From NCBI RefSeq assembly GCF_027497195.1, contig NZ_CP114905.1:7079001-7143000 (forward strand): a DNA stretch of 64,000 nucleotides. The letters run 5' to 3'. The stretch is from Streptomyces sp. WMMC500 (lineage in GTDB: Bacteria; Actinomycetota; Actinomycetes; Streptomycetales; Streptomycetaceae). The translations under genes and the position numbers were made by a program. Below the pieces are notes generated by a model that searched no databases, was not told the origin of the DNA, and saw nothing but the letters and a program-made list of their open reading frames with translations. Position 1 is the first letter of the stretch; each line of letters starts with the position of its first letter. Positions 1 through 64,000 of this stretch are shown here, one piece after another.

Positions 1-1
1 G

Positions 2-142
2 GCGACGCTCGTCATCGAGACCGTGGGCCCGCAGGAGTACGAGCTGCGGCGCAGCAACTTCGTCGCGCGCTTCACCAAGGCGTACGGGCAGGAAGCCGCC
101 GCCGAGGTGCAGGAGCACCTGCCCGAGACGGTGCGGGGCTAG
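2..142 (+). CDS. PfkB/ribokinase-family carbohydrate kinase, C-terminal fragment
   Basis: This is the last 46 codons of a gene whose beginning lies left of the window; the reading frame is open from base 2 and stops at the TAG ending at 142. The residues (TLVIETVGPQEYELRR, then a helical tail rich in Ala and Glu) resemble the C-terminus of the adenosine kinase-like PfkB sugar kinase that, as I recall, lies next to the cysteine desulfurase and ctaC genes in Streptomyces. The ATP-binding DTxGAGD motif would be upstream and is not visible, so the assignment rests on the tail and on gene order. It runs convergently toward the desulfurase gene with about 100 bases between them. Confidence 0.6.
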   Translation, partial: ATLVIETVGPQEYELRRSNFVARFTKAYGQEAAAEVQEHLPETVRG

Positions 143-249
143 GACCTCTCGCAGGACCCGTCCGGCGGAGACCCGCGGGCGCCCGGCGGACGTACGGACC
201 GGGCGCCGCGGTGCACGGCCGCCGCCCGGCCCGTACGGACCCGGGCGCC

Positions 250-1677
250 TCAGGCCGTGCGGCGCACCCGGTAGCCGGTGCCGCCGCCGGCCGCCGGCTC
301 CTCGCCGACGTACTCCTGCCCGCGCATCTCGCACCACGCCGGAATGTCCAGCCGCGCCGCCTCGTCGTCCGACAGCACCAGCGCCGTGCCGCCCACCGGC
401 ACCCGGTCGAAGACCTTCGCCAGCTCTATGACCGGGACCGGGCAGCGCCGCCCGCGGGCGTCGACCAGCAGCTCCCCGGCCACCGCCGCCGCCTCCGCCG
501 CACCCTGCGCGGGCGCGCCCAGCTCCGCGCGCACCCCGGCGACGGCGCCCTGCAGCGCCCGCAGGAAGCCCTCCACCTCGTCCGCCGTCGTCCCCGGCGG
601 CAGCGACACGCGCACGTTGCCCTCCGACAACACGCCCATCGCCTTGAGCACATGGCTCGGCGTCAGCGTGCTCGACGTGCACGCGGACCCGGACGAGACC
701 GAGAACCCCGCCCGGTCCAGCGCGTGCAGCAGCGCCTCCCCGTCCACGTACAGACAGGAGAACGTCACCAGGTGCGGCAGCCGGCGGTCCGGGTCGCCGA
801 CCACCTCCACGTCCGCGACCGTCTCCGGCACCCGCGCGCGGATCCGGTCCACCAGCGCCCGCAGCCGGGCGTCCTCGGCCCGCGCCTCCGCGCGTACGGC
901 GCGCAGCGAAGCGGCCGTCGCGACGATCGCCGGGATGTTCTCGAACCCGGACGCGCGGCCCGCCTCCCGCTCGTCCGCCGGGCCCGCGGGCGCGAACCGC
1001 GTCCCCTTGCGCACCACCAGCAGCCCCACGCCGGGCGGGCCGCCCCACTTGTGCGCGCTCGCCGTCAGCAGCGACCACGGGCCGGCGACCCGCCCCCAGC
1101 CCAGCGACTGCGCCGCGTCCACCAGCAGCGGCACCCCGGCGGCCCGGCACTCCTCTGCGGCCTCGGCGACAGGCTGCTCGGTGCCCACCTCGTGGTTGGC
1201 GGACTGCAGGCAGGCCAGCGCGGTATCGGCGCGCAGCGCCTCGGCGTACGCCCCGGGCGCCACCCGGCCGCCGCGGTCGACCGGCACGTACGTCACGTCC
1301 CCGTCGTCACCGCCCGCCGCAGCCTTGCTCCCCTCCGCCACCGCTGCTGCCCCGTGGGCCTCCGCCGCATGCAGGACCGCGGAGTGCTCCACCGCCGAGA
1401 CCACCAGGTGCCGGCCGGTACGGCGCCGGCCCGCCAGCGCCCCCGCCATCCCGTCGTGCACGGCGCGCGTACCCGAGGACGTGAACACCAGCTCGTCCGG
1501 GCGGCAGCCGACGAGTTCCGCGGTGGTCTCGCGCGCGGCGTCCAGCAGCCGCCGCGCCCGGCGGCCCTCCCGGTACAGCCGGGCCGGGTCGGCCCAGCCC
1601 TCGTCGAGCGCGGCGAGCAGGGCCTGCCGGGCGATCGGGTGAAGGGGCGCGGACGACGCGGCGTCGAAGTACGGCAC
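250..1677 (-). CDS. Cysteine desulfurase fused to a TusA sulfurtransferase domain
   Basis: A 475-residue two-domain protein. Residues 1-385 are a class V PLP enzyme of the NifS/IscS type: His98 lies in SAVEHSAVLH, Asp187 in LLVDAAQS, the PLP lysine is Lys210 in TASAHKWGG, and the persulfide cysteine is Cys332 in SSGSACTSS. Residues 400-475 form a TusA-like domain with the active-site cysteine at 411 in DARGRRCPVPVIELAK. The enzyme should remove sulfur from cysteine and hand it directly to its own TusA domain, for tRNA thiolation, molybdenum cofactor or Fe-S assembly; which acceptor is used cannot be told. It is divergent from ctaC. The GTG start at 1677 is chosen because a TAGCGT -10 box lies six bases upstream, suggesting a leaderless mRNA. 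Confidence 0.88.
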   Translation of the reverse strand: MPYFDAASSAPLHPIARQALLAALDEGWADPARLYREGRRARRLLDAARETTAELVGCRPDELVFTSSGTRAVHDGMAGALAGRRRTGRHLVVSAVEHSAVLHAAEAHGAAAVAEGSKAAAGGDDGDVTYVPVDRGGRVAPGAYAEALRADTALACLQSANHEVGTEQPVAEAAEECRAAGVPLLVDAAQSLGWGRVAGPWSLLTASAHKWGGPPGVGLLVVRKGTRFAPAGPADEREAGRASGFENIPAIVATAASLRAVRAEARAEDARLRALVDRIRARVPETVADVEVVGDPDRRLPHLVTFSCLYVDGEALLHALDRAGFSVSSGSACTSSTLTPSHVLKAMGVLSEGNVRVSLPPGTTADEVEGFLRALQGAVAGVRAELGAPAQGAAEAAAVAGELLVDARGRRCPVPVIELAKVFDRVPVGGTALVLSDDEAARLDIPAWCEMRGQEYVGEEPAAGGGTGYRVRRTA

Positions 1678-1683
1678 CCGACC

Positions 1684-1689
1684 ACGCTA
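1684..1689 (-). promoter_or_regulatory. Predicted -10 box for the desulfurase-TusA gene (leaderless)
   Basis: Read on the minus strand this is TAGCGT, six bases before the GTG start at 1677. A -10 at this distance puts the transcription start on or next to the start codon. No convincing -35 is visible. Confidence 0.5.
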
Positions 1690-1829
1690 ACCCCTGGTCC
1701 GCGCCGCGGACCGCGACGCCGGGACCCCGACGCGGAACCGGCGGGACCGACTTGACGCCCTCGCCACCCCATCGAGGTGCCCCCGGCGCGCCAGGGCACC
1801 CTCCCCGAGCGACCCCAAATGGCGTCCAG

Positions 1830-1835
1830 TAGGGT
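1830..1835 (+). promoter_or_regulatory. Candidate -10 box for the ctaCDF operon
   Basis: TAGGGT fits the actinobacterial -10 pattern and lies about 77 bases before the ctaC start, in the 235-base gap between the divergent desulfurase and ctaC genes. The -35 region is weak (GAGCGA at 17-base spacing), so this is only a candidate. Confidence 0.3.
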
Positions 1836-1912
1836 TTGGTCCGCGTAAACATCCAAACCTGCTGCCCGCGCGCCCGAAGGGACCGTGGGCGAGACTCTCG
1901 GGAAGGCGCTAC

Positions 1913-2911
1913 GTGAGTCACAACGGCTCCGACCTCCCCCGCGGCCAGAAGGCAGCCGCGGGAGGTACCCGCTCGCCGCGGCGCACGATGCGGCGAAGGC
2001 TGCCGCAGGCGCTGGCCGCGGGCCTGGTCCTGGTCACCCTCTCCGGTTGCACCTACAAGGACTTCCCCCGCCTGGGCATGCCCTCGCCGGCCACCGAGGA
2101 GGCGCCGCGGATCCTCTCCCTGTGGCAGGGCTCCTGGGCGGCCGCCCTTGCCGTCGGGGTCATCGTCTGGGGCCTGATCCTCTGGAGCGTCCTCTTCCAC
2201 CGCCGCTCCAGGACCAAGATCGAGGTCCCGGCCCAGGTCCGGTACAACCTGCCCATCGAGGCGCTGTACACGGTCGTCCCGCTGATCGTCGTGGCGGTGT
2301 TCTTCTACTTCACCGCGCGCGACGAGAGCAAGCTGCTGGAGACGTCGGACAAGCCGGACCACGTGGTCAACGTGGTCGGGTACCAGTGGAGCTGGGGCTT
2401 CAACTACCTGGAGGACGTGGACGGCGACGCCGCCACGCCGGCGAAGCGGCCCAAGGAACTGGCCGCCATCCCCGACCGGGACTACGAGGCCGTGCCGAAG
2501 GGCGCCGAGGGCGTGTACGACTACGGCGTGCCCGCCAGCGAGAACGAGGACACCGGCAACCCGGGTCCCACGCTGGTCCTCCCCAAGGGCGAGACCGTCC
2601 AGTTCGTGCTGACCTCCCGGGACGTCATCCACTCCTTCTGGGTGGTGCCGTTCCTGATGAAGCAGGACGTCATCCCCGGCCACACGAACGTCTTCGAGGT
2701 GACCCCCAACAAGGAGGGCACCTTCATGGGCAAGTGCGCCGAGCTGTGCGGCGCGGACCACTCCCGGATGCTCTTCAACGTGAAGGTGGTCTCCCCGGAG
2801 GAGTACCGGCAGCATCTGCAGGAGCTGGCCGCGAAGGGCCAGACCGGGTCGATCCCGGCGGGCATCCCCCAGACCGACGCCGCTAGGAATGCGGAGACCA
2901 ACGAGCAATGA
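1913..2911 (+). CDS. ctaC: Cytochrome c oxidase (aa3) subunit II
   Basis: A 332-residue membrane-anchored subunit that takes electrons from cytochrome c via the CuA centre. The N-terminus carries a basic signal region and a lipobox (TLSGC, Cys46), then two transmembrane segments (about 68-90 and 108-130) and a cupredoxin domain. CuA ligands are seen in [12 protein letters not shown] (His) and in [14 protein letters not shown] (two Cys, His, Met). The domain holds an acidic insert around residues 160-210. The start is the GTG at 1913, preceded by a GGAAGG ribosome site. It is first gene of ctaC-ctaD-ctaF and its stop overlaps the ctaD start (ATGA). Confidence 0.96.
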
Positions 2912-4659
2912 GCATCCTCAACGAACCCCAGGGTGCGGCGACCGCGGGCGCGGGTGAAGACGCGTACGAGAACGAGGTGCCGGCGCGTCGCCGCCAGCCC
3001 GGCAACGTCGTGGTCAAGTGGCTGACGACCACGGACCACAAGACGATCGGCACGCTGTACCTGGCGACCTCGTTCTTCTTCTTCATCTTCGGCGGCGTCC
3101 TGGCCCTGTTCATGCGGGCCGAGCTGGCCCGGCCGGGCACGCAGGTGATGAGCAACGAGCAGTTCAACCAGGCGTTCACGATGCACGGCACGATCATGCT
3201 GCTGATGTTCGCGACGCCGCTGTTCGCGGGCTTCGCCAACTGGATCATGCCGCTGCAGATCGGCGCGCCGGACGTGGCGTTCCCGCGGCTGAACATGTTC
3301 GCGTACTGGCTGTACCTCTTCGGGTCGCTCATCGCCGTCGCCGGCTTCATCACCCCGCAGGGCGCGGCGGACTTCGGCTGGTTCGCGTACACGCCGCTCT
3401 CCGACGCGGTGCGCTCGCCGGGCGTCGGCGCCGACATGTGGATCATGGGCCTGGCGCTCTCCGGCTTCGGCACCATCCTCGGCTCGGTCAACTTCATCAC
3501 GACCATCATCTGCATGCGGGCGCCGGGCCTGACGATGTTCCGGATGCCGATCTTCACCTGGAACGTGCTGCTCACCGGTGTGCTGGTGCTGCTCGCCTTC
3601 CCGGTGCTGGCCGCCGCGCTGCTGGCGCTGGAGGCGGACCGCAAGTTCGGGGCGCACATCTTCGACCCGGCCAACGGCGGTGCGCTGCTCTGGCAGCACC
3701 TCTTCTGGTTCTTCGGCCATCCAGAGGTGTACATCATCGCGCTGCCGTTCTTCGGCATCATCTCCGAGGTCATCCCGGTCTTCAGCCGCAAGCCGATGTT
3801 CGGCTACATCGGCCTGGTGGCCGCCACGATCTCCATCGCCGGCCTGTCCGTGACCGTGTGGGCGCACCACATGTACGTGACCGGAGGCGTGCTCCTACCG
3901 TTCTTCGCCTTCATGACCATGCTGATCGCGGTGCCAACGGGAGTGAAGTTCTTCAACTGGATCGGCACCATGTGGAAGGGATCACTGAGTTTCGAGACAC
4001 CGATGCTCTGGTCCATCGGCTTCCTGGTGACGTTCACCTTCGGCGGTCTGACCGGCGTCATCCTGGCCTCGCCACCGCTGGACTTCCACGTCTCCGACTC
4101 GTACTTCGTGGTGGCCCACTTCCACTACGTGGTCTTCGGCACCGTCGTCTTCGCGATGTTCGCCGGCTTCCACTTCTGGTGGCCCAAGTTCACCGGGAAG
4201 ATGCTGGACGAGACGCTCGGGAAGATCACCTTCTGGACGCTCTTCATCGGCTTCCACGGCACGTTCCTGGTGCAGCACTGGCTCGGCGCGGAGGGCATGC
4301 CCCGGCGGTACGCGGACTACCTCGCGGCCGACGGCTTCACCGCCCTGAACACCTTCTCGACGATCAGCTCGTTCCTGCTCGGCATGTCGATGCTGCCGTT
4401 CTTCTACAACGTGTGGAAGACGGCCAAGTACGGCAAGAAGATCGAGGTCGACGACCCGTGGGGCTACGGCCGCTCCCTGGAGTGGGCCACGTCCTGCCCG
4501 CCGCCGCGGCACAACTTCACCTCGCTGCCGCGCATCCGGTCCGAATCGCCGGCCTTCGACCTGCACCATCCCGAAATCGCGGCGGCCCAGGTCGGCCACG
4601 GCCACGGCGCCGGTGACAAGACGCTCGTCGGCGGCGGCAGCGAAGGGGAAGCGAAGTGA
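2908..4659 (+). CDS. ctaD: Cytochrome c oxidase subunit I
   Basis: A 583-residue, 12-helix catalytic subunit of the aa3 oxidase, which reduces oxygen to water at the heme a3-CuB site and pumps protons. Recognisable motifs are HGTIMLLMF (heme a ligand), the CuB and Tyr-crosslink segment [15 protein letters not shown], the paired CuB histidines in WAHHMYV, and HFHYVVFG with the heme a and a3 histidine ligands. The N-terminal 35 residues and the last 70 are hydrophilic extensions usual in actinobacterial CtaD. The ATG at 2908 overlaps the ctaC stop by four bases and the gene overlaps ctaF by four, indicating translational coupling. Confidence 0.97.
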
Positions 4660-5054
4660 AGATCCAGGGCCACATGTTCGGCTGGCTCGCCGCCTTCATC
4701 CTGATCGCGGCGATCGTCTACGGGTACTGGTCGAACGAGCCGGTCGGCACCACCGGGCTCTTCCTGGCCTTCGGCCTGACCGCGATGATCGGGTACTACC
4801 TGGTCTTCACGGCCCGCCGGGTCGACACCGGGGCGCAGGACAACAAGGAGGCCGAGGTCGCCGACGACGCCGGCGAGCTGGGCTTCTTCAGCCCGCACAG
4901 TTGGCAGCCGCTGTCGCTGGCGATCGGCGGCGCGCTCGCCTTCCTCGGCATCGTTCTCAACTGGTGGCTGCTGTACTTCTCCATCCCCGTGATCCTCGTC
5001 GGCATCTACGGCTGGGTCTTCGAGTACTACCGCGGGGCGGACCAGAACCAGTAG
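4656..5054 (+). CDS. ctaF: Cytochrome c oxidase subunit IV
   Basis: A 132-residue protein with four predicted membrane segments (about 5-25, 35-54, 88-105 and 108-126) separated by an acidic loop. It belongs to the actinobacterial subunit IV family (CtaF) that stabilises the aa3 oxidase. It starts inside the ctaD stop (ATGA overlap) and is the last gene of the ctaCDF block, followed by a strong hairpin. Confidence 0.93.
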
Positions 5055-5079
5055 CGCACTACAGCACAGCTCCGCCGAC

Positions 5080-5114
5080 GGGGCCGCGGCACGCCGAAAG
5101 GGTGTCGCGGCCCC
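5080..5114 (+). terminator. Hairpin terminator after ctaF
   Basis: A 13-base arm (5080-5092, starting GGGGCCGCG) pairs with 5102-5114 with one mismatch around a nine-base loop. There is no U-run, as is common in high-GC actinomycetes. It separates ctaCDF from the L,D-transpeptidase gene. Confidence 0.6.
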
Positions 5115-5156
5115 CTCGTACGGCGCACACACCGCGCGCCGCACGGAGTATCTGCC

Positions 5157-5162
5157 TAGCGT
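5157..5162 (+). promoter_or_regulatory. Predicted -10 box for the L,D-transpeptidase gene (leaderless)
   Basis: TAGCGT ends six bases before the ATG at 5169. This favours the ATG over the upstream in-frame GTG at 5163. No good -35 is visible. Confidence 0.4.
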
Positions 5163-5168
5163 GTGATC

Positions 5169-6422
5169 ATGAGCCAAACGCCCCATCGCCGCACGGCAGT
5201 CAGTTGTTCCCTGCTGTTGGTCGCCCTCGCCCCGGGCCTCGCCGCCTGCGGCGCCGGCGGACACCCGCTGGCCCGCGAGCCGGGAGAGCCCGCCGGCCGG
5301 ATCACCCTGGCCGGCCTGGCCGGTGACACCGAGCTGGCCGACCCGGCCGACGACCTGGAGGTCACCGCCCAGGGCCAGGCGCGCATCACGGACGTCACAG
5401 CCGTCGACGAGCGCGGCCGGTACGTACGCGGCCGCCTGTCCACCGACGGCCACACCTGGCGCAGCACCGTGCCCCTGGCCGCGCGGTCCCGCTACAGCGT
5501 CGAGGTGAGCACCGAGAACGACGACGGCACGCCCGGCCGCAAGCGGCTGACGTACCGGACGTCGAAGGCCAGGACCAAGAAGCCGATGAAGGTCGAGCTG
5601 GGCCCCGACCGGGGCACCTACGGCGTCGGCCAGCCGCTCACCGTGGAGCTCGGCCGGGCCGTGAAGACCCAGGCGGAGCGCGCCGTCGTCGAGCGCGGGC
5701 TGAAGGTCACCTCGACCCCGGTGGTCGAGGGCGCCTGGTACTGGGTGGACGACAAGGAACTGCACTACCGCCCCAGGGAGTACTGGCCCGCGGGCGCCCG
5801 CGTCCGGCTGGAGAGCAGGCTGGAGGGCGTGAAGGTACGCGAGGGCGTCTACGGGAGCGCCACCAGACCCCTGGAGCTGAAGATCGGCGACCGCATCGAG
5901 GCGGTCACCGACGCCGGCTCGTACCAGATGACCGTCTACCGCAACGGTAAGCAGATCAAGATGATCCCGGTCACGACGGGCAAGGCCGGCTTCGAGACCC
6001 GCAACGGCAAGAAGGTGGTGCTGGAGAAGCAGTCGCTCGTCCGGATGACGGGCGCCAGCATCGGCGTCGGCGGCACCGGCGAGGACTACGACCTCCAGGT
6101 CTCCTACGCGACCCGGGTCACCTGGAGCGGCGAGTACGTGCACGCCGCGCCCTGGTCCGTCGGCTCGCAGGGCGCCGCCAACGTCAGCCACGGCTGCACC
6201 GGGATGAGCACCGAGGACGCCGCCTGGTTCTTCAAGACCGTACGGCCCGGCGACATCGTGGAGGTCGTCAACAGCTTCGGCGAGGACATGGCCCCGTTCG
6301 GGAACGGCTTCGGGGACTGGAACCTCTCCTGGCCCAAGTGGCAGGAGGGCAGCGCCCTGACCCCCGGCGTCCGCGACGGAGGCGGCCCGGGCGACGCGAA
6401 CCGCCTCCGGCCCGCGGTCTGA
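5169..6422 (+). CDS. L,D-transpeptidase lipoprotein with Ig-like domains
   Basis: A 417-residue secreted lipoprotein predicted to form 3-3 cross-links in peptidoglycan. The signal peptide ends in a lipobox (GLAACG, Cys27). Residues 45-270 look like two all-beta, Ig-like domains of the Ldt(Mt2) type, and residues about 280-390 are the YkuD domain. The catalytic motif is SHGCTGM with Cys343 as nucleophile, preceded by a histidine in EYVHAAPW. The C-terminal 40 residues carry the Trp-rich GDWNLSWPKWQ segment typical of actinobacterial enzymes. It lies between ctaF and ctaE. An in-frame GTG at 5163 would add two residues. Confidence 0.9.
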   Translation: MSQTPHRRTAVSCSLLLVALAPGLAACGAGGHPLAREPGEPAGRITLAGLAGDTELADPADDLEVTAQGQARITDVTAVDERGRYVRGRLSTDGHTWRSTVPLAARSRYSVEVSTENDDGTPGRKRLTYRTSKARTKKPMKVELGPDRGTYGVGQPLTVELGRAVKTQAERAVVERGLKVTSTPVVEGAWYWVDDKELHYRPREYWPAGARVRLESRLEGVKVREGVYGSATRPLELKIGDRIEAVTDAGSYQMTVYRNGKQIKMIPVTTGKAGFETRNGKKVVLEKQSLVRMTGASIGVGGTGEDYDLQVSYATRVTWSGEYVHAAPWSVGSQGAANVSHGCTGMSTEDAAWFFKTVRPGDIVEVVNSFGEDMAPFGNGFGDWNLSWPKWQEGSALTPGVRDGGGPGDANRLRPAV

Positions 6423-6525
6423 GACGCCCGGCCCGGCCCGGGACCCTCAGGCCGGCCGGGGGAGCGGCGCCCCGAAGGCGCCGCCGGCGCTCAGGAGCCG
6501 CCCGCGCTCAGACGCCGCCCCGCGC

Positions 6526-6939
6526 TCACGCCTCAACCGCCAGCCGGGTGCGCAGCACGCCCGCCAGGGCGTCGGCGAGCGCCGCCGGGTCGACCGGGTG
6601 CGCCACGGTGGCCTCGGCGCGGCTCCAGGTCGCCAGCCAGGCGTCCTGCGGGCGGCCGATGAGCAGCAGGACGGGCGGGCACCGGAAGATCTCGTCCTTG
6701 ATCTGCCTGCACACGCCCATGCCGCCGGCGGGCACCGCCTCGCCGTCGAGCACGCAGGCGTCGATGCCGCCCCGCTCCAGCTCCGTCATGACCGCGGGGA
6801 GCGTGGCGCACTCGACGTAGGCCACCGGCGGCAGGTCTGCCGCGGGCCGGCGGCCGGCGGCGAGCCGGACCTGCTCGCGCGTGTTCGCGTCGTCGCTGTA
6901 GACCAGCACGTTGACCGGTCCTGCGGCCGTCGACTCCAT
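6526..6939 (-). CDS. Receiver-like protein of unknown function
   Basis: A 137-residue soluble protein. The alternating beta-alpha pattern (VNVLVYSDD at 9-17, IDACVLDGEAV near 60-70, PPVLLLIGRP near 88-97) follows a CheY receiver fold, but the usual acidic triad and lysine are not cleanly kept: the phosphoacceptor position would be the Asp in VLDGE. There is no output domain. It may be a pseudo-receiver; no partner is visible. The ATG at 6939 has a GGAGGAACC ribosome site. It is oriented against the flanking respiratory genes, and a similar protein occupies this place in other Streptomyces as I recall. Confidence 0.65.
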   Translation of the reverse strand: MESTAAGPVNVLVYSDDANTREQVRLAAGRRPAADLPPVAYVECATLPAVMTELERGGIDACVLDGEAVPAGGMGVCRQIKDEIFRCPPVLLLIGRPQDAWLATWSRAEATVAHPVDPAALADALAGVLRTRLAVEA

Positions 6940-7085
6940 GGTTCCTCCGGTGGTTCTCGGGCACCGCTCTCACCGCGGATGCTACTCCGCCGGGGGTGCG
7001 GCGGTGCAGTCCAGGGCCCCTCTGCCGGGCCCTGACACTCCGAACGGGACCCCCCGGAGTGAGGCGGAGTTAAGGGACCGACATA

Positions 7086-7709
7086 ATGTCGGACGTGGCG
7101 ACAGCAACAGCAGCAGTAGAGACCGGGCACGCGCACCCGTCGGTCAACAGGCCGAACCTCACCAGCGTCGGAACCATCATCTGGCTGAGTTCCGAGCTGA
7201 TGTTCTTCGCGGCCCTCTTCGCGATGTACTTCACCCTGCGGTCGGTGATGGGTGCGGACTACTGGAAGGCACAGGCCGAGACCCTGAACCTTCCGTTCGC
7301 GCTCGGCAACACCACGATCCTGGTGCTCTCCTCGCTCACCTGCCAGCTCGGCGTGTTCGCGGCCGAGCGCGGTGACGTGAAGAAGCTGCGCATGTGGTTC
7401 ACGGTGACCTTCGTCATGGGCGCGGTCTTCGTCGGCGGGCAGGTCACCGAGTACGTGGAGCTGGTGGAGCACGAGGGCATCTCGCTCTCCTCCGGCCCGT
7501 ACGGCTCGGCGTTCTACCTGACCACCGGCTTCCACGGACTGCACGTGACGGGCGGACTGATCGCCTTCCTGCTGATTCTGGGGCGCACCTACGCGGCCAG
7601 ACGGTTCACCCACCAGCAGGCGACCGCCGCGATCGTGGTGTCCTACTACTGGCACTTCGTCGACGTGGTCTGGATCGGCCTCTTCGCCACCATCTACTTG
7701 ATCAAGTAA
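7086..7709 (+). CDS. ctaE: Cytochrome c oxidase subunit III
   Basis: A 207-residue membrane protein with five hydrophobic helices, shorter than the seven-helix proteobacterial subunit III but normal for actinobacteria. Family landmarks are [17 protein letters not shown] near the N-terminus, [15 protein letters not shown] and the final [19 protein letters not shown]. It supports the aa3 oxidase and heads the block ctaE-qcrC-qcrA-qcrB. An AAGGGA ribosome site precedes the ATG. The gap to qcrC is 65 bases, so these are probably co-transcribed. Confidence 0.96.
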
Positions 7710-7774
7710 AACCGGCCGGGGAGCCGGCACCGAGAAGCACACCGACGCTGAAGATCCTGATACCGGGGTAATCC

Positions 7775-8587
7775 GTGAAAAAGCTCTCCGCACGACGGCG
7801 CCATCCGCTGGCGGCGCTCGTCGTCCTACTCATCGCGCTGGCGGCCACCGGGGGGCTGTACGCCACATTCGCGCCCACGGGCAAGGCGCAGGCCGAAGAC
7901 ACCAGTGCACAGTCCCTCGCCATCGAAGAGGGGCAGAAGATCTTCCGGGTCGGCTGCGCGAGCTGCCACGGCACCGGCGGGCAGGGCTCCAGCGACGGCC
8001 CCAGCCTCGTGGGCGTCGGCGCGGCGGCCGTGGACTTCCAGGTCTCCACGGGCCGGATGCCCCTGCAGCAGCAGGGCGCCCAGGCGCCGAAGAAGCCGAA
8101 CACCTACACCCAGAAGGAGATCGACCAGCTCGCCGCGTACGTCGCCTCCCTGGGCCCCGGCCCGGCGATCCCCGAGGAGAGCCAGTACGACCCGGCGGGC
8201 GGCGACGTCGCCCGCGGCGGTGACCTGTTCCGTACCAACTGTGCGCAGTGCCACAACTTCACCGGCAAGGGCGGCGCCCTGACGGACGGCAAGTACGCAC
8301 CGAACATCGACGGCGTCGATCCGAAGCACATGTACGAAGCGATGGTGACCGGCCCGCAGAACATGCCCTCCTTCCCGGACAGGCTGCTGACGCCCAAGGA
8401 CAAGCAGGCCATCATCGCCTACCTCGACACGGTCGGGGGCGACGAGGCCGAGTCGCCCGGCGGGTTCAGCCTCGGCGGCCTCGGCCCGGTGAGCGAGGGT
8501 CTGTTCGCCTGGGTCTTCGGGCTCGGGGCCCTCGTCGTCCTGACGATCTGGATCACCGCCCGGAGTGCAAAGGCCAGGAAGTCATGA
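7775..8587 (+). CDS. qcrC: Diheme cytochrome c subunit of the bcc complex
   Basis: A 270-residue membrane-anchored diheme cytochrome c that replaces cytochrome c1 plus soluble cytochrome c in actinobacteria and passes electrons directly to CtaC. It has an N-terminal signal/anchor helix (about 12-32), heme site one CASCH (Cys61, Cys64, His65), heme site two CAQCH (Cys156, Cys159, His160), and a C-terminal helix (about 238-260). The GTG start at 7775 follows the ctaE gap; its TGA overlaps the qcrA ATG. Confidence 0.95.
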   Translation: MKKLSARRRHPLAALVVLLIALAATGGLYATFAPTGKAQAEDTSAQSLAIEEGQKIFRVGCASCHGTGGQGSSDGPSLVGVGAAAVDFQVSTGRMPLQQQGAQAPKKPNTYTQKEIDQLAAYVASLGPGPAIPEESQYDPAGGDVARGGDLFRTNCAQCHNFTGKGGALTDGKYAPNIDGVDPKHMYEAMVTGPQNMPSFPDRLLTPKDKQAIIAYLDTVGGDEAESPGGFSLGGLGPVSEGLFAWVFGLGALVVLTIWITARSAKARKS

Positions 8588-9660
8588 GTAGCCAGGCTGG
8601 ACCTGAGAACGAGAACAACGGCGAGAAGCACCTGCCGACCGTCCGGGAGGGCGAGGAGAGCGGGGGCGTCGCGGTCGAGGAGCGCGACCCGTTCGCCAAC
8701 CCCGGCCTGCCGCCGCACGAGCCGCGCAAGCAGGACATCGACGAGCGGGCCGCCAAGCGGTCCGAGCGCACCGTGTCGCTGCTGTTCACGGTGTCGATGC
8801 TCGCGACCGTCGCCTTCATCGCGGCGTTCGTCGCCATCGACGTCGACGAGATCGTCTACATCTTCCCGCTCGGCCACATCAGCGCGCTGAACTTCGCCCT
8901 CGGTGTCACCCTGGGCCTCGCGCTGTTCTGCATCGGCGCCGGCGCCATCCACTGGTCGCGCACGCTGATGTCGGACGTGGAGGTCATCCAGGAGCGGCAC
9001 CCGATCGAGGCCAGCCCGGAGACCGAGGCCATCAGCAAGGGCGACTGGCGGCAGGGCACCGAGGAATCGGCGATCGGCAGCCGTAAGATCATCCGGCGCA
9101 CCATGCTCGGCGCGCTCACGCTCGTCCCGCTCACCGGCATCGTGCTGCTGCGCGACCTCGGCCCGCTGCCCGGCACCAAGCTGCGCAACACCCTGTGGGA
9201 CAAGGGCAAGCTGCTCATCAACATGAACACCGACGAGCCGCTGCGCCCGGAGGACATCACCGTCGGTTCGCTCTCCTTCGCCAAGCCCGAAGGGCTGGAG
9301 GAAGGCGCCCACAACTTCAACAACGAGATCGCCAAGGCGGCACTGATGCTCGTCCGGATCCACCCGGGCGACATCAAGGACCCGAAGTCGGCCGACTGGG
9401 GCCACGACGGCATCCTGGCCTACTCCAAGATCTGTACGCACGTCGGCTGCCCCGTCAGCCTGTACGAGCAGCAGACGCACCACGTGCTCTGCCCGTGTCA
9501 CCAGTCGACGTTCGACCTGTCGGACGGCGCGCGCGTACTCTTCGGTCCGGCGGGGCACGCCCTGCCGCAACTGAGGATCTCGGTCAACGATGAGGGTCAC
9601 CTGTACGCGCTCGGCGACTTCGACGAGCCGGTCGGCCCGAGCTTCTGGGAGCGCGGATGA
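8584..9660 (+). CDS. qcrA: Rieske iron-sulfur subunit of the bcc complex
   Basis: A 358-residue subunit. The first 60 residues are hydrophilic, followed by three membrane helices (roughly 60-82, 95-118 and 175-195), as expected for the actinobacterial QcrA. The C-terminal Rieske domain has the two cluster motifs CTHVGC (Cys284, His286) and CPCHQSTF (Cys303, His306), which hold the 2Fe-2S centre that oxidises menaquinol. The ATG at 8584 overlaps the qcrC stop by four bases; a longer in-frame extension upstream is only a reading-frame artefact inside qcrC. It overlaps qcrB by four bases. Confidence 0.95.
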   Translation: MSSQAGPENENNGEKHLPTVREGEESGGVAVEERDPFANPGLPPHEPRKQDIDERAAKRSERTVSLLFTVSMLATVAFIAAFVAIDVDEIVYIFPLGHISALNFALGVTLGLALFCIGAGAIHWSRTLMSDVEVIQERHPIEASPETEAISKGDWRQGTEESAIGSRKIIRRTMLGALTLVPLTGIVLLRDLGPLPGTKLRNTLWDKGKLLINMNTDEPLRPEDITVGSLSFAKPEGLEEGAHNFNNEIAKAALMLVRIHPGDIKDPKSADWGHDGILAYSKICTHVGCPVSLYEQQTHHVLCPCHQSTFDLSDGARVLFGPAGHALPQLRISVNDEGHLYALGDFDEPVGPSFWERG

Positions 9661-11291
9661 GCACCACCATGACAGACACACGCCGCAAACCGCCGAGCAG
9701 AGGCGAGAGGTTCGCCGACTGGACGGACGGCCGACTGGGGCTGCACGCCGCCGGCCGGAAGAACCTCCGCAAGATCTTCCCGGACCACTGGTCCTTCCTG
9801 CTCGGCGAAATCGCCATGTACACGTTCCTGATCGTGCTGCTGACCGGCGTGTACCTGACGCTGTTCTTCAAGCCGAGCATGGCGGAGATGACGTACCACG
9901 GCTCGTACGCGCCGATGAACGGCGTGACGATGACCGAGGCGTACGCCTCCACGCTGGACATCAGCTTCGACGTCCGCGGCGGTCTGCTCGTCCGGCAGAT
10001 CCACCACTGGTCCGCGCTGATCTTCATCGCCGCGATGGCGACGCACATGATGCGCGTCTTCTTCACCGGCGCGTTCCGCAAGCCGCGCGAGGTCAACTGG
10101 CTCTTCGGCTTCACGCTGCTGGTCCTCGGCTGCGTCGCCGGCTTTACCGGCTACTCGCTGCCCGACGACCTGCTCTCCGGCACCGGCGTCCGCTTCATGG
10201 AGGGCGCGACGCTCGCCACCCCGGTGATCGGCACCTACCTGGCGTTCTTCCTCTGGGGCGGTGAGTTCCCCGGGTCGGACATCATTCCGAGATTCTTCGC
10301 GGTGCACGTGCTCCTGGTGCCGGGAATCATGCTGGGGCTCTTCCTGATCCACCTGATCCTGATCTTCTACCACAAGCACACCCAGTACGCGGGCTCCGGC
10401 AAGACCGAGGACAACGTCGTCGGCATGCCGTTCATGCCCGTCTACGTGGCGAAGGCGGGCGGGTTCTTCTTCCTCGTCTTCGGCGTGGTCACGGTGATCG
10501 CGGGACTGTTCACCATCAACCCGGTCTGGGATCTCGGACCCTATCGGCCGGACATGGTCTCCACCGGAGCCCAACCGGACTTCTACATGGGCTGGACCGA
10601 GGGGCTGATCCGGTTCATGCCCGGGTGGGAATGGGTCATCCCGGGCGGATACACGATCAACTTCGGGGTGTTCATCCCGCTGATCATCGTGGGCATCATC
10701 CCGACGGTGATGGTCGCCTATCCGTTCTTCGAGGCCTGGATCACCGGCGACCGCCGCGAGCACCACATCCTGGACCGCCCGCGCAACGTGCCCACCCGCA
10801 CCGGCTTCGGCGTGGCCTGGCTGACCTGGGTGTTCGTGCTGCTGGTGGCCGGTGGCAACGACCTGTGGGCGACGCACTTCCACCTCTCGATCGAGGCGAT
10901 CACCTGGTTCGTGCGGATCGCGTTCTTCGTCGCCCCGGTGGTGGCCTTCTGGGTCACCCGGCGCATCTGCATCGGGCTGCAGCGGCGGGACCGCGAGAAG
11001 GTCCTGCACGGCCGGGAGACGGGCATCATCAAGCGGATGCCGCACGGCGAGTTCATCGAGGTGCACGAGCCGCTGTCGCAGGAGGAACTGCACAAGCTCA
11101 CCGCGCACGACCAGTACGCGCCGCTGGAGCTCGGCCCGACGGTCGACGACAACGGGGTCGTGCGCAAGCTGAGCCCGGGGGAGAAGCTGCGGGCCAGGCT
11201 GTCGAAGGGCTACTTCGGCGAGGCCGGCCAGATCCCGAAGCCGACCCGCCACGAGTACGAGGAGATCACCAGCGGCCACGGGCACCACTAG
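9657..11291 (+). CDS. qcrB: Cytochrome b subunit of the bcc complex
   Basis: A 544-residue membrane protein carrying the two b hemes and the quinol-oxidising site. It shows the first heme-ligand helix (RQIHHWSALIFIAAMATHMMRVF), the second (FFAVHVLLVPGIMLGLFLIHL), the PDF-type Q-site region around TGAQPDFYMGW, and a long C-terminal extension past residue 430 that is hydrophilic and typical of actinobacteria. It is translationally coupled to qcrA (ATGA) and closes the operon, before a 12-bp perfect hairpin. Confidence 0.96.
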   Translation: MSTTMTDTRRKPPSRGERFADWTDGRLGLHAAGRKNLRKIFPDHWSFLLGEIAMYTFLIVLLTGVYLTLFFKPSMAEMTYHGSYAPMNGVTMTEAYASTLDISFDVRGGLLVRQIHHWSALIFIAAMATHMMRVFFTGAFRKPREVNWLFGFTLLVLGCVAGFTGYSLPDDLLSGTGVRFMEGATLATPVIGTYLAFFLWGGEFPGSDIIPRFFAVHVLLVPGIMLGLFLIHLILIFYHKHTQYAGSGKTEDNVVGMPFMPVYVAKAGGFFFLVFGVVTVIAGLFTINPVWDLGPYRPDMVSTGAQPDFYMGWTEGLIRFMPGWEWVIPGGYTINFGVFIPLIIVGIIPTVMVAYPFFEAWITGDRREHHILDRPRNVPTRTGFGVAWLTWVFVLLVAGGNDLWATHFHLSIEAITWFVRIAFFVAPVVAFWVTRRICIGLQRRDREKVLHGRETGIIKRMPHGEFIEVHEPLSQEELHKLTAHDQYAPLELGPTVDDNGVVRKLSPGEKLRARLSKGYFGEAGQIPKPTRHEYEEITSGHGHH

Positions 11292-11321
11292 GGCCCGACC
11301 GCCGCAGGGCGAGCGACGCCG

Positions 11322-11352
11322 GGGCCCCCGTCCAGCAGTCGGACGGGGGCCC
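11322..11352 (+). terminator. Terminator of the ctaE-qcrCAB operon
   Basis: A perfect 12-bp inverted repeat, GGGCCCCCGTCC at 11322-11333 and its complement at 11341-11352, with a seven-base loop. It lies 30 bases after the qcrB stop and before the likely trpD promoter (TAGGCT at 11374-11379). Confidence 0.7.
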
Positions 11353-11418
11353 TTCGGCGTACCCTGCGCTCGATAGGCTGACGCCCGACGACGGAGACGA
11401 CCCACGGGACGGTGTGCC

Positions 11419-12486
11419 ATGAGCGTGCAGACGGCAGCAGGAGGCGACAGCACGGCGGCGCGTTCCTGGCCGGACGTCATCAGCGCGCTGATCGCCGGGC
11501 AGGACCTGGGCGCCGAGGACACCGCCTGGGCCATGGACCAGATCATGTCGGGCACCGCCAGCAACGCGCAGATCGCCGGTTTCGCCGTCGCCCTGCGAGC
11601 CAAGGGCGAGACGGTCGCGGAGATCTCCGGGCTGGTGCGGACGATGTACGAGCACGCCAACACCATCGCCGTCCCCGGCCCGACGGTGGACGTCGTGGGC
11701 ACCGGCGGCGACCGCGCCCGTACGGTCAACATCTCCACCATGTCCGCGATCGTCGTCGCCGGGACCGGCGCGAAGGTCGTCAAGCACGGCAACAGGGCCG
11801 CGTCCTCCGCCTCCGGCGCCTCCGACGTGCTGGAGAAGCTGGGGGTCAACCTCGACCTCACGCCGGAGCGGGTCGCCGAGGTCGCGGAGGAGGCGGGCAT
11901 CACGTTCTGCTTCGCGGTGAAGTTCCACCCCGCGATGCGGCACGTCGCGCAGACCCGCAAGGAGCTGGGCGTCAGCACCCCGTTCAACTTCCTCGGCCCG
12001 CTCACCAACCCGGCCCGGGTCGGGGCGCAGGCCACCGGCGTCGCGGACGCCCGGATGGCGCCGATCATGGCCGGCGTGCTGGCCGAGCGCGGCACCTCGG
12101 CGCTCGTCTTCCGCGGCGACGACGGGCTGGACGAGCTGACGACGACCGCCACCTCCCAGGTGTGGACGGTGCGCGAGGGCACGGTGCGGCAGGAGAGCTT
12201 CGACCCGCGGGACGTGGGCATCGACCGCGTGCCGGTGGAGGCGCTGCGGGGCGCGGACGCCTCGTACAACGCCGATGTCGCGCGCCGGCTGCTGGCCGGC
12301 GAGACCGGCCCGGTGCGCGACGCGGTGCTGCTGAACGCGGCGGCGGCGCTCACGGCCCTGGACACCGGCACGGACGGCCCGCTGCCGGACCGGATCGCGG
12401 CGGGGATCGTACGGGCCGCGGAGTCAATCGACTCGGGCGCGGCGCAGCGGGTGCTGGAGCGCTGGGTCGCGGCCAGCAACGGCTGA
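11419..12486 (+). CDS. trpD: Anthranilate phosphoribosyltransferase
   Basis: A 355-residue enzyme joining anthranilate to PRPP in tryptophan synthesis. Family motifs seen are [14 protein letters not shown] (phosphoribosyl and anthranilate site, residues about 94-107), [17 protein letters not shown] (112-135 region) and [13 protein letters not shown]. The first 15 residues are variable. It stands alone, away from the other trp genes except the fused trpEG 32 kb further on. A candidate TAGGCT -10 box at 11374-11379 is the only promoter sign. Confidence 0.94.
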
Positions 12487-12601
12487 GACGGGCCGGGGGC
12501 TTGCGGCTACGCGCCGCTCCCCCGGGCGATATCCGGAGAGTTGCGGACAGTCCGGGCAACCGGGTTGCGCCGCGGCTCTCCGGTGCGCATACTCCTGACC
12601 A

Positions 12602-12725
12602 GGTCACGAGCGACAGCGATCAAGGCCCCGGCCCGCTGTCCGGCAACCCTCCGTCCGTGGCGGGGTGCCCCGGGTGATGACCGGGCCGCAGGCAGCGAGG
12701 TCTGCGGCAAGCGCGGACCCCTCGC
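12602..12725 (+). promoter_or_regulatory. SAM-IV-type riboswitch
   Basis: The core runs from GGTCA (12602-12606) to TGACC (12678-12682), which pair as P1, and contains the characteristic segments CCGGCAACCCTCC and GGGGTGCCCCGGGTGA recalled from actinobacterial SAM-IV RNAs. Downstream is a 6-bp hairpin (CCGCAG 12686-12691 with CTGCGG 12702-12707) whose loop bases GCGAGG (12695-12700) are complementary to CCTCGC (12720-12725), giving a pseudoknot as expected for this class. It lies in the 415-base leader of a cysteine desulfurase-like gene and should turn expression down when S-adenosylmethionine is plentiful. Confidence 0.85.
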
Positions 12726-12762
12726 GATTCCAGGGGTCCTGGTCGGCCGAGGGAGTACCGCC

Positions 12763-12783
12763 GTGAGCAACCGAATGCGCTAG
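12763..12783 (+). CDS. Possible six-codon leader ORF (MSNRMR)
   Basis: GTG AGC AAC CGA ATG CGC TAG lies between the riboswitch and the structural gene. An AGGGAG stretch (12750-12755) sits seven bases upstream. Streptomyces sulfur-metabolism leaders often encode short peptides, but this one lacks cysteine or methionine runs beyond one Met, so translation and function are uncertain. Confidence 0.25.
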   Translation: MSNRMR

Positions 12784-12901
12784 GGGCCGCTGCCCCGCCG
12801 CCGCTGCGCGCGTCCTTCCGCCAGAGCGTCGCGCGCGTCCTCCGTCCGGGCCGTACGGGCCCGTCACCCCGCATCCTCACGTCTGCTCACGGGAGTTCCG
12901 C

Positions 12902-14284
12902 ATGTCCGCGCCCACGCTCACCCCCGCCTGGCTGCCCGTCCTCGGCCGCGACGTCCGCGCGCCGCTCGTCACCGGCGGCGACGCCGAGTACGCCGCCCTG
13001 GACTACGCCGCCAGCGCCCCGGCGCTGCAGCGCGTCTGGGACGACGTCGCCGCCTACGCGCCCTACTACGGCAGCGTGCACCGCGGCGCCGGCTACCTCT
13101 CGCAGTTGTCCACGGAACTCTTCGAGTCCAGCCGGGCCACGGTCGCCGGATTCCTCGGCTGCCGCCCCGACGACCAGGTCGTCTTCACCCGCTCCACCAC
13201 CGACTCGCTCAACCTGCTGGCGACCGCGCTGCCGCCGGGTACCGAGGTCTACGTGTTCGAGACCGAGCACCACGCCGCCCTGCTGCCCTGGCAGCACGCC
13301 GGGTCCGCGGCCGGCCGCGTCACCGTGCTCGGCGCGCCCGGCAGCCCCGAGCAGGCCGTGGCGTCGCTGGACTCGGCGCTCGCCGCGCGGGTCGGCGACG
13401 GCCCGGCGCTGGTGTGCGTCACCGGCGCCTCGAACGTCACCGGCGAGCTGTGGCCCGTACGGGAGCTGACCGCGGCGGCGCACCGGCACGGGGCGCGGCT
13501 GGTCCTGGACGCGGCGCAGTTGGCGCCGCACCACCCGGTGGACGTGGCGGACCTGGGCGTGGACTGGGTGGCCTTCTCCGGGCACAAGCTGTACGCGCCC
13601 TTCGGCGCCGGGGTCCTCGCCGGCCGGGCGGACTGGCTCCGGGCGGCGCCGCCCTACCTCGCCGGCGGGGGCGCGAGCCGGCGGGTACTGCGGGCCGAGG
13701 ACGGGGGAGTGGACGTCGAGTGGCACACGACGGCCGCGCGGCACGAGGCGGGGTCGCCGAACGTCATCGGCGCGTACGCCATCGCGTCGGCCTGCAAGGC
13801 GCTGACGGAGGCCGGGTTCGACGCGCTGGTGGCGCGGGAGCAGGCGCTGGTGGCGCGGGTGCTCGCGGGGCTCGCGGCGCTGCCGGGGGTGCGGGTGCTG
13901 TCGCTGTTCGGCGCGGACGCGGCGCGGGTGGGGGTGATCTCGTTCGTGGCCGACGGCTGGAGCAGCTCGCATCTGGCGGCGGCGCTGTCGGCGGAGCACG
14001 GGATCGGGGTGCGGGACGGGCTGTTCTGTGCGCACCCGCTGGTGCGGGCGCTGCTCGGCGGGGCGGGCGAGTCGGCCGAGTGCGGGAGCGGGGAGGCGGA
14101 CGGGGAGCGGCCGCTGAACGCGGTGCGGGTGAGCTTCGGCGCGGGGACGCCGGACGCGCACGTGGACCGGTTCCTGGCGGCGCTGGGGTCGCTGGTGCGC
14201 GAGGGGGCGCGGTGGTCGTACCGCACGGTGGACGGCCGCTGCGTACCCGCCTCCGGCGAGGACCGGACTGCTACCGCGGCCTGA
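12902..14284 (+). CDS. SufS-like class V aminotransferase (putative cysteine desulfurase)
   Basis: A 460-residue PLP enzyme of fold type I, class V. The ring-stacking His is in ETEHHAALLPW (123-124), the PLP aspartate is Asp203 in LVLDAAQLAPHH, and the Schiff-base lysine is Lys229 in AFSGHKLYAPFG. Near the end, GVRDGLFCAHPLV places Cys376 where group II desulfurases such as SufS carry the persulfide cysteine (RxGxxCA.P). It is therefore more likely a cysteine desulfurase or related lyase than an isopenicillin-N epimerase, although both share the fold. The SAM-IV riboswitch upstream supports a sulfur-metabolism role. The last 35 residues are a divergent tail. Confidence 0.75.
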   Translation: MSAPTLTPAWLPVLGRDVRAPLVTGGDAEYAALDYAASAPALQRVWDDVAAYAPYYGSVHRGAGYLSQLSTELFESSRATVAGFLGCRPDDQVVFTRSTTDSLNLLATALPPGTEVYVFETEHHAALLPWQHAGSAAGRVTVLGAPGSPEQAVASLDSALAARVGDGPALVCVTGASNVTGELWPVRELTAAAHRHGARLVLDAAQLAPHHPVDVADLGVDWVAFSGHKLYAPFGAGVLAGRADWLRAAPPYLAGGGASRRVLRAEDGGVDVEWHTTAARHEAGSPNVIGAYAIASACKALTEAGFDALVAREQALVARVLAGLAALPGVRVLSLFGADAARVGVISFVADGWSSSHLAAALSAEHGIGVRDGLFCAHPLVRALLGGAGESAECGSGEADGERPLNAVRVSFGAGTPDAHVDRFLAALGSLVREGARWSYRTVDGRCVPASGEDRTATAA

Positions 14285-14344
14285 CCCGGCGGGCAGCCGC
14301 GGGGGCAGGCCGCTCGCGACCGCCGGTCGAGCGCCCCTCCGTCG

Positions 14345-15535
14345 TCAGGCGGGCGGCCGGCTCGCCGACTCGGGCGCCGGCCGCACGGCCATTGCGCCGA
14401 TCAGCACCATGCGCAGCGTCCGTTCGGCCGCGTCGGCCAGGAACTCCCGGGCGCGCAGCAGCGCCTCGGGCAGCGCCATCGGGCCCGGGATGATCGTGCC
14501 GTAGGCGTCGACGCCCGTGCCGTGGACCTCGTGCGCGCCCTCGCCGATCGTGCCGGCGAGCGCCAGGACCGGGCGGCCGTGGAGCTTGGCGCGGCGCGCC
14601 ACCTCCGCGGGCACCTTGCCGCGCGGCGTCTGGTGGTCGAGGGCGCCCTCCGCGGTGATGACGAGGTCGGCGGCGGCCAGCCGGGCGTCGAGGTCGAGGT
14701 GGCCGAGGAGCACCTCGAAGCGGGGCAGGAGGCGGGCGCCGACGGCCGCGAGGCCCGCGCCGAGCCCGCCGGAGGCGCCGGTGCCGGCGCCGCGGCGCAG
14801 GTCGGTGCCGGGGGCCGGGAGGTCGCGGGTGAGGACGTCCGCCCAGCGGTCGAGGGCGGCGGACAGCTCCTCGACCTGCTCGGGCGAGGCCCCCTTCTGC
14901 GGCCCGAAGACGCGGGCGACGCCGCGGGGGCCGCACAGCACGTTGTACGGGTTGCAGGCCACCAGCAGCTCCGTCTCGGCGAGCCGCGGGTCGAGGCCCG
15001 CGGTGTCGATGCGCGCGAGGCGGGCGAGCGCGGCGCCGCCGGGGGCGAGGTCGCGGCCCTCGGCGTCGAGGAGGCGGGCGCCCAGGGCCGTCAGGGCGCC
15101 GGCGCCGCCGTCGGAGGTGCCGGAGTCGCCGCAGCCGACGATGATGCGCCGTACGCCGAGGTCGAGCGCGGCGCGGATCAGCTCGCCGACCCCGTACGTC
15201 GTGGTGCCCCCCGGGTCGCGCCGGGGGCGGGGCACGAGGGCGAGGCCCGCGACGGCCGCCATCTCCACCACCGCGGTGGTGCCGTCGCCGAGGAGCCCGA
15301 AGTGGGTCTCCAGCCGGTCGCCGAGCGGGCCGGTGGCGGTGCGCGGGACGAGCCGCCCGCGGGTCGCGGCGGCCAGCGCCTGCGCGGTGCCCTCGCCGCC
15401 GTCGACCAGCGGGATCAGGTCGACGGCGGCGTCGGGCAGCACCCGGCCGACGCCTTCGGCGATGGCCTCGGCGGCGGCCTCGGCGGACAGGGACTCCTTG
15501 AAGCCGCTGGGGGCGACGACGACGCGGTCGAGCAT
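14345..15535 (-). CDS. Glycerate kinase (GarK/GlxK family)
   Basis: A 396-residue enzyme that phosphorylates D-glycerate, feeding glyoxylate- or serine-derived carbon into glycolysis. Clear family segments are VVVAPSGFKESLSA at the N-terminus, LIPLVDGGEGTAQAL (residues about 40-54), GCGDSGTSDGGAGAL (135-149) and the RLPEFE-like basic region GASGGLGAGLAAVGARLLPRFE (250-272). The C-terminus is about 20 residues longer than usual. It is followed by, and co-oriented with, the SLC13 permease gene starting further upstream on the minus strand; a gap of about 80 bases separates them, so co-transcription is possible. Confidence 0.9.
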   Translation of the reverse strand: MLDRVVVAPSGFKESLSAEAAAEAIAEGVGRVLPDAAVDLIPLVDGGEGTAQALAAATRGRLVPRTATGPLGDRLETHFGLLGDGTTAVVEMAAVAGLALVPRPRRDPGGTTTYGVGELIRAALDLGVRRIIVGCGDSGTSDGGAGALTALGARLLDAEGRDLAPGGAALARLARIDTAGLDPRLAETELLVACNPYNVLCGPRGVARVFGPQKGASPEQVEELSAALDRWADVLTRDLPAPGTDLRRGAGTGASGGLGAGLAAVGARLLPRFEVLLGHLDLDARLAAADLVITAEGALDHQTPRGKVPAEVARRAKLHGRPVLALAGTIGEGAHEVHGTGVDAYGTIIPGPMALPEALLRAREFLADAAERTLRMVLIGAMAVRPAPESASRPPA

Positions 15536-15614
15536 GAGGGTCTCCCGAGGATCGGAGGGTTCTGTGGGGGGTCGGCGGTGAGCGGGCGGCGGTCGGCGGG
15601 CAGAGGGCCGGCGG

Positions 15615-17045
15615 TCAGCGGTGCACGACCGGCACGCCGAACAGCGGCCAGACCGCGAGGGCGAACAGCAGCACCAGCGCCGCCGTCAGCGGGGCCAGCA
15701 CCGCGGCCGTACGCAGCAGGTCCCGCGGCGTGTACGTGGCCACGCCCGGTATGTCGGAGAAGAGTGCGACGGGCTTGGCGGACGCCGGCAGCGTCTGGCA
15801 GAAGCCGGCCGCCGCGGTGGACGCCAGCGCGGCGGCCACCGGGTTCACGCCGGCGGCCAGCGCCGCGGCGATGACCAGCGGGACGAGCACGCTGGAGCGC
15901 GCGGAGCGGGACTGCAGCACGAGGTGGGCGGCGGTGCTCACGGCGACCACCCCGGCCAGGAACGCCCACCCCGGCACCGACGAGCCGCCCGGGAGCCCGG
16001 AGACCAGCCACGCGGCGGCCCTCGACTCCGACAGCGCGATGCCCATCGCCATCGTCGCCGCCATGAACAGCAGCAGCGACCACGGCACCGTGCGCAGCGC
16101 GTCCTTCAGCCGTACGGTTCCGATCGCCGGCGACGCCGCGACCACCGCGCCGATCAGCGCCACGACCGCGGGCGGCACCCGGTGCAGCGGTTCGCTGCAC
16201 CACAGCACCACCACCGTGCCGATCAGCAGCGCGCAGCGCGCCTCGGCCTGCGACAGCGGCCCGGTGACCGGCTGTTCCGTGTGCTCCTGTATCTGCCCGG
16301 CGGTCAGGTGCACCGGGCCCTTGCGGTCCGCGCGCTTCGTCGTCGTCAGCAGCACCACCTCGGCGGCGAGATGCGCGGAGGCGATCGCCAGCGGGAGCCC
16401 GAGCAGCAGCCAGTCCACGAAGCCGATCCGGTCCCCGGTCGCCTCCCAGAGCACCGACACCGTGATCAGGTGCGCACCGGCGCCGATGAGGGTCGCCACC
16501 GCGGAGAGCAGGATGACGGTGGGAAAGAGCAGCGCCAGCATCACCACCAGCCGCTTCCGCTCACCCAGCGCCTTGGCCAGGGCCAGGAACACCGGCAGCG
16601 CGAGGGCCGCACGGCCGGAGGTGGCCGGGACGGCGAAGGCGGTGACGACGAGCGCCGCCGTCGTCAGATGCACCAACTGCCGTACGGAGCGCGCCCCGGT
16701 GACCAGGAACACCGCCGCCCGGCCCGCCAGGCCCGTACCCGCGACCGCGGCAGCCACAACGAACGCGCAGATCAGCAGCCACACCGTCTCGTCACCCAGC
16801 GTGCCGAACAGCGTCTCGCTGTCGAGCACCCCGGTGACGACGAGCGCGAGCCCCGCGCCCAGCGCGATGAAGGTGTCGTCGATCGGCGTGCCGATCCAGG
16901 CGCAGGTGGCCAGGGCGAACACGGCGAGGGTCAGACGCCCGTCGGCCGTCAGCCCGGGGGCGTTGCCCGGGACGGCCAGCAGGGCGCAGATGCTGAGGGC
17001 CACGCACAACGTCGCGGTCTGGCGCAGGGAGAGGCTCACGCACAA
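15615..17045 (-). CDS. SLC13/DASS-family anion permease
   Basis: A 476-residue integral membrane protein with about eleven hydrophobic segments. It fits the SLC13 (divalent anion-sodium symporter) family; the internal repeat carries the SNT-like segments TSGRAALALPVFLALA (near 140) and GFCQTLPASAKPVALF (near 420), and the family's substrates are dicarboxylates, sulfate or phosphate. Substrate cannot be decided here, but the next gene on the same strand is glycerate kinase, so an organic acid is plausible. The GTG at 17045 is one of two close starts. GATGAA repeats shared with the neighbouring two-component operon lie about 28-44 bases upstream. Confidence 0.8.
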   Translation of the reverse strand: MCVSLSLRQTATLCVALSICALLAVPGNAPGLTADGRLTLAVFALATCAWIGTPIDDTFIALGAGLALVVTGVLDSETLFGTLGDETVWLLICAFVVAAAVAGTGLAGRAAVFLVTGARSVRQLVHLTTAALVVTAFAVPATSGRAALALPVFLALAKALGERKRLVVMLALLFPTVILLSAVATLIGAGAHLITVSVLWEATGDRIGFVDWLLLGLPLAIASAHLAAEVVLLTTTKRADRKGPVHLTAGQIQEHTEQPVTGPLSQAEARCALLIGTVVVLWCSEPLHRVPPAVVALIGAVVAASPAIGTVRLKDALRTVPWSLLLFMAATMAMGIALSESRAAAWLVSGLPGGSSVPGWAFLAGVVAVSTAAHLVLQSRSARSSVLVPLVIAAALAAGVNPVAAALASTAAAGFCQTLPASAKPVALFSDIPGVATYTPRDLLRTAAVLAPLTAALVLLFALAVWPLFGVPVVHR

Positions 17046-17072
17046 GAGCCTCGGCAGCGGCGGTGAGCCTGT

Positions 17073-17089
17073 GATGAATCGAAGATGAA
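17073..17089 (-). promoter_or_regulatory. Direct repeat, candidate response-regulator site before the permease gene
   Basis: On the plus strand GATGAA (17073-17078) is repeated at 17084-17089, an 11-bp spacing typical of OmpR-family binding sites. A related pair (CGTGAA and GATGAG, also 11 bp apart) lies upstream of the two-component operon at 19611-19627. Confidence 0.45.
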
Positions 17090-17129
17090 GGAGATTTCAC
17101 CTTTAACCCGGACGTCACCCGAACGGGTG

Positions 17130-17822
17130 TCAGCGGGACAGCTCCGGTTCATCCGGCCGGCGGGCGGGCAGCCGGTAGCCCATGCCGCGGACGGTCTCCA
17201 CCCGCTCGGCGCCCATCTTCTTGCGCAGCGCCCGTACGTAGACGTCCACGATGTTGGAGCCCGGGTCGAAGTCGTAGCCCCACACGTGGGAGAGGATCTG
17301 CTCGCGCGAGAGCACCTGCCCGGGGTGGCGCAGGAAGAGTTCGAGGAGCACGAACTCGCGGGCGGTCAGGTCCACCATGCGCCCGCCGGCCTGTGCCCGG
17401 CGCGTGCGCAGGTCGAGCGAGAGGTCGCCGCTGCGCAGCACGGTCACCTCCGGCGCCCGCGCGGCGGTACGCAGCCGCAGCCGCACCCGGGCGAGCAGCT
17501 CCTCGAAGCGGAACGGCTTGGTCATGTAGTCGTCGGCGCCGCCTTCGAGACCGGCGACGGTGTCGGTGACCGACGCGCGCGCGGTGAGCACGATCACCGG
17601 CACCGAGGAGCGGGCCTCGCGCAGTTGGCGCAGCACGGTGAAGCCGTCCCGGCCCGGCAGCCCGATGTCGAGGACGACCAGGTCGAAGCCCCCGGTGAGG
17701 GCGAACTCGTACGCGGTGTCGCCGTCCGCGGCGACGGTGGTGGTGAAGCCGTTGGCGCGCAGCCCCTTCTCCACGAAGGAGGCGATGCGCTCCTCGTCCT
17801 CGGCGATGAGAATCCGGTTCAT
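17130..17822 (-). CDS. OmpR/PhoB-family response regulator
   Basis: A 230-residue regulator. The receiver domain has the acidic pair Asp9/Glu10 region (LIAEDEERI), the phosphoacceptor Asp52 in LVVLDIGLPGRDG, and the conserved lysine in YMTKPFRF. The C-terminal winged helix includes TAREFVLLELFLRHPGQVLSREQILSHVWG and the wing VDVYVRALRKKMG. The ATG at 17822 shares one base with the kinase stop (TGATG), so the two are coupled. It is cotranscribed after a small secreted protein and the kinase, and the permease follows. Confidence 0.94.
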   Translation of the reverse strand: MNRILIAEDEERIASFVEKGLRANGFTTTVAADGDTAYEFALTGGFDLVVLDIGLPGRDGFTVLRQLREARSSVPVIVLTARASVTDTVAGLEGGADDYMTKPFRFEELLARVRLRLRTAARAPEVTVLRSGDLSLDLRTRRAQAGGRMVDLTAREFVLLELFLRHPGQVLSREQILSHVWGYDFDPGSNIVDVYVRALRKKMGAERVETVRGMGYRLPARRPDEPELSR

Positions 17823-19237
17823 CACAGACCATCCTGAAGGATCAGAGTAAAGGTGGCCCCGCCGCCTTCGGTGGGGCTGAGTTCGACGCGGCCGCGGTGG
17901 CCCTCGGCGATCGCCTTGACGATGGCCAGGCCCAGGCCCGCGCCGCCGCCGCGGGAGCCGCGGCGCGCGGTGCCGCGGCGGAAGCGTTCGAAGATGAGCG
18001 TGGCGTCCTGCGGCTGGATGCCGGGACCGCCGTCGGCGACGTACAGCTCGACGTGCCCGCCGGCGGCCCGCGAGCCGATCCGGATGCGGCTGCCGGGCGC
18101 GGTGTGCTGGACCGCGTTCTGGGCGAGCTGCACCATGGCCTGCGTGACGCGCTGCGGATCCAGGCGCATCTCGCCCTCGGCGACCTCGCTCAGCTCCCAG
18201 TCCCGCTCGCCCAGCGTCCTGGCCTTGACGAACACGTCCGCGGTCAGCTCCGCCAACTGCACCGGCTCCGGCTCGACGAAGTCCGGCCGCTCGGCCTTGG
18301 CGAGCAGCAGCAGGTCCTCCACGATCCGGGTCATCCGGTCCAGCTCGTCGGTGACCAGCCGCAGCGTCTCCTCGCGCTCCGCCGGGTCCTCGCCCATCAG
18401 CTCCAGGTGCCCGCGCACGATGGTGATCGGCGTCCGCAGCTCGTGCCCGGCGTCGTCGACGAACTCCCGCTGGGCGGCGAACGCCCGCTCCAGCCGGTCC
18501 ATCATGGCGTTGAACGTCGCCGCCAGCGCCGCCGTCTCGTCCCGGTCGGCCCGCCCGCGCACCGGGATCCGCCGGGTCAGGTCCTGTTCCGTCAACTGCG
18601 CGGCGGTCTCGCCGACCAGCCGTACGGGCGCGAGGATGCGGCCCGCCACCGCCCAGCCGATCGCGCTGATCAGCACCAGCGCCACCGCCGAGATCGCGAG
18701 CATGATGACGAACACGTCGGCCACCTGCTGCCGCTCGCGCTCGGTGTGGATGGCCACGACGAACGCCGCCGCGTCCGGCCCGTCCGGCGCGCCGATGCCG
18801 ACCTTGGCCCAGCGCAGCTCGCCCGAGGGCCGGTCGAGGGTGCCCGTGCCGTCCCCGGACTCGAAGATCTCCCGGCGGCCCGCGGGGTCCGCCTCCAGCG
18901 GCCGGGTCACCGTCAGGGTCCGGGGCTGTACGAGCTGCGCCGGGCCCCGGTCGGACCGGCCGACCAGGCCGAGCAGCTCCTCGTCCGGGTCCGCGTACTG
19001 CCGCTGCAGGAAGACCCACAGCAGCCGGCGCGGGCTGGTGAAGGGCCGCCCGGTCTCGGGGTCGACGCCCTCCTCGTAGAGGTTCGCGAACTCCTGCGTC
19101 TCCTGTGCCAGCAGCCGGTCCACCCGGTGATCCAGGTCGCGCAGCAGGATGGACCGCGTGGTGCCGGCGACGGCGGCGAGTGCCACGGTCATCACCACCA
19201 GCAGCCACAGCAGGATGCGGGCACGCGCGGAGATCAT
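17822..19237 (-). CDS. Sensor histidine kinase
   Basis: A 471-residue membrane kinase partner of the adjacent regulator. It has transmembrane helices at about 8-28 and 175-197 flanking an extracellular domain of about 145 residues, then a HAMP region (198-250), the HisKA H-box with His265 in DDAGHELRTPITIV, an N-box (LAQNAVQHT), and G-boxes (VADGGPGI and GGGAGLGLAIVKAI). The extracellular segment has no motif I recognise. The kinase start lies only four bases after the small secreted protein gene. Confidence 0.93.
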   Translation of the reverse strand: MISARARILLWLLVVMTVALAAVAGTTRSILLRDLDHRVDRLLAQETQEFANLYEEGVDPETGRPFTSPRRLLWVFLQRQYADPDEELLGLVGRSDRGPAQLVQPRTLTVTRPLEADPAGRREIFESGDGTGTLDRPSGELRWAKVGIGAPDGPDAAAFVVAIHTERERQQVADVFVIMLAISAVALVLISAIGWAVAGRILAPVRLVGETAAQLTEQDLTRRIPVRGRADRDETAALAATFNAMMDRLERAFAAQREFVDDAGHELRTPITIVRGHLELMGEDPAEREETLRLVTDELDRMTRIVEDLLLLAKAERPDFVEPEPVQLAELTADVFVKARTLGERDWELSEVAEGEMRLDPQRVTQAMVQLAQNAVQHTAPGSRIRIGSRAAGGHVELYVADGGPGIQPQDATLIFERFRRGTARRGSRGGGAGLGLAIVKAIAEGHRGRVELSPTEGGGATFTLILQDGL

Positions 19238-19240
19238 CGA

Positions 19241-19576
19241 TCAGTCGTCGAAGTCGTCGTCGTCGTTTCCGCCGCCGGAGTCGTCACCGGTGTCGTCGCC
19301 GCCGTCGTCGGTGTCGCCGTTGCCCCCGCCGCCGGACGGATCCGCCGAGGTGGGCCCGTCGCGTACCGGCGGCGGGGAGACCACCTCGTCGCTCGGCGAG
19401 ACCTCGGGGGAGGGGGAGGTGGAGCCCGACGGGGAGGGCGTGCCGCTCTCCATCTCCACCCGGGCGGGCGGGGTCGGCTCCTCCGGGTCGTCGGTCAGGG
19501 CGTAGCTGGTCGCGGCGACGCCCAGCGGGATCGCCACCACCGCGGTCAGTGCGGCCATGCGCTGCGAGAAAGCCAT
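19241..19576 (-). CDS. Small secreted acidic, low-complexity protein
   Basis: A 111-residue protein with an N-terminal signal sequence or anchor (about 8-27, LTAVVAIPLGVAATSYAL). The mature part is Pro/Ser/Thr-rich and then Gly/Asp-rich, ending in an acidic cluster (DDDDFDD). It resembles the small secreted hydrophilic proteins found next to two-component kinases in Streptomyces. It is the first gene of the secreted protein-kinase-regulator operon, so it may modulate or respond to the signal sensed by the kinase; the acidic tail could bind cations. No catalytic motif is seen. Confidence 0.7.
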   Translation of the reverse strand: MAFSQRMAALTAVVAIPLGVAATSYALTDDPEEPTPPARVEMESGTPSPSGSTSPSPEVSPSDEVVSPPPVRDGPTSADPSGGGGNGDTDDGGDDTGDDSGGGNDDDDFDD

Positions 19577-19610
19577 ACCCGGAAGGCTGCGGCCGGCGGG
19601 TGCGGCGCAG

Positions 19611-19627
19611 CGTGAAGGCCGGATGAG
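19611..19627 (-). promoter_or_regulatory. Direct repeat, candidate autoregulatory site of the two-component operon
   Basis: On the plus strand CGTGAA (19611-19616) and GATGAG (19622-19627) are 11 bp apart, the same register as the GATGAA pair before the permease gene. It lies 35-51 bases upstream of the secreted-protein start at 19576. A further TTCATC follows at 19633-19638. Confidence 0.4.
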
Positions 19628-19663
19628 AGATTCTTCATCTGCGCCCCCGCCGCGCGCACCGCG

Positions 19664-19945
19664 CTACTCCTCGAGGCCGATCGCGAACGCGGCTTCGAGG
19701 TCGTGCTGCGAGTACGTGCGGAAGGAGATGTGCGTCTCCGTCGCCGCCACGCCCGGCACCTTGCTGATGCGCCCCGGGATCACGTCGGCGAGATCGTCGT
19801 GGCGCGCCACCCGGACGATGGCGATGAGGTCGTGCGCCCCGGTGACGGAGTACACCTCGCTGACCCCGTCGATCGCGGCGATGGACTCGGCGATCTCGGG
19901 AATGCGGTCCACGTCGGTGTTGATCAGAACGATCGCGGTGATCAT
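19664..19945 (-). CDS. Stand-alone Lrp/AsnC ligand-binding (RAM) domain protein
   Basis: A 93-residue protein with the alpha-beta sandwich pattern of the Lrp ligand-binding domain: ITAIVLINTD, ISAIDGVSEVYSVTGAHDLIAIVRV-like central strands, and the ETHISFRTYSQHDLE C-terminal strand and helix. There is no helix-turn-helix, so it is unlikely to bind DNA alone and may act as a small-molecule sensor or heteromeric partner. The ATG at 19945 is preceded by GGGAGAG. A TAGAGT -10 candidate lies on the minus strand at 19983-19988. The 178-base gap to the next gene holds divergent promoters. Confidence 0.85.
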   Translation of the reverse strand: MITAIVLINTDVDRIPEIAESIAAIDGVSEVYSVTGAHDLIAIVRVARHDDLADVIPGRISKVPGVAATETHISFRTYSQHDLEAAFAIGLEE

Positions 19946-20123
19946 GTGTTCGCTCTCCCTCTCGGACCCGGGTGCGGCGCTCACTCTATCTGTCTGCCTA
20001 AGACCTCGCTCCAGGTCGTAGGGTGGGGGCACGGCCTGCGACGACGGTCGGTGCGCCGGGCCGGCGCCGGCGCCGGACGGCCCGGCCGAAGCCGCGGGGA
20101 TCGCTGAGGCGGAAGGGTGACCG

Positions 20124-21482
20124 GTGGTGGAGCCGAGGGAAGGCCCGGGCGTCTCCTCCGAGGAGGACGCGGCCGAGGTGCTCGACGGCCCGCTGCCCGA
20201 GGGGGTGCGCCGCAGGATCGTCTCGCTCGCCGACGCGTGCTTCGGCGGACTGACCGTCGCTGAGCTGCCCCCGCAGTTGCGGCAGTACGCCCGGTTCACC
20301 CCGTCCCGCCGCGTCAAGCTCGCCGGCAACGCGATCGCCGCCGCCCTGGCGGGCGACGCCGGCTTCCGCGACCGGATCGCCGAGCGGGCCGCGGAGCTCC
20401 AGCCGGAGCTGGCCGCCGCGCTGCGCGGCGGCAGTCCGCCGGCCGCCGCCGAGCCGGTCGACGTCGCGGCCCTCGCGTACCTGCTGCGCCCCCCGGGCTG
20501 GGTCAAGCTCATCGCCGCCGCCGGCGAGGAGGAGCAGCGCGCGGGCGCCGAGCGGGCCGGCGAGGAGGCCGCCCGCGAGCTGGCCCGGCTGCGTACGGAG
20601 CTGGCCGAGGCCCGCGCCGCCGCCCGCGGCGAGTCGGAGCGCACCCGGCACGAGCTGGAGGCGCTGCGGCGCGAGAACGAGGGCCTGCACCGCCGCCTGC
20701 GCAGCGCGCTCAGCGACGTCAAGCGCGGCGAGGCCGCCGTGCGCAAGCTGCAGCAGGAGACCGCCGCAGCGCGCGAGGAGGCCGCCGCGCACCTGGCCGC
20801 GGCCGAGAGCGAGGCGCGCCGGCTGCGCGCCCGCCTCGGCGAGGCCGAGTCCGGCCTGGAGGCCAGCCGCCGCGCCGCCCGCGAGGGGCGCAGCGTGGAG
20901 GACATGCGCGTACGGCTCCTCCTCGACACCGTCCTCGACGCGGCCCAGGGGCTCCGCCGCGAACTCGCCCTGCCGCCCGCCCGCATGAGCCCCGCGGACA
21001 CCGTCCGCGCGGTCGAGCCCGGCACGATGTCGCCGATGGACGTGGCCGCCCGCGCCCTGTCCGCCACCGACCCGGCGCTGCTCGACCAACTGCTCGCCCT
21101 GCCGCACGCGCACATGGTCGTCGACGGCTACAACGTCACCAAGAGCGGCTATCCCACCCTCCCGTTGGAGAAGCAGCGCCTGCGCCTCCTCGGCGGCCTC
21201 GCCGGCCTCGCCGCGCAGACGGGCGCGGAGGTCACGTGCGTCTTCGACGGCGCGGAGCTGGCCGCGCCGGTGCTGCTCGCGCCGCCGCGCGGGGTGCGGG
21301 TGCTGTTCAGCAAGCCGGGCGAGACCGCCGACGAGCTGATCCGCCGGCTCGTCCGGGCCGAACCCACCGGCCGGCCCGTCGTGGTGGTCTCCGCCGACCG
21401 CGAGGTCGCCGACGGCGTCGCCGCCGCCGGCGCCCGGCCCGTGTCGTCCGCGCTGCTCCTCAAGCGGCTGGCGCGGAGCTGA
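20124..21482 (+). CDS. NYN (PIN-like) domain RNA-binding protein
   Basis: A 452-residue protein. The N-terminal 150 residues are a helical domain with a basic patch (GLTVAELPPQLRQYARF), residues about 150-260 are a long Ala/Glu/Arg-rich coiled coil, and the C-terminal 125 residues are a NYN domain of the YacP type: HMVVDGYNVTKSGYP (Asp and Asn of the active site), TCVFDGAE, and VVVVSADREVADG. NYN domains are PIN-like ribonucleases; in actinomycetes this family is a long conserved form of unknown target. The GTG at 20124 follows AAGGGTGACC. A TAGGGT box lies at 20018-20023. Confidence 0.85.
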   Translation: MVEPREGPGVSSEEDAAEVLDGPLPEGVRRRIVSLADACFGGLTVAELPPQLRQYARFTPSRRVKLAGNAIAAALAGDAGFRDRIAERAAELQPELAAALRGGSPPAAAEPVDVAALAYLLRPPGWVKLIAAAGEEEQRAGAERAGEEAARELARLRTELAEARAAARGESERTRHELEALRRENEGLHRRLRSALSDVKRGEAAVRKLQQETAAAREEAAAHLAAAESEARRLRARLGEAESGLEASRRAAREGRSVEDMRVRLLLDTVLDAAQGLRRELALPPARMSPADTVRAVEPGTMSPMDVAARALSATDPALLDQLLALPHAHMVVDGYNVTKSGYPTLPLEKQRLRLLGGLAGLAAQTGAEVTCVFDGAELAAPVLLAPPRGVRVLFSKPGETADELIRRLVRAEPTGRPVVVVSADREVADGVAAAGARPVSSALLLKRLARS

Positions 21483-21641
21483 CAACCCGGGAAACGCGGG
21501 CGAGTTCGGACATCACGGCGGTCTCGGCCGGGTGGGGACAGTTCGCCGCTCCGAGTCCAACTCGTTGTCCAACGGTGACTACTGGCCGTGTGATGTGAGT
21601 AAAGAAACGCGCTTCGGGGGGACTTTTTTGCCTGAGGGATT

Positions 21642-21670
21642 TGAACGGATCACCTGAGCCTCGTTAGTGT
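21642..21670 (+). promoter_or_regulatory. Candidate promoter of the first NlpC/P60 gene
   Basis: TTGAAC (21642-21647) and TAGTGT (21665-21670) are 17 bases apart, a good fit to the housekeeping consensus. The 304-base region 21483-21786 holds this promoter and the ribosome site; nothing else is recognised. The leader would be about 110 bases. Confidence 0.5.
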
Positions 21671-21786
21671 CTGGCCCGAACCTTCGTGCTGTCGATCGCT
21701 CATCCGGGGCGATGGCGAGGGTCCCGCCGGTACCGGGGCGTCCCCAAGCCACGGTCGGGCGGCTGGAGGAAGAGGAGCTCGCCTTC

Positions 21787-22809
21787 GTGGCGTCCCACCG
21801 TCGACCGAAGCAGCCGAACCGGGCCAGGGTCACCGTCTTCACCGCGACCGCCGCCGCAGCAGTCGCCCTCTCCACCCAGAGCGCGCACGCCGCCCCCGAC
21901 AAGGACGACGTCAAGCGGCAGGTGGACAACCTGTACGAGGACGCCGAGCGCGCCACCGAGAAGTACAACGGCGCCAAGGAGCGGCAGGACAAGCTCGAAG
22001 AGGACGTCAAGGAGCTGCAGGACAAGGCCGCCCGCGGCCAGCAGGAGCTCAACGACCTCCGCGACGGCCTCGGTTCGCTGGCCACCGCCCAGTACCGCAG
22101 CGGCAGCATCGACCCCTCCGTGCAGCTCTTCCTCTCCTCCGACCCGGACACCTACCTGGACAAGGCGTCCACGATGGACCGGGTCAGCGGCAAGCAGGCC
22201 GAGTCGCTGGAGCGCATCGCCGACAAGCAGCGCAGCCTTGCGCAGCAGCGCCAGGAGGCCGGCGAGAAGCTCAAGGACCTGGAGGAGACCCGCAAGGAGC
22301 TGGGCTCCCAGAAGAAGAAGGTCCAGAACAAGCTCAGCGAGGCCCGCGCGCTGCTCAACGAGCTGACGGAGGAGGAGCAGGCCGCGCTCGCCGAAGAGGA
22401 GCTGCGCGCCAGCCGCGAGGCGGAGGACCGCGTCGACCTCGGCGACCTGCCGCCCGGCTCGTCGCACGGCGCCGCCGCCCTGTCCGCGGCGCAGAGCAAG
22501 CTGGGCGCGCCGTACGTCTACGGCGCCACCGGCCCCAGCTCCTTCGACTGCTCCGGCCTCACCGGCTGGGCCTTCTCGCAGGCCGGCGTCTCGCTGCCGC
22601 GCATCTCGCAGGACCAGGCCAACGTCGGCACCCGGATATCCTCGGCCAGCGCCCTGCAGCCCGGGGACCTCGTGTTCTTCTACAGCGACCTGCACCACGT
22701 CGGCATCTACGCCGGCAACGGGCAGATCATCCACGCCCCGAAGCCGGGCGCGGTGGTGCGCTACGAGGCCGTCGGGAACATGCCGTTCATGTGGGGCGCG
22801 CGGGTCTGA
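21787..22809 (+). CDS. Secreted NlpC/P60 peptidoglycan endopeptidase (first of two)
   Basis: A 340-residue secreted cell-wall hydrolase. A signal peptide (residues 1-35, ending SAHAA) is followed by a long coiled coil (about 40-215) and an NlpC/P60 domain (about 235-340). The catalytic cysteine is in SSFDCSGLTGWAF and the histidines in HHVGIYAG and IIHAPKPG. It should cleave D-Glu-DAP bonds in stem peptides, with the coiled coil acting as a regulatory or docking arm as in RipA-like proteins. The GTG at 21787 is chosen because GAGGAAGAGGAG precedes it; the same frame is open about 120 bases further upstream without a signal sequence. Confidence 0.92.
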   Translation: MASHRRPKQPNRARVTVFTATAAAAVALSTQSAHAAPDKDDVKRQVDNLYEDAERATEKYNGAKERQDKLEEDVKELQDKAARGQQELNDLRDGLGSLATAQYRSGSIDPSVQLFLSSDPDTYLDKASTMDRVSGKQAESLERIADKQRSLAQQRQEAGEKLKDLEETRKELGSQKKKVQNKLSEARALLNELTEEEQAALAEEELRASREAEDRVDLGDLPPGSSHGAAALSAAQSKLGAPYVYGATGPSSFDCSGLTGWAFSQAGVSLPRISQDQANVGTRISSASALQPGDLVFFYSDLHHVGIYAGNGQIIHAPKPGAVVRYEAVGNMPFMWGARV

Positions 22810-22985
22810 CCCCCGCCTCCGTCCGTTCCCCGCCGCCCCGCCGCCCGCCGCGGCGGGGCGCGTTCGGAGCCGGCGCGGCCACCGTGCCGCCCGTTCGGGC
22901 GAATTGCCGACACCGCGCGTTTCGAACGCCCCGCGGGTGACCTGCGCCGGGCCCCGGGCGCCGACATCGCGCCAAGAGACGGTTC

Positions 22986-23014
22986 TTGGCGCTGCGTAGT
23001 CACGTGGTTACTGT
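22986..23014 (+). promoter_or_regulatory. Promoter of the second NlpC/P60 gene (leaderless)
   Basis: TTGGCG (22986-22991) and TACTGT (23009-23014) are separated by 17 bases, and the -10 ends seven bases before the GTG at 23022. Transcription should begin at or next to the start codon. Confidence 0.6.
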
Positions 23015-23021
23015 CTGCCGC

Positions 23022-24062
23022 GTGTCAGCACATCGACGATCCACCCGGCCCTGCGGTGCCGCCCGGCTGCGTACCGGCGTCCTCACCGCCGCCGCGGCGG
23101 CGGCGCTGTCCGGCTCGCCCGCCGTCTTCTCCGGCCTCTCCGACGCGGCTCTCGCCGCCCCCGACGACCACGCGGGGGCCAGGGAGCGCGTACACGACCT
23201 CTACGTCCGGGCGGAGCGGGCCACCGAGAAGTACAACGCCGCCCGGGAGCGCACCGAGGAGCTGCGCCGCAAGGCGGCGCGGCTGCAGGACCGCGCCGCC
23301 CGCGACCTCGCCCGGATCAACCGGATGCGCACCGAACTCGGCTCGCTCGCCGGCGCGCAGTACCGCTCCGGCGGCATCGACCCGAACCTGACCCTGATCC
23401 TGTCGGAGAGCCCCGAGGGGTATCTGGAGAAGGCCGCCACCCTGGAGCGCATCGGCGACCGGCAGAGCGGGCGGCTGCGCCAACTCGTCGGCCTGCAGCG
23501 GCGGCTGGAGCAGCAGCGCGTACGGGCCCGCGACACGCTCGCGGAACTGGAGCGCGAGCGCGACGCGCTGGCCGGGCACAGGCGCGAGGTCACCGAGCGG
23601 CTCGCGGCGGCACGGCGGCTGCTCAACTCGCTGCCGGCGGAGGAACGTCCCGACACCGGCCGCAGCCGGGCCTCCCGCTCCGCGCCGACGCCCGACCTCG
23701 GCTCGGCCCCGGCCTCCGGCCGCGGCGCGGTCGCGGTGGCCGCGGCGCGGGGGGCGGTCGGCACCCCGTACGTGTGGGGCGGCGCGGCGCCCGGAGGGTT
23801 CGACTGCTCGGGGCTGACGCAGTGGGCCTACGGCCGGGCCGGGGTGTCGATCCCGCGCACGTCGCAGGCGCAGCGCTACGCGGGCCGCCAGGTGCCGCTG
23901 GGCGAGGCGAAGCCGGGTGACCTGGTGACGTATCGGGCGGACGCGAGCCACGTCGCGATGTACGTGGGCGGCGGGCAGGTCGTCCACGCGCCCTACCCGG
24001 GCGCGACGGTGCGCTACGACCCGGTGGGGATGATGCCGGTCGCGTCGGTGACGCGCCCGTAG
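23022..24062 (+). CDS. Secreted NlpC/P60 peptidoglycan endopeptidase (second of two)
   Basis: A 346-residue paralogue of the preceding gene with the same architecture: signal peptide (1-45, ending ALAAP), coiled coil (about 55-210) and NlpC/P60 domain. The catalytic cysteine is in GGFDCSGLTQWAY; histidines are in SHVAMYVG and VVHAPYPG. Both proteins share YxRAERATEKYNAA-like sequence at the coiled-coil start, pointing to tandem duplication. The linker before the catalytic domain is shorter and more Arg-rich here. The GTG at 23022 is supported by the -10 box seven bases upstream; an in-frame TTG at 22986 overlaps the promoter and is rejected. Confidence 0.92.
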   Translation: MSAHRRSTRPCGAARLRTGVLTAAAAAALSGSPAVFSGLSDAALAAPDDHAGARERVHDLYVRAERATEKYNAARERTEELRRKAARLQDRAARDLARINRMRTELGSLAGAQYRSGGIDPNLTLILSESPEGYLEKAATLERIGDRQSGRLRQLVGLQRRLEQQRVRARDTLAELERERDALAGHRREVTERLAAARRLLNSLPAEERPDTGRSRASRSAPTPDLGSAPASGRGAVAVAAARGAVGTPYVWGGAAPGGFDCSGLTQWAYGRAGVSIPRTSQAQRYAGRQVPLGEAKPGDLVTYRADASHVAMYVGGGQVVHAPYPGATVRYDPVGMMPVASVTRP

Positions 24063-24214
24063 CAGCCACCCGCACAAGTCCCGCAGAAACCCCCTGAAGT
24101 CCCCCGCACTCCCGCCCAAGGGTAGGCCGCCCCTCTGACAAACCGCCCCACCGGCAACACCGCCCCGGTCGCCCGCCCCCGGCACCCGCCAACGGCGCCC
24201 GCCCCCACCACCCG

Positions 24215-24248
24215 CCCCGGTCCCCGCGCCGCACCGCCGGGACCGGGG
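24215..24248 (+). terminator. GC-rich inverted repeat between NlpC/P60 and peptidase genes
   Basis: CCCCGGTCCC (24215-24224) pairs perfectly with 24239-24248 around a 14-base loop. It could end the NlpC/P60 transcript. It also abuts the -10 box of the next gene, so an operator role is possible. Confidence 0.4.
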
Positions 24249-24253
24249 CGACG

Positions 24254-24259
24254 TACGCT
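24254..24259 (+). promoter_or_regulatory. Predicted -10 box of the putative peptidase lipoprotein (leaderless)
   Basis: TACGCT ends six bases before the GTG start at 24266. The -35 region is hidden in the loop and right arm of the preceding inverted repeat. Confidence 0.45.
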
Positions 24260-24265
24260 CGGGGC

Positions 24266-25480
24266 GTGGCAGGCGTGCGGACCGTGGTGCTGGTGCTCTG
24301 TGCCGGGCTGGTCGCCGCCCTGCTCGCCGGCTGCGGCGAGGACGACGAGTCCCGCGACGCCACCCGCGACGCCACCCGCGCCGTCGCCGAACTGCTCCGG
24401 CAGCGCTCCGCCGCCGTCCGCGAGGGCGACGAGGCCGCGTTCCTGCGCACCGTCGACCCGCAGGCCGGCCCGTACCGGGAGCGGCAGCGCACCGCCTTCC
24501 GCAACCTCGACGCCCTCCCGCTCGCCGCCTGGACCCTCCGCCCCGACGGCCCGGTACCCGCCGACGGCAACCGCGCCACCGCCGACGTCCGCCTGGCCTA
24601 CCGACTCCGCGGCTACGACGCCGGCGACGCGACCGCCGCTCCGCGGCTGGAGTTCGTCCGCCGCGACGGCCGCTGGTACGTCGCGGGACCCGCGCCCGGC
24701 AGCCCGCCCCAGCCGTGGGACCAGGGCTCCCTGACCGTCGTACGCGGCACGCACAGCCTCGTGCTCGGCGTCGGCCACCCCGAGGGCCGCCTGCGCGGCA
24801 TCGCCGCCGTCGCCGACCGCGCCGTGCCCGACGTCTCCGCCGCCTGGGGCGCCTCGTGGACTCGCCGCGTCGTGGTGCTGGTGCCCGCCTCGCAGGCCGC
24901 GATGGGGGAGCTGCTCGGCGCGGGGCCCACGGCCTACGCCGGCGTGGCCGCCGTCACCACCGGCCGGAACCGGGACCGCACCCCCGCCGACCGCGTCGTC
25001 GTCAACCCCGAGGCGTACGACATCCTCGGCGCCCTCGGCCGGCGCATCGTCCTCACCCACGAGACCGTCCACGTCGCCACCCGCGCCCACACCTCCCCGG
25101 CCACCCCCCTCTGGCTCTCCGAGGGCTTCGCGGACTGGGCGGCCTTCCGCGGCGCCGCCCGCGGCCCGCGCCAGGGCGCGCCGGAGCTGGCCCGTGCCGT
25201 CGCCGCCGGCAAGCTGCCGCGGGACCTGCCCGCCGACGCCGACTTCGGCCGCGGGGCCGGCGGCGAGCGGGTGGCGGAGGCGTACGGCGAGGCGTGGCTG
25301 GCGGCCCGGATGGTCGCGGACGAGTGGGGCGCCCAGCGGCTCGTGGCGCTCTACCGCGCCGTGGGCGCCGCGACGTCACGCGAGCAGGCGGTCGGCCCTG
25401 TGCTGCGCGCGGAGCTGGGCGTGGGGCTCGGCGAGTTCACGGCGCGCTGGCGGGCGTATCTGGAGCGGGAGCTGGGGTGA
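24266..25480 (+). CDS. Putative zinc metallopeptidase lipoprotein
   Basis: A 404-residue exported protein with a signal peptide and lipobox (ALLAGCGED, Cys24 region). Residues 30-150 form an NTF2- or SnoaL-like N-terminal region (helical, then DVRLAYRLRGYDA and RLEFVRRDGRWYVAG). Residues 160-400 carry a peptidase-MA-like domain with the zinc motif HETVH in VLTHETVHVAT and a downstream WLSEGFADW that supplies a third acidic ligand. This pattern fits a membrane-attached zinc peptidase, but the substrate is unknown. The GTG start is supported by the -10 box six bases upstream. Confidence 0.7.
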   Translation: MAGVRTVVLVLCAGLVAALLAGCGEDDESRDATRDATRAVAELLRQRSAAVREGDEAAFLRTVDPQAGPYRERQRTAFRNLDALPLAAWTLRPDGPVPADGNRATADVRLAYRLRGYDAGDATAAPRLEFVRRDGRWYVAGPAPGSPPQPWDQGSLTVVRGTHSLVLGVGHPEGRLRGIAAVADRAVPDVSAAWGASWTRRVVVLVPASQAAMGELLGAGPTAYAGVAAVTTGRNRDRTPADRVVVNPEAYDILGALGRRIVLTHETVHVATRAHTSPATPLWLSEGFADWAAFRGAARGPRQGAPELARAVAAGKLPRDLPADADFGRGAGGERVAEAYGEAWLAARMVADEWGAQRLVALYRAVGAATSREQAVGPVLRAELGVGLGEFTARWRAYLERELG

Positions 25481-25495
25481 GGCCGCGAGGGCGTT

Positions 25496-25545
25496 TTGCC
25501 TGAGAGGCAAGAAGTTTGACTCTGGGGCACTCCCGGTGGCTCAAT
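25496..25545 (+). promoter_or_regulatory. Palindromic operator and promoter of the XRE-cupin gene
   Basis: TTGCCT-GAG-AGGCAA (25496-25510) is a perfect palindrome with a three-base centre. It is followed by TTGACT (25516-25521), a near-perfect -35, and CTCAAT (25540-25545), which ends seven bases before the ATG at 25553. The position suggests autoregulation by the downstream XRE protein. Confidence 0.5.
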
Positions 25546-25552
25546 GGGCGTC

Positions 25553-26137
25553 ATGAGCCCCGACCACCCCCAGGCACCCCGCCTGCGCGAGCTGCGCCGC
25601 CGCGCCGGCCTGACGCTGGAGGCCGCCGCCGCCAGGGCAGAGCTCTCGCCCGCCCACCTGTCCCGGCTGGAGACCGGGCAGCGGCAGCCCTCGCTGCCGG
25701 TGCTGCTCAAGCTGGCCCGCATCTACGGTACGACGGTCTCCGAGCTGCTCGGCGAGGCGCCCGCGGCCCAGACGTCGGTCGTCAGGGGCGCCGAGGCACC
25801 GGTACGGGAGGCCGGCGGCTGGTCGTACCGGCAGGCCGGCGGCACGGACCGGGGGATGCAGGCGCTCCGGGTGCACGTGCCGTACGACGCCGAGCACCGC
25901 GACCTCGTCCGCGTCCACCCGGGCGAGGAGTGGCTCTACGTGCTCGACGGGCGGATGCGGCTCGCGCTCGGCGGCACCGAGCACCTCCTCGACCCGGGCG
26001 ACAGCGCCCAGTTCGACTCGCTCACCCCGCACCGCATCGCCGCCGCCGAACGCGGCGGGCTCGACCTGCTCTTCGTCCACACCCTCCTGCAGAGCGCCGT
26101 CGCCGAGCTGTGCCTCGGCGGCGCCGCACGGCACTGA
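25553..26137 (+). CDS. XRE-family regulator with cupin domain
   Basis: A 194-residue transcription regulator. Residues 8-65 are an HTH of the XRE class (LRELRRRAGLTLEAAAARAELSPAHLSRLETGQRQPSL in pieces), and residues 115-185 are a cupin: VRVHPGEEWLYVLDGRMRLAL, then LLDPGDSAQFDSLTPHRIA, which keep part of the metal-binding pattern. Such proteins sense a small molecule and control adjacent transport or metabolic genes. The ATG at 25553 is preferred over the ATG at 25544 because the latter overlaps the predicted -10. The only co-oriented neighbour is a 41-residue membrane peptide. Confidence 0.88.
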   Translation: MSPDHPQAPRLRELRRRAGLTLEAAAARAELSPAHLSRLETGQRQPSLPVLLKLARIYGTTVSELLGEAPAAQTSVVRGAEAPVREAGGWSYRQAGGTDRGMQALRVHVPYDAEHRDLVRVHPGEEWLYVLDGRMRLALGGTEHLLDPGDSAQFDSLTPHRIAAAERGGLDLLFVHTLLQSAVAELCLGGAARH

Positions 26138-26153
26138 CCCGAAGGAGAACGCC

Positions 26154-26279
26154 GTGTCTAAGCGGATCGAGGAGAGATTCCCCCGCGGCCTGGTGATCCG
26201 CCTCCTCGTCTACGTCTTCCTCGGCCACCTCTTCGCCGCCTTCCTGCTCCTCCTCTTCAAGGCGGGCGGCAGCGCGTGA
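26154..26279 (+). CDS. 41-residue single-span membrane peptide (DUF6126-like)
   Basis: A GTG at 26154 with an AAGGAGAAC ribosome site begins a 41-codon ORF, 16 bases after the XRE-cupin stop. The peptide has a charged N-terminus (SKRIEERFPRG) and one hydrophobic helix from about 13 to 35 (LVIRLLVYVFLGHLF and on), ending in KAGGSA. I recall small proteins named DUF6126 beside XRE-cupin regulators in Streptomyces; the match is from memory. The pairing suggests that the peptide is the regulator's main target or a membrane tether. Confidence 0.75.
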   Translation: MSKRIEERFPRGLVIRLLVYVFLGHLFAAFLLLLFKAGGSA

Positions 26280-26300
26280 CCCGCACCACCGGGGACCCAC

Positions 26301-27554
26301 TCACCACGTGAGCATGTCGCTGTCCGCCGACGCGGTACGCCCCTGCTGCCGCGGCACCGGCGCCCTCCCGTCCCCCGCCCGGACCGGATCCGTGACCGTC
26401 GAGCGCCACAGCCGCCGGCACGCCACCACCGTCGCCGCGACCAGCAGCCCGTTCCGCACCGCCAGCAGCGTGATCCCGAACCCGGTGCTCCCCACGACCT
26501 CCCCGAACCACACCGGGAACTCCGCCAGCGTCACCCCCGTCGCCGCCAGCACCAGCCCCGCCGGCAGCGCCATCCGCGCCGCCCGCAGCGTCAGGCACAC
26601 GGCCGCCAGCCCGACGAGCCAGATCAGGTACTGCGGGCTGATCACCCGGCTCGTCGTGGTGAACAGCAGCGCCCCCGCGAACGCCGCCTCGCACCCCGTC
26701 GTCGCCGTGAACTCCCGCGCCCGCAGCCGCCACAGCACCAGCCACCCCATCGCCAGCGCGGACAGCCCCAGCGCCAGGGCGCTGACCAGGCCGACGCCCG
26801 GCCCGAGGAACTCCATGGAGCCGTAGTGCAGTTGTACGGTGCCCTCCCAGCCGTGGTGCCGGCCGACGTGGAAGACCAGCGCGCCCAGCGACTCCACCTC
26901 GGTGCCGCGGTCGCGCTGCGCGGTGACGAAGTCGAAGGCCCCCGGCAGGGCGACGGCCGCCACCAGCGCCACCCCCGCGGCCGTGCCCGCCGCCGCGCCC
27001 CACGACAGCCGCGTCGCCCGCCCCCGCGCGGCGCCGAGCAGCAGCAGCGCCGGCCACACCTTCAGCATCGCGCCGAACCCCGCCAGCGCCCCCGCCACCG
27101 CCGGCCGCCGGGCCGCGGCCAGCAGCGCCGCGACGGCGACGGCGGTGACCATCACGTCGTAGCGCGCGTACGCGGTCGGCCCCAGCAGCGGCACCCCCGC
27201 CACCCAGAACCACGCCCCCGCCCGCGACCGCCCCGCGCCGCCCCCGGCCCGCAGCAGCAGCCCCAGCACCGCCGCGTCCGCCGCGCAGGCCAGCGCGAAG
27301 AAGGCGTGCGCGTAGCCGAGGAACGGCAGGAGTGCGGGGGAGAGCACCGGGAGCGCGGCGCCCGGCGGGTACTGCCAGCTCACGTCGCCGACCGGGAACG
27401 TGCCGGTGCGCAGCACCTCGTACCAGCCGCGGTAGATCACCTCGACGTCGCTGGTGACGTCGGGACCCGGCAGCGTGACCACCTGGAGCACGAACAGCAG
27501 CAGGCCCGCGCGGGTCAGCGCCCACGCCGCCACCGGCGCCGCGACCCGTGCCAT
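26301..27554 (-). CDS. GT87-family membrane glycosyltransferase
   Basis: A 417-residue protein with about eleven hydrophobic helices. The N-terminal loop after the first helix has the conserved acidic pattern (LPGPDVTSDVEVIYRGWYEVL), and later PPGAALPVLSP and TTSRVISPQYLIWL are seen, all typical of polyprenyl-phosphate-mannose-dependent GT-C enzymes of family GT87. It probably mannosylates an envelope lipid or glycan. It is divergent from the PimB-like gene, which fits a shared role in mannolipids. The ATG at 27554 has GGAGG upstream, and a TAGTGT -10 candidate lies on the minus strand at 27592-27597. Confidence 0.8.
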   Translation of the reverse strand: MARVAAPVAAWALTRAGLLLFVLQVVTLPGPDVTSDVEVIYRGWYEVLRTGTFPVGDVSWQYPPGAALPVLSPALLPFLGYAHAFFALACAADAAVLGLLLRAGGGAGRSRAGAWFWVAGVPLLGPTAYARYDVMVTAVAVAALLAAARRPAVAGALAGFGAMLKVWPALLLLGAARGRATRLSWGAAAGTAAGVALVAAVALPGAFDFVTAQRDRGTEVESLGALVFHVGRHHGWEGTVQLHYGSMEFLGPGVGLVSALALGLSALAMGWLVLWRLRAREFTATTGCEAAFAGALLFTTTSRVISPQYLIWLVGLAAVCLTLRAARMALPAGLVLAATGVTLAEFPVWFGEVVGSTGFGITLLAVRNGLLVAATVVACRRLWRSTVTDPVRAGDGRAPVPRQQGRTASADSDMLTW

Positions 27555-27644
27555 GGCTCGACCTCCGCCCCGCCGCCGTGTGCGTCCGACGACACTACGG
27601 CACGGCTCCGCCCGGCCGCAGGCGCCCCGCGCCCCCGCCCCCGG

Positions 27645-27650
27645 TACTGT
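27645..27650 (+). promoter_or_regulatory. Predicted -10 box of the PimB-like gene (leaderless)
   Basis: TACTGT lies eight bases before the ATG at 27659. The ORF is open further upstream but lacks a ribosome site, so the short leaderless form is preferred. Confidence 0.45.
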
Positions 27651-27658
27651 CGGCCGCG

Positions 27659-28837
27659 ATGGACAACGGACCCGCCGACAGGCCAGCGCGCAAGACGCTC
27701 GTCGTCACCAACGACTTCCCGCCGCGCCCCGGCGGTATCCAGAACTTCCTGCACAGCATGTGCCTGCGGCTGGACCCGGAGCAGGTCGTCGTCTACGCCT
27801 CCACCTGGAAGCGCGACGCCGAAGGCCGCGCCGCCACCCGGGACTTCGACGCCCGCCAGCCCTTCCAGGTGATCCGCGACCGCACCACGATGCTGCTGCC
27901 CACCCCGCGCGTCACCCGCCGCGCGGCGGGGCTGCTGCGCGCGCACGGCTGCCGCGCCGTGTGGTTCGGCGCCGCCGCGCCGCTGGGCCTGATGGCGCCC
28001 GCGCTGCGCCGTGCGGGCGCCGAGCGGATCGTCGCCACCACCCACGGCCACGAGGCGGGCTGGGCTCAGTTGCCGGCGGCCCGGCAACTGCTGCGCCGCA
28101 TCGGCGAGTCGGCGGACACGCTCACGTACCTCGGCGAGTACACCCGCGCCCGGATCGCCCGCGCGCTGGGCGCCGAGGCCGCCGCGCGCATGGTGCAGTT
28201 GCCGCCGGGCGTCGACGAGACGGCGTTCCACCCGGGTTCGGGCGGCGAGGCCGTACGCGCCCGCCTCGGGCTCGCGGACCGGCCGGTCGTCGTCTGCGTC
28301 TCCCGGCTCGTACCGCGCAAGGGCCAGGACACCCTGATCCGCGCGATGCCGCGGATCCTGGCGGCGCAGCCGGCGGCGGTGCTGCTGATCGTGGGCGGCG
28401 GCCCGTACCGCCGGCGCCTGGAGAAGCTGGCGGTGGCCACGGGCGTGGCCGGCTCGGTGCGCTTCACGGGCGCGGTGCCCTGGGAGGACCTGCCCGCGCA
28501 CTACGGCGCGGGCGACGTGTTCGCGATGCCGTGCCGCACGCGCCGCGGCGGGCTCGACGTGGAAGGGCTGGGCATCGTGTACCTGGAGGCGTCGGCGACC
28601 GGCCTGCCGGTCGTCGCGGGCGACTCCGGCGGGGCCCCGGACGCGGTGCTCGACGGCGAGACCGGGTGGGTGGTGCGCGGCGGCGCGGAGCGCCAGGCGG
28701 CGCAGGCCGCGGAGCGCATCGTGACGCTGCTGGGCGACGCGGAGCTGCGCGCGCGGACGGGCGCGCGGGGGCGGGCCTGGGTGGCGGAGCGGTGGCGCTG
28801 GGACCTGCTGGCGGAGCGGCTGACGTCGCTGCTGTGA
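27659..28837 (+). CDS. GT4-family mannosyltransferase, PimB-like
   Basis: A 392-residue GT-B glycosyltransferase. The N-terminal Rossmann domain opens with TLVVTNDFPPRPGGIQNFL, a signature of PimB-type enzymes, and the C-terminal domain carries SRLVPRKGQDTLI and the donor-binding E-x7-E region (EGLGIVYLEASATGLPVV). The mycobacterial homologue adds the second mannose to phosphatidylinositol mannoside, so the same role is likely. Start chosen from the -10 box eight bases upstream. The gene is convergent with the acyl-CoA synthetase. Confidence 0.85.
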   Translation: MDNGPADRPARKTLVVTNDFPPRPGGIQNFLHSMCLRLDPEQVVVYASTWKRDAEGRAATRDFDARQPFQVIRDRTTMLLPTPRVTRRAAGLLRAHGCRAVWFGAAAPLGLMAPALRRAGAERIVATTHGHEAGWAQLPAARQLLRRIGESADTLTYLGEYTRARIARALGAEAAARMVQLPPGVDETAFHPGSGGEAVRARLGLADRPVVVCVSRLVPRKGQDTLIRAMPRILAAQPAAVLLIVGGGPYRRRLEKLAVATGVAGSVRFTGAVPWEDLPAHYGAGDVFAMPCRTRRGGLDVEGLGIVYLEASATGLPVVAGDSGGAPDAVLDGETGWVVRGGAERQAAQAAERIVTLLGDAELRARTGARGRAWVAERWRWDLLAERLTSLL

Positions 28838-28912
28838 GGCGGGCGTACGGTACGGGCCGGACGGCGCTCGTCCGCGCTGGTCCCGCCGGTCCCGTACGGC
28901 TACGGCGGCCTC

Positions 28913-28952
28913 CCGCTCGTACGCCTACCGCTCGTACCCCTACCGCTCGTAC
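28913..28952. repeat. Short 15-bp tandem repeat at the end of the acyl-CoA synthetase gene
   Basis: CCGCTCGTAC occurs three times with 15-bp spacing (28913, 28928, 28943). The last copies overlap the C-terminal codons and stop of the minus-strand acyl-CoA synthetase (Tyr-Glu-Arg-stop), so the repeat echoes its own end downstream of the stop. It lies in the 102-base convergent gap and probably arose by slippage. Confidence 0.6.
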
Positions 28953-30760
28953 AGCGCCTCGATCTCCGCCGCGAAGTCCTTCGCCACCGCGCTCCGCTTC
29001 AGCTTCAGCGACGGCGTCAGGTGCCCCGTCTCCTCCGTGAACTGCCCCCGCAGGATGCGGAACTTGCGCACCGACTCCGCCCGCGACACCTGCGCGTTCC
29101 CGTCGTCCACCGCCGACTGCACCGCCGCCCGGAGCTCGGCGTCGTCCGCCAGCTCCGCCGCCGTCCGGCCGGTCTTGCCGTTGTCCGCGGCCCACTTGCC
29201 GAGGAACTCCTCGTCCAGCGTGACCAGCGCCCCGACGAACGGCCGCGCGTCGCCGACGACCATGCACTCGGCCACCAGCGCGTGCGCCCTGATGCGGTCC
29301 TCCAGGACCGCCGGCGCGACGTTCTTGCCGGCCGCGGTGACGATGATCTCCTTCTTCCGCCCGGTGATGGACAGATACCCGTCCTCGTCCAGGCTGCCGA
29401 GGTCGCCGGTGTGCAGCCACTCGCCGTCGAGGGCCGCGGCGGTCGCGTCCTCGTCGGCCCAGTACTCCCCGAACACGTTGCCGCCGCGCACCATCACCTC
29501 GCCGTCGTCGGCGATGCGGATCGTGCAGCCCGGAAGCGGCTGCCCGACGGTGCCGATCTTCGGGCGCTCCACCGGGTTGACGGTGATCGCGGCGGCGGTC
29601 TCGGTCAGGCCGTAGCCCTCCAGGACGGTGAAGCCGATGCCGCGGTAGAAGTGGCCGAGCCGCTCGCCCAGCGGGGCGCCGCCGGAGATCGCGTGCGTGG
29701 CCCGGCCGCCGAGGACGGCGCGCAGCTTGGCGTAGACGAGCTTGTCGAAGAGCGCGTGGCGCAGCCGCAGCCCCAGCGCGGGACCGCCGGTGTCCAGGGC
29801 GCGGCTGTACGCGATGGCGGTGTGGGCCGCCTTGTCGAAGATCTTCCCCTTGCCGTCGGACTGCGCCTTGGCGCGGGCGGAGTTGTAGACCTTCTCGAAG
29901 ACGCGGGGCACGCCGAGCAGCAGCGTCGGCCGGAAGGCGGCCAGGTCGTCGGTGAGGTTCCGCACGTCCGGCGCGTGGCCGAGCTTCATCGGGCCGACCA
30001 TGGCGGCGATCTCCACCAGCCGGCCGAAGACGTGCGCGAGCGGCAGGAAGAGGAGGATCGAGCTGTCGCCGGGCCGGAACAGCGGGCGCAGCAGCTCCAC
30101 GGCGTTGCCGCACTCGGCGAGGAAGGCGCCGTGGGTGATGACGCAGCCCTTGGGGCGGCCGGTGGTGCCGGAGGTGTAGACGAAGGTCGCGGGGGAGTCG
30201 GCGCCGGCCGCGGTGCGGTGCTTCTCCAGCGTCTCGTCGGACACCTCTGCCCCGGCGGCGGTGAGCGCGGCGACGGCGCCCTGGGGGTCGGCGCCGGCGG
30301 AGGACCCGCCGTCGATCTGCCACACCCGGCGCAGCTCGGGCACCCGGCCGCGTACCGACTCGACCGCCGCGGCGTGCTCCGCGGTCTCCACCACGCACGC
30401 CACCGCGCCCGAGTCGCTCAGGATCCACTGGATCTGCTCCGGCGAACTGGTCTCGTACACCGGGACCGTCACGCCGCCCGCGGTCCAGATCGCGAAGTCC
30501 AGCAGCGTCCACTCGTACCGCGTACGGGACATCAGCCCGACCCGCTCCCCGGGCCGCAGCCCGGCCGCGACCAGGCCCCTGGCCGCCGCCCCCACCTCCG
30601 CGAGGAAGTCCGCGGCGGACACGTCCTCCCAGTCGCCGGCGGCGCTCTTGCGGGCGACGACGGCCAGCTCCGGAGTCCGGTCGGCGTTGGTGCGGATGAG
30701 GTCCGTCAGGTTGGCGTCCGCCGGGACCTCGTACAGGGCGGGAAGGGCGAACTCTCGCAA
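28940..30760 (-). CDS. Long-chain acyl-CoA synthetase (AMP-binding)
   Basis: A 606-residue adenylate-forming enzyme activating fatty acids with ATP and CoA. The P-loop motif is TFVYTSGTTGRPKGCV (about 205-220), followed by FLPLAHVFGRLVEIAA, the core YGLTETAAAITVNP, the A8-type hinge GDLGSLDEDGYLSITGRKKEIIVTAAGKNV, and the C-terminal domain ending near LTPSLKLKRSAVAKDF. It most resembles FadD15-type enzymes. The N-terminus has the usual FALPALYEVPAD lead. The ATG at 30760 is the first start in frame with a plausible protein start (MREFALPALY). Confidence 0.92.
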   Translation of the reverse strand: MREFALPALYEVPADANLTDLIRTNADRTPELAVVARKSAAGDWEDVSAADFLAEVGAAARGLVAAGLRPGERVGLMSRTRYEWTLLDFAIWTAGGVTVPVYETSSPEQIQWILSDSGAVACVVETAEHAAAVESVRGRVPELRRVWQIDGGSSAGADPQGAVAALTAAGAEVSDETLEKHRTAAGADSPATFVYTSGTTGRPKGCVITHGAFLAECGNAVELLRPLFRPGDSSILLFLPLAHVFGRLVEIAAMVGPMKLGHAPDVRNLTDDLAAFRPTLLLGVPRVFEKVYNSARAKAQSDGKGKIFDKAAHTAIAYSRALDTGGPALGLRLRHALFDKLVYAKLRAVLGGRATHAISGGAPLGERLGHFYRGIGFTVLEGYGLTETAAAITVNPVERPKIGTVGQPLPGCTIRIADDGEVMVRGGNVFGEYWADEDATAAALDGEWLHTGDLGSLDEDGYLSITGRKKEIIVTAAGKNVAPAVLEDRIRAHALVAECMVVGDARPFVGALVTLDEEFLGKWAADNGKTGRTAAELADDAELRAAVQSAVDDGNAQVSRAESVRKFRILRGQFTEETGHLTPSLKLKRSAVAKDFAAEIEALYER

Positions 30761-30869
30761 GACGCTGCTCCTCGACGTTCCGGTGGGCCACCTGCGACCC
30801 TATCCCCACGGGGGCACCTCGCGGCAGTGGCGCGGGTCACCGTCGTGCGGGTGCCGTGCGCGCCGGAAG

Positions 30870-30875
30870 TAGGGT
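30870..30875 (+). promoter_or_regulatory. Predicted -10 box of the metallophosphoesterase gene (leaderless)
   Basis: TAGGGT ends six bases before the ATG at 30882. Confidence 0.45.
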
Positions 30876-30881
30876 GAGCGC

Positions 30882-31643
30882 ATGAGGGTCCACGTGGTCA
30901 GCGACGTGCACGGAAACAGCGCCGACCTGGCCCGCGCGGGCGACGGCGCGGACGCGCTGGTGTGCCTCGGCGACCTCATCCTCTTCATCGACTACGCCGA
31001 CCACTCGCGCGGCATCTTCCCCGACCTCTTCGGCGTCGCGAACACCACGCGCAGCGTGGAGCTGCGCACCGCCCGCCGGTTCGACGAGCACCGCGACTTC
31101 GTGAACGCGCTGTGGGCGGGCAAGGACAAGCGCGACGAGATCGAGAAGGCGGTGCGCAAGCAGTACGCGGAGCTGTTCGCGGCCTTCCCCACGCCGACGT
31201 ACGCCACGTACGGCAACGTCGACATTCCCCGGCTGTGGCCCGAGTTCGCCCGGGAGGGCACCACCGTGCTCGACGGCGACCGGGTCGAGATCGGCGGGCT
31301 GGTCTTCGGGTTCGTCGGCGGCGGACTGCAGACGCCGATGCGCACGCCGTACGAGATCGACGACGAGACGTACGCCGCGAAGGTCGCCGCCCTCGGGGAC
31401 GTCGACGTGCTCTGCTCGCACATCCCGCCACTCGTCCCCGACCTCTGCTACGACACGGTGGCGCGCCGCTTCGAGCGGGGCAGCGAAGCGCTGCTGGAGG
31501 CGGTGCACCGGGTGCGGCCGCGGTACGCGCTCTTCGGCCACGTCCACCAGCCGCTGGCGCGGCGGATGCGGATCGGGGCGACGGAGTGCGTGAACGTCGG
31601 GCACTTCGCCTCCCGCGGGAAGCCGTGGGTTCTTACGTGGTGA
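30882..31643 (+). CDS. Metallophosphoesterase
   Basis: A 253-residue calcineurin-like phosphoesterase. Metal-binding motifs seen are VVSDVHGNSAD (first Asp/His pair), CLGDLILFI (Asp), TYGNVDIP (Asn, in place of the usual GNxxH/D), LCSHIPP (His) and LFGHVHQPLA (GHxH). Together they indicate a di-metal phosphatase; YfcE- or Rv0519-like phosphodiesterase activity is possible. The substrate is not evident. It precedes SRPBCC and ATPase genes in the same direction; the 49-base gap before the SRPBCC gene holds a TAACCT box. Confidence 0.82.
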   Translation: MRVHVVSDVHGNSADLARAGDGADALVCLGDLILFIDYADHSRGIFPDLFGVANTTRSVELRTARRFDEHRDFVNALWAGKDKRDEIEKAVRKQYAELFAAFPTPTYATYGNVDIPRLWPEFAREGTTVLDGDRVEIGGLVFGFVGGGLQTPMRTPYEIDDETYAAKVAALGDVDVLCSHIPPLVPDLCYDTVARRFERGSEALLEAVHRVRPRYALFGHVHQPLARRMRIGATECVNVGHFASRGKPWVLTW

Positions 31644-31654
31644 ACCGGGCGCGG

Positions 31655-31660
31655 TAACCT
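31655..31660 (+). promoter_or_regulatory. Candidate -10 box of the SRPBCC-ATPase pair
   Basis: TAACCT lies 32 bases before the ATG at 31693, with a GGAGG ribosome site (31680-31684) between them. Confidence 0.35.
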
Positions 31661-31692
31661 TCAGCGCGGACGGTTGACGGAGGAGCCCAGGC

Positions 31693-32163
31693 ATGGCAGA
31701 GCACACCAGGTCGAGCATCACCATCGACGCCGCGCCGGACGCGGTGATGACGGTGATCGCGGACTTCGACCGCTACCCGGAGTGGACGGGCGAAGTGCGG
31801 CGGACCGAGGTGCTCGAAGCGGACGGGCAGGGGCGCGCGGTGCGCGTGCTGCTGGTGCTGGACGCGAAGACGATCCGGGACGAGCAGACGCTCGCGTACA
31901 CCTGGGCCGGGCCGCACGAGGTGCGCTGGACGCTGGAGAAGTCCCAGATGCTGCGCGCGCTGGACGGCGCGTACCTGCTGAAGCCGCTCGCCGGCGGGGA
32001 GCGCACCGAGGTGACGTACGAGCTGACCGTCGACGTCAAGATCCCGATGCTCGGGATGATGAAGCGCAAGATGGAGAAGATCATCATCGAGCGGGCGCTC
32101 GACGGGCTGAAGCAGCGCGTCGAGAGCGTCCCGGGCGCGTCCGCCGGCACCGGCACGGACTGA
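31693..32163 (+). CDS. SRPBCC/polyketide cyclase-like lipid-binding protein
   Basis: A 156-residue protein with the START/SRPBCC fold: RSSITIDAAPDAVMTVIADFDRYPEWTGEV at the start, a central antiparallel sheet and a long C-terminal helix (MKRKMEKIIIERALDGLKQRVE). It matches the Streptomyces SRPBCC family next to an ArsA-like ATPase. No catalytic residues are recognised; it likely holds a hydrophobic ligand. It is nine bases upstream of the ATPase and thus probably translated from the same message. Confidence 0.85.
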   Translation: MAEHTRSSITIDAAPDAVMTVIADFDRYPEWTGEVRRTEVLEADGQGRAVRVLLVLDAKTIRDEQTLAYTWAGPHEVRWTLEKSQMLRALDGAYLLKPLAGGERTEVTYELTVDVKIPMLGMMKRKMEKIIIERALDGLKQRVESVPGASAGTGTD

Positions 32164-32172
32164 CGCCGCCGC

Positions 32173-33489
32173 GTGCGTACTCTCCTCGTCACCGGCGCGG
32201 CGGGCGCGGGCCGTACGACGGTCGCGGCGGCCACGGCGCTGCGGGCGGCGCGCGACGGGGCCCGGGTGCTGCTGCTGACGGCGGACCGGGAGGCCGGCGG
32301 GCTGCTGGCGGGGGCGCCGCAGGCGCAGGTTCCCGGGCCGCGGTCGGAGGCGGGGACGTACGCGGGCGAAGCGCCGCCGTGGACGGAGCCGGTCCGCGTC
32401 GAGTCGGGTCTGTGGGCGGCGCGGCTGCGGGGGGCGGAGGCGGCGACGGAGTCGCTGGCGGACTGGCAGGAGCAGCACGAGGACACCCTGGAACTGCTCG
32501 GCGCGACGCCGCTGGCGGCGGAGGAGCTGACGCCGCCGCCGGGCTCGCGCGAGTTCGCGCTGCTGCGGGCGCTGGCGGCGTTGTACGAGGCGGGGCCGGC
32601 GGACGGAACGGGCCCGGCGGACGGTCGTGCCGCGGGGCGGGGCGGCGGCGCGGCAGCCCGGGACCTGACCGTCGTGGACATGCCCGCCGCCTGGGAGACG
32701 CTGCGCGCGCTGGCGCTGCCGGAGCAGTTGGTGCGGTACCTGCGGCGGCTGCTGCCCGCGGAGCGGCAGGCGGCGCGGGGGCTGCGGCCGCTGCTCGGGC
32801 GGTTGCTCGGGGCGCCGGTGCCGGCGGAGCGGATGTACGAGGCGGCGGCCCGCTGGGAGGACCGGCTAGAGGCCGTACGGGAGGCGGCCGAGGCCGCCGG
32901 GGCGCGGGTGCGGCTCGTCCTGGAGCCCACTCCGCGCGGGGCCCGCGAACTGCGCCGCACGCGCGCGGCGCTCGCGCTGCAGGGCTGCGCCGTCGAGGCC
33001 GTGGTCGCGAACCGGGTCCTGCCCGCGGGCTCGGAGGACGCCTGGTTCGCGACGCTCGCCGACGAGCAGCACCGGGTCGTCAAGGAGGTGGGCGCGGAGC
33101 TGCGCGCCGCGGGCGGTACGTTCTGCGCCCTGCCGCACCTGGGCCCGCAGCCGCAGGGCCCGGTCGCCCTGGCGGCGCTGGCGGACGCGGTGGCGCCGCC
33201 GGGAGGACGGCCCGCGGGTGCGGGCCCCGGGGACCCGGCCGAGGTGGACGACCTGCTGGCCGACGAGGGCGTGCTGCTGTACCGCCTGCCGCTGCCCGGC
33301 GCCGAGCGGGCGGACCTCACCCTCGTACGCCGCGGCGACGAACTCCTGATCACGGCGGCCGGCCACCGCCGGGCCCTGCCGCTGCCCGCCGCCCTCCGCC
33401 GCTGCACCATCACCCGCGCCGGCCTCCACGAGTCCGAACTCCGCATCCGCTTCGCCCCCGACCCCGCGGTCTGGCCCCACCCCCGCTGA
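32173..33489 (+). CDS. ArsA-like P-loop ATPase with degenerate Walker A
   Basis: A 438-residue protein related to the ArsA/GET3 anion-pump ATPases. It opens with LLVTGAAGAGRTTVAAAT; the canonical GKGGVGKTT signature is GAAGAGRTT here, so both the signature lysine and the P-loop lysine are absent and the latter is an arginine. VVDMPAAWETLRAL at about 170-183 matches the switch region with Asp and Pro, and the C-terminal beta domain (PLPGAERADLTLVRRGDELLITAAGHRRALPLP in part) resembles the ArsA C-terminal HSP20-like domain. The GTG at 32173 gives the shortest sensible N-terminus. Function unknown; target may be the preceding SRPBCC protein. Confidence 0.7.
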   Translation: MRTLLVTGAAGAGRTTVAAATALRAARDGARVLLLTADREAGGLLAGAPQAQVPGPRSEAGTYAGEAPPWTEPVRVESGLWAARLRGAEAATESLADWQEQHEDTLELLGATPLAAEELTPPPGSREFALLRALAALYEAGPADGTGPADGRAAGRGGGAAARDLTVVDMPAAWETLRALALPEQLVRYLRRLLPAERQAARGLRPLLGRLLGAPVPAERMYEAAARWEDRLEAVREAAEAAGARVRLVLEPTPRGARELRRTRAALALQGCAVEAVVANRVLPAGSEDAWFATLADEQHRVVKEVGAELRAAGGTFCALPHLGPQPQGPVALAALADAVAPPGGRPAGAGPGDPAEVDDLLADEGVLLYRLPLPGAERADLTLVRRGDELLITAAGHRRALPLPAALRRCTITRAGLHESELRIRFAPDPAVWPHPR

Positions 33490-33702
33490 CCCACCCCCGG
33501 TGACCCACCCCGCCGACCCGTCCCCGGCCGACCCGCTGCCCGACCCGCACACGGCCGCGACCGCCGCGGGCCGGGACGGGCGCCCCGCGCGCGCCCGGCG
33601 GCGGCCGTGCGCCGGTGCGCCGGCGGCGGCGTCACCCCCGCCTCCCGCCTCCCCGTCGACACAACCTCGTGCGGGGCAGTCAACGTGAAGTCGGCGTTCG
33701 GG

Positions 33703-33708
33703 TACCGT
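33703..33708 (+). promoter_or_regulatory. Predicted -10 box of the DUF5304 gene (leaderless)
   Basis: TACCGT ends six bases before the ATG at 33715. The 225-base gap from 33490 contains this and GC-rich sequence only. Confidence 0.45.
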
Positions 33709-33714
33709 CGATGT

Positions 33715-34167
33715 ATGAGTGATGCCATCGAGCGCCCTGAACCCGGTGCGGCCTCCACCGTCCCGGACCCGGACGCGTGGGCCGAGGCGTGTGCCGAGGA
33801 CTTCGCTGCCGAGCAGGCCCGGCGGCGCGCGGTCTACGGGCCCGAGCCCGTCAGCGCCGCCGAGGAGCTGCGCCGCTTCTTCGACTCCCTCGCCGACAGG
33901 GTCTCCGAGATTCGCGCCCCCGGCGCGACCGGGGGTACCGCCGCGGTCGCGCAGACCGCCGCGCAGCAGTTCGCGAAGCAGTTCCTCGCCTCCGTGAAGA
34001 CCGTCGTCGAGCCCGTCGTCGAGCGCAATCCGCAGATCTTCGACCACCTCGCCACGGCCGGCACGGAGATCGCCGCGGCCTATCGCGCCGCAGTTCAGCG
34101 GCAGGAAGCGGACTGGTCGCGGGACGAGGAACCGCCCAGCAGCCCCAAGCAGATCGACCTCGACTGA
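33715..34167 (+). CDS. DUF5304-family protein
   Basis: A 150-residue hydrophilic protein. Segments DAWAEACAEDFAAEQARRRAVYGP and AAEELRRFFDSLADRV form a helical N-terminal part, and VKTVVEPVVERNPQIFDHLATAGTEIAAAYRAAVQRQE is the highly conserved C-terminal part that I associate with DUF5304 of Streptomyces. The family lies upstream of glucokinase in many streptomycetes. No membrane helix and no known function. Start set by the -10 box. Confidence 0.75.
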   Translation: MSDAIERPEPGAASTVPDPDAWAEACAEDFAAEQARRRAVYGPEPVSAAEELRRFFDSLADRVSEIRAPGATGGTAAVAQTAAQQFAKQFLASVKTVVEPVVERNPQIFDHLATAGTEIAAAYRAAVQRQEADWSRDEEPPSSPKQIDLD

Positions 34168-34240
34168 CGGCCGGGCCCCGCGGTGCCTCCGGTAATGTGA
34201 GGAGGCGCAGCGGGGCTCGAACCGAATAACCGAGGGAGAC

Positions 34241-35182
34241 ATGGGACTCACCATCGGCGTCGACATCGGCGGCACCAAGATTGCGGCCGGTGTGGTCGAC
34301 GAAGAGGGCTCGATCATCCGGACGAGCACGGTACCGACCCCCGAAACACCCGAAGGCGTCGTGGACGCCATCTGCGCGGCGGTCCAGGAGGTCACGTCCG
34401 CCACCCCCGCCGAGGCCGTCGGCATCGGCGCCGCGGGGTACGTGGACGACAAGCGCGCCACCGTGCTCTTCGCCCCGAACGTCAACTGGCGCCACGAGGC
34501 GCTCAAGGACAAGGTCGAACAGCGCATCGGCCTGCCCGTCGTGGTCGAGAACGACGCCAACGCCGCCGCCTGGGGCGAGTACCGCTTCGGCGCCGGCCAG
34601 GGCCACGACGACGTCGTCTGCATCACCCTGGGCACCGGCCTCGGCGGCGGCGTGATCATCGGCGGCCGGCTGCACCGCGGCCGCTTCGGCGTGGCCGCGG
34701 AGTTCGGCCACATCCGCGTCGTGCCGGACGGGTTGCTGTGCGGCTGCGGCAGCCAGGGCTGCTGGGAGCAGTACGCCTCCGGCCGCGCCCTCGTGCGGTA
34801 CGCGCGCCAGCGTGCCGCCGCCACCCCCGAGGCCGCGGCGATACTGCTCGCCCTCGGCGACGGCTCGCCCGAGGGCGTCCAGGGGCGGCACGTCAGCGAG
34901 GCGGCCCGGCAGGGCGATCCGGTGGCGGTCGACTCGTTCCGGGAGCTGGCCCGTTGGGCGGGGGCGGGGCTGGCGGACCTGGCGTCGCTCTTCGACCCGT
35001 CGGCGTTCATCGTCGGCGGCGGCGTATCGGACGAGGGCGACCTCGTCCTCGACCCCATCCGCAAGTCGTTCCGGCGCTGGCTGGTGGGCAACCAGTGGCG
35101 GCCCCACGCGCAGGTGCTCGCCGCCCAACTCGGCGGCCGTGCCGGGCTCGTCGGCGCCGCGGACCTGGCCCGCCAGGGCTGA
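34241..35182 (+). CDS. glkA: ROK-family glucokinase
   Basis: A 313-residue sugar kinase that phosphorylates glucose and, in Streptomyces, is required for carbon catabolite repression. Motifs are the phosphate loop IGVDIGGTKIAAG, the sugar site ENDANAAAWGE, TLGTGLGGGVI, the histidine in GHIRV and the zinc-binding CGCGSQGCWEQYASG. Ends with the GGGVSDEGD adenosine site. GAGGGAGAC precedes the ATG, and TAATGT (34193-34198) is a likely -10. The placement after the DUF5304 gene matches the glkA locus as I recall it. Confidence 0.95.
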   Translation: MGLTIGVDIGGTKIAAGVVDEEGSIIRTSTVPTPETPEGVVDAICAAVQEVTSATPAEAVGIGAAGYVDDKRATVLFAPNVNWRHEALKDKVEQRIGLPVVVENDANAAAWGEYRFGAGQGHDDVVCITLGTGLGGGVIIGGRLHRGRFGVAAEFGHIRVVPDGLLCGCGSQGCWEQYASGRALVRYARQRAAATPEAAAILLALGDGSPEGVQGRHVSEAARQGDPVAVDSFRELARWAGAGLADLASLFDPSAFIVGGGVSDEGDLVLDPIRKSFRRWLVGNQWRPHAQVLAAQLGGRAGLVGAADLARQG

Positions 35183-35387
35183 GAGAGGCCCACGTGACGG
35201 CCCGCGTGCCGGACGGTGCCACCGCCCGAAGGCACGAGGGCCCACGGCTCCGGGACCCGCACCGCGAGCCGCCCACGCCCGACGTCCCACCGCCGACCGC
35301 GCCGTGCCCCACGGCGGCCGGGCGGACCCGGCGCGTCTCACCCCTCGAGGCGCGCTCGGCCGACCGCCACCGGCGCCCGTCCCCGGG

Positions 35388-35393
35388 TAGTCT
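35388..35393 (+). promoter_or_regulatory. Predicted -10 box of the EEP-family gene (leaderless)
   Basis: TAGTCT ends seven bases before the GTG at 35401. It decides the start in an ORF that is open for more than 650 bases upstream. Confidence 0.5.
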
Positions 35394-35400
35394 CACCCCC

Positions 35401-36177
35401 GTGCTGCTGCCCGATCTCCCCGCCTCGCGCACCGAGCCGGACGGCTCCGCCGTCGTCCGGCTGCTCAGCTACAACATCCGCTCCCTGCGGGACGACACCG
35501 CCGCACTCGCCCGCGTGATCCGGGCCTGCGCCCCGGACGTCGTCTGCGTCCAGGAAGCGCCACGCTTCTTCCGGTGGCGCAAGAAGGCCGCGCGGCTCGC
35601 CCGCGCCACCGGTCTGCTCTACGTCACCGGCGGCGCCACCACCGCCGGGCCCATGCTCCTGGCCGGCCTGCGCGCGCACGTGGAGCGCACCGACGAGACG
35701 CTCCTGCCCCGCACCCCCGGTCTGCACCAGCGGGGTCTGGCGACGGCGGTGCTGCGCTTCGGCGGCGCCCGGCTGGCCGTCGTCAGCACCCATCTCAGCC
35801 TCGCCGGGGCCGAGCGCTACGAGCAGGCCGGGCTGCTGCTCGCGCACGTGCGCGCGCTCGGCGAGCCGCACCTCGTCGTCGCCGGAGACCTCAACGAGCG
35901 CCCCAAGGGCCCCGCCTTCCGCCGGCTGGCCGCCGAACTGCAGGACGGCTGGGCGGTGCGCCCGTGGGGCGGCCGGCACACCTTCCCCGCGCTCGACCCG
36001 CGCAAGCGCATCGACGCCGTGCTCGCCTCGGACGCCGTGGAGGTCCTGGGCTGCGGCGTCCCGGCGGGCCTGCCGGGCGTCTCCCCGGCCGACCTCCGCG
36101 ACGCCACCGACCACCTCCCGGTCCTGGCCGCGCTCCGCGTGCCCGCGTCCGGCCTGCCGGCTACGGGCGCTTCCTGA
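35401..36177 (+). CDS. Endonuclease/exonuclease/phosphatase (EEP)-family protein
   Basis: A 258-residue EEP-fold enzyme. Conserved elements are LLSYNIRSLRDD (Asn), VVCVQEAPRFF (catalytic Glu), VVSTHLSLAG (His), VVAGDLNERP (Asp, Asn) and ATDHLPVLA (Asp, His). This is a complete set for a divalent-metal phosphodiesterase. Substrate could be DNA, a lipid or a nucleotide. Short N-terminus with no signal peptide. The 3' end overlaps the convergent CU044_5270-type gene by 17 bases. Confidence 0.88.
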   Translation: MLLPDLPASRTEPDGSAVVRLLSYNIRSLRDDTAALARVIRACAPDVVCVQEAPRFFRWRKKAARLARATGLLYVTGGATTAGPMLLAGLRAHVERTDETLLPRTPGLHQRGLATAVLRFGGARLAVVSTHLSLAGAERYEQAGLLLAHVRALGEPHLVVAGDLNERPKGPAFRRLAAELQDGWAVRPWGGRHTFPALDPRKRIDAVLASDAVEVLGCGVPAGLPGVSPADLRDATDHLPVLAALRVPASGLPATGAS

Positions 36178-37222
36178 CGTCGTCCACGACGTCGTAGGCG
36201 TCGAGGTACGAGAGCTTCGTGAACGTCCTGGACTCGTTCGGATCCGAGGAGCGCCGCGTACGCAGACCCAGGTACTCGTGGGTGTCCGCGGCGAACAGCA
36301 GGTACGTGGGCGAGTCGTCCGTGTCCCGGCAGGTGAGCGCGAGGGCGTCCCTGCCGTGGGCGTCCTCCGCCCCGTCCGCCACGAGCAGGTCGGGGAACTC
36401 CGCCAGCGCCGCGAACACCGCGGGCAGCAGCCCTTCCGGCAGTACGGGGATCCAGTTGAGCAGGCCGCTGAGGTAGAAGAACGACTGCTGCCACTCGTCG
36501 TCGCCGAAGTCAGCGGGCAGGATCCGGCGTGGCCCGCCGCCCGGGTAGGGGGAGCTGAGGAACGTCAGCAACGCCTCCGGCTCCGTGGGGATCCCGGCGA
36601 CCGTGCGCCAGTCCGCCGGCGGCCAGATCGCGCCCGCCTCCTCCTGCTGCCGCCAGCTTCCCCCGCGGCCCCTGCTCAGCCACGACCGGCGCGAGGAGTC
36701 CGCCGCGATCCAGCACTCCGACGCGTACGTCACGGCCTTCCCGGTGTCGTCCGCGATCTCCCGGAAGAACACCCGGGTGTAGACGTACTGGCCGCGGCGC
36801 GGCTCGAGGGGGGCCCGCAGGCGCTCGCGCTCCCGCTCCAGCCGCGCCGCCCGGCGCAGCACGCCGGCGCCGTCCGCGGCGGGTCCGGTGGCGCCGTCCC
36901 CGGCCAGCAGCGTGAGCGGGGTGCCGACGGCCGCCGCCGTGGCACCGGCGGCGACGAGGGTCCGTACCGCCGTACGACGGGACATCCCGCCCGCGGCCGG
37001 CGTCCCGCCCGGGCCCGGTCCGCGGACCCCGCCCGGCCCGCGGACCGGGCGGGCCACGAGCCGGAGCCGGGCCCGGCGCGGGACCGCGGCCGGGGCGTGG
37101 TTCGCGGCCGGGGCGGCGGCGCGGGCCGCCTCCAGCAGCCGTTCGCGGGCCGCCTGCCGGGCCGCCTCGCGCGGCTCTCCCGCCCCCGCGTCCCAGTCCC
37201 GCAGCAGCTTCAGCTCATCCAC
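36161..37222 (-). CDS. CU044_5270-family membrane protein, sigma-factor partner
   Basis: A 353-residue protein. The N-terminal 60 residues (DELKLLRDWDAGAGEPREAARQAARERLLEAA in part) form a cytosolic helical region, a transmembrane helix lies near 85-110 (TLVAAGATAAAVGTPLTLLA), and an extracytoplasmic domain of about 230 residues follows. This architecture matches the CU044_5270 family, which is found beside ECF sigma factors and probably tethers or inhibits them. The GTG at 37222 has GAAGGAG upstream and overlaps the sigma-factor stop by eight bases, so it is translationally coupled. No catalytic motif. Confidence 0.7.
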   Translation of the reverse strand: MDELKLLRDWDAGAGEPREAARQAARERLLEAARAAAPAANHAPAAVPRRARLRLVARPVRGPGGVRGPGPGGTPAAGGMSRRTAVRTLVAAGATAAAVGTPLTLLAGDGATGPAADGAGVLRRAARLERERERLRAPLEPRRGQYVYTRVFFREIADDTGKAVTYASECWIAADSSRRSWLSRGRGGSWRQQEEAGAIWPPADWRTVAGIPTEPEALLTFLSSPYPGGGPRRILPADFGDDEWQQSFFYLSGLLNWIPVLPEGLLPAVFAALAEFPDLLVADGAEDAHGRDALALTCRDTDDSPTYLLFAADTHEYLGLRTRRSSDPNESRTFTKLSYLDAYDVVDDVRKRP

Positions 37223-37868
37223 GTCCGCGCTCCTTCCGCCCGGTGCCCGCATGGTCGGTGTCCGTGCCGCCGGCATCCGGCACATCCCTGCCGCCGGCCA
37301 CGGCGCCCAGTTCCTTGCGCAGTCGGCCGCGGGCCCGGTGCAGCCGCGAGCGCACCGTGCCCACCGGCACGTCGAGCGCCTGGGCGACCTCCTCGTACGC
37401 CAGGTCCGCCCAGGCCACCAGCAGCAGCACGTCGCGCAGCGCCGGCGACAGCCGGGCGAGCGCGGTGGCCAGCTCGCGGCGCAGGCCGTCGGCCGTCGCG
37501 CGGGCCGCGACGCGGTCGGCGAGCGGCTCGTCGGTCTCGGCCGGGGCCGGCAGCCGGGACAGGGCGCGGAACCGGCGGGCCTCCGCGCGCCGGTGCCTGC
37601 TCACCAGGTGCGTCGCGATGCCGAACAACCACGGGCGCACGTCGCCGCGCCCCGGGTCGAACCGGTCGCGCAGCCGGAAGGCGGTCGTGAACGTCTCCGC
37701 CATGACGTCGTCGGCCGCCTCGTCGCCGAGGCGCCGTGCGGCGTAGCGGTGGACGTCGGCGGCGTACCGGTCGAAGACGGCGGCGAACGCCTCCGGCTCT
37801 GCATGCGACCGGGCGACGATCGACGCGTCGCTCTCCGGCTCCGTGTGCACGCCCGTCATGCCCCCCAT
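37215..37868 (-). CDS. ECF-type RNA polymerase sigma factor
   Basis: A 217-residue group IV sigma factor. Region 2 covers about 25-95 (FAAVFDRYAADVHRYAARRLG, MAETFTTAFRLRDRF, WLFGIATHLVSRHRR), and region 4 about 130-185 (LSPALRDVLLLVAWADLAYEEVAQALDVPVGTVRSRLHRARGRLRK). The C-terminal 30 residues are a disordered tail. GGAGG six bases before the ATG at 37868 supports this start over the ATG at 37859. It is co-transcribed with the downstream CU044_5270 gene; no anti-sigma factor with a zinc motif is present. Confidence 0.92.
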   Translation of the reverse strand: MGGMTGVHTEPESDASIVARSHAEPEAFAAVFDRYAADVHRYAARRLGDEAADDVMAETFTTAFRLRDRFDPGRGDVRPWLFGIATHLVSRHRRAEARRFRALSRLPAPAETDEPLADRVAARATADGLRRELATALARLSPALRDVLLLVAWADLAYEEVAQALDVPVGTVRSRLHRARGRLRKELGAVAGGRDVPDAGGTDTDHAGTGRKERGRG

Positions 37869-37978
37869 CGAGCGCCTCCAGAAGGTGGTGGACTCGGCCC
37901 GTTCCCGGGCCCTGCACCACTACTTCGCCGGGGCGCCCCGACGGGTTCCGTGCCGGGAACGGGCCGGGACCGGGCCCG

Positions 37979-38665
37979 TCAGACCACCGCGCCGCCGCCC
38001 GGCGGCTCGTCGTCATCGTCGCCGCCGGGACGCATCCGGGCGACGAGCGTGGCGAAGCCGCCGAGGAAGCCGCCGATGCCGAGCACCGAGGCCCACCAGG
38101 TCATGGGCTGCTGGAAGATGAGCATCAGCAGCAGGAGCAGCGGACCGCCGAGGACCGCGATCCAGGCGAACTTGGTCGTCGTGTCCGCCTTGGGCAGCGG
38201 CGGCGGCTCGGGCGGGACGAAGTGGCCCTCGTCGGTCTCGTCCAGGTCGTCGTCCGAAGCTTCGGCCGCCTCCCAGTCGCGCGGGCCGGTGCCGGCGGAG
38301 AAGACGATGAAGCTCGCGCCGCCGTCGGCGCCCGCGGGGCCGGCGCCCCCCGGGCCGCTGCTCGCGGGGCCGCCGTCCTTGTCGGTGCCCGACGGGCCCT
38401 CCGCGGTGGCGACGCCACCGCCGCCCGGGTCCGCCACGCCGCCGTCCGTGCCGTCCGCCGGGCCTTCGTCCCCGGCCGCCGTGCGCGCCGCCCGCTCGTG
38501 CGGGGGCTCCACGGGGTCCTCGTCGAACGCCGCGACGATCTCCGCCCACGCGGCTTCCTCGTCGAGCGGCGTGCCCGACGCCGTCGGCTCCGCGCCCGCC
38601 GGCTCCGTCTCCGCGGGCCCGTCGCCCTGCTGCGGGTCCTCCCGGTCCGGGTTACGCTCCGCCAC
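37979..38665 (-). CDS. Acidic protein with C-terminal membrane helices
   Basis: A 228-residue protein of unknown function. The first 150 residues are acidic and Pro/Gly/Ala-rich, predicted disordered; residues about 163-185 and 187-210 are two hydrophobic helices (FAWIAVLGGPLLLLLMLIF and SVLGIGGFLGGFATLV), ending in a Gly/Asp/Pro tail. Its start overlaps the end of the upstream alpha/beta hydrolase by 14 bases, pointing to a shared message. A similar protein follows this hydrolase in other Streptomyces as I recall. Confidence 0.7.
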   Translation of the reverse strand: MAERNPDREDPQQGDGPAETEPAGAEPTASGTPLDEEAAWAEIVAAFDEDPVEPPHERAARTAAGDEGPADGTDGGVADPGGGGVATAEGPSGTDKDGGPASSGPGGAGPAGADGGASFIVFSAGTGPRDWEAAEASDDDLDETDEGHFVPPEPPPLPKADTTTKFAWIAVLGGPLLLLLMLIFQQPMTWWASVLGIGGFLGGFATLVARMRPGGDDDDEPPGGGAVV

Positions 38666-39464
38666 GGGCCCGGGCTCCCTTCCGCTGCTCGCTCTTCCGC
38701 TGCTCGCCGCCGTCGGTCTGCGGGGTGTGCCGGTCGATGAAGTGGTCGGTGGCCGTGAAGATCCGTTCGGCGTCGTGGTCCAGCGTGGCGACGTGGTAGC
38801 TGTCCTCCAGCACGGTCTCGGTGACGTCCCGCGACGAGACCCGGCTCAGGATGCGGGCGGAGTCCGCCGGTGAGACGACGTGGTCGACGCGGCTGTGCAG
38901 CACCAGCAGCGGCTGCGTCACCTGGGGGAGTTCGGCGTCGACGCGGGCGAGGAGCTGCCGCAGCGAGTGGGCGGCGTGCAGGGGCACGCGCGGGTAGCCG
39001 GTCTCGACCGCGCCCGCCTTGGCGATGTCGTTGACGACGCCGGGCGCGGTGCGTACCAGAAAGCGGGCCGCGGGCAGGGCCTTCGGCAGCAGCCCGTGCA
39101 GCCTGTTCAGCGGGTTGACGGCGACCACGCCGGCGACCGCGTCCCCGTGCAGGGCGGCCAGCCGCAGCACCAGCGCGCCGCCCATGGACAGCCCGCACAG
39201 GAAGACCCGCTCGCACTGGTCGGACAGCTCGCGCAGCTCCCGGTCCACCGTCGCGTACCAGTCCTGCCAGCGCGTCATCTGCAGGTCCTGCCAGCGCGTG
39301 CCGTGCCCGGGCAGCAGCGGCATGGAGACCGTCAGGCCGCGGGCGGCGAGATGCTCGGCCCACGGCCGTACGGACTGGGGCGAGCCGGTGAAACCGTGGC
39401 AGACCAGCACCCCGGTCTCGCCACCCGGCTGGCGGAACGGCTCGGCTCCGGGAAGGACCGGCAT
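38652..39464 (-). CDS. Alpha/beta hydrolase (carboxylesterase or lysophospholipase type)
   Basis: A 270-residue soluble esterase. The oxyanion region is VLVCHGFTGSPQSVRPW, the nucleophile Ser sits in FLCGLSMGGALVLRL, the acid is in VLHSRVDHVVSP (Asp), and the His in EDSYHVATLDHD. It resembles bacterial monoacylglycerol lipases or carboxylesterase Est30-like enzymes. An acyltransferase begins divergently 200 bases away, so a lipid-related role is plausible. GGAG precedes the ATG. Confidence 0.87.
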   Translation of the reverse strand: MPVLPGAEPFRQPGGETGVLVCHGFTGSPQSVRPWAEHLAARGLTVSMPLLPGHGTRWQDLQMTRWQDWYATVDRELRELSDQCERVFLCGLSMGGALVLRLAALHGDAVAGVVAVNPLNRLHGLLPKALPAARFLVRTAPGVVNDIAKAGAVETGYPRVPLHAAHSLRQLLARVDAELPQVTQPLLVLHSRVDHVVSPADSARILSRVSSRDVTETVLEDSYHVATLDHDAERIFTATDHFIDRHTPQTDGGEQRKSEQRKGARARGGA

Positions 39465-39632
39465 GACGGGACTCCGATCGTGTCAGGCGGGCGGCGGATA
39501 CGTGCCTGGCGCTGCCCTTGAGCGTACTGCCCCGTACGGACGGACGGGCCCCCGCGGACACCCCCCGGAAGGCCCGCCCCGCCCGCGGGCCGGGCGGCCC
39601 GCCCCCGGATACCGCTCTCCGACCAGGAGCGC

Positions 39633-39638
39633 TATGGT
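39633..39638 (+). promoter_or_regulatory. Candidate -10 box of the PlsC-type acyltransferase
   Basis: TATGGT lies 28 bases before the TTG start at 39667. An AGGAGG ribosome site (39655-39660) at six-base spacing from the TTG decides the start. Confidence 0.45.
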
Positions 39639-39666
39639 CACACGAGCGGATCGCAGGAGGCCCCGG

Positions 39667-40440
39667 TTGTTCTACAGCGCGATGAAGATGTCTCTCGGCA
39701 ACAGCCTGAGGCTCGTCTTCCGTCCCTGGGTGGAAGGCATGGAGAACGTGCCGGACACCGGTGCCGCGATCCTCGCGAGCAACCATCTGTCGTTCTCCGA
39801 CTCGTTCTTCCTGCCCTCCATGCTGCACCGGAAGGTCACCTTCATCGCGAAGGCGGAGTACTTCACCACGCCGGGCGTGAAGGGCCGGCTGACCGCGGCG
39901 TTCTTCAAGGGCGTCGGGCAGTTGCCCGTCGACCGCTCCGGCAGCCGCGGCGCCGGCGAGGCGGCGATCAAGAGCGGCCTGGAGGTGCTGGAGCGCGGCG
40001 AGCTGTTCGGCATCTACCCCGAGGGCACGCGCTCGCCCGACGGCCGCCTCTACCGCGGCAAGCCCGGCGGCCTCGGCCGGCTGGCGCTGCTCAGCGGGGC
40101 GCCCGTGCTGCCGGTGGCGATGATCGACACGGAGAAGATCCAGCCGCCGGGACAGGTGATGCCGAAGGTCATGCGGCCGGGCATCCGCATCGGCAGGCCG
40201 CTGGACTTCACGCGCTACCAGGGCATGGAGCACGACAGGTTCATCCTGCGTTCGGTGACCGACGAGGTCATGTACGAGATCATGAAGCTCTCCGGCCAGG
40301 AGTACGTGGACGAGTACGCGACGGCGGCCAAGCGGCGGATGGCGGACGCGGCCAAGCGCCGCAAGGCGGAGGAGAAGGCCGGGAAGTCCGAGAAGTCCGA
40401 CGGCGGCTCCGGCGCCGGCGGGCGGCGGGACGCCGCCTAG
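39667..40440 (+). CDS. 1-acyl-glycerol-3-phosphate acyltransferase (PlsC family)
   Basis: A 257-residue acyltransferase that makes phosphatidic acid. Motif I is NHLSFSD (the HxxxxD catalytic pair), motif II GQLPVDRSG, motif III EGTRSPDG and motif IV near ALLSGAPVLPVAMI. The N-terminus is short and hydrophobic for peripheral membrane contact. The last 40 residues are Lys/Glu/Gly-rich. The TTG at 39667 has a perfect AGGAGG at six-base spacing. The macS gene starts 36 bases after its stop, so it may be co-transcribed. Confidence 0.9.
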   Translation: MFYSAMKMSLGNSLRLVFRPWVEGMENVPDTGAAILASNHLSFSDSFFLPSMLHRKVTFIAKAEYFTTPGVKGRLTAAFFKGVGQLPVDRSGSRGAGEAAIKSGLEVLERGELFGIYPEGTRSPDGRLYRGKPGGLGRLALLSGAPVLPVAMIDTEKIQPPGQVMPKVMRPGIRIGRPLDFTRYQGMEHDRFILRSVTDEVMYEIMKLSGQEYVDEYATAAKRRMADAAKRRKAEEKAGKSEKSDGGSGAGGRRDAA

Positions 40441-40475
40441 CGCGCGGGACGCTGGCGGGAGGGAGAGCCGGGGCG

Positions 40476-41693
40476 ATGGCCGGGCAGAGCAAGCGGCGGA
40501 TGTCGGTGGAGCAGCCGCTGTGGCAGGCGCTGACGTACTTCCGGGTGCTGACCCTCGCGTACGCGGTGGCGCAGTTCGTCCACCGGCACGACGACGTCGC
40601 GCGGCCGGCGCTGGGCTGGGCGTACTTCGCGGTGCTCACCCTGTGGACGCTGGTCACCTTCCGCCGGGTCTCGTCGGCGGAGCGCTGCACGTACCGGTTC
40701 CTCGCGGCGGACATCACGCTCACGCTGACCGGCATCCTGCTGACGATCCCGGTGGAGACGGCGGAGCGCATCGACGACGGCGCCACGACGCTGCCGTCGA
40801 TCTGGGCGGCGGGGTCGGTGCTGGGCTTCGCGATCAAGGGCGGCTGGCGGTGGGGCGCGGCGTCGTCGGCGGCGGTGGGCCTGTCGAACATCGTGCAGCG
40901 CGGCGAGGTGGTGCAGGACAACTTCCACAACATCGTGCTGCTGATGGTCGCGTCGACGGCGATCGGCTACATCGTGGAGGTCGCGCGGATCAGTGAACGG
41001 ACGCTGGCCCGGGCGCTGCAGATCGAGGCGGCGACGCGGGAGCGGGAGCGGCTGGCCCGCGACATCCACGACAGCGTGCTGCAGGTGCTGGCGCTGGTCC
41101 AGCGCCGCGGGGCGGCGATCGGCGGCGAGGCGAAGGAACTGGGCCGGCTGGCAGGCGAGCAGGAGGCGGCGCTGCGGACCCTGGTGATGGGCGCGAGGCT
41201 GCCGGCGCAGCGGACGGCGGAGTCGGCGGAAGGTTCCGCCGGGCGGCGGGCGGCGGGGCCGGACGGCGGGGAGCCGGGGGCGGACGACGGGGAGACGTCC
41301 CTGCGGCTGCTCCTGATGTCGATGAGCGGGCCGAACGTCTCCGTCGCGGAGCCCGGCACGCCCGTGGCGCTGCGGACGCACGCGGCGCGGGAGTTGGCCG
41401 CGGCGGTGGCGGCGGCGCTCGACAACGTGCGCGCGCACGTGGGCCCCGAGGCGCAGGCGTGGGTGCTGCTGGAGGAGGAGCCGGACGGCACGGTGGTGGT
41501 GACCGTACGGGACGACGGCCCCGGCATCCCGCAGGGCCGCCTGGCGGCGGCGGAGGCGGAGGGCCGGCTGGGCGTCGCGCAGTCCATCCGCGGCCGGCTG
41601 CGGGACCTGGGCGGCACGGCGGAGTGGGTCTCGACCCCGGCCCAGGGCACGGAAGTGGAACTCCGCCTCCCCCCAACCCCCGCCCCCCGATGA
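40476..41693 (+). CDS. macS: MacS-type sensor histidine kinase
   Basis: A 405-residue kinase. Residues 12-170 hold the membrane input domain (about five helices; VEQPLWQALTYFRVLTLAYA and AAGSVLGFAIKGGWRWGAA are conserved), then HisKA_3 with His198 in LARDIHDSVLQVLALVQRR and a HATPase domain (ALDNVRAHVGPEAQAW, VRDDGPGIP). It matches the MacS family whose partner MacR controls morphological differentiation in Streptomyces. A disordered Gly/Ala-rich stretch (about 245-275) interrupts the ATPase domain. Normally macR follows directly; here a 700-base repeat-rich gap lies between. Confidence 0.85.
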   Translation: MAGQSKRRMSVEQPLWQALTYFRVLTLAYAVAQFVHRHDDVARPALGWAYFAVLTLWTLVTFRRVSSAERCTYRFLAADITLTLTGILLTIPVETAERIDDGATTLPSIWAAGSVLGFAIKGGWRWGAASSAAVGLSNIVQRGEVVQDNFHNIVLLMVASTAIGYIVEVARISERTLARALQIEAATRERERLARDIHDSVLQVLALVQRRGAAIGGEAKELGRLAGEQEAALRTLVMGARLPAQRTAESAEGSAGRRAAGPDGGEPGADDGETSLRLLLMSMSGPNVSVAEPGTPVALRTHAARELAAAVAAALDNVRAHVGPEAQAWVLLEEEPDGTVVVTVRDDGPGIPQGRLAAAEAEGRLGVAQSIRGRLRDLGGTAEWVSTPAQGTEVELRLPPTPAPR

Positions 41694-41969
41694 CCCCCCG
41701 CCCCACCGAGGCCCGCGGGGCCCGGCGGAGAACCTCTCGCCAGCGCGCCGAAACGCCGCGGTCGCGGCCCCGGCCCCGGCCCCGGCGGAACGTTCCGCCA
41801 CCGAGCCCTCGCCCCGAGCCCGGCGCCGCCGGCCGCCCTCCGGGCGCGCGGGACCCGCGCCGCCCGTACCGGGCCGGTCGTGGTGGGGCCCGGGCACGCC
41901 CCACGCCCCCGCGCCCGCCGCAGGCGCGCCCGCGCCGCGGCCGCTCGCCCACGCTCCTTCGCGCCGTAC

Positions 41970-42378
41970 GCGTCCCCCGCCCCCGCGGCCCCATGCCCCG
42001 CCCCCGCGGCCCCATCCCGCCCTCGCGCGGACACACTGTCCCGTCGTCCCCGCGGGCGGCGATACGTGCCGGAACGAGCGACGTGCGCCACCATGGTCCG
42101 CGGACCGTGTCCGTCCGTATGCGTCCCCCGCCCCCGCGGGCCCATGCCCCGCACCGCGGGCCCACGTGTCCCGGCGTCCCCGCGGGCGGCGATACGTGCC
42201 GGAACGAGCGACGTGCGCCACCATGGTCCGCGGACCGTGTCCGTCCGTATGCGTCCCCTGCCCCCGCGGGGCCCCCGCCCCGCACCGCGGGCCCACGTGT
42301 CCCGCCGTCCCCGGGGGCGGCGATACGTGCCGGAACGAGCGACGTGCGCCACCATGGTCCGCGGACCGTGTCCGTCCG
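41970..42378. repeat. Three-copy ~130-bp tandem repeat between macS and macR
   Basis: The unit containing GATACGTGCC, CCACCATGGTCCGCGGACC and CGTCCGTATGCGTCCC starts at 42061, 42191 and 42322, i.e. a 130-131 bp period. Copies one and two are nearly identical; the third is cut after the CGTCCG stretch. A weaker fourth copy lies upstream from about 41970. Each unit holds the perfect 12-bp palindrome GGTCCGCGGACC. The reading frame of macR happens to be open through the array. No gene is supported in the 708-base gap 41694-42401. Confidence 0.85.
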
Positions 42379-42401
42379 ACGGCAGCAGGGAGGGAGTCGA
42401 G

Positions 42402-43079
42402 GTGGTCGGTGAAGGCAGGGGTGGGGTCAAGGTGATGGTCGTCGACGACCACCCCATGTGGCGTGACGCCGTCGCCCGGGATCTGGCCGCCGCCGGGTTC
42501 GCCGTGGTGGCCACCGCCGGCGACGGGCCCCAGGCCGTGCGGCGGGCCCGGGCCGCCGGGCCGGACGTGCTGGTGCTGGATCTCAATCTGCCCGGGCTGC
42601 CCGGGGTGCAGGTGTGCAAGGAGGTCGTCGGCGCCCAGCCCGGCGTGCGGGTGCTCGTGCTCTCCGCCAGCGGCGAGCACGCCGACGTGCTCGAAGCCGT
42701 CAAGTCCGGCGCCACCGGCTACCTCGTGAAGTCCGCCAGCACCGAGGAGTTGATCGACGCCGTGCACCGGACCGCCCAGGGCGACCCGGTGTTCACCCCC
42801 GGCCTCGCCGGCCTCGTGCTCGGCGAGTACCGCCGGCTCGCCGGCGAGCCGGCCGCCGCGAACGCCGACGAGCCCGAGGTGCCCCAGCTCACCGACCGCG
42901 AGACCGAGGTGCTCCGCCTCGTCGCCAAGGGGCTCTCGTACAAGCAGATCGCCGAGCGCCTCGTCATCTCCCACCGCACCGTCCAGAACCACGTGCAGAA
43001 CACCCTCGGCAAGCTCCAGCTCCACAACCGCGTCGAGCTCGTCCGCTACGCCATCGAGCGCGGTCTCGACGACGACTGA
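42402..43079 (+). CDS. macR: MacR-type LuxR-family response regulator
   Basis: A 225-residue regulator. The receiver has VMVVDDHPMWR, phosphoacceptor Asp60 in VLVLDLNLPG and a lysine in YLVKSAS. The NarL-type helix-turn-helix is LTDRETEVLRLVAKGLSYKQIAERLVISHRTVQNHVQNTLGKL. It fits MacR, reported to bind TGAGTACnnGTACTCA; a perfect example lies at 61740-61755 of this window. The GTG at 42402 follows AGGGAGGGAG; the ATG at 42435 would remove 11 residues. The frame continues upstream into the repeat array but no start there has a ribosome site. Confidence 0.85.
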   Translation: MVGEGRGGVKVMVVDDHPMWRDAVARDLAAAGFAVVATAGDGPQAVRRARAAGPDVLVLDLNLPGLPGVQVCKEVVGAQPGVRVLVLSASGEHADVLEAVKSGATGYLVKSASTEELIDAVHRTAQGDPVFTPGLAGLVLGEYRRLAGEPAAANADEPEVPQLTDRETEVLRLVAKGLSYKQIAERLVISHRTVQNHVQNTLGKLQLHNRVELVRYAIERGLDDD

Positions 43080-43190
43080 CCCCCGCCTCCCTTAGCCTCC
43101 CGGTCCCTCCTCCGGGTGAAGTCCGCCGCCTAATTGACAGGTTGGTGCGCGAATCCCGCCGGCTCCGTGCCATGTGAGGTGGATCACCGT

Positions 43191-43196
43191 TAGCGT
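43191..43196 (+). promoter_or_regulatory. Candidate -10 box of the phosphofructokinase gene
   Basis: TAGCGT lies 40 bases before the ATG at 43237, with GAAGGGAA as ribosome site in between. A TTGACA at 43134-43139 has no fitting -10. Confidence 0.3.
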
Positions 43197-43236
43197 TGCT
43201 GCAGCGGGGTCACGACCGTCAGAAGGGAAACCTGTG

Positions 43237-44265
43237 ATGCGGGTAGGAGTACTGACCGGTGGCGGTGACTGCCCCGGGCTCAACGCGGTCATCCGGGCCG
43301 TCGTCCGCAAGGGCGTCCAGGAGTACGGGTACGAGTTCACCGGCTTCCGGGACGGCTGGCGCGGGCCGCTGGAGGCCGACACCGTCACCCTGGACATCCC
43401 CGCCGTCCGCGGCATCCTGCCGCGCGGGGGAACGATCCTCGGGTCGTCGCGCACCAACCCCCTCAAGGTCGAGGGGGGCATCAAGCGCATCAAGGAGAAC
43501 ATGGCGAAGCTGGAGGTGGAGTCGCTCATCGCCATCGGCGGCGAGGACACCCTCGGCGTCGCCCAGCGGCTCGCCGACGAGTACGGCATCAAGGTCGTCG
43601 GCGTGCCGAAGACCATCGACAACGACCTCTCCGCCACCGACTACACCTTCGGCTTCGACACCGCGGTCAACATCGCGACCGAGGCCATCGACCGGCTGCA
43701 CACCACGGCCGAGTCCCACATGCGCGTCCTCGTCGTCGAGGTGATGGGACGGCACGCCGGCTGGATCGCCCTGCACTCCGGGCTCGCCGGCGGCGCGAAC
43801 GTGATCCTCATCCCCGAGCAGCGCTTCGACGTCGACAAGGTCTGCGGCTGGGTGACCTCCCGCTTCAAGGCCAGCTACGCGCCGATCGTGTGCGTGGCCG
43901 AGGGCGCGATGCCGAAGGACGGCGACATGGTGCTCAAGGACGAGTCCCTGGACGCCTTCGGGCACGTCCGGCTGTCGGGCGTCGGCGAGTGGCTGGCGAA
44001 GGAGATCGAGCGGCGCACGGGCAAGGAGGCCCGGACGACGGTCCTGGGACACGTGCAGCGCGGCGGCACGCCCAGCGCGTACGACCGCTGGCTCGCCAGC
44101 CGCTTCGGGCTGCACGCGATCGAGGCGGTGCACGACGAGGACTGGGGCAAGATGGTCGCCCTTCAGGGCACGGACGTGGTGCGCGTGCCGCTCGCCGCGG
44201 CCACGGCGCGCATCAAGACCGTCGACCCGAAGCTGTACGAGGAGGTCGGCGTCTTCTTCGGCTGA
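43237..44265 (+). CDS. pfkA: 6-phosphofructokinase with pyrophosphate-type residues
   Basis: A 342-residue enzyme that phosphorylates fructose 6-phosphate. It has the N-terminal VGVLTGGGDCPGLNA, the F6P site PKTIDNDLSATDYTFGFDTA and MGRHAGWIA, and RTTVLGHVQRGG. The two positions that decide the phosphoryl donor read Asp104 (GGEDT instead of GGDGS) and Lys125 (PKTIDND instead of PGTIDND), the signature of pyrophosphate-dependent actinomycete PFKs such as that of Amycolatopsis. The ATG at 43237 follows GAAGGGAAACCTGTG; the longer frame from 43174 is rejected. It ends at a shared bidirectional terminator with trpEG. Confidence 0.9.
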   Translation: MRVGVLTGGGDCPGLNAVIRAVVRKGVQEYGYEFTGFRDGWRGPLEADTVTLDIPAVRGILPRGGTILGSSRTNPLKVEGGIKRIKENMAKLEVESLIAIGGEDTLGVAQRLADEYGIKVVGVPKTIDNDLSATDYTFGFDTAVNIATEAIDRLHTTAESHMRVLVVEVMGRHAGWIALHSGLAGGANVILIPEQRFDVDKVCGWVTSRFKASYAPIVCVAEGAMPKDGDMVLKDESLDAFGHVRLSGVGEWLAKEIERRTGKEARTTVLGHVQRGGTPSAYDRWLASRFGLHAIEAVHDEDWGKMVALQGTDVVRVPLAAATARIKTVDPKLYEEVGVFFG

Positions 44266-44311
44266 TCCCCAGGGCCGCCGGCGGCCCGACCGGCGGCCCG
44301 AGCGGAGGTCC

Positions 44312-44354
44312 GGCCGGGTGCCGGGCGGCGCGAGCCGCCGCCCGGCACCCGGCC
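44312..44354. terminator. 19-bp bidirectional terminator between pfkA and trpEG
   Basis: A perfect 19-bp inverted repeat (44312-44330 with 44336-44354) around the five-base loop CGAGC lies just beyond the stop codon of the minus-strand trpEG and 46 bases after the pfkA stop. It should end both convergent transcripts. Confidence 0.8.
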
Positions 44355-44355
44355 C

Positions 44356-46380
44356 TCAGCCCCGTACCAGCACCGCCGCCAGCAACTGCCGCACCAGCCG
44401 GTCGCCGTCCAGGGTCAGCACCGACTCCGGATGGAACTGGACCCCGGCGAAGCCGGGCCCGCGCAGCGCGTGCACGTCGCCGCTGCGCGGGTCGCGGCTC
44501 AGCTCGACGCCGTGCGCCGCGGCCAGCGCCGCCGCGGCGGCCTCGTCGCAGCGGGCGGTGTACGTGCTGTAGAAGCCGACCGTCTCCGGCCGGCCGAAGA
44601 AGTCGATCTCCTCCTGCGCCCCCTGGTACGGCACGTCCTTGCGGACCAGGGGCAACCCCAGTTCGGCGGCGAGGAGCTCGTGCCCCAGGCAGACGCCGAG
44701 CAGGCCGTGCCGGTGGCCGTGCAGCAGCTCGCCGGCCAGCCCGCGCAGGAAGCGCATCTTCGGGTCGGCCGTGTCCGCCGGGTCGCCGGGGCCCGGGCCG
44801 AGCACGACCGGCCCCCGATGCGCCAGCGCCGCGTCCCGTACGCCGGGCGCATCGAAGCGGCGCACGTCCACCTCGGCGCCGGAGGCGCGCAGGACGTGCG
44901 CGAGCATCGCGGTGAACGTGTCCTCGCCGTCGACCACCAGCACCGGTCCCGGCAGCGGACCGGCCGCCGCCGCCCCGGGCGCCGTCGTCGGGCGCTGCAC
45001 CCGCTGCATGCGCAGCCAGAACGGCGACAGGTGCGTCCTGCGGGCCGCCAGCGCCGCCTGCACCTCCGGGTCCGCGGCGAAGCGCGGCCGGGCCCCGCCC
45101 GCCGGCCGCGCGGGCGCGGGGCGTACGCCGAGGGCGGCGAGCACCCCGGCGGCCTTGGCGTGGGTCTCGGCCACCTCGTCGGCCGGCCGGGAGCCGCGGA
45201 CCAGCGTGGCGCCGACGGGCACCCGCAGCAGGCCGTCCGCGCCGATGTCCGCGGTGCGGATGAGGATGGGGGAGTCCAGGGTCTGCGCGCCGCCGGCGTC
45301 GCGGCCGAGGAGGGCGAGCGCGCCCGCGTAGTAGCCGCGGCCCGCCCCGTCCCGGCCGGGGGGCTCGTAGCGCTCGATGACGCGGCAGGCGTTCTGTACG
45401 GGCGAGCCGGTCACCGTCGCCGCGAACATCGTCTCGCGCAGCACGTCGCGCGCGTCGAGCGCGGTGCGCCCGCGCAGCTCGTACTCGGTGTGCGCCAGGT
45501 GCGCCATCTCCTTCAGCCGCGGCCCGACGACCACGCCGCCCTCGCGGGCGACGGTGCACATCATCTTCAGCTCCTCGTCGACGACCATGGAGAGCTCCTC
45601 GATCTCCTTGGCGTCGTGCAGGAACGCGAGCAGCCCGGCCCGGTCGGGGCCGGCCGGCGGGTAGCGGTACGTGCCGCTGATGGGGTTCATCACCACCGTG
45701 CCGCCGGTCATCCGCACGTGTACCTCGGGGCTGGCGCCGACGAGGGTGCGCACGCCGGGGCGGTGCACGGCGAAGGTCCAGTACGCGCCCTGCTCGCCGG
45801 CCAGCAGCCGGCGGAAGAGGGCGAGCGCGTCGGCGGCGCCGAAGCCGTCGACGCGGCCCTCGTAGGTACGCCGGATGACGAAGTTGGCGCCCTCGCCGGT
45901 GCCGATCTCGTCGGCGAGGACGCGGCCGACGATGTCCGCGTACTCCTCGTCCGGCACGTCGAAGCCGCCGCCCGCCACCCGGACGGGATGCGCCGGCAGG
46001 GCGTCGAGCAGCGCCGCGGCGGGCAGCTCGTGGACCTCGTCGGGGACCAGGACGGCCAGGGGCGTGCCGTCGTCGCGGACGTCGAAGCCGCGCTCGCGGA
46101 TCTGCCGGTACGGCACGAGCGCGAGCGCGCCGGCGGCGCCGGGCGCCGGGCCGTCGGGGATGTCCGCGAGCCGGTCCACCTCGTGGACGGGGCCGAGGAG
46201 CACCTCGACGGGGGCATCCGGGCGGCCGGGGGTGCGGCGGTGGAGCACGGCGAACGGCGGGGCGCCGTCGGCCAGCAGCCTGCGGACCAGGGCGGCGGCC
46301 TCCGCGGCGGCCTCCCCGGCGGGCTGTCCGGCTCTCCCCTCCGGGTGGTCCTGCGGTCGTGACCTGGGATGATGCTGCAC
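44356..46380 (-). CDS. Fused anthranilate synthase (TrpE-TrpG)
   Basis: A 674-residue fusion making anthranilate from chorismate and glutamine. Residues 1-450 are the TrpE part (VRMTGGTVVMNPISGTYR, TLDSPILIRTADI, VPVGATLVRGSRPADEVAETHAKAAG), and residues 480-674 the glutamine amidotransferase with Cys in LGVCLGHELLAAELG and the His/Glu pair in VQFHPESVLTLDG. It most resembles the TrpEG fusion described in S. venezuelae, which is controlled by a trp attenuator, and here a tryptophan-rich leader peptide and attenuator hairpin lie upstream. The GTG at 46380 follows GGAAGGAACG. A phenazine-type PhzE role is less likely given the leader. Confidence 0.9.
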   Translation of the reverse strand: MQHHPRSRPQDHPEGRAGQPAGEAAAEAAALVRRLLADGAPPFAVLHRRTPGRPDAPVEVLLGPVHEVDRLADIPDGPAPGAAGALALVPYRQIRERGFDVRDDGTPLAVLVPDEVHELPAAALLDALPAHPVRVAGGGFDVPDEEYADIVGRVLADEIGTGEGANFVIRRTYEGRVDGFGAADALALFRRLLAGEQGAYWTFAVHRPGVRTLVGASPEVHVRMTGGTVVMNPISGTYRYPPAGPDRAGLLAFLHDAKEIEELSMVVDEELKMMCTVAREGGVVVGPRLKEMAHLAHTEYELRGRTALDARDVLRETMFAATVTGSPVQNACRVIERYEPPGRDGAGRGYYAGALALLGRDAGGAQTLDSPILIRTADIGADGLLRVPVGATLVRGSRPADEVAETHAKAAGVLAALGVRPAPARPAGGARPRFAADPEVQAALAARRTHLSPFWLRMQRVQRPTTAPGAAAAGPLPGPVLVVDGEDTFTAMLAHVLRASGAEVDVRRFDAPGVRDAALAHRGPVVLGPGPGDPADTADPKMRFLRGLAGELLHGHRHGLLGVCLGHELLAAELGLPLVRKDVPYQGAQEEIDFFGRPETVGFYSTYTARCDEAAAAALAAAHGVELSRDPRSGDVHALRGPGFAGVQFHPESVLTLDGDRLVRQLLAAVLVRG

Positions 46381-46424
46381 GGGTCGTTCCTTCCTGCGAC
46401 GGAGGGACCGACCCGCGGAAACAC

Positions 46425-46451
46425 CGAAGGCCGCCCCTCGGGCGGCCTTCG
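46425..46451 (-). terminator. Trp attenuator hairpin
   Basis: A perfect 12-bp inverted repeat (46425-46436 and 46440-46451, CGAAGGCCGCCC arm) with a three-base loop lies between the leader peptide stop (46474) and the trpEG start (46380). On the minus-strand transcript it is followed by GTGTTT. It fits an intrinsic attenuator switched by translation of the Trp codons. Confidence 0.75.
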
Positions 46452-46473
46452 CGGAGTCTTCGGGTACGCGAGA

Positions 46474-48000
<1,527 letters not shown>

Positions 48001-48066
48001 GCGGGCCGGCCGCGACGTAACACAGGTCACGGCAGGGCGGCTCTTTCACGGCACCCCCGGGCCGGG

Positions 48067-48085
48067 TAAGGTTAGGGTTACCTAA
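48067..48085 (+). promoter_or_regulatory. Iron box (DmdR1/IdeR-type operator) upstream of bfd
   Basis: TAAGGTTAGGGTTACCTAA matches the actinobacterial iron box TTAGGTTAGGCTAACCTAA at 16 of 19 positions. A TAGGGT -10 (48073-48078) lies inside it, so bound regulator would block polymerase and repress under iron-rich conditions. The bfd start is 22 bases downstream. Confidence 0.85.
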
Positions 48086-48107
48086 TCGTCCCGACCCGGG
48101 GGTCTCC

Positions 48108-48386
48108 GTGTTCGTGTGCTCGTGCTTCGGCATCACCGAGGAGCAGGTGCGCGAGCACGCCTCCGCCGGGCGCTGCACCCCCCGCCAGATCGCCTCGGAC
48201 TGCAAGGCGGGGACGGACTGCGGCTCGTGCGTGCGCCGGATTCAGGCGCTGCTCGGCCGCGGCGCGGGCTGCGCCCGCGGGGAGCTGCTGGAGGACCGGC
48301 AGCCGGCGGCCGGGACCGAGGGTACGGTCCCGATGCCGGTGACGGCCCCGGACCCCGTGACCGTCCCGGACCCGGTGGCCGCCTGA
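48108..48386 (+). CDS. bfd: Bacterioferritin-associated ferredoxin
   Basis: A 92-residue protein with a BFD-type 2Fe-2S site: CSCFGITEEQV (Cys4 and Cys6) and CKAGTDCGSC (Cys37 and Cys40 region), so four cysteines. Bfd reduces the ferric core of bacterioferritin and frees iron when cells are starved, fitting the iron box. The C-terminal 35 residues (Pro/Val/Thr-rich) are an extension beyond the usual 60-70 residue domain. GTG start. The stop is one base from the convergent bfr stop. Confidence 0.9.
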   Translation: MFVCSCFGITEEQVREHASAGRCTPRQIASDCKAGTDCGSCVRRIQALLGRGAGCARGELLEDRQPAAGTEGTVPMPVTAPDPVTVPDPVAA

Positions 48387-48387
48387 C

Positions 48388-48870
48388 CTACGCCTCCTCC
48401 GGCTGCTCGATCTGCTGCGCGATGTACAGCGCCTCACCGAGCTTCTTGATCAGGTCGAGCTGGGTGTCGAGGTAGTCGATGTGGTGCTCCTCGTCCGCCA
48501 GGATCGACTCGAAGATGTTCGCCGACGTGATGTCGCTCTTGGCGCGCATCAGCTCGATCCCGCGGCGCAGCCGGTCGATCGCCTCGACCTCGATCTGCCG
48601 GTCGGCCTGGAACATCTCGGTGACCGTCTGCCCGACCCGGACGTGGAAGAGCCTCTGGTAGTTCGGCAGGCCCTCCAGCAGCAGAATGCGGTCGGTCAGG
48701 ATCTCCGCGTGCCTCATCTCGTCGAAGGACTCGGACCGGGTGTACTTCGCCAGCTTCGTCCAGCCGAAATTCTCCTGCATCTTCGCGTGCAGGAAGTACT
48801 GGTTGATCGCCGTCAGCTCCGCGGTGAGCTGCTCGTTCAGGAATTCCAGCACCTCGGGGTCGCCCTGCAT
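48388..48870 (-). CDS. bfr: Bacterioferritin
   Basis: A 160-residue iron-storage subunit with the four-helix ferritin fold, forming a 24-mer cage. Ferroxidase ligands are present (ELTAINQYFLHA, Glu18; FDEMRHAEILTDRILLLEG, Glu51 and His54; ADEEHHIDYLD, Glu127 and His130), and Met52 in that segment is the heme-binding methionine. It faces bfd tail to tail with a single base between the stop codons, leaving no room for an intervening terminator. The ATG at 48870 has AGGAG upstream. Confidence 0.95.
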   Translation of the reverse strand: MQGDPEVLEFLNEQLTAELTAINQYFLHAKMQENFGWTKLAKYTRSESFDEMRHAEILTDRILLLEGLPNYQRLFHVRVGQTVTEMFQADRQIEVEAIDRLRRGIELMRAKSDITSANIFESILADEEHHIDYLDTQLDLIKKLGEALYIAQQIEQPEEA

Positions 48871-49029
48871 GGCCGGGACTCCTCTCCACGTGGGTCGGGC
48901 AGGTCAGGGCGCATCCTCGCACCCCGGGCCCCGGACGATCCAGTAAGTGCAGGCTTATCCGGGTTGCCCGCGTCCGGCCCCGCCCGCCCCCGGTCATGAC
49001 CATGCGCAAGCGTCTGCCACCATGGGGTC

Positions 49030-49644
49030 ATGGGTCAGTCGGAGCGCCACGAGGGGGACCTGCCTCCCGGCCAGCGGCTCCAGCGCGGCTGGCCCGTGAC
49101 GCACTACGGCCCGGTGCCGCGGTTCAAGCCCGACCGCTGGGAGCTCCAGGTCTTCGGGGCCACGGCGAGCGGGGCGAAGCGGTCCCTCACGCACGACGAG
49201 TTCACGGCCCTGCCGTACGCGACGGTCGTCGGCGACCTGCACTGCGTGACGAAGTTCAGCATGCTCGGCGCCGAGTGGGGCGGGGTCCGGGCCCGTACGC
49301 TCCTGGCGCTCGCGCCGCCCGCGCCCGAGGCCACGCACGTGATGGTGTGGGCGGAGTACGGGTTCAGCTCCAACCTGCGGCTGGCCGACTTCGCCGACGA
49401 GCGGACGATCTTCGCCACGCACAAGGACGGCGAGCCGCTGACCGCCGAGCACGGCTTCCCCGTACGGCTGGTGGTGCCGCACCTGTACGCCTGGAAGGGC
49501 CCCAAGTGGGTGCGGGGCGTGGAGTACATGACGGCCGACCGCCGCGGCTTCTGGGAGGAGCGCGGCTACCACAACGTCGGCGACCCGTGGCGCGAGCAGC
49601 GCTACTCGTACCAGGAGGAGCCGGGCGACGGCCCCGACCTGTAG
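49030..49644 (+). CDS. Sulfite oxidase-like molybdopterin oxidoreductase
   Basis: A 204-residue protein of the oxidoreductase molybdopterin-binding domain family (MsrP/YedY type). The molybdenum-ligating cysteine is probably Cys72 in GDLHCVTKFS; GFPVRLVVPHLYAWKGPKWVRGVEYM is the conserved substrate channel segment. There is no Tat signal, so the enzyme is probably cytoplasmic. Substrate and partner not evident. It is convergent with endonuclease IV. Confidence 0.85.
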   Translation: MGQSERHEGDLPPGQRLQRGWPVTHYGPVPRFKPDRWELQVFGATASGAKRSLTHDEFTALPYATVVGDLHCVTKFSMLGAEWGGVRARTLLALAPPAPEATHVMVWAEYGFSSNLRLADFADERTIFATHKDGEPLTAEHGFPVRLVVPHLYAWKGPKWVRGVEYMTADRRGFWEERGYHNVGDPWREQRYSYQEEPGDGPDL

Positions 49645-49657
49645 CCGCTGGCCGCCC

Positions 49658-50602
49658 CTACGGCGCCGCGCCCTCGCGCAGCTCCTTGAGCAGCGCGATG
49701 TCCGCCGCCGCCTTCGGCCCCTCGGGGCCGCCGCCGGGGGTCTCGATGATCAGCGGCACGCCCTCCGTCGCCGGATGCCGCATCAGCTCGCGGAACGGCT
49801 CGGCGCCGATCTGCCCGGCCCCGATGTTCTCGTGCCGGTCCAGGCACGAGCCGGCCGCGGCCTTGGAGTCGTTCGCGTGCAGCAGCCGCAGCCGCCCCGG
49901 GCCCGCCACCTCCAGCAGCTCGTCCAGCAACTGTTTCGCGCCGCCGCTCGCCGCCAGGTCGTGGCCCGCGGCGAAGACGTGGCAGGTGTCGAGGCAGACG
50001 CCGAGCCGCGGGTGCCTGTCCAGCAGGTCCAGATAGGCGCCCAGCTCCGGCAGCCGGGAGCAGAGCGAGAAGCCCTGCCCCGCGGTCGGCTCCAGCAGCA
50101 GCGCGGGCGCTCCCGGCTCGTCGGCGGCGTCGCCCAGCTCGTCCAGGAGCGGCAGCGTCAGCTCCCGTACCTGGGCGAGCGCGGTCTCCCGGGGCCGCCC
50201 GCCGGTCGCCGAGCCGGTGTGCACCACGACGCCGCGGGCGCCGATCGCCCGGCCGCGGCGCAGCGAGTGCCGCAGCGAGGCGACGGAGTTCTCCGCGGTC
50301 GCGGGGGTGTGCGAGCCGAGGTTGATCAGGTACGGGGCGTGCACGTACACCGGGATGTCGTCCTCGGCGCAGCGCCGGCGGAACTCCTCGTCCTGCGCCG
50401 GGTCGCCCGGGGGCGTCGCCCAGCCGCGGGCGTTGGCGACGAAGACCTGGACGGCCTCCGCGCCGATCCGGCGGGCGTGCGCCAGGCCCTTGGCGGCCAG
50501 CCCGCCGGCGACCGGCACATGGCTGCCGACGGGGTTGCGGACGCGGGCGGCGGCGCGGGGCTCGCCCCCCGAGGGCCGTGCGGGGGTCGTACGGGAGGAC
50601 AC
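49658..50602 (-). CDS. nfo: Endonuclease IV (deoxyribonuclease IV)
   Basis: A 314-residue AP endonuclease that cleaves DNA at abasic sites. It shows the TIM-barrel pattern VGSHVPVAGGL at the start, VYVHAPYLINL, VVHTGSATGG, LLEPTAGQG, GVCLDTCHVFAAGHD and LLHANDSKAAAGSCLDRHENIG, followed by LIIETPGG: these contain the nine metal-ligand residues expected. The N-terminal 20 residues are variable. GTG at 50602 begins one base after the kinase stop, indicating a bicistronic message with the PASTA kinase upstream. Confidence 0.92.
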   Translation of the reverse strand: MSSRTTPARPSGGEPRAAARVRNPVGSHVPVAGGLAAKGLAHARRIGAEAVQVFVANARGWATPPGDPAQDEEFRRRCAEDDIPVYVHAPYLINLGSHTPATAENSVASLRHSLRRGRAIGARGVVVHTGSATGGRPRETALAQVRELTLPLLDELGDAADEPGAPALLLEPTAGQGFSLCSRLPELGAYLDLLDRHPRLGVCLDTCHVFAAGHDLAASGGAKQLLDELLEVAGPGRLRLLHANDSKAAAGSCLDRHENIGAGQIGAEPFRELMRHPATEGVPLIIETPGGGPEGPKAAADIALLKELREGAAP

Positions 50603-50603
50603 G

Positions 50604-52571
50604 TCACCTCACCCAGAGGGTGATCTCGCTGCCGCGCGGCGCCTCGTCGCCGCCGTCCACGGACTGCCGCCAGACGGTGTCGCCGAAGAAGATCTGGTTC
50701 GCGTCCGCGGCGAAGCCGGCGTCCTCCAGCGTCTCCTCGGCGTCGTCCACGCTCATGCCGACCACGTCCGGGACCTCCAGCAGCTCGGGGCCCCGGGAGA
50801 TCGTCAGCGTGACCTTGTCGCCCTCGCCCAGCTCCGTGCCCGGCTCCGGCGAGGTCTCCGCGACCGTGCCGGCGTCCTCCTCCGAGTACACCGTCTCCTC
50901 GGCGACCTCGACGGTCAGACCCTCCTCGCGGAGCTCCTCCGCGGCCTCGTCCTGGTCGTCGCCGACGACGTCCGGCACCTCGACGGGCGCACCGCGGCTG
51001 ACCACCATGGACACCGCCCGGCCGGCCCTGATCTCCTCGCCGTCCTCCGGGTCGGTGCTGATCACGCGCCCGGCGGGCAGCTCCTCGCTGAACGCCTCCC
51101 GCGTCACGCCCGGCTTCAGCCCGGCGTCGCGCAGCTCGTCCCTGGCCTCGTCGAGCGGGACCGCGTACAGCTCGGGGATCTCGACGATCTCGGGGCCCTT
51201 GGAGAGCACGATCGTCACGGAGTCGCCCTGGCGGATGCGGCTGCCGCCCTCGGGGTCGGTACGCAGGACGAGGCCGGGCTTCACGGTGTCGCTGAAGTCC
51301 CTCCTGACCTCCGCGTCCAGGTCCTCGCCGGCCAGCGTGCCCAGCGCCTCGGCCTCGGTCTTGCCGAGCACGAACGGGACCTTGGTGAACTGCCCGGAGT
51401 TGATGTACCAGACGCCCGCGCCGACGCCCAGCACGAGCACCGCCGCCAGCAGCGCCAGCAGCCCGATGCGGGGCTTGGGGCGGCCCGGCACCGGGTCGCC
51501 GGGCGCCGGCGGGCCGGGCGGCGGGGCTGCGGTGGTGTCCGCCGGCGCGGCGGCGGACGTCTCCAGCACGCTCGTGACGTTCAGCCGCTCCCGCCCCGGC
51601 GTGCCCGCCGGGCCCGGCACCACGGCCGTACGGTCCTCGGAGCCGATCCGCTCCCCGGCGAGGGCCTGCGGCGGTACCGCGTCCAGCTCCGCGTCGGTGA
51701 GCTGCGCGCGGGCGCTCCGTACGGCGGACAGCAGCTCCACGGCGTCCGCCGGGCGCGCCTCGCTGCTGCGCGCGGCGGCGGTGGCGACCAGGTCGTCCAA
51801 CTGCGCGGGCAGCCCCGGGACGGCGGCGGACGGCGGCTCGACGTCCTCGTGCAGGTGCTGGTAGAGCACGTGCGCGGCGTGCTCGCCGGCGTGCGGCTTG
51901 GCGCCGGTGAGCATCTCGTAGAGCATCACGCCGCAGGCGTACACGTCGACGCGGGGGTCGGCGGCGCCGCGCTCGATCTGCTCGGGCGCCAGGTACGACA
52001 CGGTGCCGAGCACCGTGCCGGTGGAGGCGGTGGTGTGGCTGTTCACGGCGCGGACGAGCCCGAAGTCGGCGACCTTGACCCGGCCGTCGTCGCCGATGAG
52101 GACGTTCTCCGGCTTCATGTCGCGGTGGACGAACCCCGCCCGGTGCGCGGCGCCGAGCGCGGCCAGCACGGGCTCCAGGATGTCCAGCGCGGCCCGCGGC
52201 TGCAGCGCGCCGCGGTCGTTCAGCACGTCGCGCAGGGTGCAGCCCGGCACGTACTCCATGGCCAGGAAGACGTGCGGGCCGTCGGTGCCCTGGTCGTAAA
52301 CGCCCACGACGTTCGGGTGGGCGAGGCCGGCGACGGACTTGGCCTCCAGGATGAACCGCTGGACGAAGGAGGCGTCGGCGGCGAGCGACGGGTGCATGAC
52401 CTTGACGGCGAGCACCCGGTCGAGCCGGGTGTCCAGCGCGCGGTAGACCGTGGCCATGCCGCCGGCGGCGATGCGCGCGTCGACGCGGTAGCGCCCGTCG
52501 AGCATCTGCCCGACCATGGGGTCTCCCCACCCTCCCGGCGGATGGGGGGACGGGTCCAGAGTCGTGTCCAC
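50604..52571 (-). CDS. PASTA-domain Ser/Thr protein kinase
   Basis: A 655-residue PknB-like receptor kinase. The kinase domain (about 27-290) has the Gly-rich loop RIAAGGMATVYRA, Lys57 in LAVKVM, the catalytic HRDMKPEN (149-156) and DFG (169-171), and GTVSYLAPEQ. A single transmembrane helix (about 385-407, LLALLAAVLVLGVGAGVWYI) separates it from four extracytoplasmic PASTA domains that bind muropeptides. It is thus likely a regulator of cell-wall growth. The GTG at 52571 is chosen because TAGACT lies seven bases upstream on the minus strand. Confidence 0.94.
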   Translation of the reverse strand: MDTTLDPSPHPPGGWGDPMVGQMLDGRYRVDARIAAGGMATVYRALDTRLDRVLAVKVMHPSLAADASFVQRFILEAKSVAGLAHPNVVGVYDQGTDGPHVFLAMEYVPGCTLRDVLNDRGALQPRAALDILEPVLAALGAAHRAGFVHRDMKPENVLIGDDGRVKVADFGLVRAVNSHTTASTGTVLGTVSYLAPEQIERGAADPRVDVYACGVMLYEMLTGAKPHAGEHAAHVLYQHLHEDVEPPSAAVPGLPAQLDDLVATAAARSSEARPADAVELLSAVRSARAQLTDAELDAVPPQALAGERIGSEDRTAVVPGPAGTPGRERLNVTSVLETSAAAPADTTAAPPPGPPAPGDPVPGRPKPRIGLLALLAAVLVLGVGAGVWYINSGQFTKVPFVLGKTEAEALGTLAGEDLDAEVRRDFSDTVKPGLVLRTDPEGGSRIRQGDSVTIVLSKGPEIVEIPELYAVPLDEARDELRDAGLKPGVTREAFSEELPAGRVISTDPEDGEEIRAGRAVSMVVSRGAPVEVPDVVGDDQDEAAEELREEGLTVEVAEETVYSEEDAGTVAETSPEPGTELGEGDKVTLTISRGPELLEVPDVVGMSVDDAEETLEDAGFAADANQIFFGDTVWRQSVDGGDEAPRGSEITLWVR

Positions 52572-52578
52572 GCAGCGC

Positions 52579-52584
52579 AGTCTA
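52579..52584 (-). promoter_or_regulatory. -10 box of the PASTA kinase gene (leaderless)
   Basis: TAGACT on the minus strand, seven bases before the GTG start at 52571. Confidence 0.5.
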
Positions 52585-52670
52585 CGAGGTGAGGGACGCG
52601 TTCCCGTCACCGTTGTGCTGCAGTCCGTTCCCGATGGGGTGCCGATGCCGGTGGCGGTGCCGCCGGTGCG

Positions 52671-52717
52671 GGTGGCGGTGCGGGTGCCGGTACCGGTGGC
52701 GGTGCGGGTGCCGGTAC
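52671..52717. repeat. 24-bp direct repeat between the kinase and thiG genes
   Basis: GGTGGCGGTGCGGGTGCCGG plus TACC occurs at 52671-52694 and again at 52695-52717 (last base missing). Shorter GGTGGCGGTGC copies precede it from about 52650. The 159-base gap contains the repeats and the kinase promoter only. Confidence 0.6.
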
Positions 52718-52730
52718 GGGGCCGCGGAGT

Positions 52731-55182
<2,452 letters not shown>

Positions 55183-55193
55183 GTTCGCCCCTC

Positions 55194-55281
55194 CCTTCGC
55201 CGGCATGACCCGGATCAGGTTCGTACGGTCGGGGGCCGCCAGCCCCCCTCTCAGCCCGGTGCGCCGGGCTCCCGCGAGTCT
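55194..55281 (-). promoter_or_regulatory. TPP riboswitch (thi element)
   Basis: On the minus strand the leader reads the hallmark segments CACCGGGCTGAGAGGG and CTGATCCGGGTCATGCCGGCG, the conserved thi-box, flanked by an outer stem. The purine-rich AAGGGAGG ribosome site of thiO lies right at its 3' end, so thiamine pyrophosphate should repress translation. A TAGGGT -10 lies upstream on the minus strand around 55290-55295. Confidence 0.92.
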
Positions 55282-55352
55282 TCCCGGCCACCCTAACTCC
55301 GTAGGCCCGGCCGCTGTAAGGGAGCCTCGCGAGCGGACCCGGCACGAGCGTC

Positions 55353-55375
55353 GTATGCCGGGCCCGGCATACAGT
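55353..55375 (+). promoter_or_regulatory. 20-bp palindrome overlapping the flavoprotein promoter
   Basis: 55353-55372 is a perfect 20-bp palindrome (left half GTATGCCGGG). Its right end overlaps the -10 box TACAGT (55370-55375), which ends seven bases before the GTG at 55383. It looks like an operator for a dimeric repressor, but could also form a hairpin. Confidence 0.5.
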
Positions 55376-55382
55376 GATCGGT

Positions 55383-56663
55383 GTGACCGACGCCGATCCG
55401 GACCGCGGCCCCGCCGGCCGGGCCGCCAGCCGCCCCGGGAACTCAACCGCCGGCACCGTCGTCGTCGGTGCCGGCATGGCCGGGGTGCAGACGGCCGTCG
55501 CGCTGCGCGAGCGGGGTTACGCAGGCCCCGTCACCCTCGTCGGCGCGGAGCCGCACGACCCGTACGACCGGCCGCCGCTGTCGAAGGCGGTGCTGCTCGG
55601 CAAGGCGGAGGGCTCGGCGTTCGAGGTGGACTTCGCGGAGCACGGCATCGGGCTCCGGCTGGGGCTGCACGTCGACCGGCTGGACACCGCGGGGCGGCTG
55701 CTGGAGACGGACGCCGGGCCCGTGGCGTACGAGAAGCTGGTCCTGGCCACCGGCGCGGCGCCCGTCCCGCTGCCCGGCGCGCCCGCCGGCACCACGCCCG
55801 GCGTGCACCTGCTGCGCACCCTCGACGACGCGGCGCGGCTGCGCGCGGTGCTCGTGCGGCGCAGCCGGATCCTGGTGGTCGGCGCGGGCTGGATCGGCGC
55901 GGAGCTGAGCACCGCGGCGCGCGAGCAGGGCTGTGAGGTGACGGTCGTGGAGGCCGCCGGGCACCCGCTGCCGGCGGCGCTGCCCGCGCAGGTCGCGGTG
56001 CCGATGGCCGGATGGTACGAGGAGAGCGGTGCCCGGCTGCTGACGGGCCGCCGGGTGGAGCGCGTCGCGCACCTGGGCGAGGACGGCCCGGTCGCGGTGG
56101 TCCTCGACGACGGTACGGAGCTGACCGCCGACGCCGTCGTCGTCGGCATCGGCGCCCGTCCCGCGACTGCCTGGCTCGCCGGCTCCGGCGTCGTGCTGGG
56201 CGGCGACGGCGCGGTGCGGGCCGACGAGCGGCTGCGCACGAACGTGCCGGGCGTCTGGGCCGTCGGCGACTGCGCGTCGTTCCCCTCCGCGCGCTACGGC
56301 GAGCGGCTGCTGATCCACCACTGGGACAACGCCCTGCAGGGCCCGGCGACCGTCGCGGCGGACATCGCCGGGGAGCCGGGCGCGGCGTACGACCCGGTGC
56401 CGTACTTCTGGTCCGAGCAGTTCGGCCGGTTCGTGCAGTACGTCGGCCACCACACGGACGACGACGAGCTGCTGTGGCGCGGCGATCCGTCCGCCGCCTC
56501 CTGGTCGGTGTGCTGGCTGCGCGCCGGGCGGCTCATCGCGCTGCTGGCCGTCGGCCGCCCGCGGGACCTCACCCAGGGGCGCAAGCTGATCCACGCGGGT
56601 GCCGCGCTGGACCGCGAGCGCGCCGCCGACGCGGCGGTACCGCTGAAATCGGCCGCGCTGTGA
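55383..56663 (+). CDS. Ferredoxin reductase-like FAD oxidoreductase
   Basis: A 426-residue flavoprotein with two Rossmann folds: FAD site TVVVGAGMAGVQTAVALRERG (about 22-42), NAD(P) site ILVVGAGWIGAELSTAAREQG (about 160-180), FAD motif VPGVWAVGDCASF and a C-terminal Reductase_C domain (DPVPYFWSEQFGRFVQYVGH). The family comprises rubredoxin and ferredoxin reductases for P450 or aromatic dioxygenase systems, but no redox partner is next to it. The GTG at 55383 is set by a -10 seven bases upstream; the in-frame GTG at 55374 would overlap that box. Confidence 0.9.
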   Translation: MTDADPDRGPAGRAASRPGNSTAGTVVVGAGMAGVQTAVALRERGYAGPVTLVGAEPHDPYDRPPLSKAVLLGKAEGSAFEVDFAEHGIGLRLGLHVDRLDTAGRLLETDAGPVAYEKLVLATGAAPVPLPGAPAGTTPGVHLLRTLDDAARLRAVLVRRSRILVVGAGWIGAELSTAAREQGCEVTVVEAAGHPLPAALPAQVAVPMAGWYEESGARLLTGRRVERVAHLGEDGPVAVVLDDGTELTADAVVVGIGARPATAWLAGSGVVLGGDGAVRADERLRTNVPGVWAVGDCASFPSARYGERLLIHHWDNALQGPATVAADIAGEPGAAYDPVPYFWSEQFGRFVQYVGHHTDDDELLWRGDPSAASWSVCWLRAGRLIALLAVGRPRDLTQGRKLIHAGAALDRERAADAAVPLKSAAL

Positions 56664-56783
56664 CGTCCGCGGCGCGTCCCGCGCCGGGCCGGCAGCCGCG
56701 CATCCGGGGATGCTTCGAGGTGATATGCCGCCCTTTGGCGCTGCCCTGTACCGGCGGGCGGTCCGAGATGGCAGGCTGGGGGT

Positions 56784-57149
56784 GTGACCGAGATTGATGC
56801 GAAGATCGATGCTCTCGTCCCCTCCTGGCTCACCCTTCCCGACGTCGCCGAGAAGCTCGGCGTCGAGGTGACCCGCGTGCGGCAGTTGGTCAAGGAAGGC
56901 CAGTTGATCGCGGTGCGGCGGGGTGAGAACAACGCGCTGCAGGTGCCCGCCGAGTTCATCGGCGAGGGGAAGGTCGTCAAGGGCCTCACCGGGACCCTGA
57001 CGCTGCTCAAGGACGACGGCTTCAGCGACGCGGAGGCGCTGGAGTGGCTGTTCACCCCCGACCCCTCGCTCCCGGGGACTCCCGCGCAGGCGCTGCGCGA
57101 GAACCGCGGGACGGAGGTCAAGCGCAGGGCGCAGGCGCTGGCTGTGTAA
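56784..57149 (+). CDS. Rv2175c-family DNA-binding protein
   Basis: A 121-residue protein with an N-terminal winged helix-turn-helix (WLTLPDVAEKLGVEVTRVRQLVKEGQLIAV, residues about 15-45) and a C-terminal domain (VKGLTGTLTLLKDDGFSDAEALEWLFTPDPSLPG) typical of Rv2175c. The mycobacterial protein is phosphorylated by PknL, and a PASTA Ser/Thr kinase lies 4 kb away here. A CAGGCT near-consensus -10 box (56772-56777) lies six bases before the GTG. It precedes thiE in the same orientation by 63 bases. Confidence 0.88.
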   Translation: MTEIDAKIDALVPSWLTLPDVAEKLGVEVTRVRQLVKEGQLIAVRRGENNALQVPAEFIGEGKVVKGLTGTLTLLKDDGFSDAEALEWLFTPDPSLPGTPAQALRENRGTEVKRRAQALAV

Positions 57150-57212
57150 TCTCGCGGGGCCGGGCGCGCGCCCGCGGGTCCGGCCCCGCGACCGTACGAG
57201 GGGGAGCGCCGC

Positions 57213-57911
57213 ATGACGGCCGGAACCGCCGCCCGCGCCACCGCCGACGCCCGCGCGCGGCTGGGCGCCGCGCAGCTCTACCTGTGCACCGACGCCCGGA
57301 CGCGCCAGGGCGACCTGCCCGAGTTCCTCGACGCCGTGCTCGCCGCCGGCGTGGACGTCGTCCAACTGCGCGAGAAGGGCATGGAGGCGCGCGAGGAGCT
57401 GGCCCACCTGGAGGTGTTCGCCGACGCCTGCCGCCGCCACGGCCGGCTGCTCGCGGTCAACGACCGCGCCGACGTGGCCCACGCCGCCGGCGCCGACGTG
57501 CTGCACCTGGGCCAGGGCGACCTGCCGGTGCCCGCCGCCCGCGCCATCCTCGGCGAAGCGCCCGACGACGTGCTGATCGGCCGCTCCACCCACGCCGAGG
57601 CGGAGACCCGCGCGGCGGCCGTCGAGCCCGGCGTCGACTACTTCTGCACCGGCCCCTGCTGGCCCACCCCCACCAAGGCCGGGCGGCCCGCCGCCGGCCT
57701 CGGCCTCGTCCGCTACGCGGCGGGGCTCGGCACCGACCGCCCGTGGTTCGCCATCGGCGGAATCGACCTCGGAAATCTCGACGAGGTCCTGGCGGCCGGC
57801 GCCCGCCGCGTCGTCGTCGTCCGCGCCCTCACCGCCGCGGAGGACCCCGGAGCTGCGGCGGGGGAGTTCGTACGGCGCCTGCGCGCGGCCCGGAACGGTG
57901 ACGTCCGGTAG
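57213..57911 (+). CDS. thiE: Thiamine-phosphate synthase
   Basis: A 232-residue TIM-barrel enzyme joining HMP-PP and thiazole phosphate. Family motifs are [77 protein letters not shown] and [11 protein letters not shown]. The first 20 residues are variable. It has GAGGGGGAG before the ATG at 57213. It sits outside the thiO-thiS-thiG riboswitch unit and may share a message with the Rv2175c-like gene. Confidence 0.94.
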
Positions 57912-57964
57912 TCGCCGGCCGGCTCCGGGCGCCGGTTCCGGGCCGGGCGATTGAGCTGGCGGTC

Positions 57965-57994
57965 TTGGGTCAGGAGGTGACCGGCGGTTAACCT
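57965..57994 (+). promoter_or_regulatory. Promoter of metF (leaderless)
   Basis: TTGGGT (57965-57970) and TAACCT (57989-57994) are 18 bases apart, and the -10 ends seven bases before the ATG at 58002. No SAM riboswitch is seen. Confidence 0.55.
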
Positions 57995-58001
57995 GCCGCG
58001 T

Positions 58002-58919
58002 ATGGCCACCGGCATCGCTTCGACCAGGAATGATCGCGCAGTCACTGTCCGTGAACTGCTCGCGTCCGGCAAGCAGTCGTTTTCGTTCGAGTTCGCAGCC
58101 CCGAAGACCGAGAAGGGCGAGCGGACCCTCTGGAACGCCGTACGGCGCATCGAGGCCGTACAACCGACCTTCGTATCCGTGACCTACGGCGCCGGAGGTT
58201 CGTCCCGCGAGGGCACCGTCCGCGCCACCGAGCGCATCGCCACCGACACCACGCTCACACCCGTCGCCCACCTCACCGCGGTCGACCACTCGGTCGCCGA
58301 ACTGCGCAACGTCATCGGCCAGTACGCGGACGCGGGCATCCGCAACATGCTCGCCGTCCGCGGCGACCCCCCGGGCGACCCGATGGGGGAGTGGGTCGCG
58401 CATCCGGAGGGGGTGAACTACGCCGCCGACCTGGTCCGGCTGATCAAGGAGTCGGGCGACTTCTGCGTCGGCGTCGCCGCCTTCCCCGAGCGGCACCCGC
58501 GCTCCACGGACTGGGACGACGACATCCGGCACTTCGTCGACAAGTGCCGCGCCGGCGCGGACTACGCGATCACCCAGATGTTCTTCCACGTCGACGACTA
58601 CCTGCGGCTGCGTGACCGGGTGGCCGCGACCGGCTGCACGACGCCGATCATCCCGGAGATCATGCCCGTCACCAACGCCCGGCAGATCCAGCGGTTCGCC
58701 GAGCTGAGCGGGGCAACGTTCCCGCCGGAGCTGGCGGATCGGGTTCTCGCGGTCGAGGACGACCGGGCCGCGGTACGCTCCATTGGCGTCGAGTACGCCA
58801 CGGACATGTGCGAGCGCTTGCTGTCCGAGGGAATCCCCGGACTCCACTTCATTACGCTGAACACCTCCACGGCAACGCTGGAGATCTACCAGAACCTCGG
58901 GCTGAACCGGCTTTCCTGA
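58002..58919 (+). CDS. metF: Methylenetetrahydrofolate reductase
   Basis: A 305-residue FAD enzyme reducing methylene- to methyl-THF for methionine synthesis. Motifs are [78 protein letters not shown] and [20 protein letters not shown]. It has the expected single-domain length. The ATG start is set by a -10 at seven-base spacing. It faces no operon partner; the membrane protein gene downstream is 37 bases away with its own ribosome site. Confidence 0.94.
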
Positions 58920-58956
58920 GGGCAGGCACCACCAAGCGGGGGCGGAAGAGAGGCAC

Positions 58957-60063
58957 GTGATGGGCGACTTGGCCTGGTTGGCCCTCTATGCCGGGTTCGG
59001 GGTGGTCGCGCTCTGGCTGCTCTGGGAAGTCCTGATGCAGTACAAGGCGCCGCTGCGCTGGCGCGCCCTGGCCTTCGTCGGCTTCCTCTGCGTGGTGCTC
59101 GGCGTGCTCATGCCCGCGGTCCCCGTGATCGGGCTGGGCGTGGTGGTGTTCGGGGTCGGCCAGGCCAAGGTCACGCTCTCCTACCGCAGCGGCTACTCCG
59201 AAGGCTGGGCGGTGAACAGGCGCGACGAGCACGGCGACGAGTACGACGCACAGCGGTACGGCGCGGAGCACGACGAAGCGGCGGCGTACGGCGAGCGGCG
59301 GGCGCCGCTCCCGGAACGCGGCCCCGCCTACCCGGCGTACGAGCCGGAGGGCGCGCCGCCCGTGCCCCCGGCGCAGGAACAGACCGCGCAGTTCTCGCCC
59401 TTCGGCGAGGAGCAGGTCTTCGCGGGCGCCGCCCCCGCGCAGCAGCAGGCGTACGCCGGCGGCTACGACTCGTACGGCGGCGCCGGCTACGACACCGGCG
59501 GCTACGCGACCACGTCCGCCTACGACACCGGCGGCTACGCGACGACGTCCGCGTACGACACCGGCAGCCACGTCACGACCTCCGCCTACGACACCGGCAG
59601 CCACGCGACCACCTCCGGCTACGAGGCCGGCGGCTACGCCACCAACGGCGCCGGGACGAACGGCTACGGGCAGGACCAGCAGATATACCCGGACTCCGGC
59701 GGCTACGGCACGGAGCACCAGTACGCCGGATACGACACGGCCGCCGCGGGGTACACGGACCCCTACGGCGGCACGGAGTACGCCGCGCCGGCCCCGCCGC
59801 CGTACTACGACTCCACGCAGGGCGGCGGGCAGTCGTACGACACGAGCGGCGCCGGTTACCCGGGCTACGACCAGCAGCAGTACGCGCAGTACGCCGAGGG
59901 CTACGACACCGGCCAGCAGCCGGCGTACGGCCAGGAGTTCTACGGGACGCCGGCGGAGGGCGTCTGGATGCCGCAGCAGCGCGACGCGGACCCGCTGGGC
60001 ACCGAGGACCCGTACGCCCAGCAGCAGGGCTACCCGGGCTACGAGCAGCAGTACCGCTACTGA
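58957..60063 (+). CDS. Membrane protein with Tyr/Gly/Gln-rich repeat domain
   Basis: A 368-residue protein. Two hydrophobic helices (about 4-27 and 37-70: LAWLALYAGFGVVALWLLW, then ALAFVGFLCVVLGVLMPAVPVIGLGVVVFG) are followed by a 280-residue low-complexity tail rich in Tyr, Gly, Gln, Thr and Asp, containing five 11-residue repeats and many GYDT/YGG/QQQ clusters. Such a composition suggests an intrinsically disordered or condensate-forming region. Function unknown; homologous streptomycete proteins keep the helices and vary the tail. Start GTG at 58957 or ATG at 58960; AGAGAGG lies upstream. Confidence 0.75.
   Translation: MMGDLAWLALYAGFGVVALWLLWEVLMQYKAPLRWRALAFVGFLCVVLGVLMPAVPVIGLGVVVFGVGQAKVTLSYRSGYSEGWAVNRRDEHGDEYDAQRYGAEHDEAAAYGERRAPLPERGPAYPAYEPEGAPPVPPAQEQTAQFSPFGEEQVFAGAAPAQQQAYAGGYDSYGGAGYDTGGYATTSAYDTGGYATTSAYDTGSHVTTSAYDTGSHATTSGYEAGGYATNGAGTNGYGQDQQIYPDSGGYGTEHQYAGYDTAAAGYTDPYGGTEYAAPAPPPYYDSTQGGGQSYDTSGAGYPGYDQQQYAQYAEGYDTGQQPAYGQEFYGTPAEGVWMPQQRDADPLGTEDPYAQQQGYPGYEQQYRY
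59488..59652 (+). repeat. Five 33-bp coding repeats (11-residue YDTGGYATTSA unit)
   Basis: Repeats begin at 59488, 59521, 59554, 59587 and 59620. The consensus is Tyr-Asp-Thr-Gly-(Gly/Ser)-(Tyr/His)-(Ala/Val)-Thr-Thr-Ser-(Ala/Gly); the last copy is degenerate. Confidence 0.85.
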
Positions 60064-60102
60064 ACCACCCGGTGTCCCCGCCCCCGGCGGGCCGGCGGGC
60101 CG

Positions 60103-61665
60103 TCAGCGGGAGCCGCGGAAGTCCGCACCCTCCATGATCAGCCCGGCCACCAGGGCCCCCGACATCCCCGCGTGCGCCAGCCCGCCGCCCGGGTGCGACC
60201 AGCCGCCCACCGCGTAGAGGCCCAGCACGGCCGTGGTGTTCGGCTGCGGCAGGTACGCGCCGCCGGCGCCGGCCAGGGCGGGCCCCGGCACCGCGCCGCC
60301 CGGGGCGTCCGTCTCGGCGGCGGTGTCCGCGGGCGTACGCACCTCGCGCCACAGCACCCGCTCCGCGAGCCCCGGCACCGCGCGCCCGGCCGCGGCCACC
60401 ATCCGGTCCGCGAACGCCTCCGCGGCCGGTGCGGCTTGCTCCCCGGCCGGTGTGGCCTCGCTGCCCCACGCCCCGGCCGGCACGACGGCGGTCAGCGTCA
60501 CGGCCTCGTGCCCGGCGTCGGGGCGCTGCGCGGGGTCGTCGGGGCGCAGCACGGTGACGGTGGGCACCACGTCGGTCCCGGGCCGCGCGCCGTCGAAGAT
60601 CCAGGCCAGTTCGCGCGCGGCGTCCGGGGAGTGCACGACGGTACGGTGCACGGCGTCGTCGTCCCGCGCGCCGCGCAGCGCCAGGCACACGGTCAACCGC
60701 CCCGGCACCGCCCGCGCCGCCGCCGGCACGCCGGCCTCGTACGCGCCGGGAGCCAGCTCCGCCAGCCGCGCCCGCGGCACCCCGGCGATCACCGCGTCGG
60801 CGTCCGCCCGCTCGCCGCCGGCCAGTTCGACGCCCGCCGCCCGGCCGTCCGCGCCCACCCGGACGGCGGTCACCTCCGCGCCGAACGCGAACGTGATCCC
60901 GCGCTCCAGGCAGCGCTCGTACAGCGCGTCCGCCAGTGCCCGCATGCCCCCGCGCACGTACCAGCCGCCGAAGGTCTCCCGCACGTACGGCAGCATCGCG
61001 GCGCCCGCCGGCGCGTGCCGCGGGTCGAACCCGTCCGCCAGGGCGTGCTGCGCGAGCATCGTCCCCAGCGCGGGGTACGGCCCCAACTCGCCCGCGCCGA
61101 CGTCGGCCACGGTGGCGGGCCGCGCGGGCCGGCGCGGGCCGCGCAGGCGGCGCAGCAGCCCGTGCCCGGCCGGCGGCGGGACGGCGGGGTAGAAGTCGGC
61201 GGCCAGCGCGCCCGGGTCGGCGGGCAGGGGCTCCTCGACGAGCGGGCGGCGGGCGGCCTCCCAGACCCGGCGGCCCCGGTCGAGCAGGGCGGTCCACGCC
61301 TCGCCCGCGCCCGGTCCCGCGGCGGCGTCGAGGGCCCGTACGACGCCCGCGCGGGAGGCGTTGGGCAGGGTGGCGTCGGTGCCGTCGGGGAAGAGGTGCC
61401 GCTCGGCCGGGTCCACCGGCACCAGCTCCACGCACTTCTCCAGCTTCCGCCGGCCGGTCTTGAGGAACAGGTCGCGGTAGACCGCGGGGAGGTACAGCAC
61501 CCCGGGACCGGTGTCGAAGCCGAAGCCGTCGCGCTCCAGCCGCCGGACGCCGCCGCCGTACGTGCCGGAGCGCTCGTGGACCGTCACCCGGTGGCCCGCG
61601 AGGGCCAGCCGCGCGGAGGCGGCCATGGCGCCCATGCCCGCCCCGACAACCGCGATCTCTGCCAT
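60103..61665 (-). CDS. CrtI-like FAD-dependent oxidoreductase
   Basis: A 520-residue enzyme of the phytoene desaturase-like family. The FAD-binding N-terminus is EIAVVGAGMGAMAASARLALAGHRVTVHE (residues 3-31), followed by GFDTGPGVLYLPAVYRDLF and, at the C-terminus, GLYAVGGWSHPGGGLAHAGMSGALVAGLI. No crtB, crtE or other carotenoid gene lies nearby, so it could desaturate a carotenoid, isoprenoid or another lipid. The ATG at 61665 is preferred over longer frames because a TAAAGT -10 lies seven bases upstream. The MacR-type box lies about 75-90 bases upstream of the start. Confidence 0.82.
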   Translation of the reverse strand: MAEIAVVGAGMGAMAASARLALAGHRVTVHERSGTYGGGVRRLERDGFGFDTGPGVLYLPAVYRDLFLKTGRRKLEKCVELVPVDPAERHLFPDGTDATLPNASRAGVVRALDAAAGPGAGEAWTALLDRGRRVWEAARRPLVEEPLPADPGALAADFYPAVPPPAGHGLLRRLRGPRRPARPATVADVGAGELGPYPALGTMLAQHALADGFDPRHAPAGAAMLPYVRETFGGWYVRGGMRALADALYERCLERGITFAFGAEVTAVRVGADGRAAGVELAGGERADADAVIAGVPRARLAELAPGAYEAGVPAAARAVPGRLTVCLALRGARDDDAVHRTVVHSPDAARELAWIFDGARPGTDVVPTVTVLRPDDPAQRPDAGHEAVTLTAVVPAGAWGSEATPAGEQAAPAAEAFADRMVAAAGRAVPGLAERVLWREVRTPADTAAETDAPGGAVPGPALAGAGGAYLPQPNTTAVLGLYAVGGWSHPGGGLAHAGMSGALVAGLIMEGADFRGSR

Positions 61666-61672
61666 GGCCCGG

Positions 61673-61678
61673 ACTTTA
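61673..61678 (-). promoter_or_regulatory. -10 box of the CrtI-like gene (leaderless)
   Basis: TAAAGT on the minus strand, seven bases before the ATG at 61665. Confidence 0.5.
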
Positions 61679-61728
61679 TCCCGGCCGCCGCGGGGGGCCA
61701 CGGGCGGGAGCGGTGGGGCTGGGGGTGC

Positions 61729-61772
61729 GTACTCAGCTTTGAGTACGCGTACTCAGACACGTGCTTGAGTAC
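61729..61772. promoter_or_regulatory. MacR-type binding site with flanking half-sites
   Basis: TGAGTACGCGTACTCA (61740-61755) is a perfect match to the reported MacR consensus TGAGTACnnGTACTCA. Half-sites GTACTCA (61729-61735) and TGAGTAC (61766-61772) flank it. The region lies between the CrtI-like gene and the HEPN gene; the 545-base interval 61666-62210 otherwise holds only promoters. Confidence 0.75.
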
Positions 61773-62136
61773 CCGAGCGGATGGGCCCCGACCTGCGCAA
61801 ACGGCAGAGTGAGGGACGTGGGTCGGACGCAGGAAGGAGTCACGGACCGCCGACACGGGGCGGCGGAACGGGACTTCGGTGCCGGCCCATGAGGGGGGAA
61901 CGGGGGAAATGGGGGGAAGCTGTCCCGGTGATGGAGCGACGGGGGATCGCTTCGCGCCGGGGCAGCGCCCGTTCCGGGTGGCGCGCGCAGGCGGGGGCGG
62001 CGTTCCACGCCGGGGCAGCGCTGGGAGGCAGTGTGGGGCACGGCGCTGGGGCAGCGCCGGGGGCGGCCGTGCGGGCAATTGCCGCGGAGGGTGCGGTCGG
62101 GGGCATCGTCGCAGGTAGCGGGGCAGTTCAGGTCGA

Positions 62137-62159
62137 TTGTCAGTGGGGTGCGCCACGAT
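62137..62159 (+). promoter_or_regulatory. DNA-damage-type (PafBC/RecA-NDp-like) promoter
   Basis: TTGTCAGTG (62137-62145), eight bases, then CACGAT (62154-62159). The upstream part is a perfect match to TTGTCRGTG-N8-TAnnnT, the actinobacterial RecA-independent SOS promoter; the -10 deviates at its first base. It lies 51 bases before the HEPN gene start. Confidence 0.55.
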
Positions 62160-62210
62160 GGGCACATACGAACGAACGACTGAAGGACTGACGCCGACAG
62201 GAGGCAAGCC

Positions 62211-62687
62211 ATGGCGGCCGAGCCGGCTTACGCCCCACCGAGTGATGTCCACCCCGTCCTGCGCCCGGGCAGTGCGCCCAAGGCGGCGCTGGAGCTCCTC
62301 GCGCAAGCCCACGCCAGTCTGGCGGAGGCGGCGGAGATGGAGACGGCGAACGAGCGCTACTCCCTGGCCCACCTCGCCGCCCTGCGCACCGCCGCGGCGG
62401 TGCTCGCGGTGCGCGGGCGCCCAGAGCCGTCGCCGCGGCGCCGGCAGCGCATCCGCAGCGCGTGGGAGGTGCTGCCGGAGGTCGCGCCGGAACTCGCCGA
62501 GTGGAGCGCGATGTTCGCGGTCGGCGCCCGGCTGCGGGCCCGCGCGGAGGCGGGCATCAGGGATGCCGTCGACGAGCAGGAGGCGGCCGATCTCCTGCGC
62601 GCGGCGGGCATGTTCACGCGGATCGTCGAGCGGATGCTCGTCGTCCAGCCACTGATACGCCCCCAACCGGGCCCAGAGGCGCGCTGA
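62211..62687 (+). CDS. SAV_6107-like HEPN-domain protein
   Basis: A 158-residue all-helical protein. Residues about 20-75 (AALELLAQAHASLAEAAEMETANERYSLAHLAALRTAAAVLAVRG in pieces) and the later helix pair fit the SAV_6107 HEPN family of Streptomyces. HEPN domains often bind nucleotides or act as RNases; the usual RxxxxH motif is not clearly present here. ACAGGAGGCAAGCC precedes the ATG. A DNA-damage-type promoter upstream would place it in the genotoxic response. Confidence 0.75.
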   Translation: MAAEPAYAPPSDVHPVLRPGSAPKAALELLAQAHASLAEAAEMETANERYSLAHLAALRTAAAVLAVRGRPEPSPRRRQRIRSAWEVLPEVAPELAEWSAMFAVGARLRARAEAGIRDAVDEQEAADLLRAAGMFTRIVERMLVVQPLIRPQPGPEAR

Positions 62688-62840
62688 GCCCCGCGGGGGC
62701 GCCGGCGACGGGCCGCGAGGGTCCGGCGGACACCCGCGCCTCCCGCGCGCCGGTGCCGCCGGTGCGCACGGGGCCGCCGCCGAAAGGCCGCGCGGGCGGG
62801 GCGGCGGGTGCCGCGGCGGCGGGTGCCCGCGTGCCGCGCG

Positions 62841-63200
62841 CGGCGTGCCGGGCGCCGGTGGCGGTGGGGCGGCTTCGCCGTGCCCGCCGTGCCTCCGCGG
62901 ATGTGTCCCCAACCGGCCCGGATGCGCGCCCGGGTGGGGTGGGCGCCGGTGGCTGTACGCCGGTCTGTCGTCGGGAGCGGCGCGGGCCGCGCGGCCGGCG
63001 GGCCGCACGCCGTCCGCGCGCTCGGCGTGCCCGGCGCCGGTGGCCGTGGGGCGGCTTCGCGGTGCCCGCCGTGCTTCCGCGGCGAGGTCCCCCAACCGGG
63101 GCCGGACGCGGGCCGGTCGGAGCGTGCTCCGGCGGGGCCGGGCCGGCCGCGGGCGGCGTGCCGGACGCCGGCGTCGGTGCGGCCGCTCCGCCGTGCCCGC
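62841..63200. repeat. Degenerate GC-rich repeats upstream of the methyltransferase gene
   Basis: CGGCGTGCCGGGCGCCGGTG-type units start at about 62841, 63023 and 63154 (spacing 182 and 131). The first two extend for about 85 bp with only scattered differences; the third is shorter and more diverged. The 578-base interval 62688-63265 has no supported gene. Confidence 0.6.
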
Positions 63201-63229
63201 GGCAGGCGTGGACGCGGATGCGCAGCCTC

Positions 63230-63235
63230 TAAGCT
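63230..63235 (+). promoter_or_regulatory. Candidate -10 box of the methyltransferase gene
   Basis: TAAGCT lies 30 bases before the ATG at 63266, with a GAGGAG ribosome site (about 63254-63259) between. Confidence 0.4.
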
Positions 63236-63265
63236 GGGCCACGCCCGATCTTCGAGGAGCGCTCC

Positions 63266-64000
63266 ATGCCCCGTACGACACCGCACGACCCCCTGCCGCG
63301 CGCGTCGCTGCGCGCCGCCGTCGTCTGGGAGGCGCTGGAGGACGCCCTGGCCCGGCACGGAGCCGTCGGAAGGGCCGCCGGAAAGGCCGACGGGACGGCC
63401 GCCGGGGAAGCCGGTGCGGACGCCGCGGCCGGCGGCACGCCCGCCGGCCGGGCGCTCGACGTGCTGGACACCGGCGGCGGCACCGGCGGCTTCGCCGTGC
63501 CCGCGGCCCTCCTCGGGCACCGGGTGACGGTCGTCGACCCCAGCCCGAACGCGCTCTTCGGGCTGCAGCGCCGCGCCGCCGAGGCCGGCGTCGACGACCG
63601 GGTGCGCGGCGTGCAGGGCGACATCCACGCCCTCTTCGACGTCGCCGAGCCCGGTGCATATGACGCCGTCCTCTGCCACGGCGTCCTCGAGTACGTCGAC
63701 GACCCCGCCGCGGGCCTCGCCAACGCCGTCGCCGCGCTGCGGCCCGGCGGCCTCCTCAGCGTCCTGGCGGCGGGCCTCGGCGGCGCCGTGCTGGCCCGCG
63801 CGCTCGCCGGACACTTCGCCTCCGCCCACCGGGCGCTCACGGGCGGAGACGGCCGCTGGGGCGAGGCGGACCCCGTGCCGCGCCGGTTCACGCCGGAGGA
63901 GCTGACCCGGCTGGTCGCCGCCGCCGGCGTGGACGTGCGGGCCGTGCAGGGCGTACGGACCTTCTCCGACCTGGTCCCGGACGGCCTCGCCGAGTCCGAG
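63266..64000 (+). CDS. SAM-dependent methyltransferase (class I), truncated by window end
   Basis: The first 245 codons of a gene continuing beyond the window. The Rossmann core shows motif I LDVLDTGGGTGGFAVPAA (about 64-81), motif II VTVVDPSPNAL, motif III-like VRGVQGDIHALF, and LCHGVLEYVDDPAAGLANAVAALRPGGLLSVL, a standard class I SAM methyltransferase with the motif I aspartate-rich loop. No target recognition domain is visible. The Ala/Gly-rich stretch around residues 35-60 is unusual. It follows the HEPN gene in the same orientation; as I recall, a similar methyltransferase lies near a DNA polymerase IV gene in Streptomyces. Confidence 0.85.
   Translation, partial: MPRTTPHDPLPRASLRAAVVWEALEDALARHGAVGRAAGKADGTAAGEAGADAAAGGTPAGRALDVLDTGGGTGGFAVPAALLGHRVTVVDPSPNALFGLQRRAAEAGVDDRVRGVQGDIHALFDVAEPGAYDAVLCHGVLEYVDDPAAGLANAVAALRPGGLLSVLAAGLGGAVLARALAGHFASAHRALTGGDGRWGEADPVPRRFTPEELTRLVAAAGVDVRAVQGVRTFSDLVPDGLAESE

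Follow-up and report, generated by a model that had tools for sequence, protein, structure and literature searches.

A palindromic MacR-type operator and a small structured RNA as its probable partner in Streptomyces sp. WMMC500

A 64-kb stretch of the Streptomyces sp. WMMC500 genome (the window) carries a perfect palindrome of the type presumably read by the response regulator MacR, situated upstream of a CrtI-like oxidoreductase gene, which raises the question of which transcription unit it serves. The original prediction took the CrtI-like gene as the target. Comparison across Streptomyces and the wider family points elsewhere: the palindrome is probably a MacR operator and part of the promoter for an scr2101-type non-coding RNA, which is small and structured and points away from the CrtI-like gene.

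Operator, half-sites and the MacRS system

The palindromic 16-mer TGAGTACGCGTACTCA (no strand) occupies 61740–61755, and its assignment as an operator draws on its sequence, genome counts and orthologous CrtI loci. Re-reading of the letters confirmed its placement in the original prediction, as well as that of two flanking half-sites, GTACTCA at 61729–61735 (minus strand) and TGAGTAC at 61766–61772 (plus strand), separated from the operator by 4 nt and 10 nt, respectively. No other exact copy of either heptamer (TGAGTAC/GTACTCA) occurs in the 64 kb, and the 16-mer is the single match at up to two mismatches versus 0.01 expected from shuffling. We take TGAGTACnnGTACTCA to be the MacR consensus, as did the original prediction; the string was not found in the literature searched. 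The TGAGTAC half-site lies between the operator and the -10-like element of the RNA, and the extra half-site on the CrtI side is shared with the sister species' locus (L041) and was not noticed in the other printed loci. The upstream TACTCA was also considered as an independent second operator; this was rejected, as its reverse complement is the invariant TGAGTA beside the RNA's -10, and it is kept as a half-site. Plasmid records gave no match to 61600–61850.

Genome-wide, the exact 16-mer search that the original prediction had proposed returned five sites in 8.61 Mb against none for a reversed-pattern control; at up to two mismatches there were nine sites against two. Of 81 Streptomyces genomes surveyed (this one among them), 75 carry one or more exact copies of the 16-mer and 8 the reversed control. 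Three of the five exact sites (L001, L002 and L003) lie upstream of short membrane-protein ORFs. The gene at L002 is MmpB by NCBIfam (71 bits, cut-off 34); the labels mmpA and mmpC for the genes at the remaining two were assigned in this analysis, not by NCBIfam. At the fifth exact 16-mer (L004:1501–1516), neither side offers a convincing gene at the usual distance; it is possibly another non-coding target.

MacRS of S. coelicolor corresponds to SCO2120/2121. As originally noted, the window contains both partners about 19–21 kb from the site: macS, a sensor kinase gene (40476–41693, plus strand; NCBIfam NF047322, 483 bits, cut-off 300), and a NarL/LuxR-type response regulator gene (42435–43079, plus strand, start inferred), recognized from its translation and the Pfam domains Response_reg and GerE. 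The name macR for the latter rests on its position beside macS, and a MacR model was absent from the best 25 of 100 NCBIfam matches to its product. Within the ~740-bp gap between the two genes, 41996–42378 comprises ~2.9 tandem copies of a 130-bp unit with 93% match. A survey of 148 genomes from the class found exact copies of the 16-mer in 15 of the 66 whose MacS exceeds the cut-off and in 1 of the other 82, the sole MacS-negative carrier (G263) having a MacS-like gene fragment at a contig end. Support outside the genus is modest because the corresponding counts there are 5/55 and 1/82 (Fisher p 0.038) and the forward pattern is found in 6 genomes versus 2 for the reversed control. A match to this consensus and a MacRS system are found in the same genome. 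The 16-mer counts, the presence of MacS and the exact site ahead of the MmpB gene support a non-random, MacR-type operator, and to this extent the original prediction stands.

Neighbours that keep or lose the operator

The CrtI-like FAD oxidoreductase gene (60103–61665, minus strand; ATG at 61665) carries the Pfam Amino_oxidase domain and scores 172 bits against the CrtI phytoene desaturase family TIGR02734, under the curated cut-off of 238. Its -10-like element, TAAAGT at 61678–61673, lies 61 nt from the site, essentially the distance originally predicted, and the ATG at offset 74, a spacing unlike that of mmpB promoters. CrtI orthologues are present in 77 of the 81 genus genomes; 76 loci were fetched (a fragment in G028 was left out) and 75 were usable, L049 lacking upstream DNA. 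The site was found at up to three mismatches upstream of CrtI in 61 of these 75 loci and as an exact copy in 12, compared with 3 comparable matches in 151,566 positions of CrtI coding and downstream sequence. Of the site-bearing loci, 23, the window included, have less than 400 nt and no gene between site and CrtI, with a varying distance to the CrtI -10 (site centre from about -41 to -308); in the other 38, what intervenes is a DUF4126 membrane-protein gene (PF13548, 171 bits) or an equivalent gap of more than 400 nt. The DUF4126 gene stands between operator and CrtI in L050, L072 and others, whereas the window has no such gene there; a search of the window's genome, run without a positive control, gave no DUF4126 match.

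CrtI genes generally carry a promoter of their own. A leaderless-type TAnnnT ends 7 nt ahead of the start in 71 of 76 loci, preceded at 8 nt by a TTGTCRGTG-like box in 44 of these 71 (up to two mismatches) and in none for each of eight shifted controls. We take TTGTC(A/G)GTG-N8-TAnnnT to be the form of the DNA-damage RecA-NDp (PafBC-type) promoter, and its likeness to the box ahead of the CrtI start in many relatives (L042–L115; compare window positions 61665–61700) suggests that CrtI-like genes of many Streptomyces may be under DNA-damage control. In the window, where only the -10-like TAAAGT (61673–61678, minus strand) is left, the box shows 8 mismatches to this form and has been lost, yet 17 exact motifs occur elsewhere in this genome; the sister species' box, with 4 mismatches, was also counted as lost. 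RecA-NDp in Streptomyces is described in PMC5087735.

The operator follows the RNA rather than CrtI. The RNA signature is present in 65 of the 75 usable CrtI loci, with the palindrome (up to three mismatches) exactly 21 nt before (G/A)CGGAT in 60; four more carry it there with four mismatches, and one (L069) has no palindrome. Neither site nor RNA occurs in the remaining 10 loci, and no usable locus has the site without the RNA. These 10 genomes are a natural experiment separating CrtI from site and RNA: in nine, the RNA lies ~7 kb from CrtI, and in all eight relocated RNA loci that were readable (L232 was left out) the site lies 21 nt (once 31 nt) upstream of it. No site was found at CrtI in any of the 10, nor at DUF4126 in the nine that contain it.

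The association extends across genera. Among 70 RNA loci, obtained from 84 places matched by the covariance model (11 were not fetched and 3 were second matches inside fetched loci), 58 carry the palindrome at up to three mismatches within 60 nt upstream, compared with a single one of 1400 control windows drawn from these loci; the other 12 have none at this threshold. When up to four mismatches are allowed (61 loci), 51 loci have a spacing of 21 nt and 8 have 30–32 nt, longer by one helical turn. TGAGTA stands directly ahead of the -10-like element in 64 of the 70. The covariance model itself begins with GCGGAT, leaving the operator outside it. At six loci with the longer spacing (L178, L183, L186, L190, L202 and L212), DUF4126 is present and CrtI is absent within ~2 kb by tblastn; L183, L186, L190, L202 and L212, from another genus of the family, have the site 30–31 nt ahead of the -10-like element, not 21. 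The sequence and conservation of the site, its fixed spacing and its co-migration with the RNA, read directly from these genomes, mark the RNA, not CrtI, as the operator's conserved partner at the level of comparative genomics.

The RNA and its predicted promoter

The RNA matches covariance model R1 at 61777–61880 (E 1.5e-15), the sole match in this genome at the threshold used. It lies on the plus strand, opposite CrtI, with sequence conservation strongest away from CrtI. Across the family, the model matches 79 of 121 genomes, representing 16 of 17 genera, with E about 1e-3 for the weakest match; Rfam gave no family matching the RNA at E up to 1. Its apical hairpin, CCGCCG-ACACGGGG-CGGCGG (61847–61866), contains a covarying pair: column pair 75/88 is CG in 35, GC in 10 and AU in 1 of the 46 aligned relatives. 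For this alignment (A1; 46 of 77 distinct sequences), whose loci were picked by half-site plus hairpin pattern, 12 loci that missed the hairpin pattern being left out, the hairpin covariation score was 0.162 versus 0.043 shuffled and was reached by 0 of 500 shuffles; covariation is confined to two hairpin pairs, and 45 of 500 shuffles gave as many. Single-sequence folding predicts an outer stem, GGAGTC (61836–61841) with GACTTC (61872–61877), around the apical hairpin (61836–61877 overall). A long imperfect hairpin appears in all folded relatives, its register varying, and the window RNA folds with a z of -2.69, 2 of 200 shuffles being equally stable. The locus shows the conserved RNA sequence and structure expected of an scr2101-type small RNA. 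One genome holds a second, diverged copy (L206; G157:C1:7460369–7460451), also with TACTCA/TGAGTA upstream.

Two other roles for this region were considered and rejected. The next gene on the RNA side encodes a SAV_6107-type HEPN protein (62211–62687, plus strand; Pfam PF18726, 125 bits), and the RNA could be its leader, as the two are co-directional in the window; other genes follow in many relatives, and the role was rejected as a general one, though it may apply in the window. A small protein in place of the RNA was rejected because the ORF starting (A/T/G)TG-AGT, read in many loci, varies in length from 3 to more than 400 codons and because the spacing between AGAGTG and the hairpin loop is spread over all three frames (45, 17 and 15 of 77), one of them being commonest.

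The promoter geometry resembles that of mmpB-type promoters, which we take to be activated by MacR. At mmpB-like genes, a leaderless ATG lies 34–36 nt past the site in 13 of 13 loci, which places the operator centre near -42.5. On the RNA side, the -10-like element GCGGAT (61777–61782, plus strand) follows the operator at an offset of 21 nt, as it does in 54 of 62 scanned loci, with ACGGAT there in 6 more. This offset would place the operator centre at about -41.5 and the RNA start near 61790, with a predicted 5' end near 61789–61791. GCGGAT lacks the A usual at position 2 of a -10 element, and a consensus scan of 61400–62400 identified no sigma-70-type promoter and no intrinsic terminator. 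In the proposed mechanism, phosphorylated MacR would bind the 16-mer in this position, the place of a class II activator, assisted by the half-site beside the -10, and would switch on an RNA of ~100 nt. The transcript would form a long hairpin, its ACACGGGG loop being conserved, and probably act by base-pairing elsewhere.

The site resembles the MacR operators of the mmp genes of S. coelicolor in its 16-mer, in the site-to-start distance of mmpB-like genes and in the presence of MacRS. It differs from them in that the downstream unit is a structured RNA instead of a membrane-protein gene, in the second half-site beside the -10 and in the proximal palindrome half, which is often degenerate in relatives (GTACCTA). 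On the RNA side, the closest known counterparts are scr2101, a small RNA of S. coelicolor on the strand opposite SCO2100–SCO2101 that is reported to rise ~7-fold without RNase III (PMC5775266), and scr2100(d-), reported as detected by northern blot (PMC4681348). By their reported position opposite SCO2100/SCO2101 (PMC5775266, PMC4681348), both would share the intergenic place and strand of the window RNA. The gene order in the window fits an SCO2100/SCO2101-type position opposite CrtI, with the TetR-like neighbour absent, and published RT-PCR primers map to the flanks of the RNA region in relatives with 0 to 4 mismatches. Because the comparison was made in relatives and not in S. coelicolor DNA, we infer the scr2101-type identity of the window RNA. 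The only function found described for scr2101 is that of a possible antisense RNA (PMC5775266), which does not fit the window, where no gene is seen on the other strand there. Nor is an antisense arrangement fixed: in four rearranged genomes examined, the RNA comes after a TetR-like gene of the same strand. A link of MacR to scr2101/scr2100, or to any small RNA, was not found in the literature searched, which did not extend to subscription papers such as the original MacRS and scr2101 papers.

Competing readings and biological meaning

Activation of the CrtI-like gene from this site, as originally proposed, is unlikely. It would be favoured by the 61-nt distance to the CrtI -10, with the operator centre at about -81.5, and by the extra half-site on the CrtI side; moreover, with the RecA-NDp-like box lost here and in the sister species, control could have shifted. 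These points have to be set against the absence of the site from the same 10 of 75 CrtI loci that lack the RNA, its presence beside the RNA in all eight cases that could be read, the erratic site-to-CrtI spacing over 23 loci and the six loci of other genera in which site and RNA persist with CrtI not nearby. On this point the original prediction is not supported. Quite unlikely, too, is a main target in the DUF4126 gene, whose loss from the window would leave the site as a remnant on that side. MacR is known to target membrane proteins, the DUF4126 start lies ~55 nt past the site in many loci, and among the 38 long-spaced loci 29 have the DUF4126 -10 at offset 42, which centres the operator at about -62.5, a class I place. 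However, other -10 offsets occur (29 in three loci, 8 in two, 43 and 45 once each, none found in two), the nine rearranged genomes keep DUF4126 with CrtI and without the site, which in the eight readable ones accompanies the RNA, 23 loci retain the site despite having less than 400 nt to CrtI, and the site is perfect in the window's genome, where the search without a positive control gave no DUF4126 match.

That MacR represses the RNA, or controls both divergent sides together, we regard as similarly improbable: the palindrome does lie between divergent units, with a half-site within the -35/-10 spacer, but the geometry equals that of mmpB-type promoters, which are taken to be MacR-activated, and the predicted -10 is weak. 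A different regulator reading the palindrome is very improbable. Its candidate would be a TetR-like gene (by sequence reading) that borders the region in many relatives; no such gene is seen beside the site in the window, and the MmpB gene elsewhere in the genome has an identical 16-mer upstream. Promoter control of the RNA by MacR, the preferred reading, leaves room for lesser effects on the flanks. The fixed DUF4126 -10 distance makes dual control possible, and since the centres at the RNA (about -41.5), at DUF4126 (about -62.5) and at the window's CrtI (about -81.5) are in helical step, lesser effects on both genes are possible. For the window's CrtI, a side effect is possible in view of the palindromic site, the helical step of -81.5 with -41.5 and -61.5 and the extra half-site facing it.

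MacRS is known for membrane-protein targets and indirect antibiotic effects (PMC9739842, PMC10345050), and MacR affects actinorhodin, with ChIP-qPCR reportedly unable to show it at actII-orf4 (PMC8857197). We tentatively suggest, as a possibility of low likelihood, that MacRS has a dedicated small-RNA output, conserved in the Streptomycetaceae, by which some of its indirect control over antibiotics and development is exerted. If true, such an output would explain the effect of MacR on actinorhodin despite the ChIP-qPCR result at actII-orf4. An RNA under a MacRS operator would give scr2101 a regulator and offer a testable route to the indirect effects of MacRS, and the operator, acting as an RNA switch, would give this developmental signalling system a small-RNA output.
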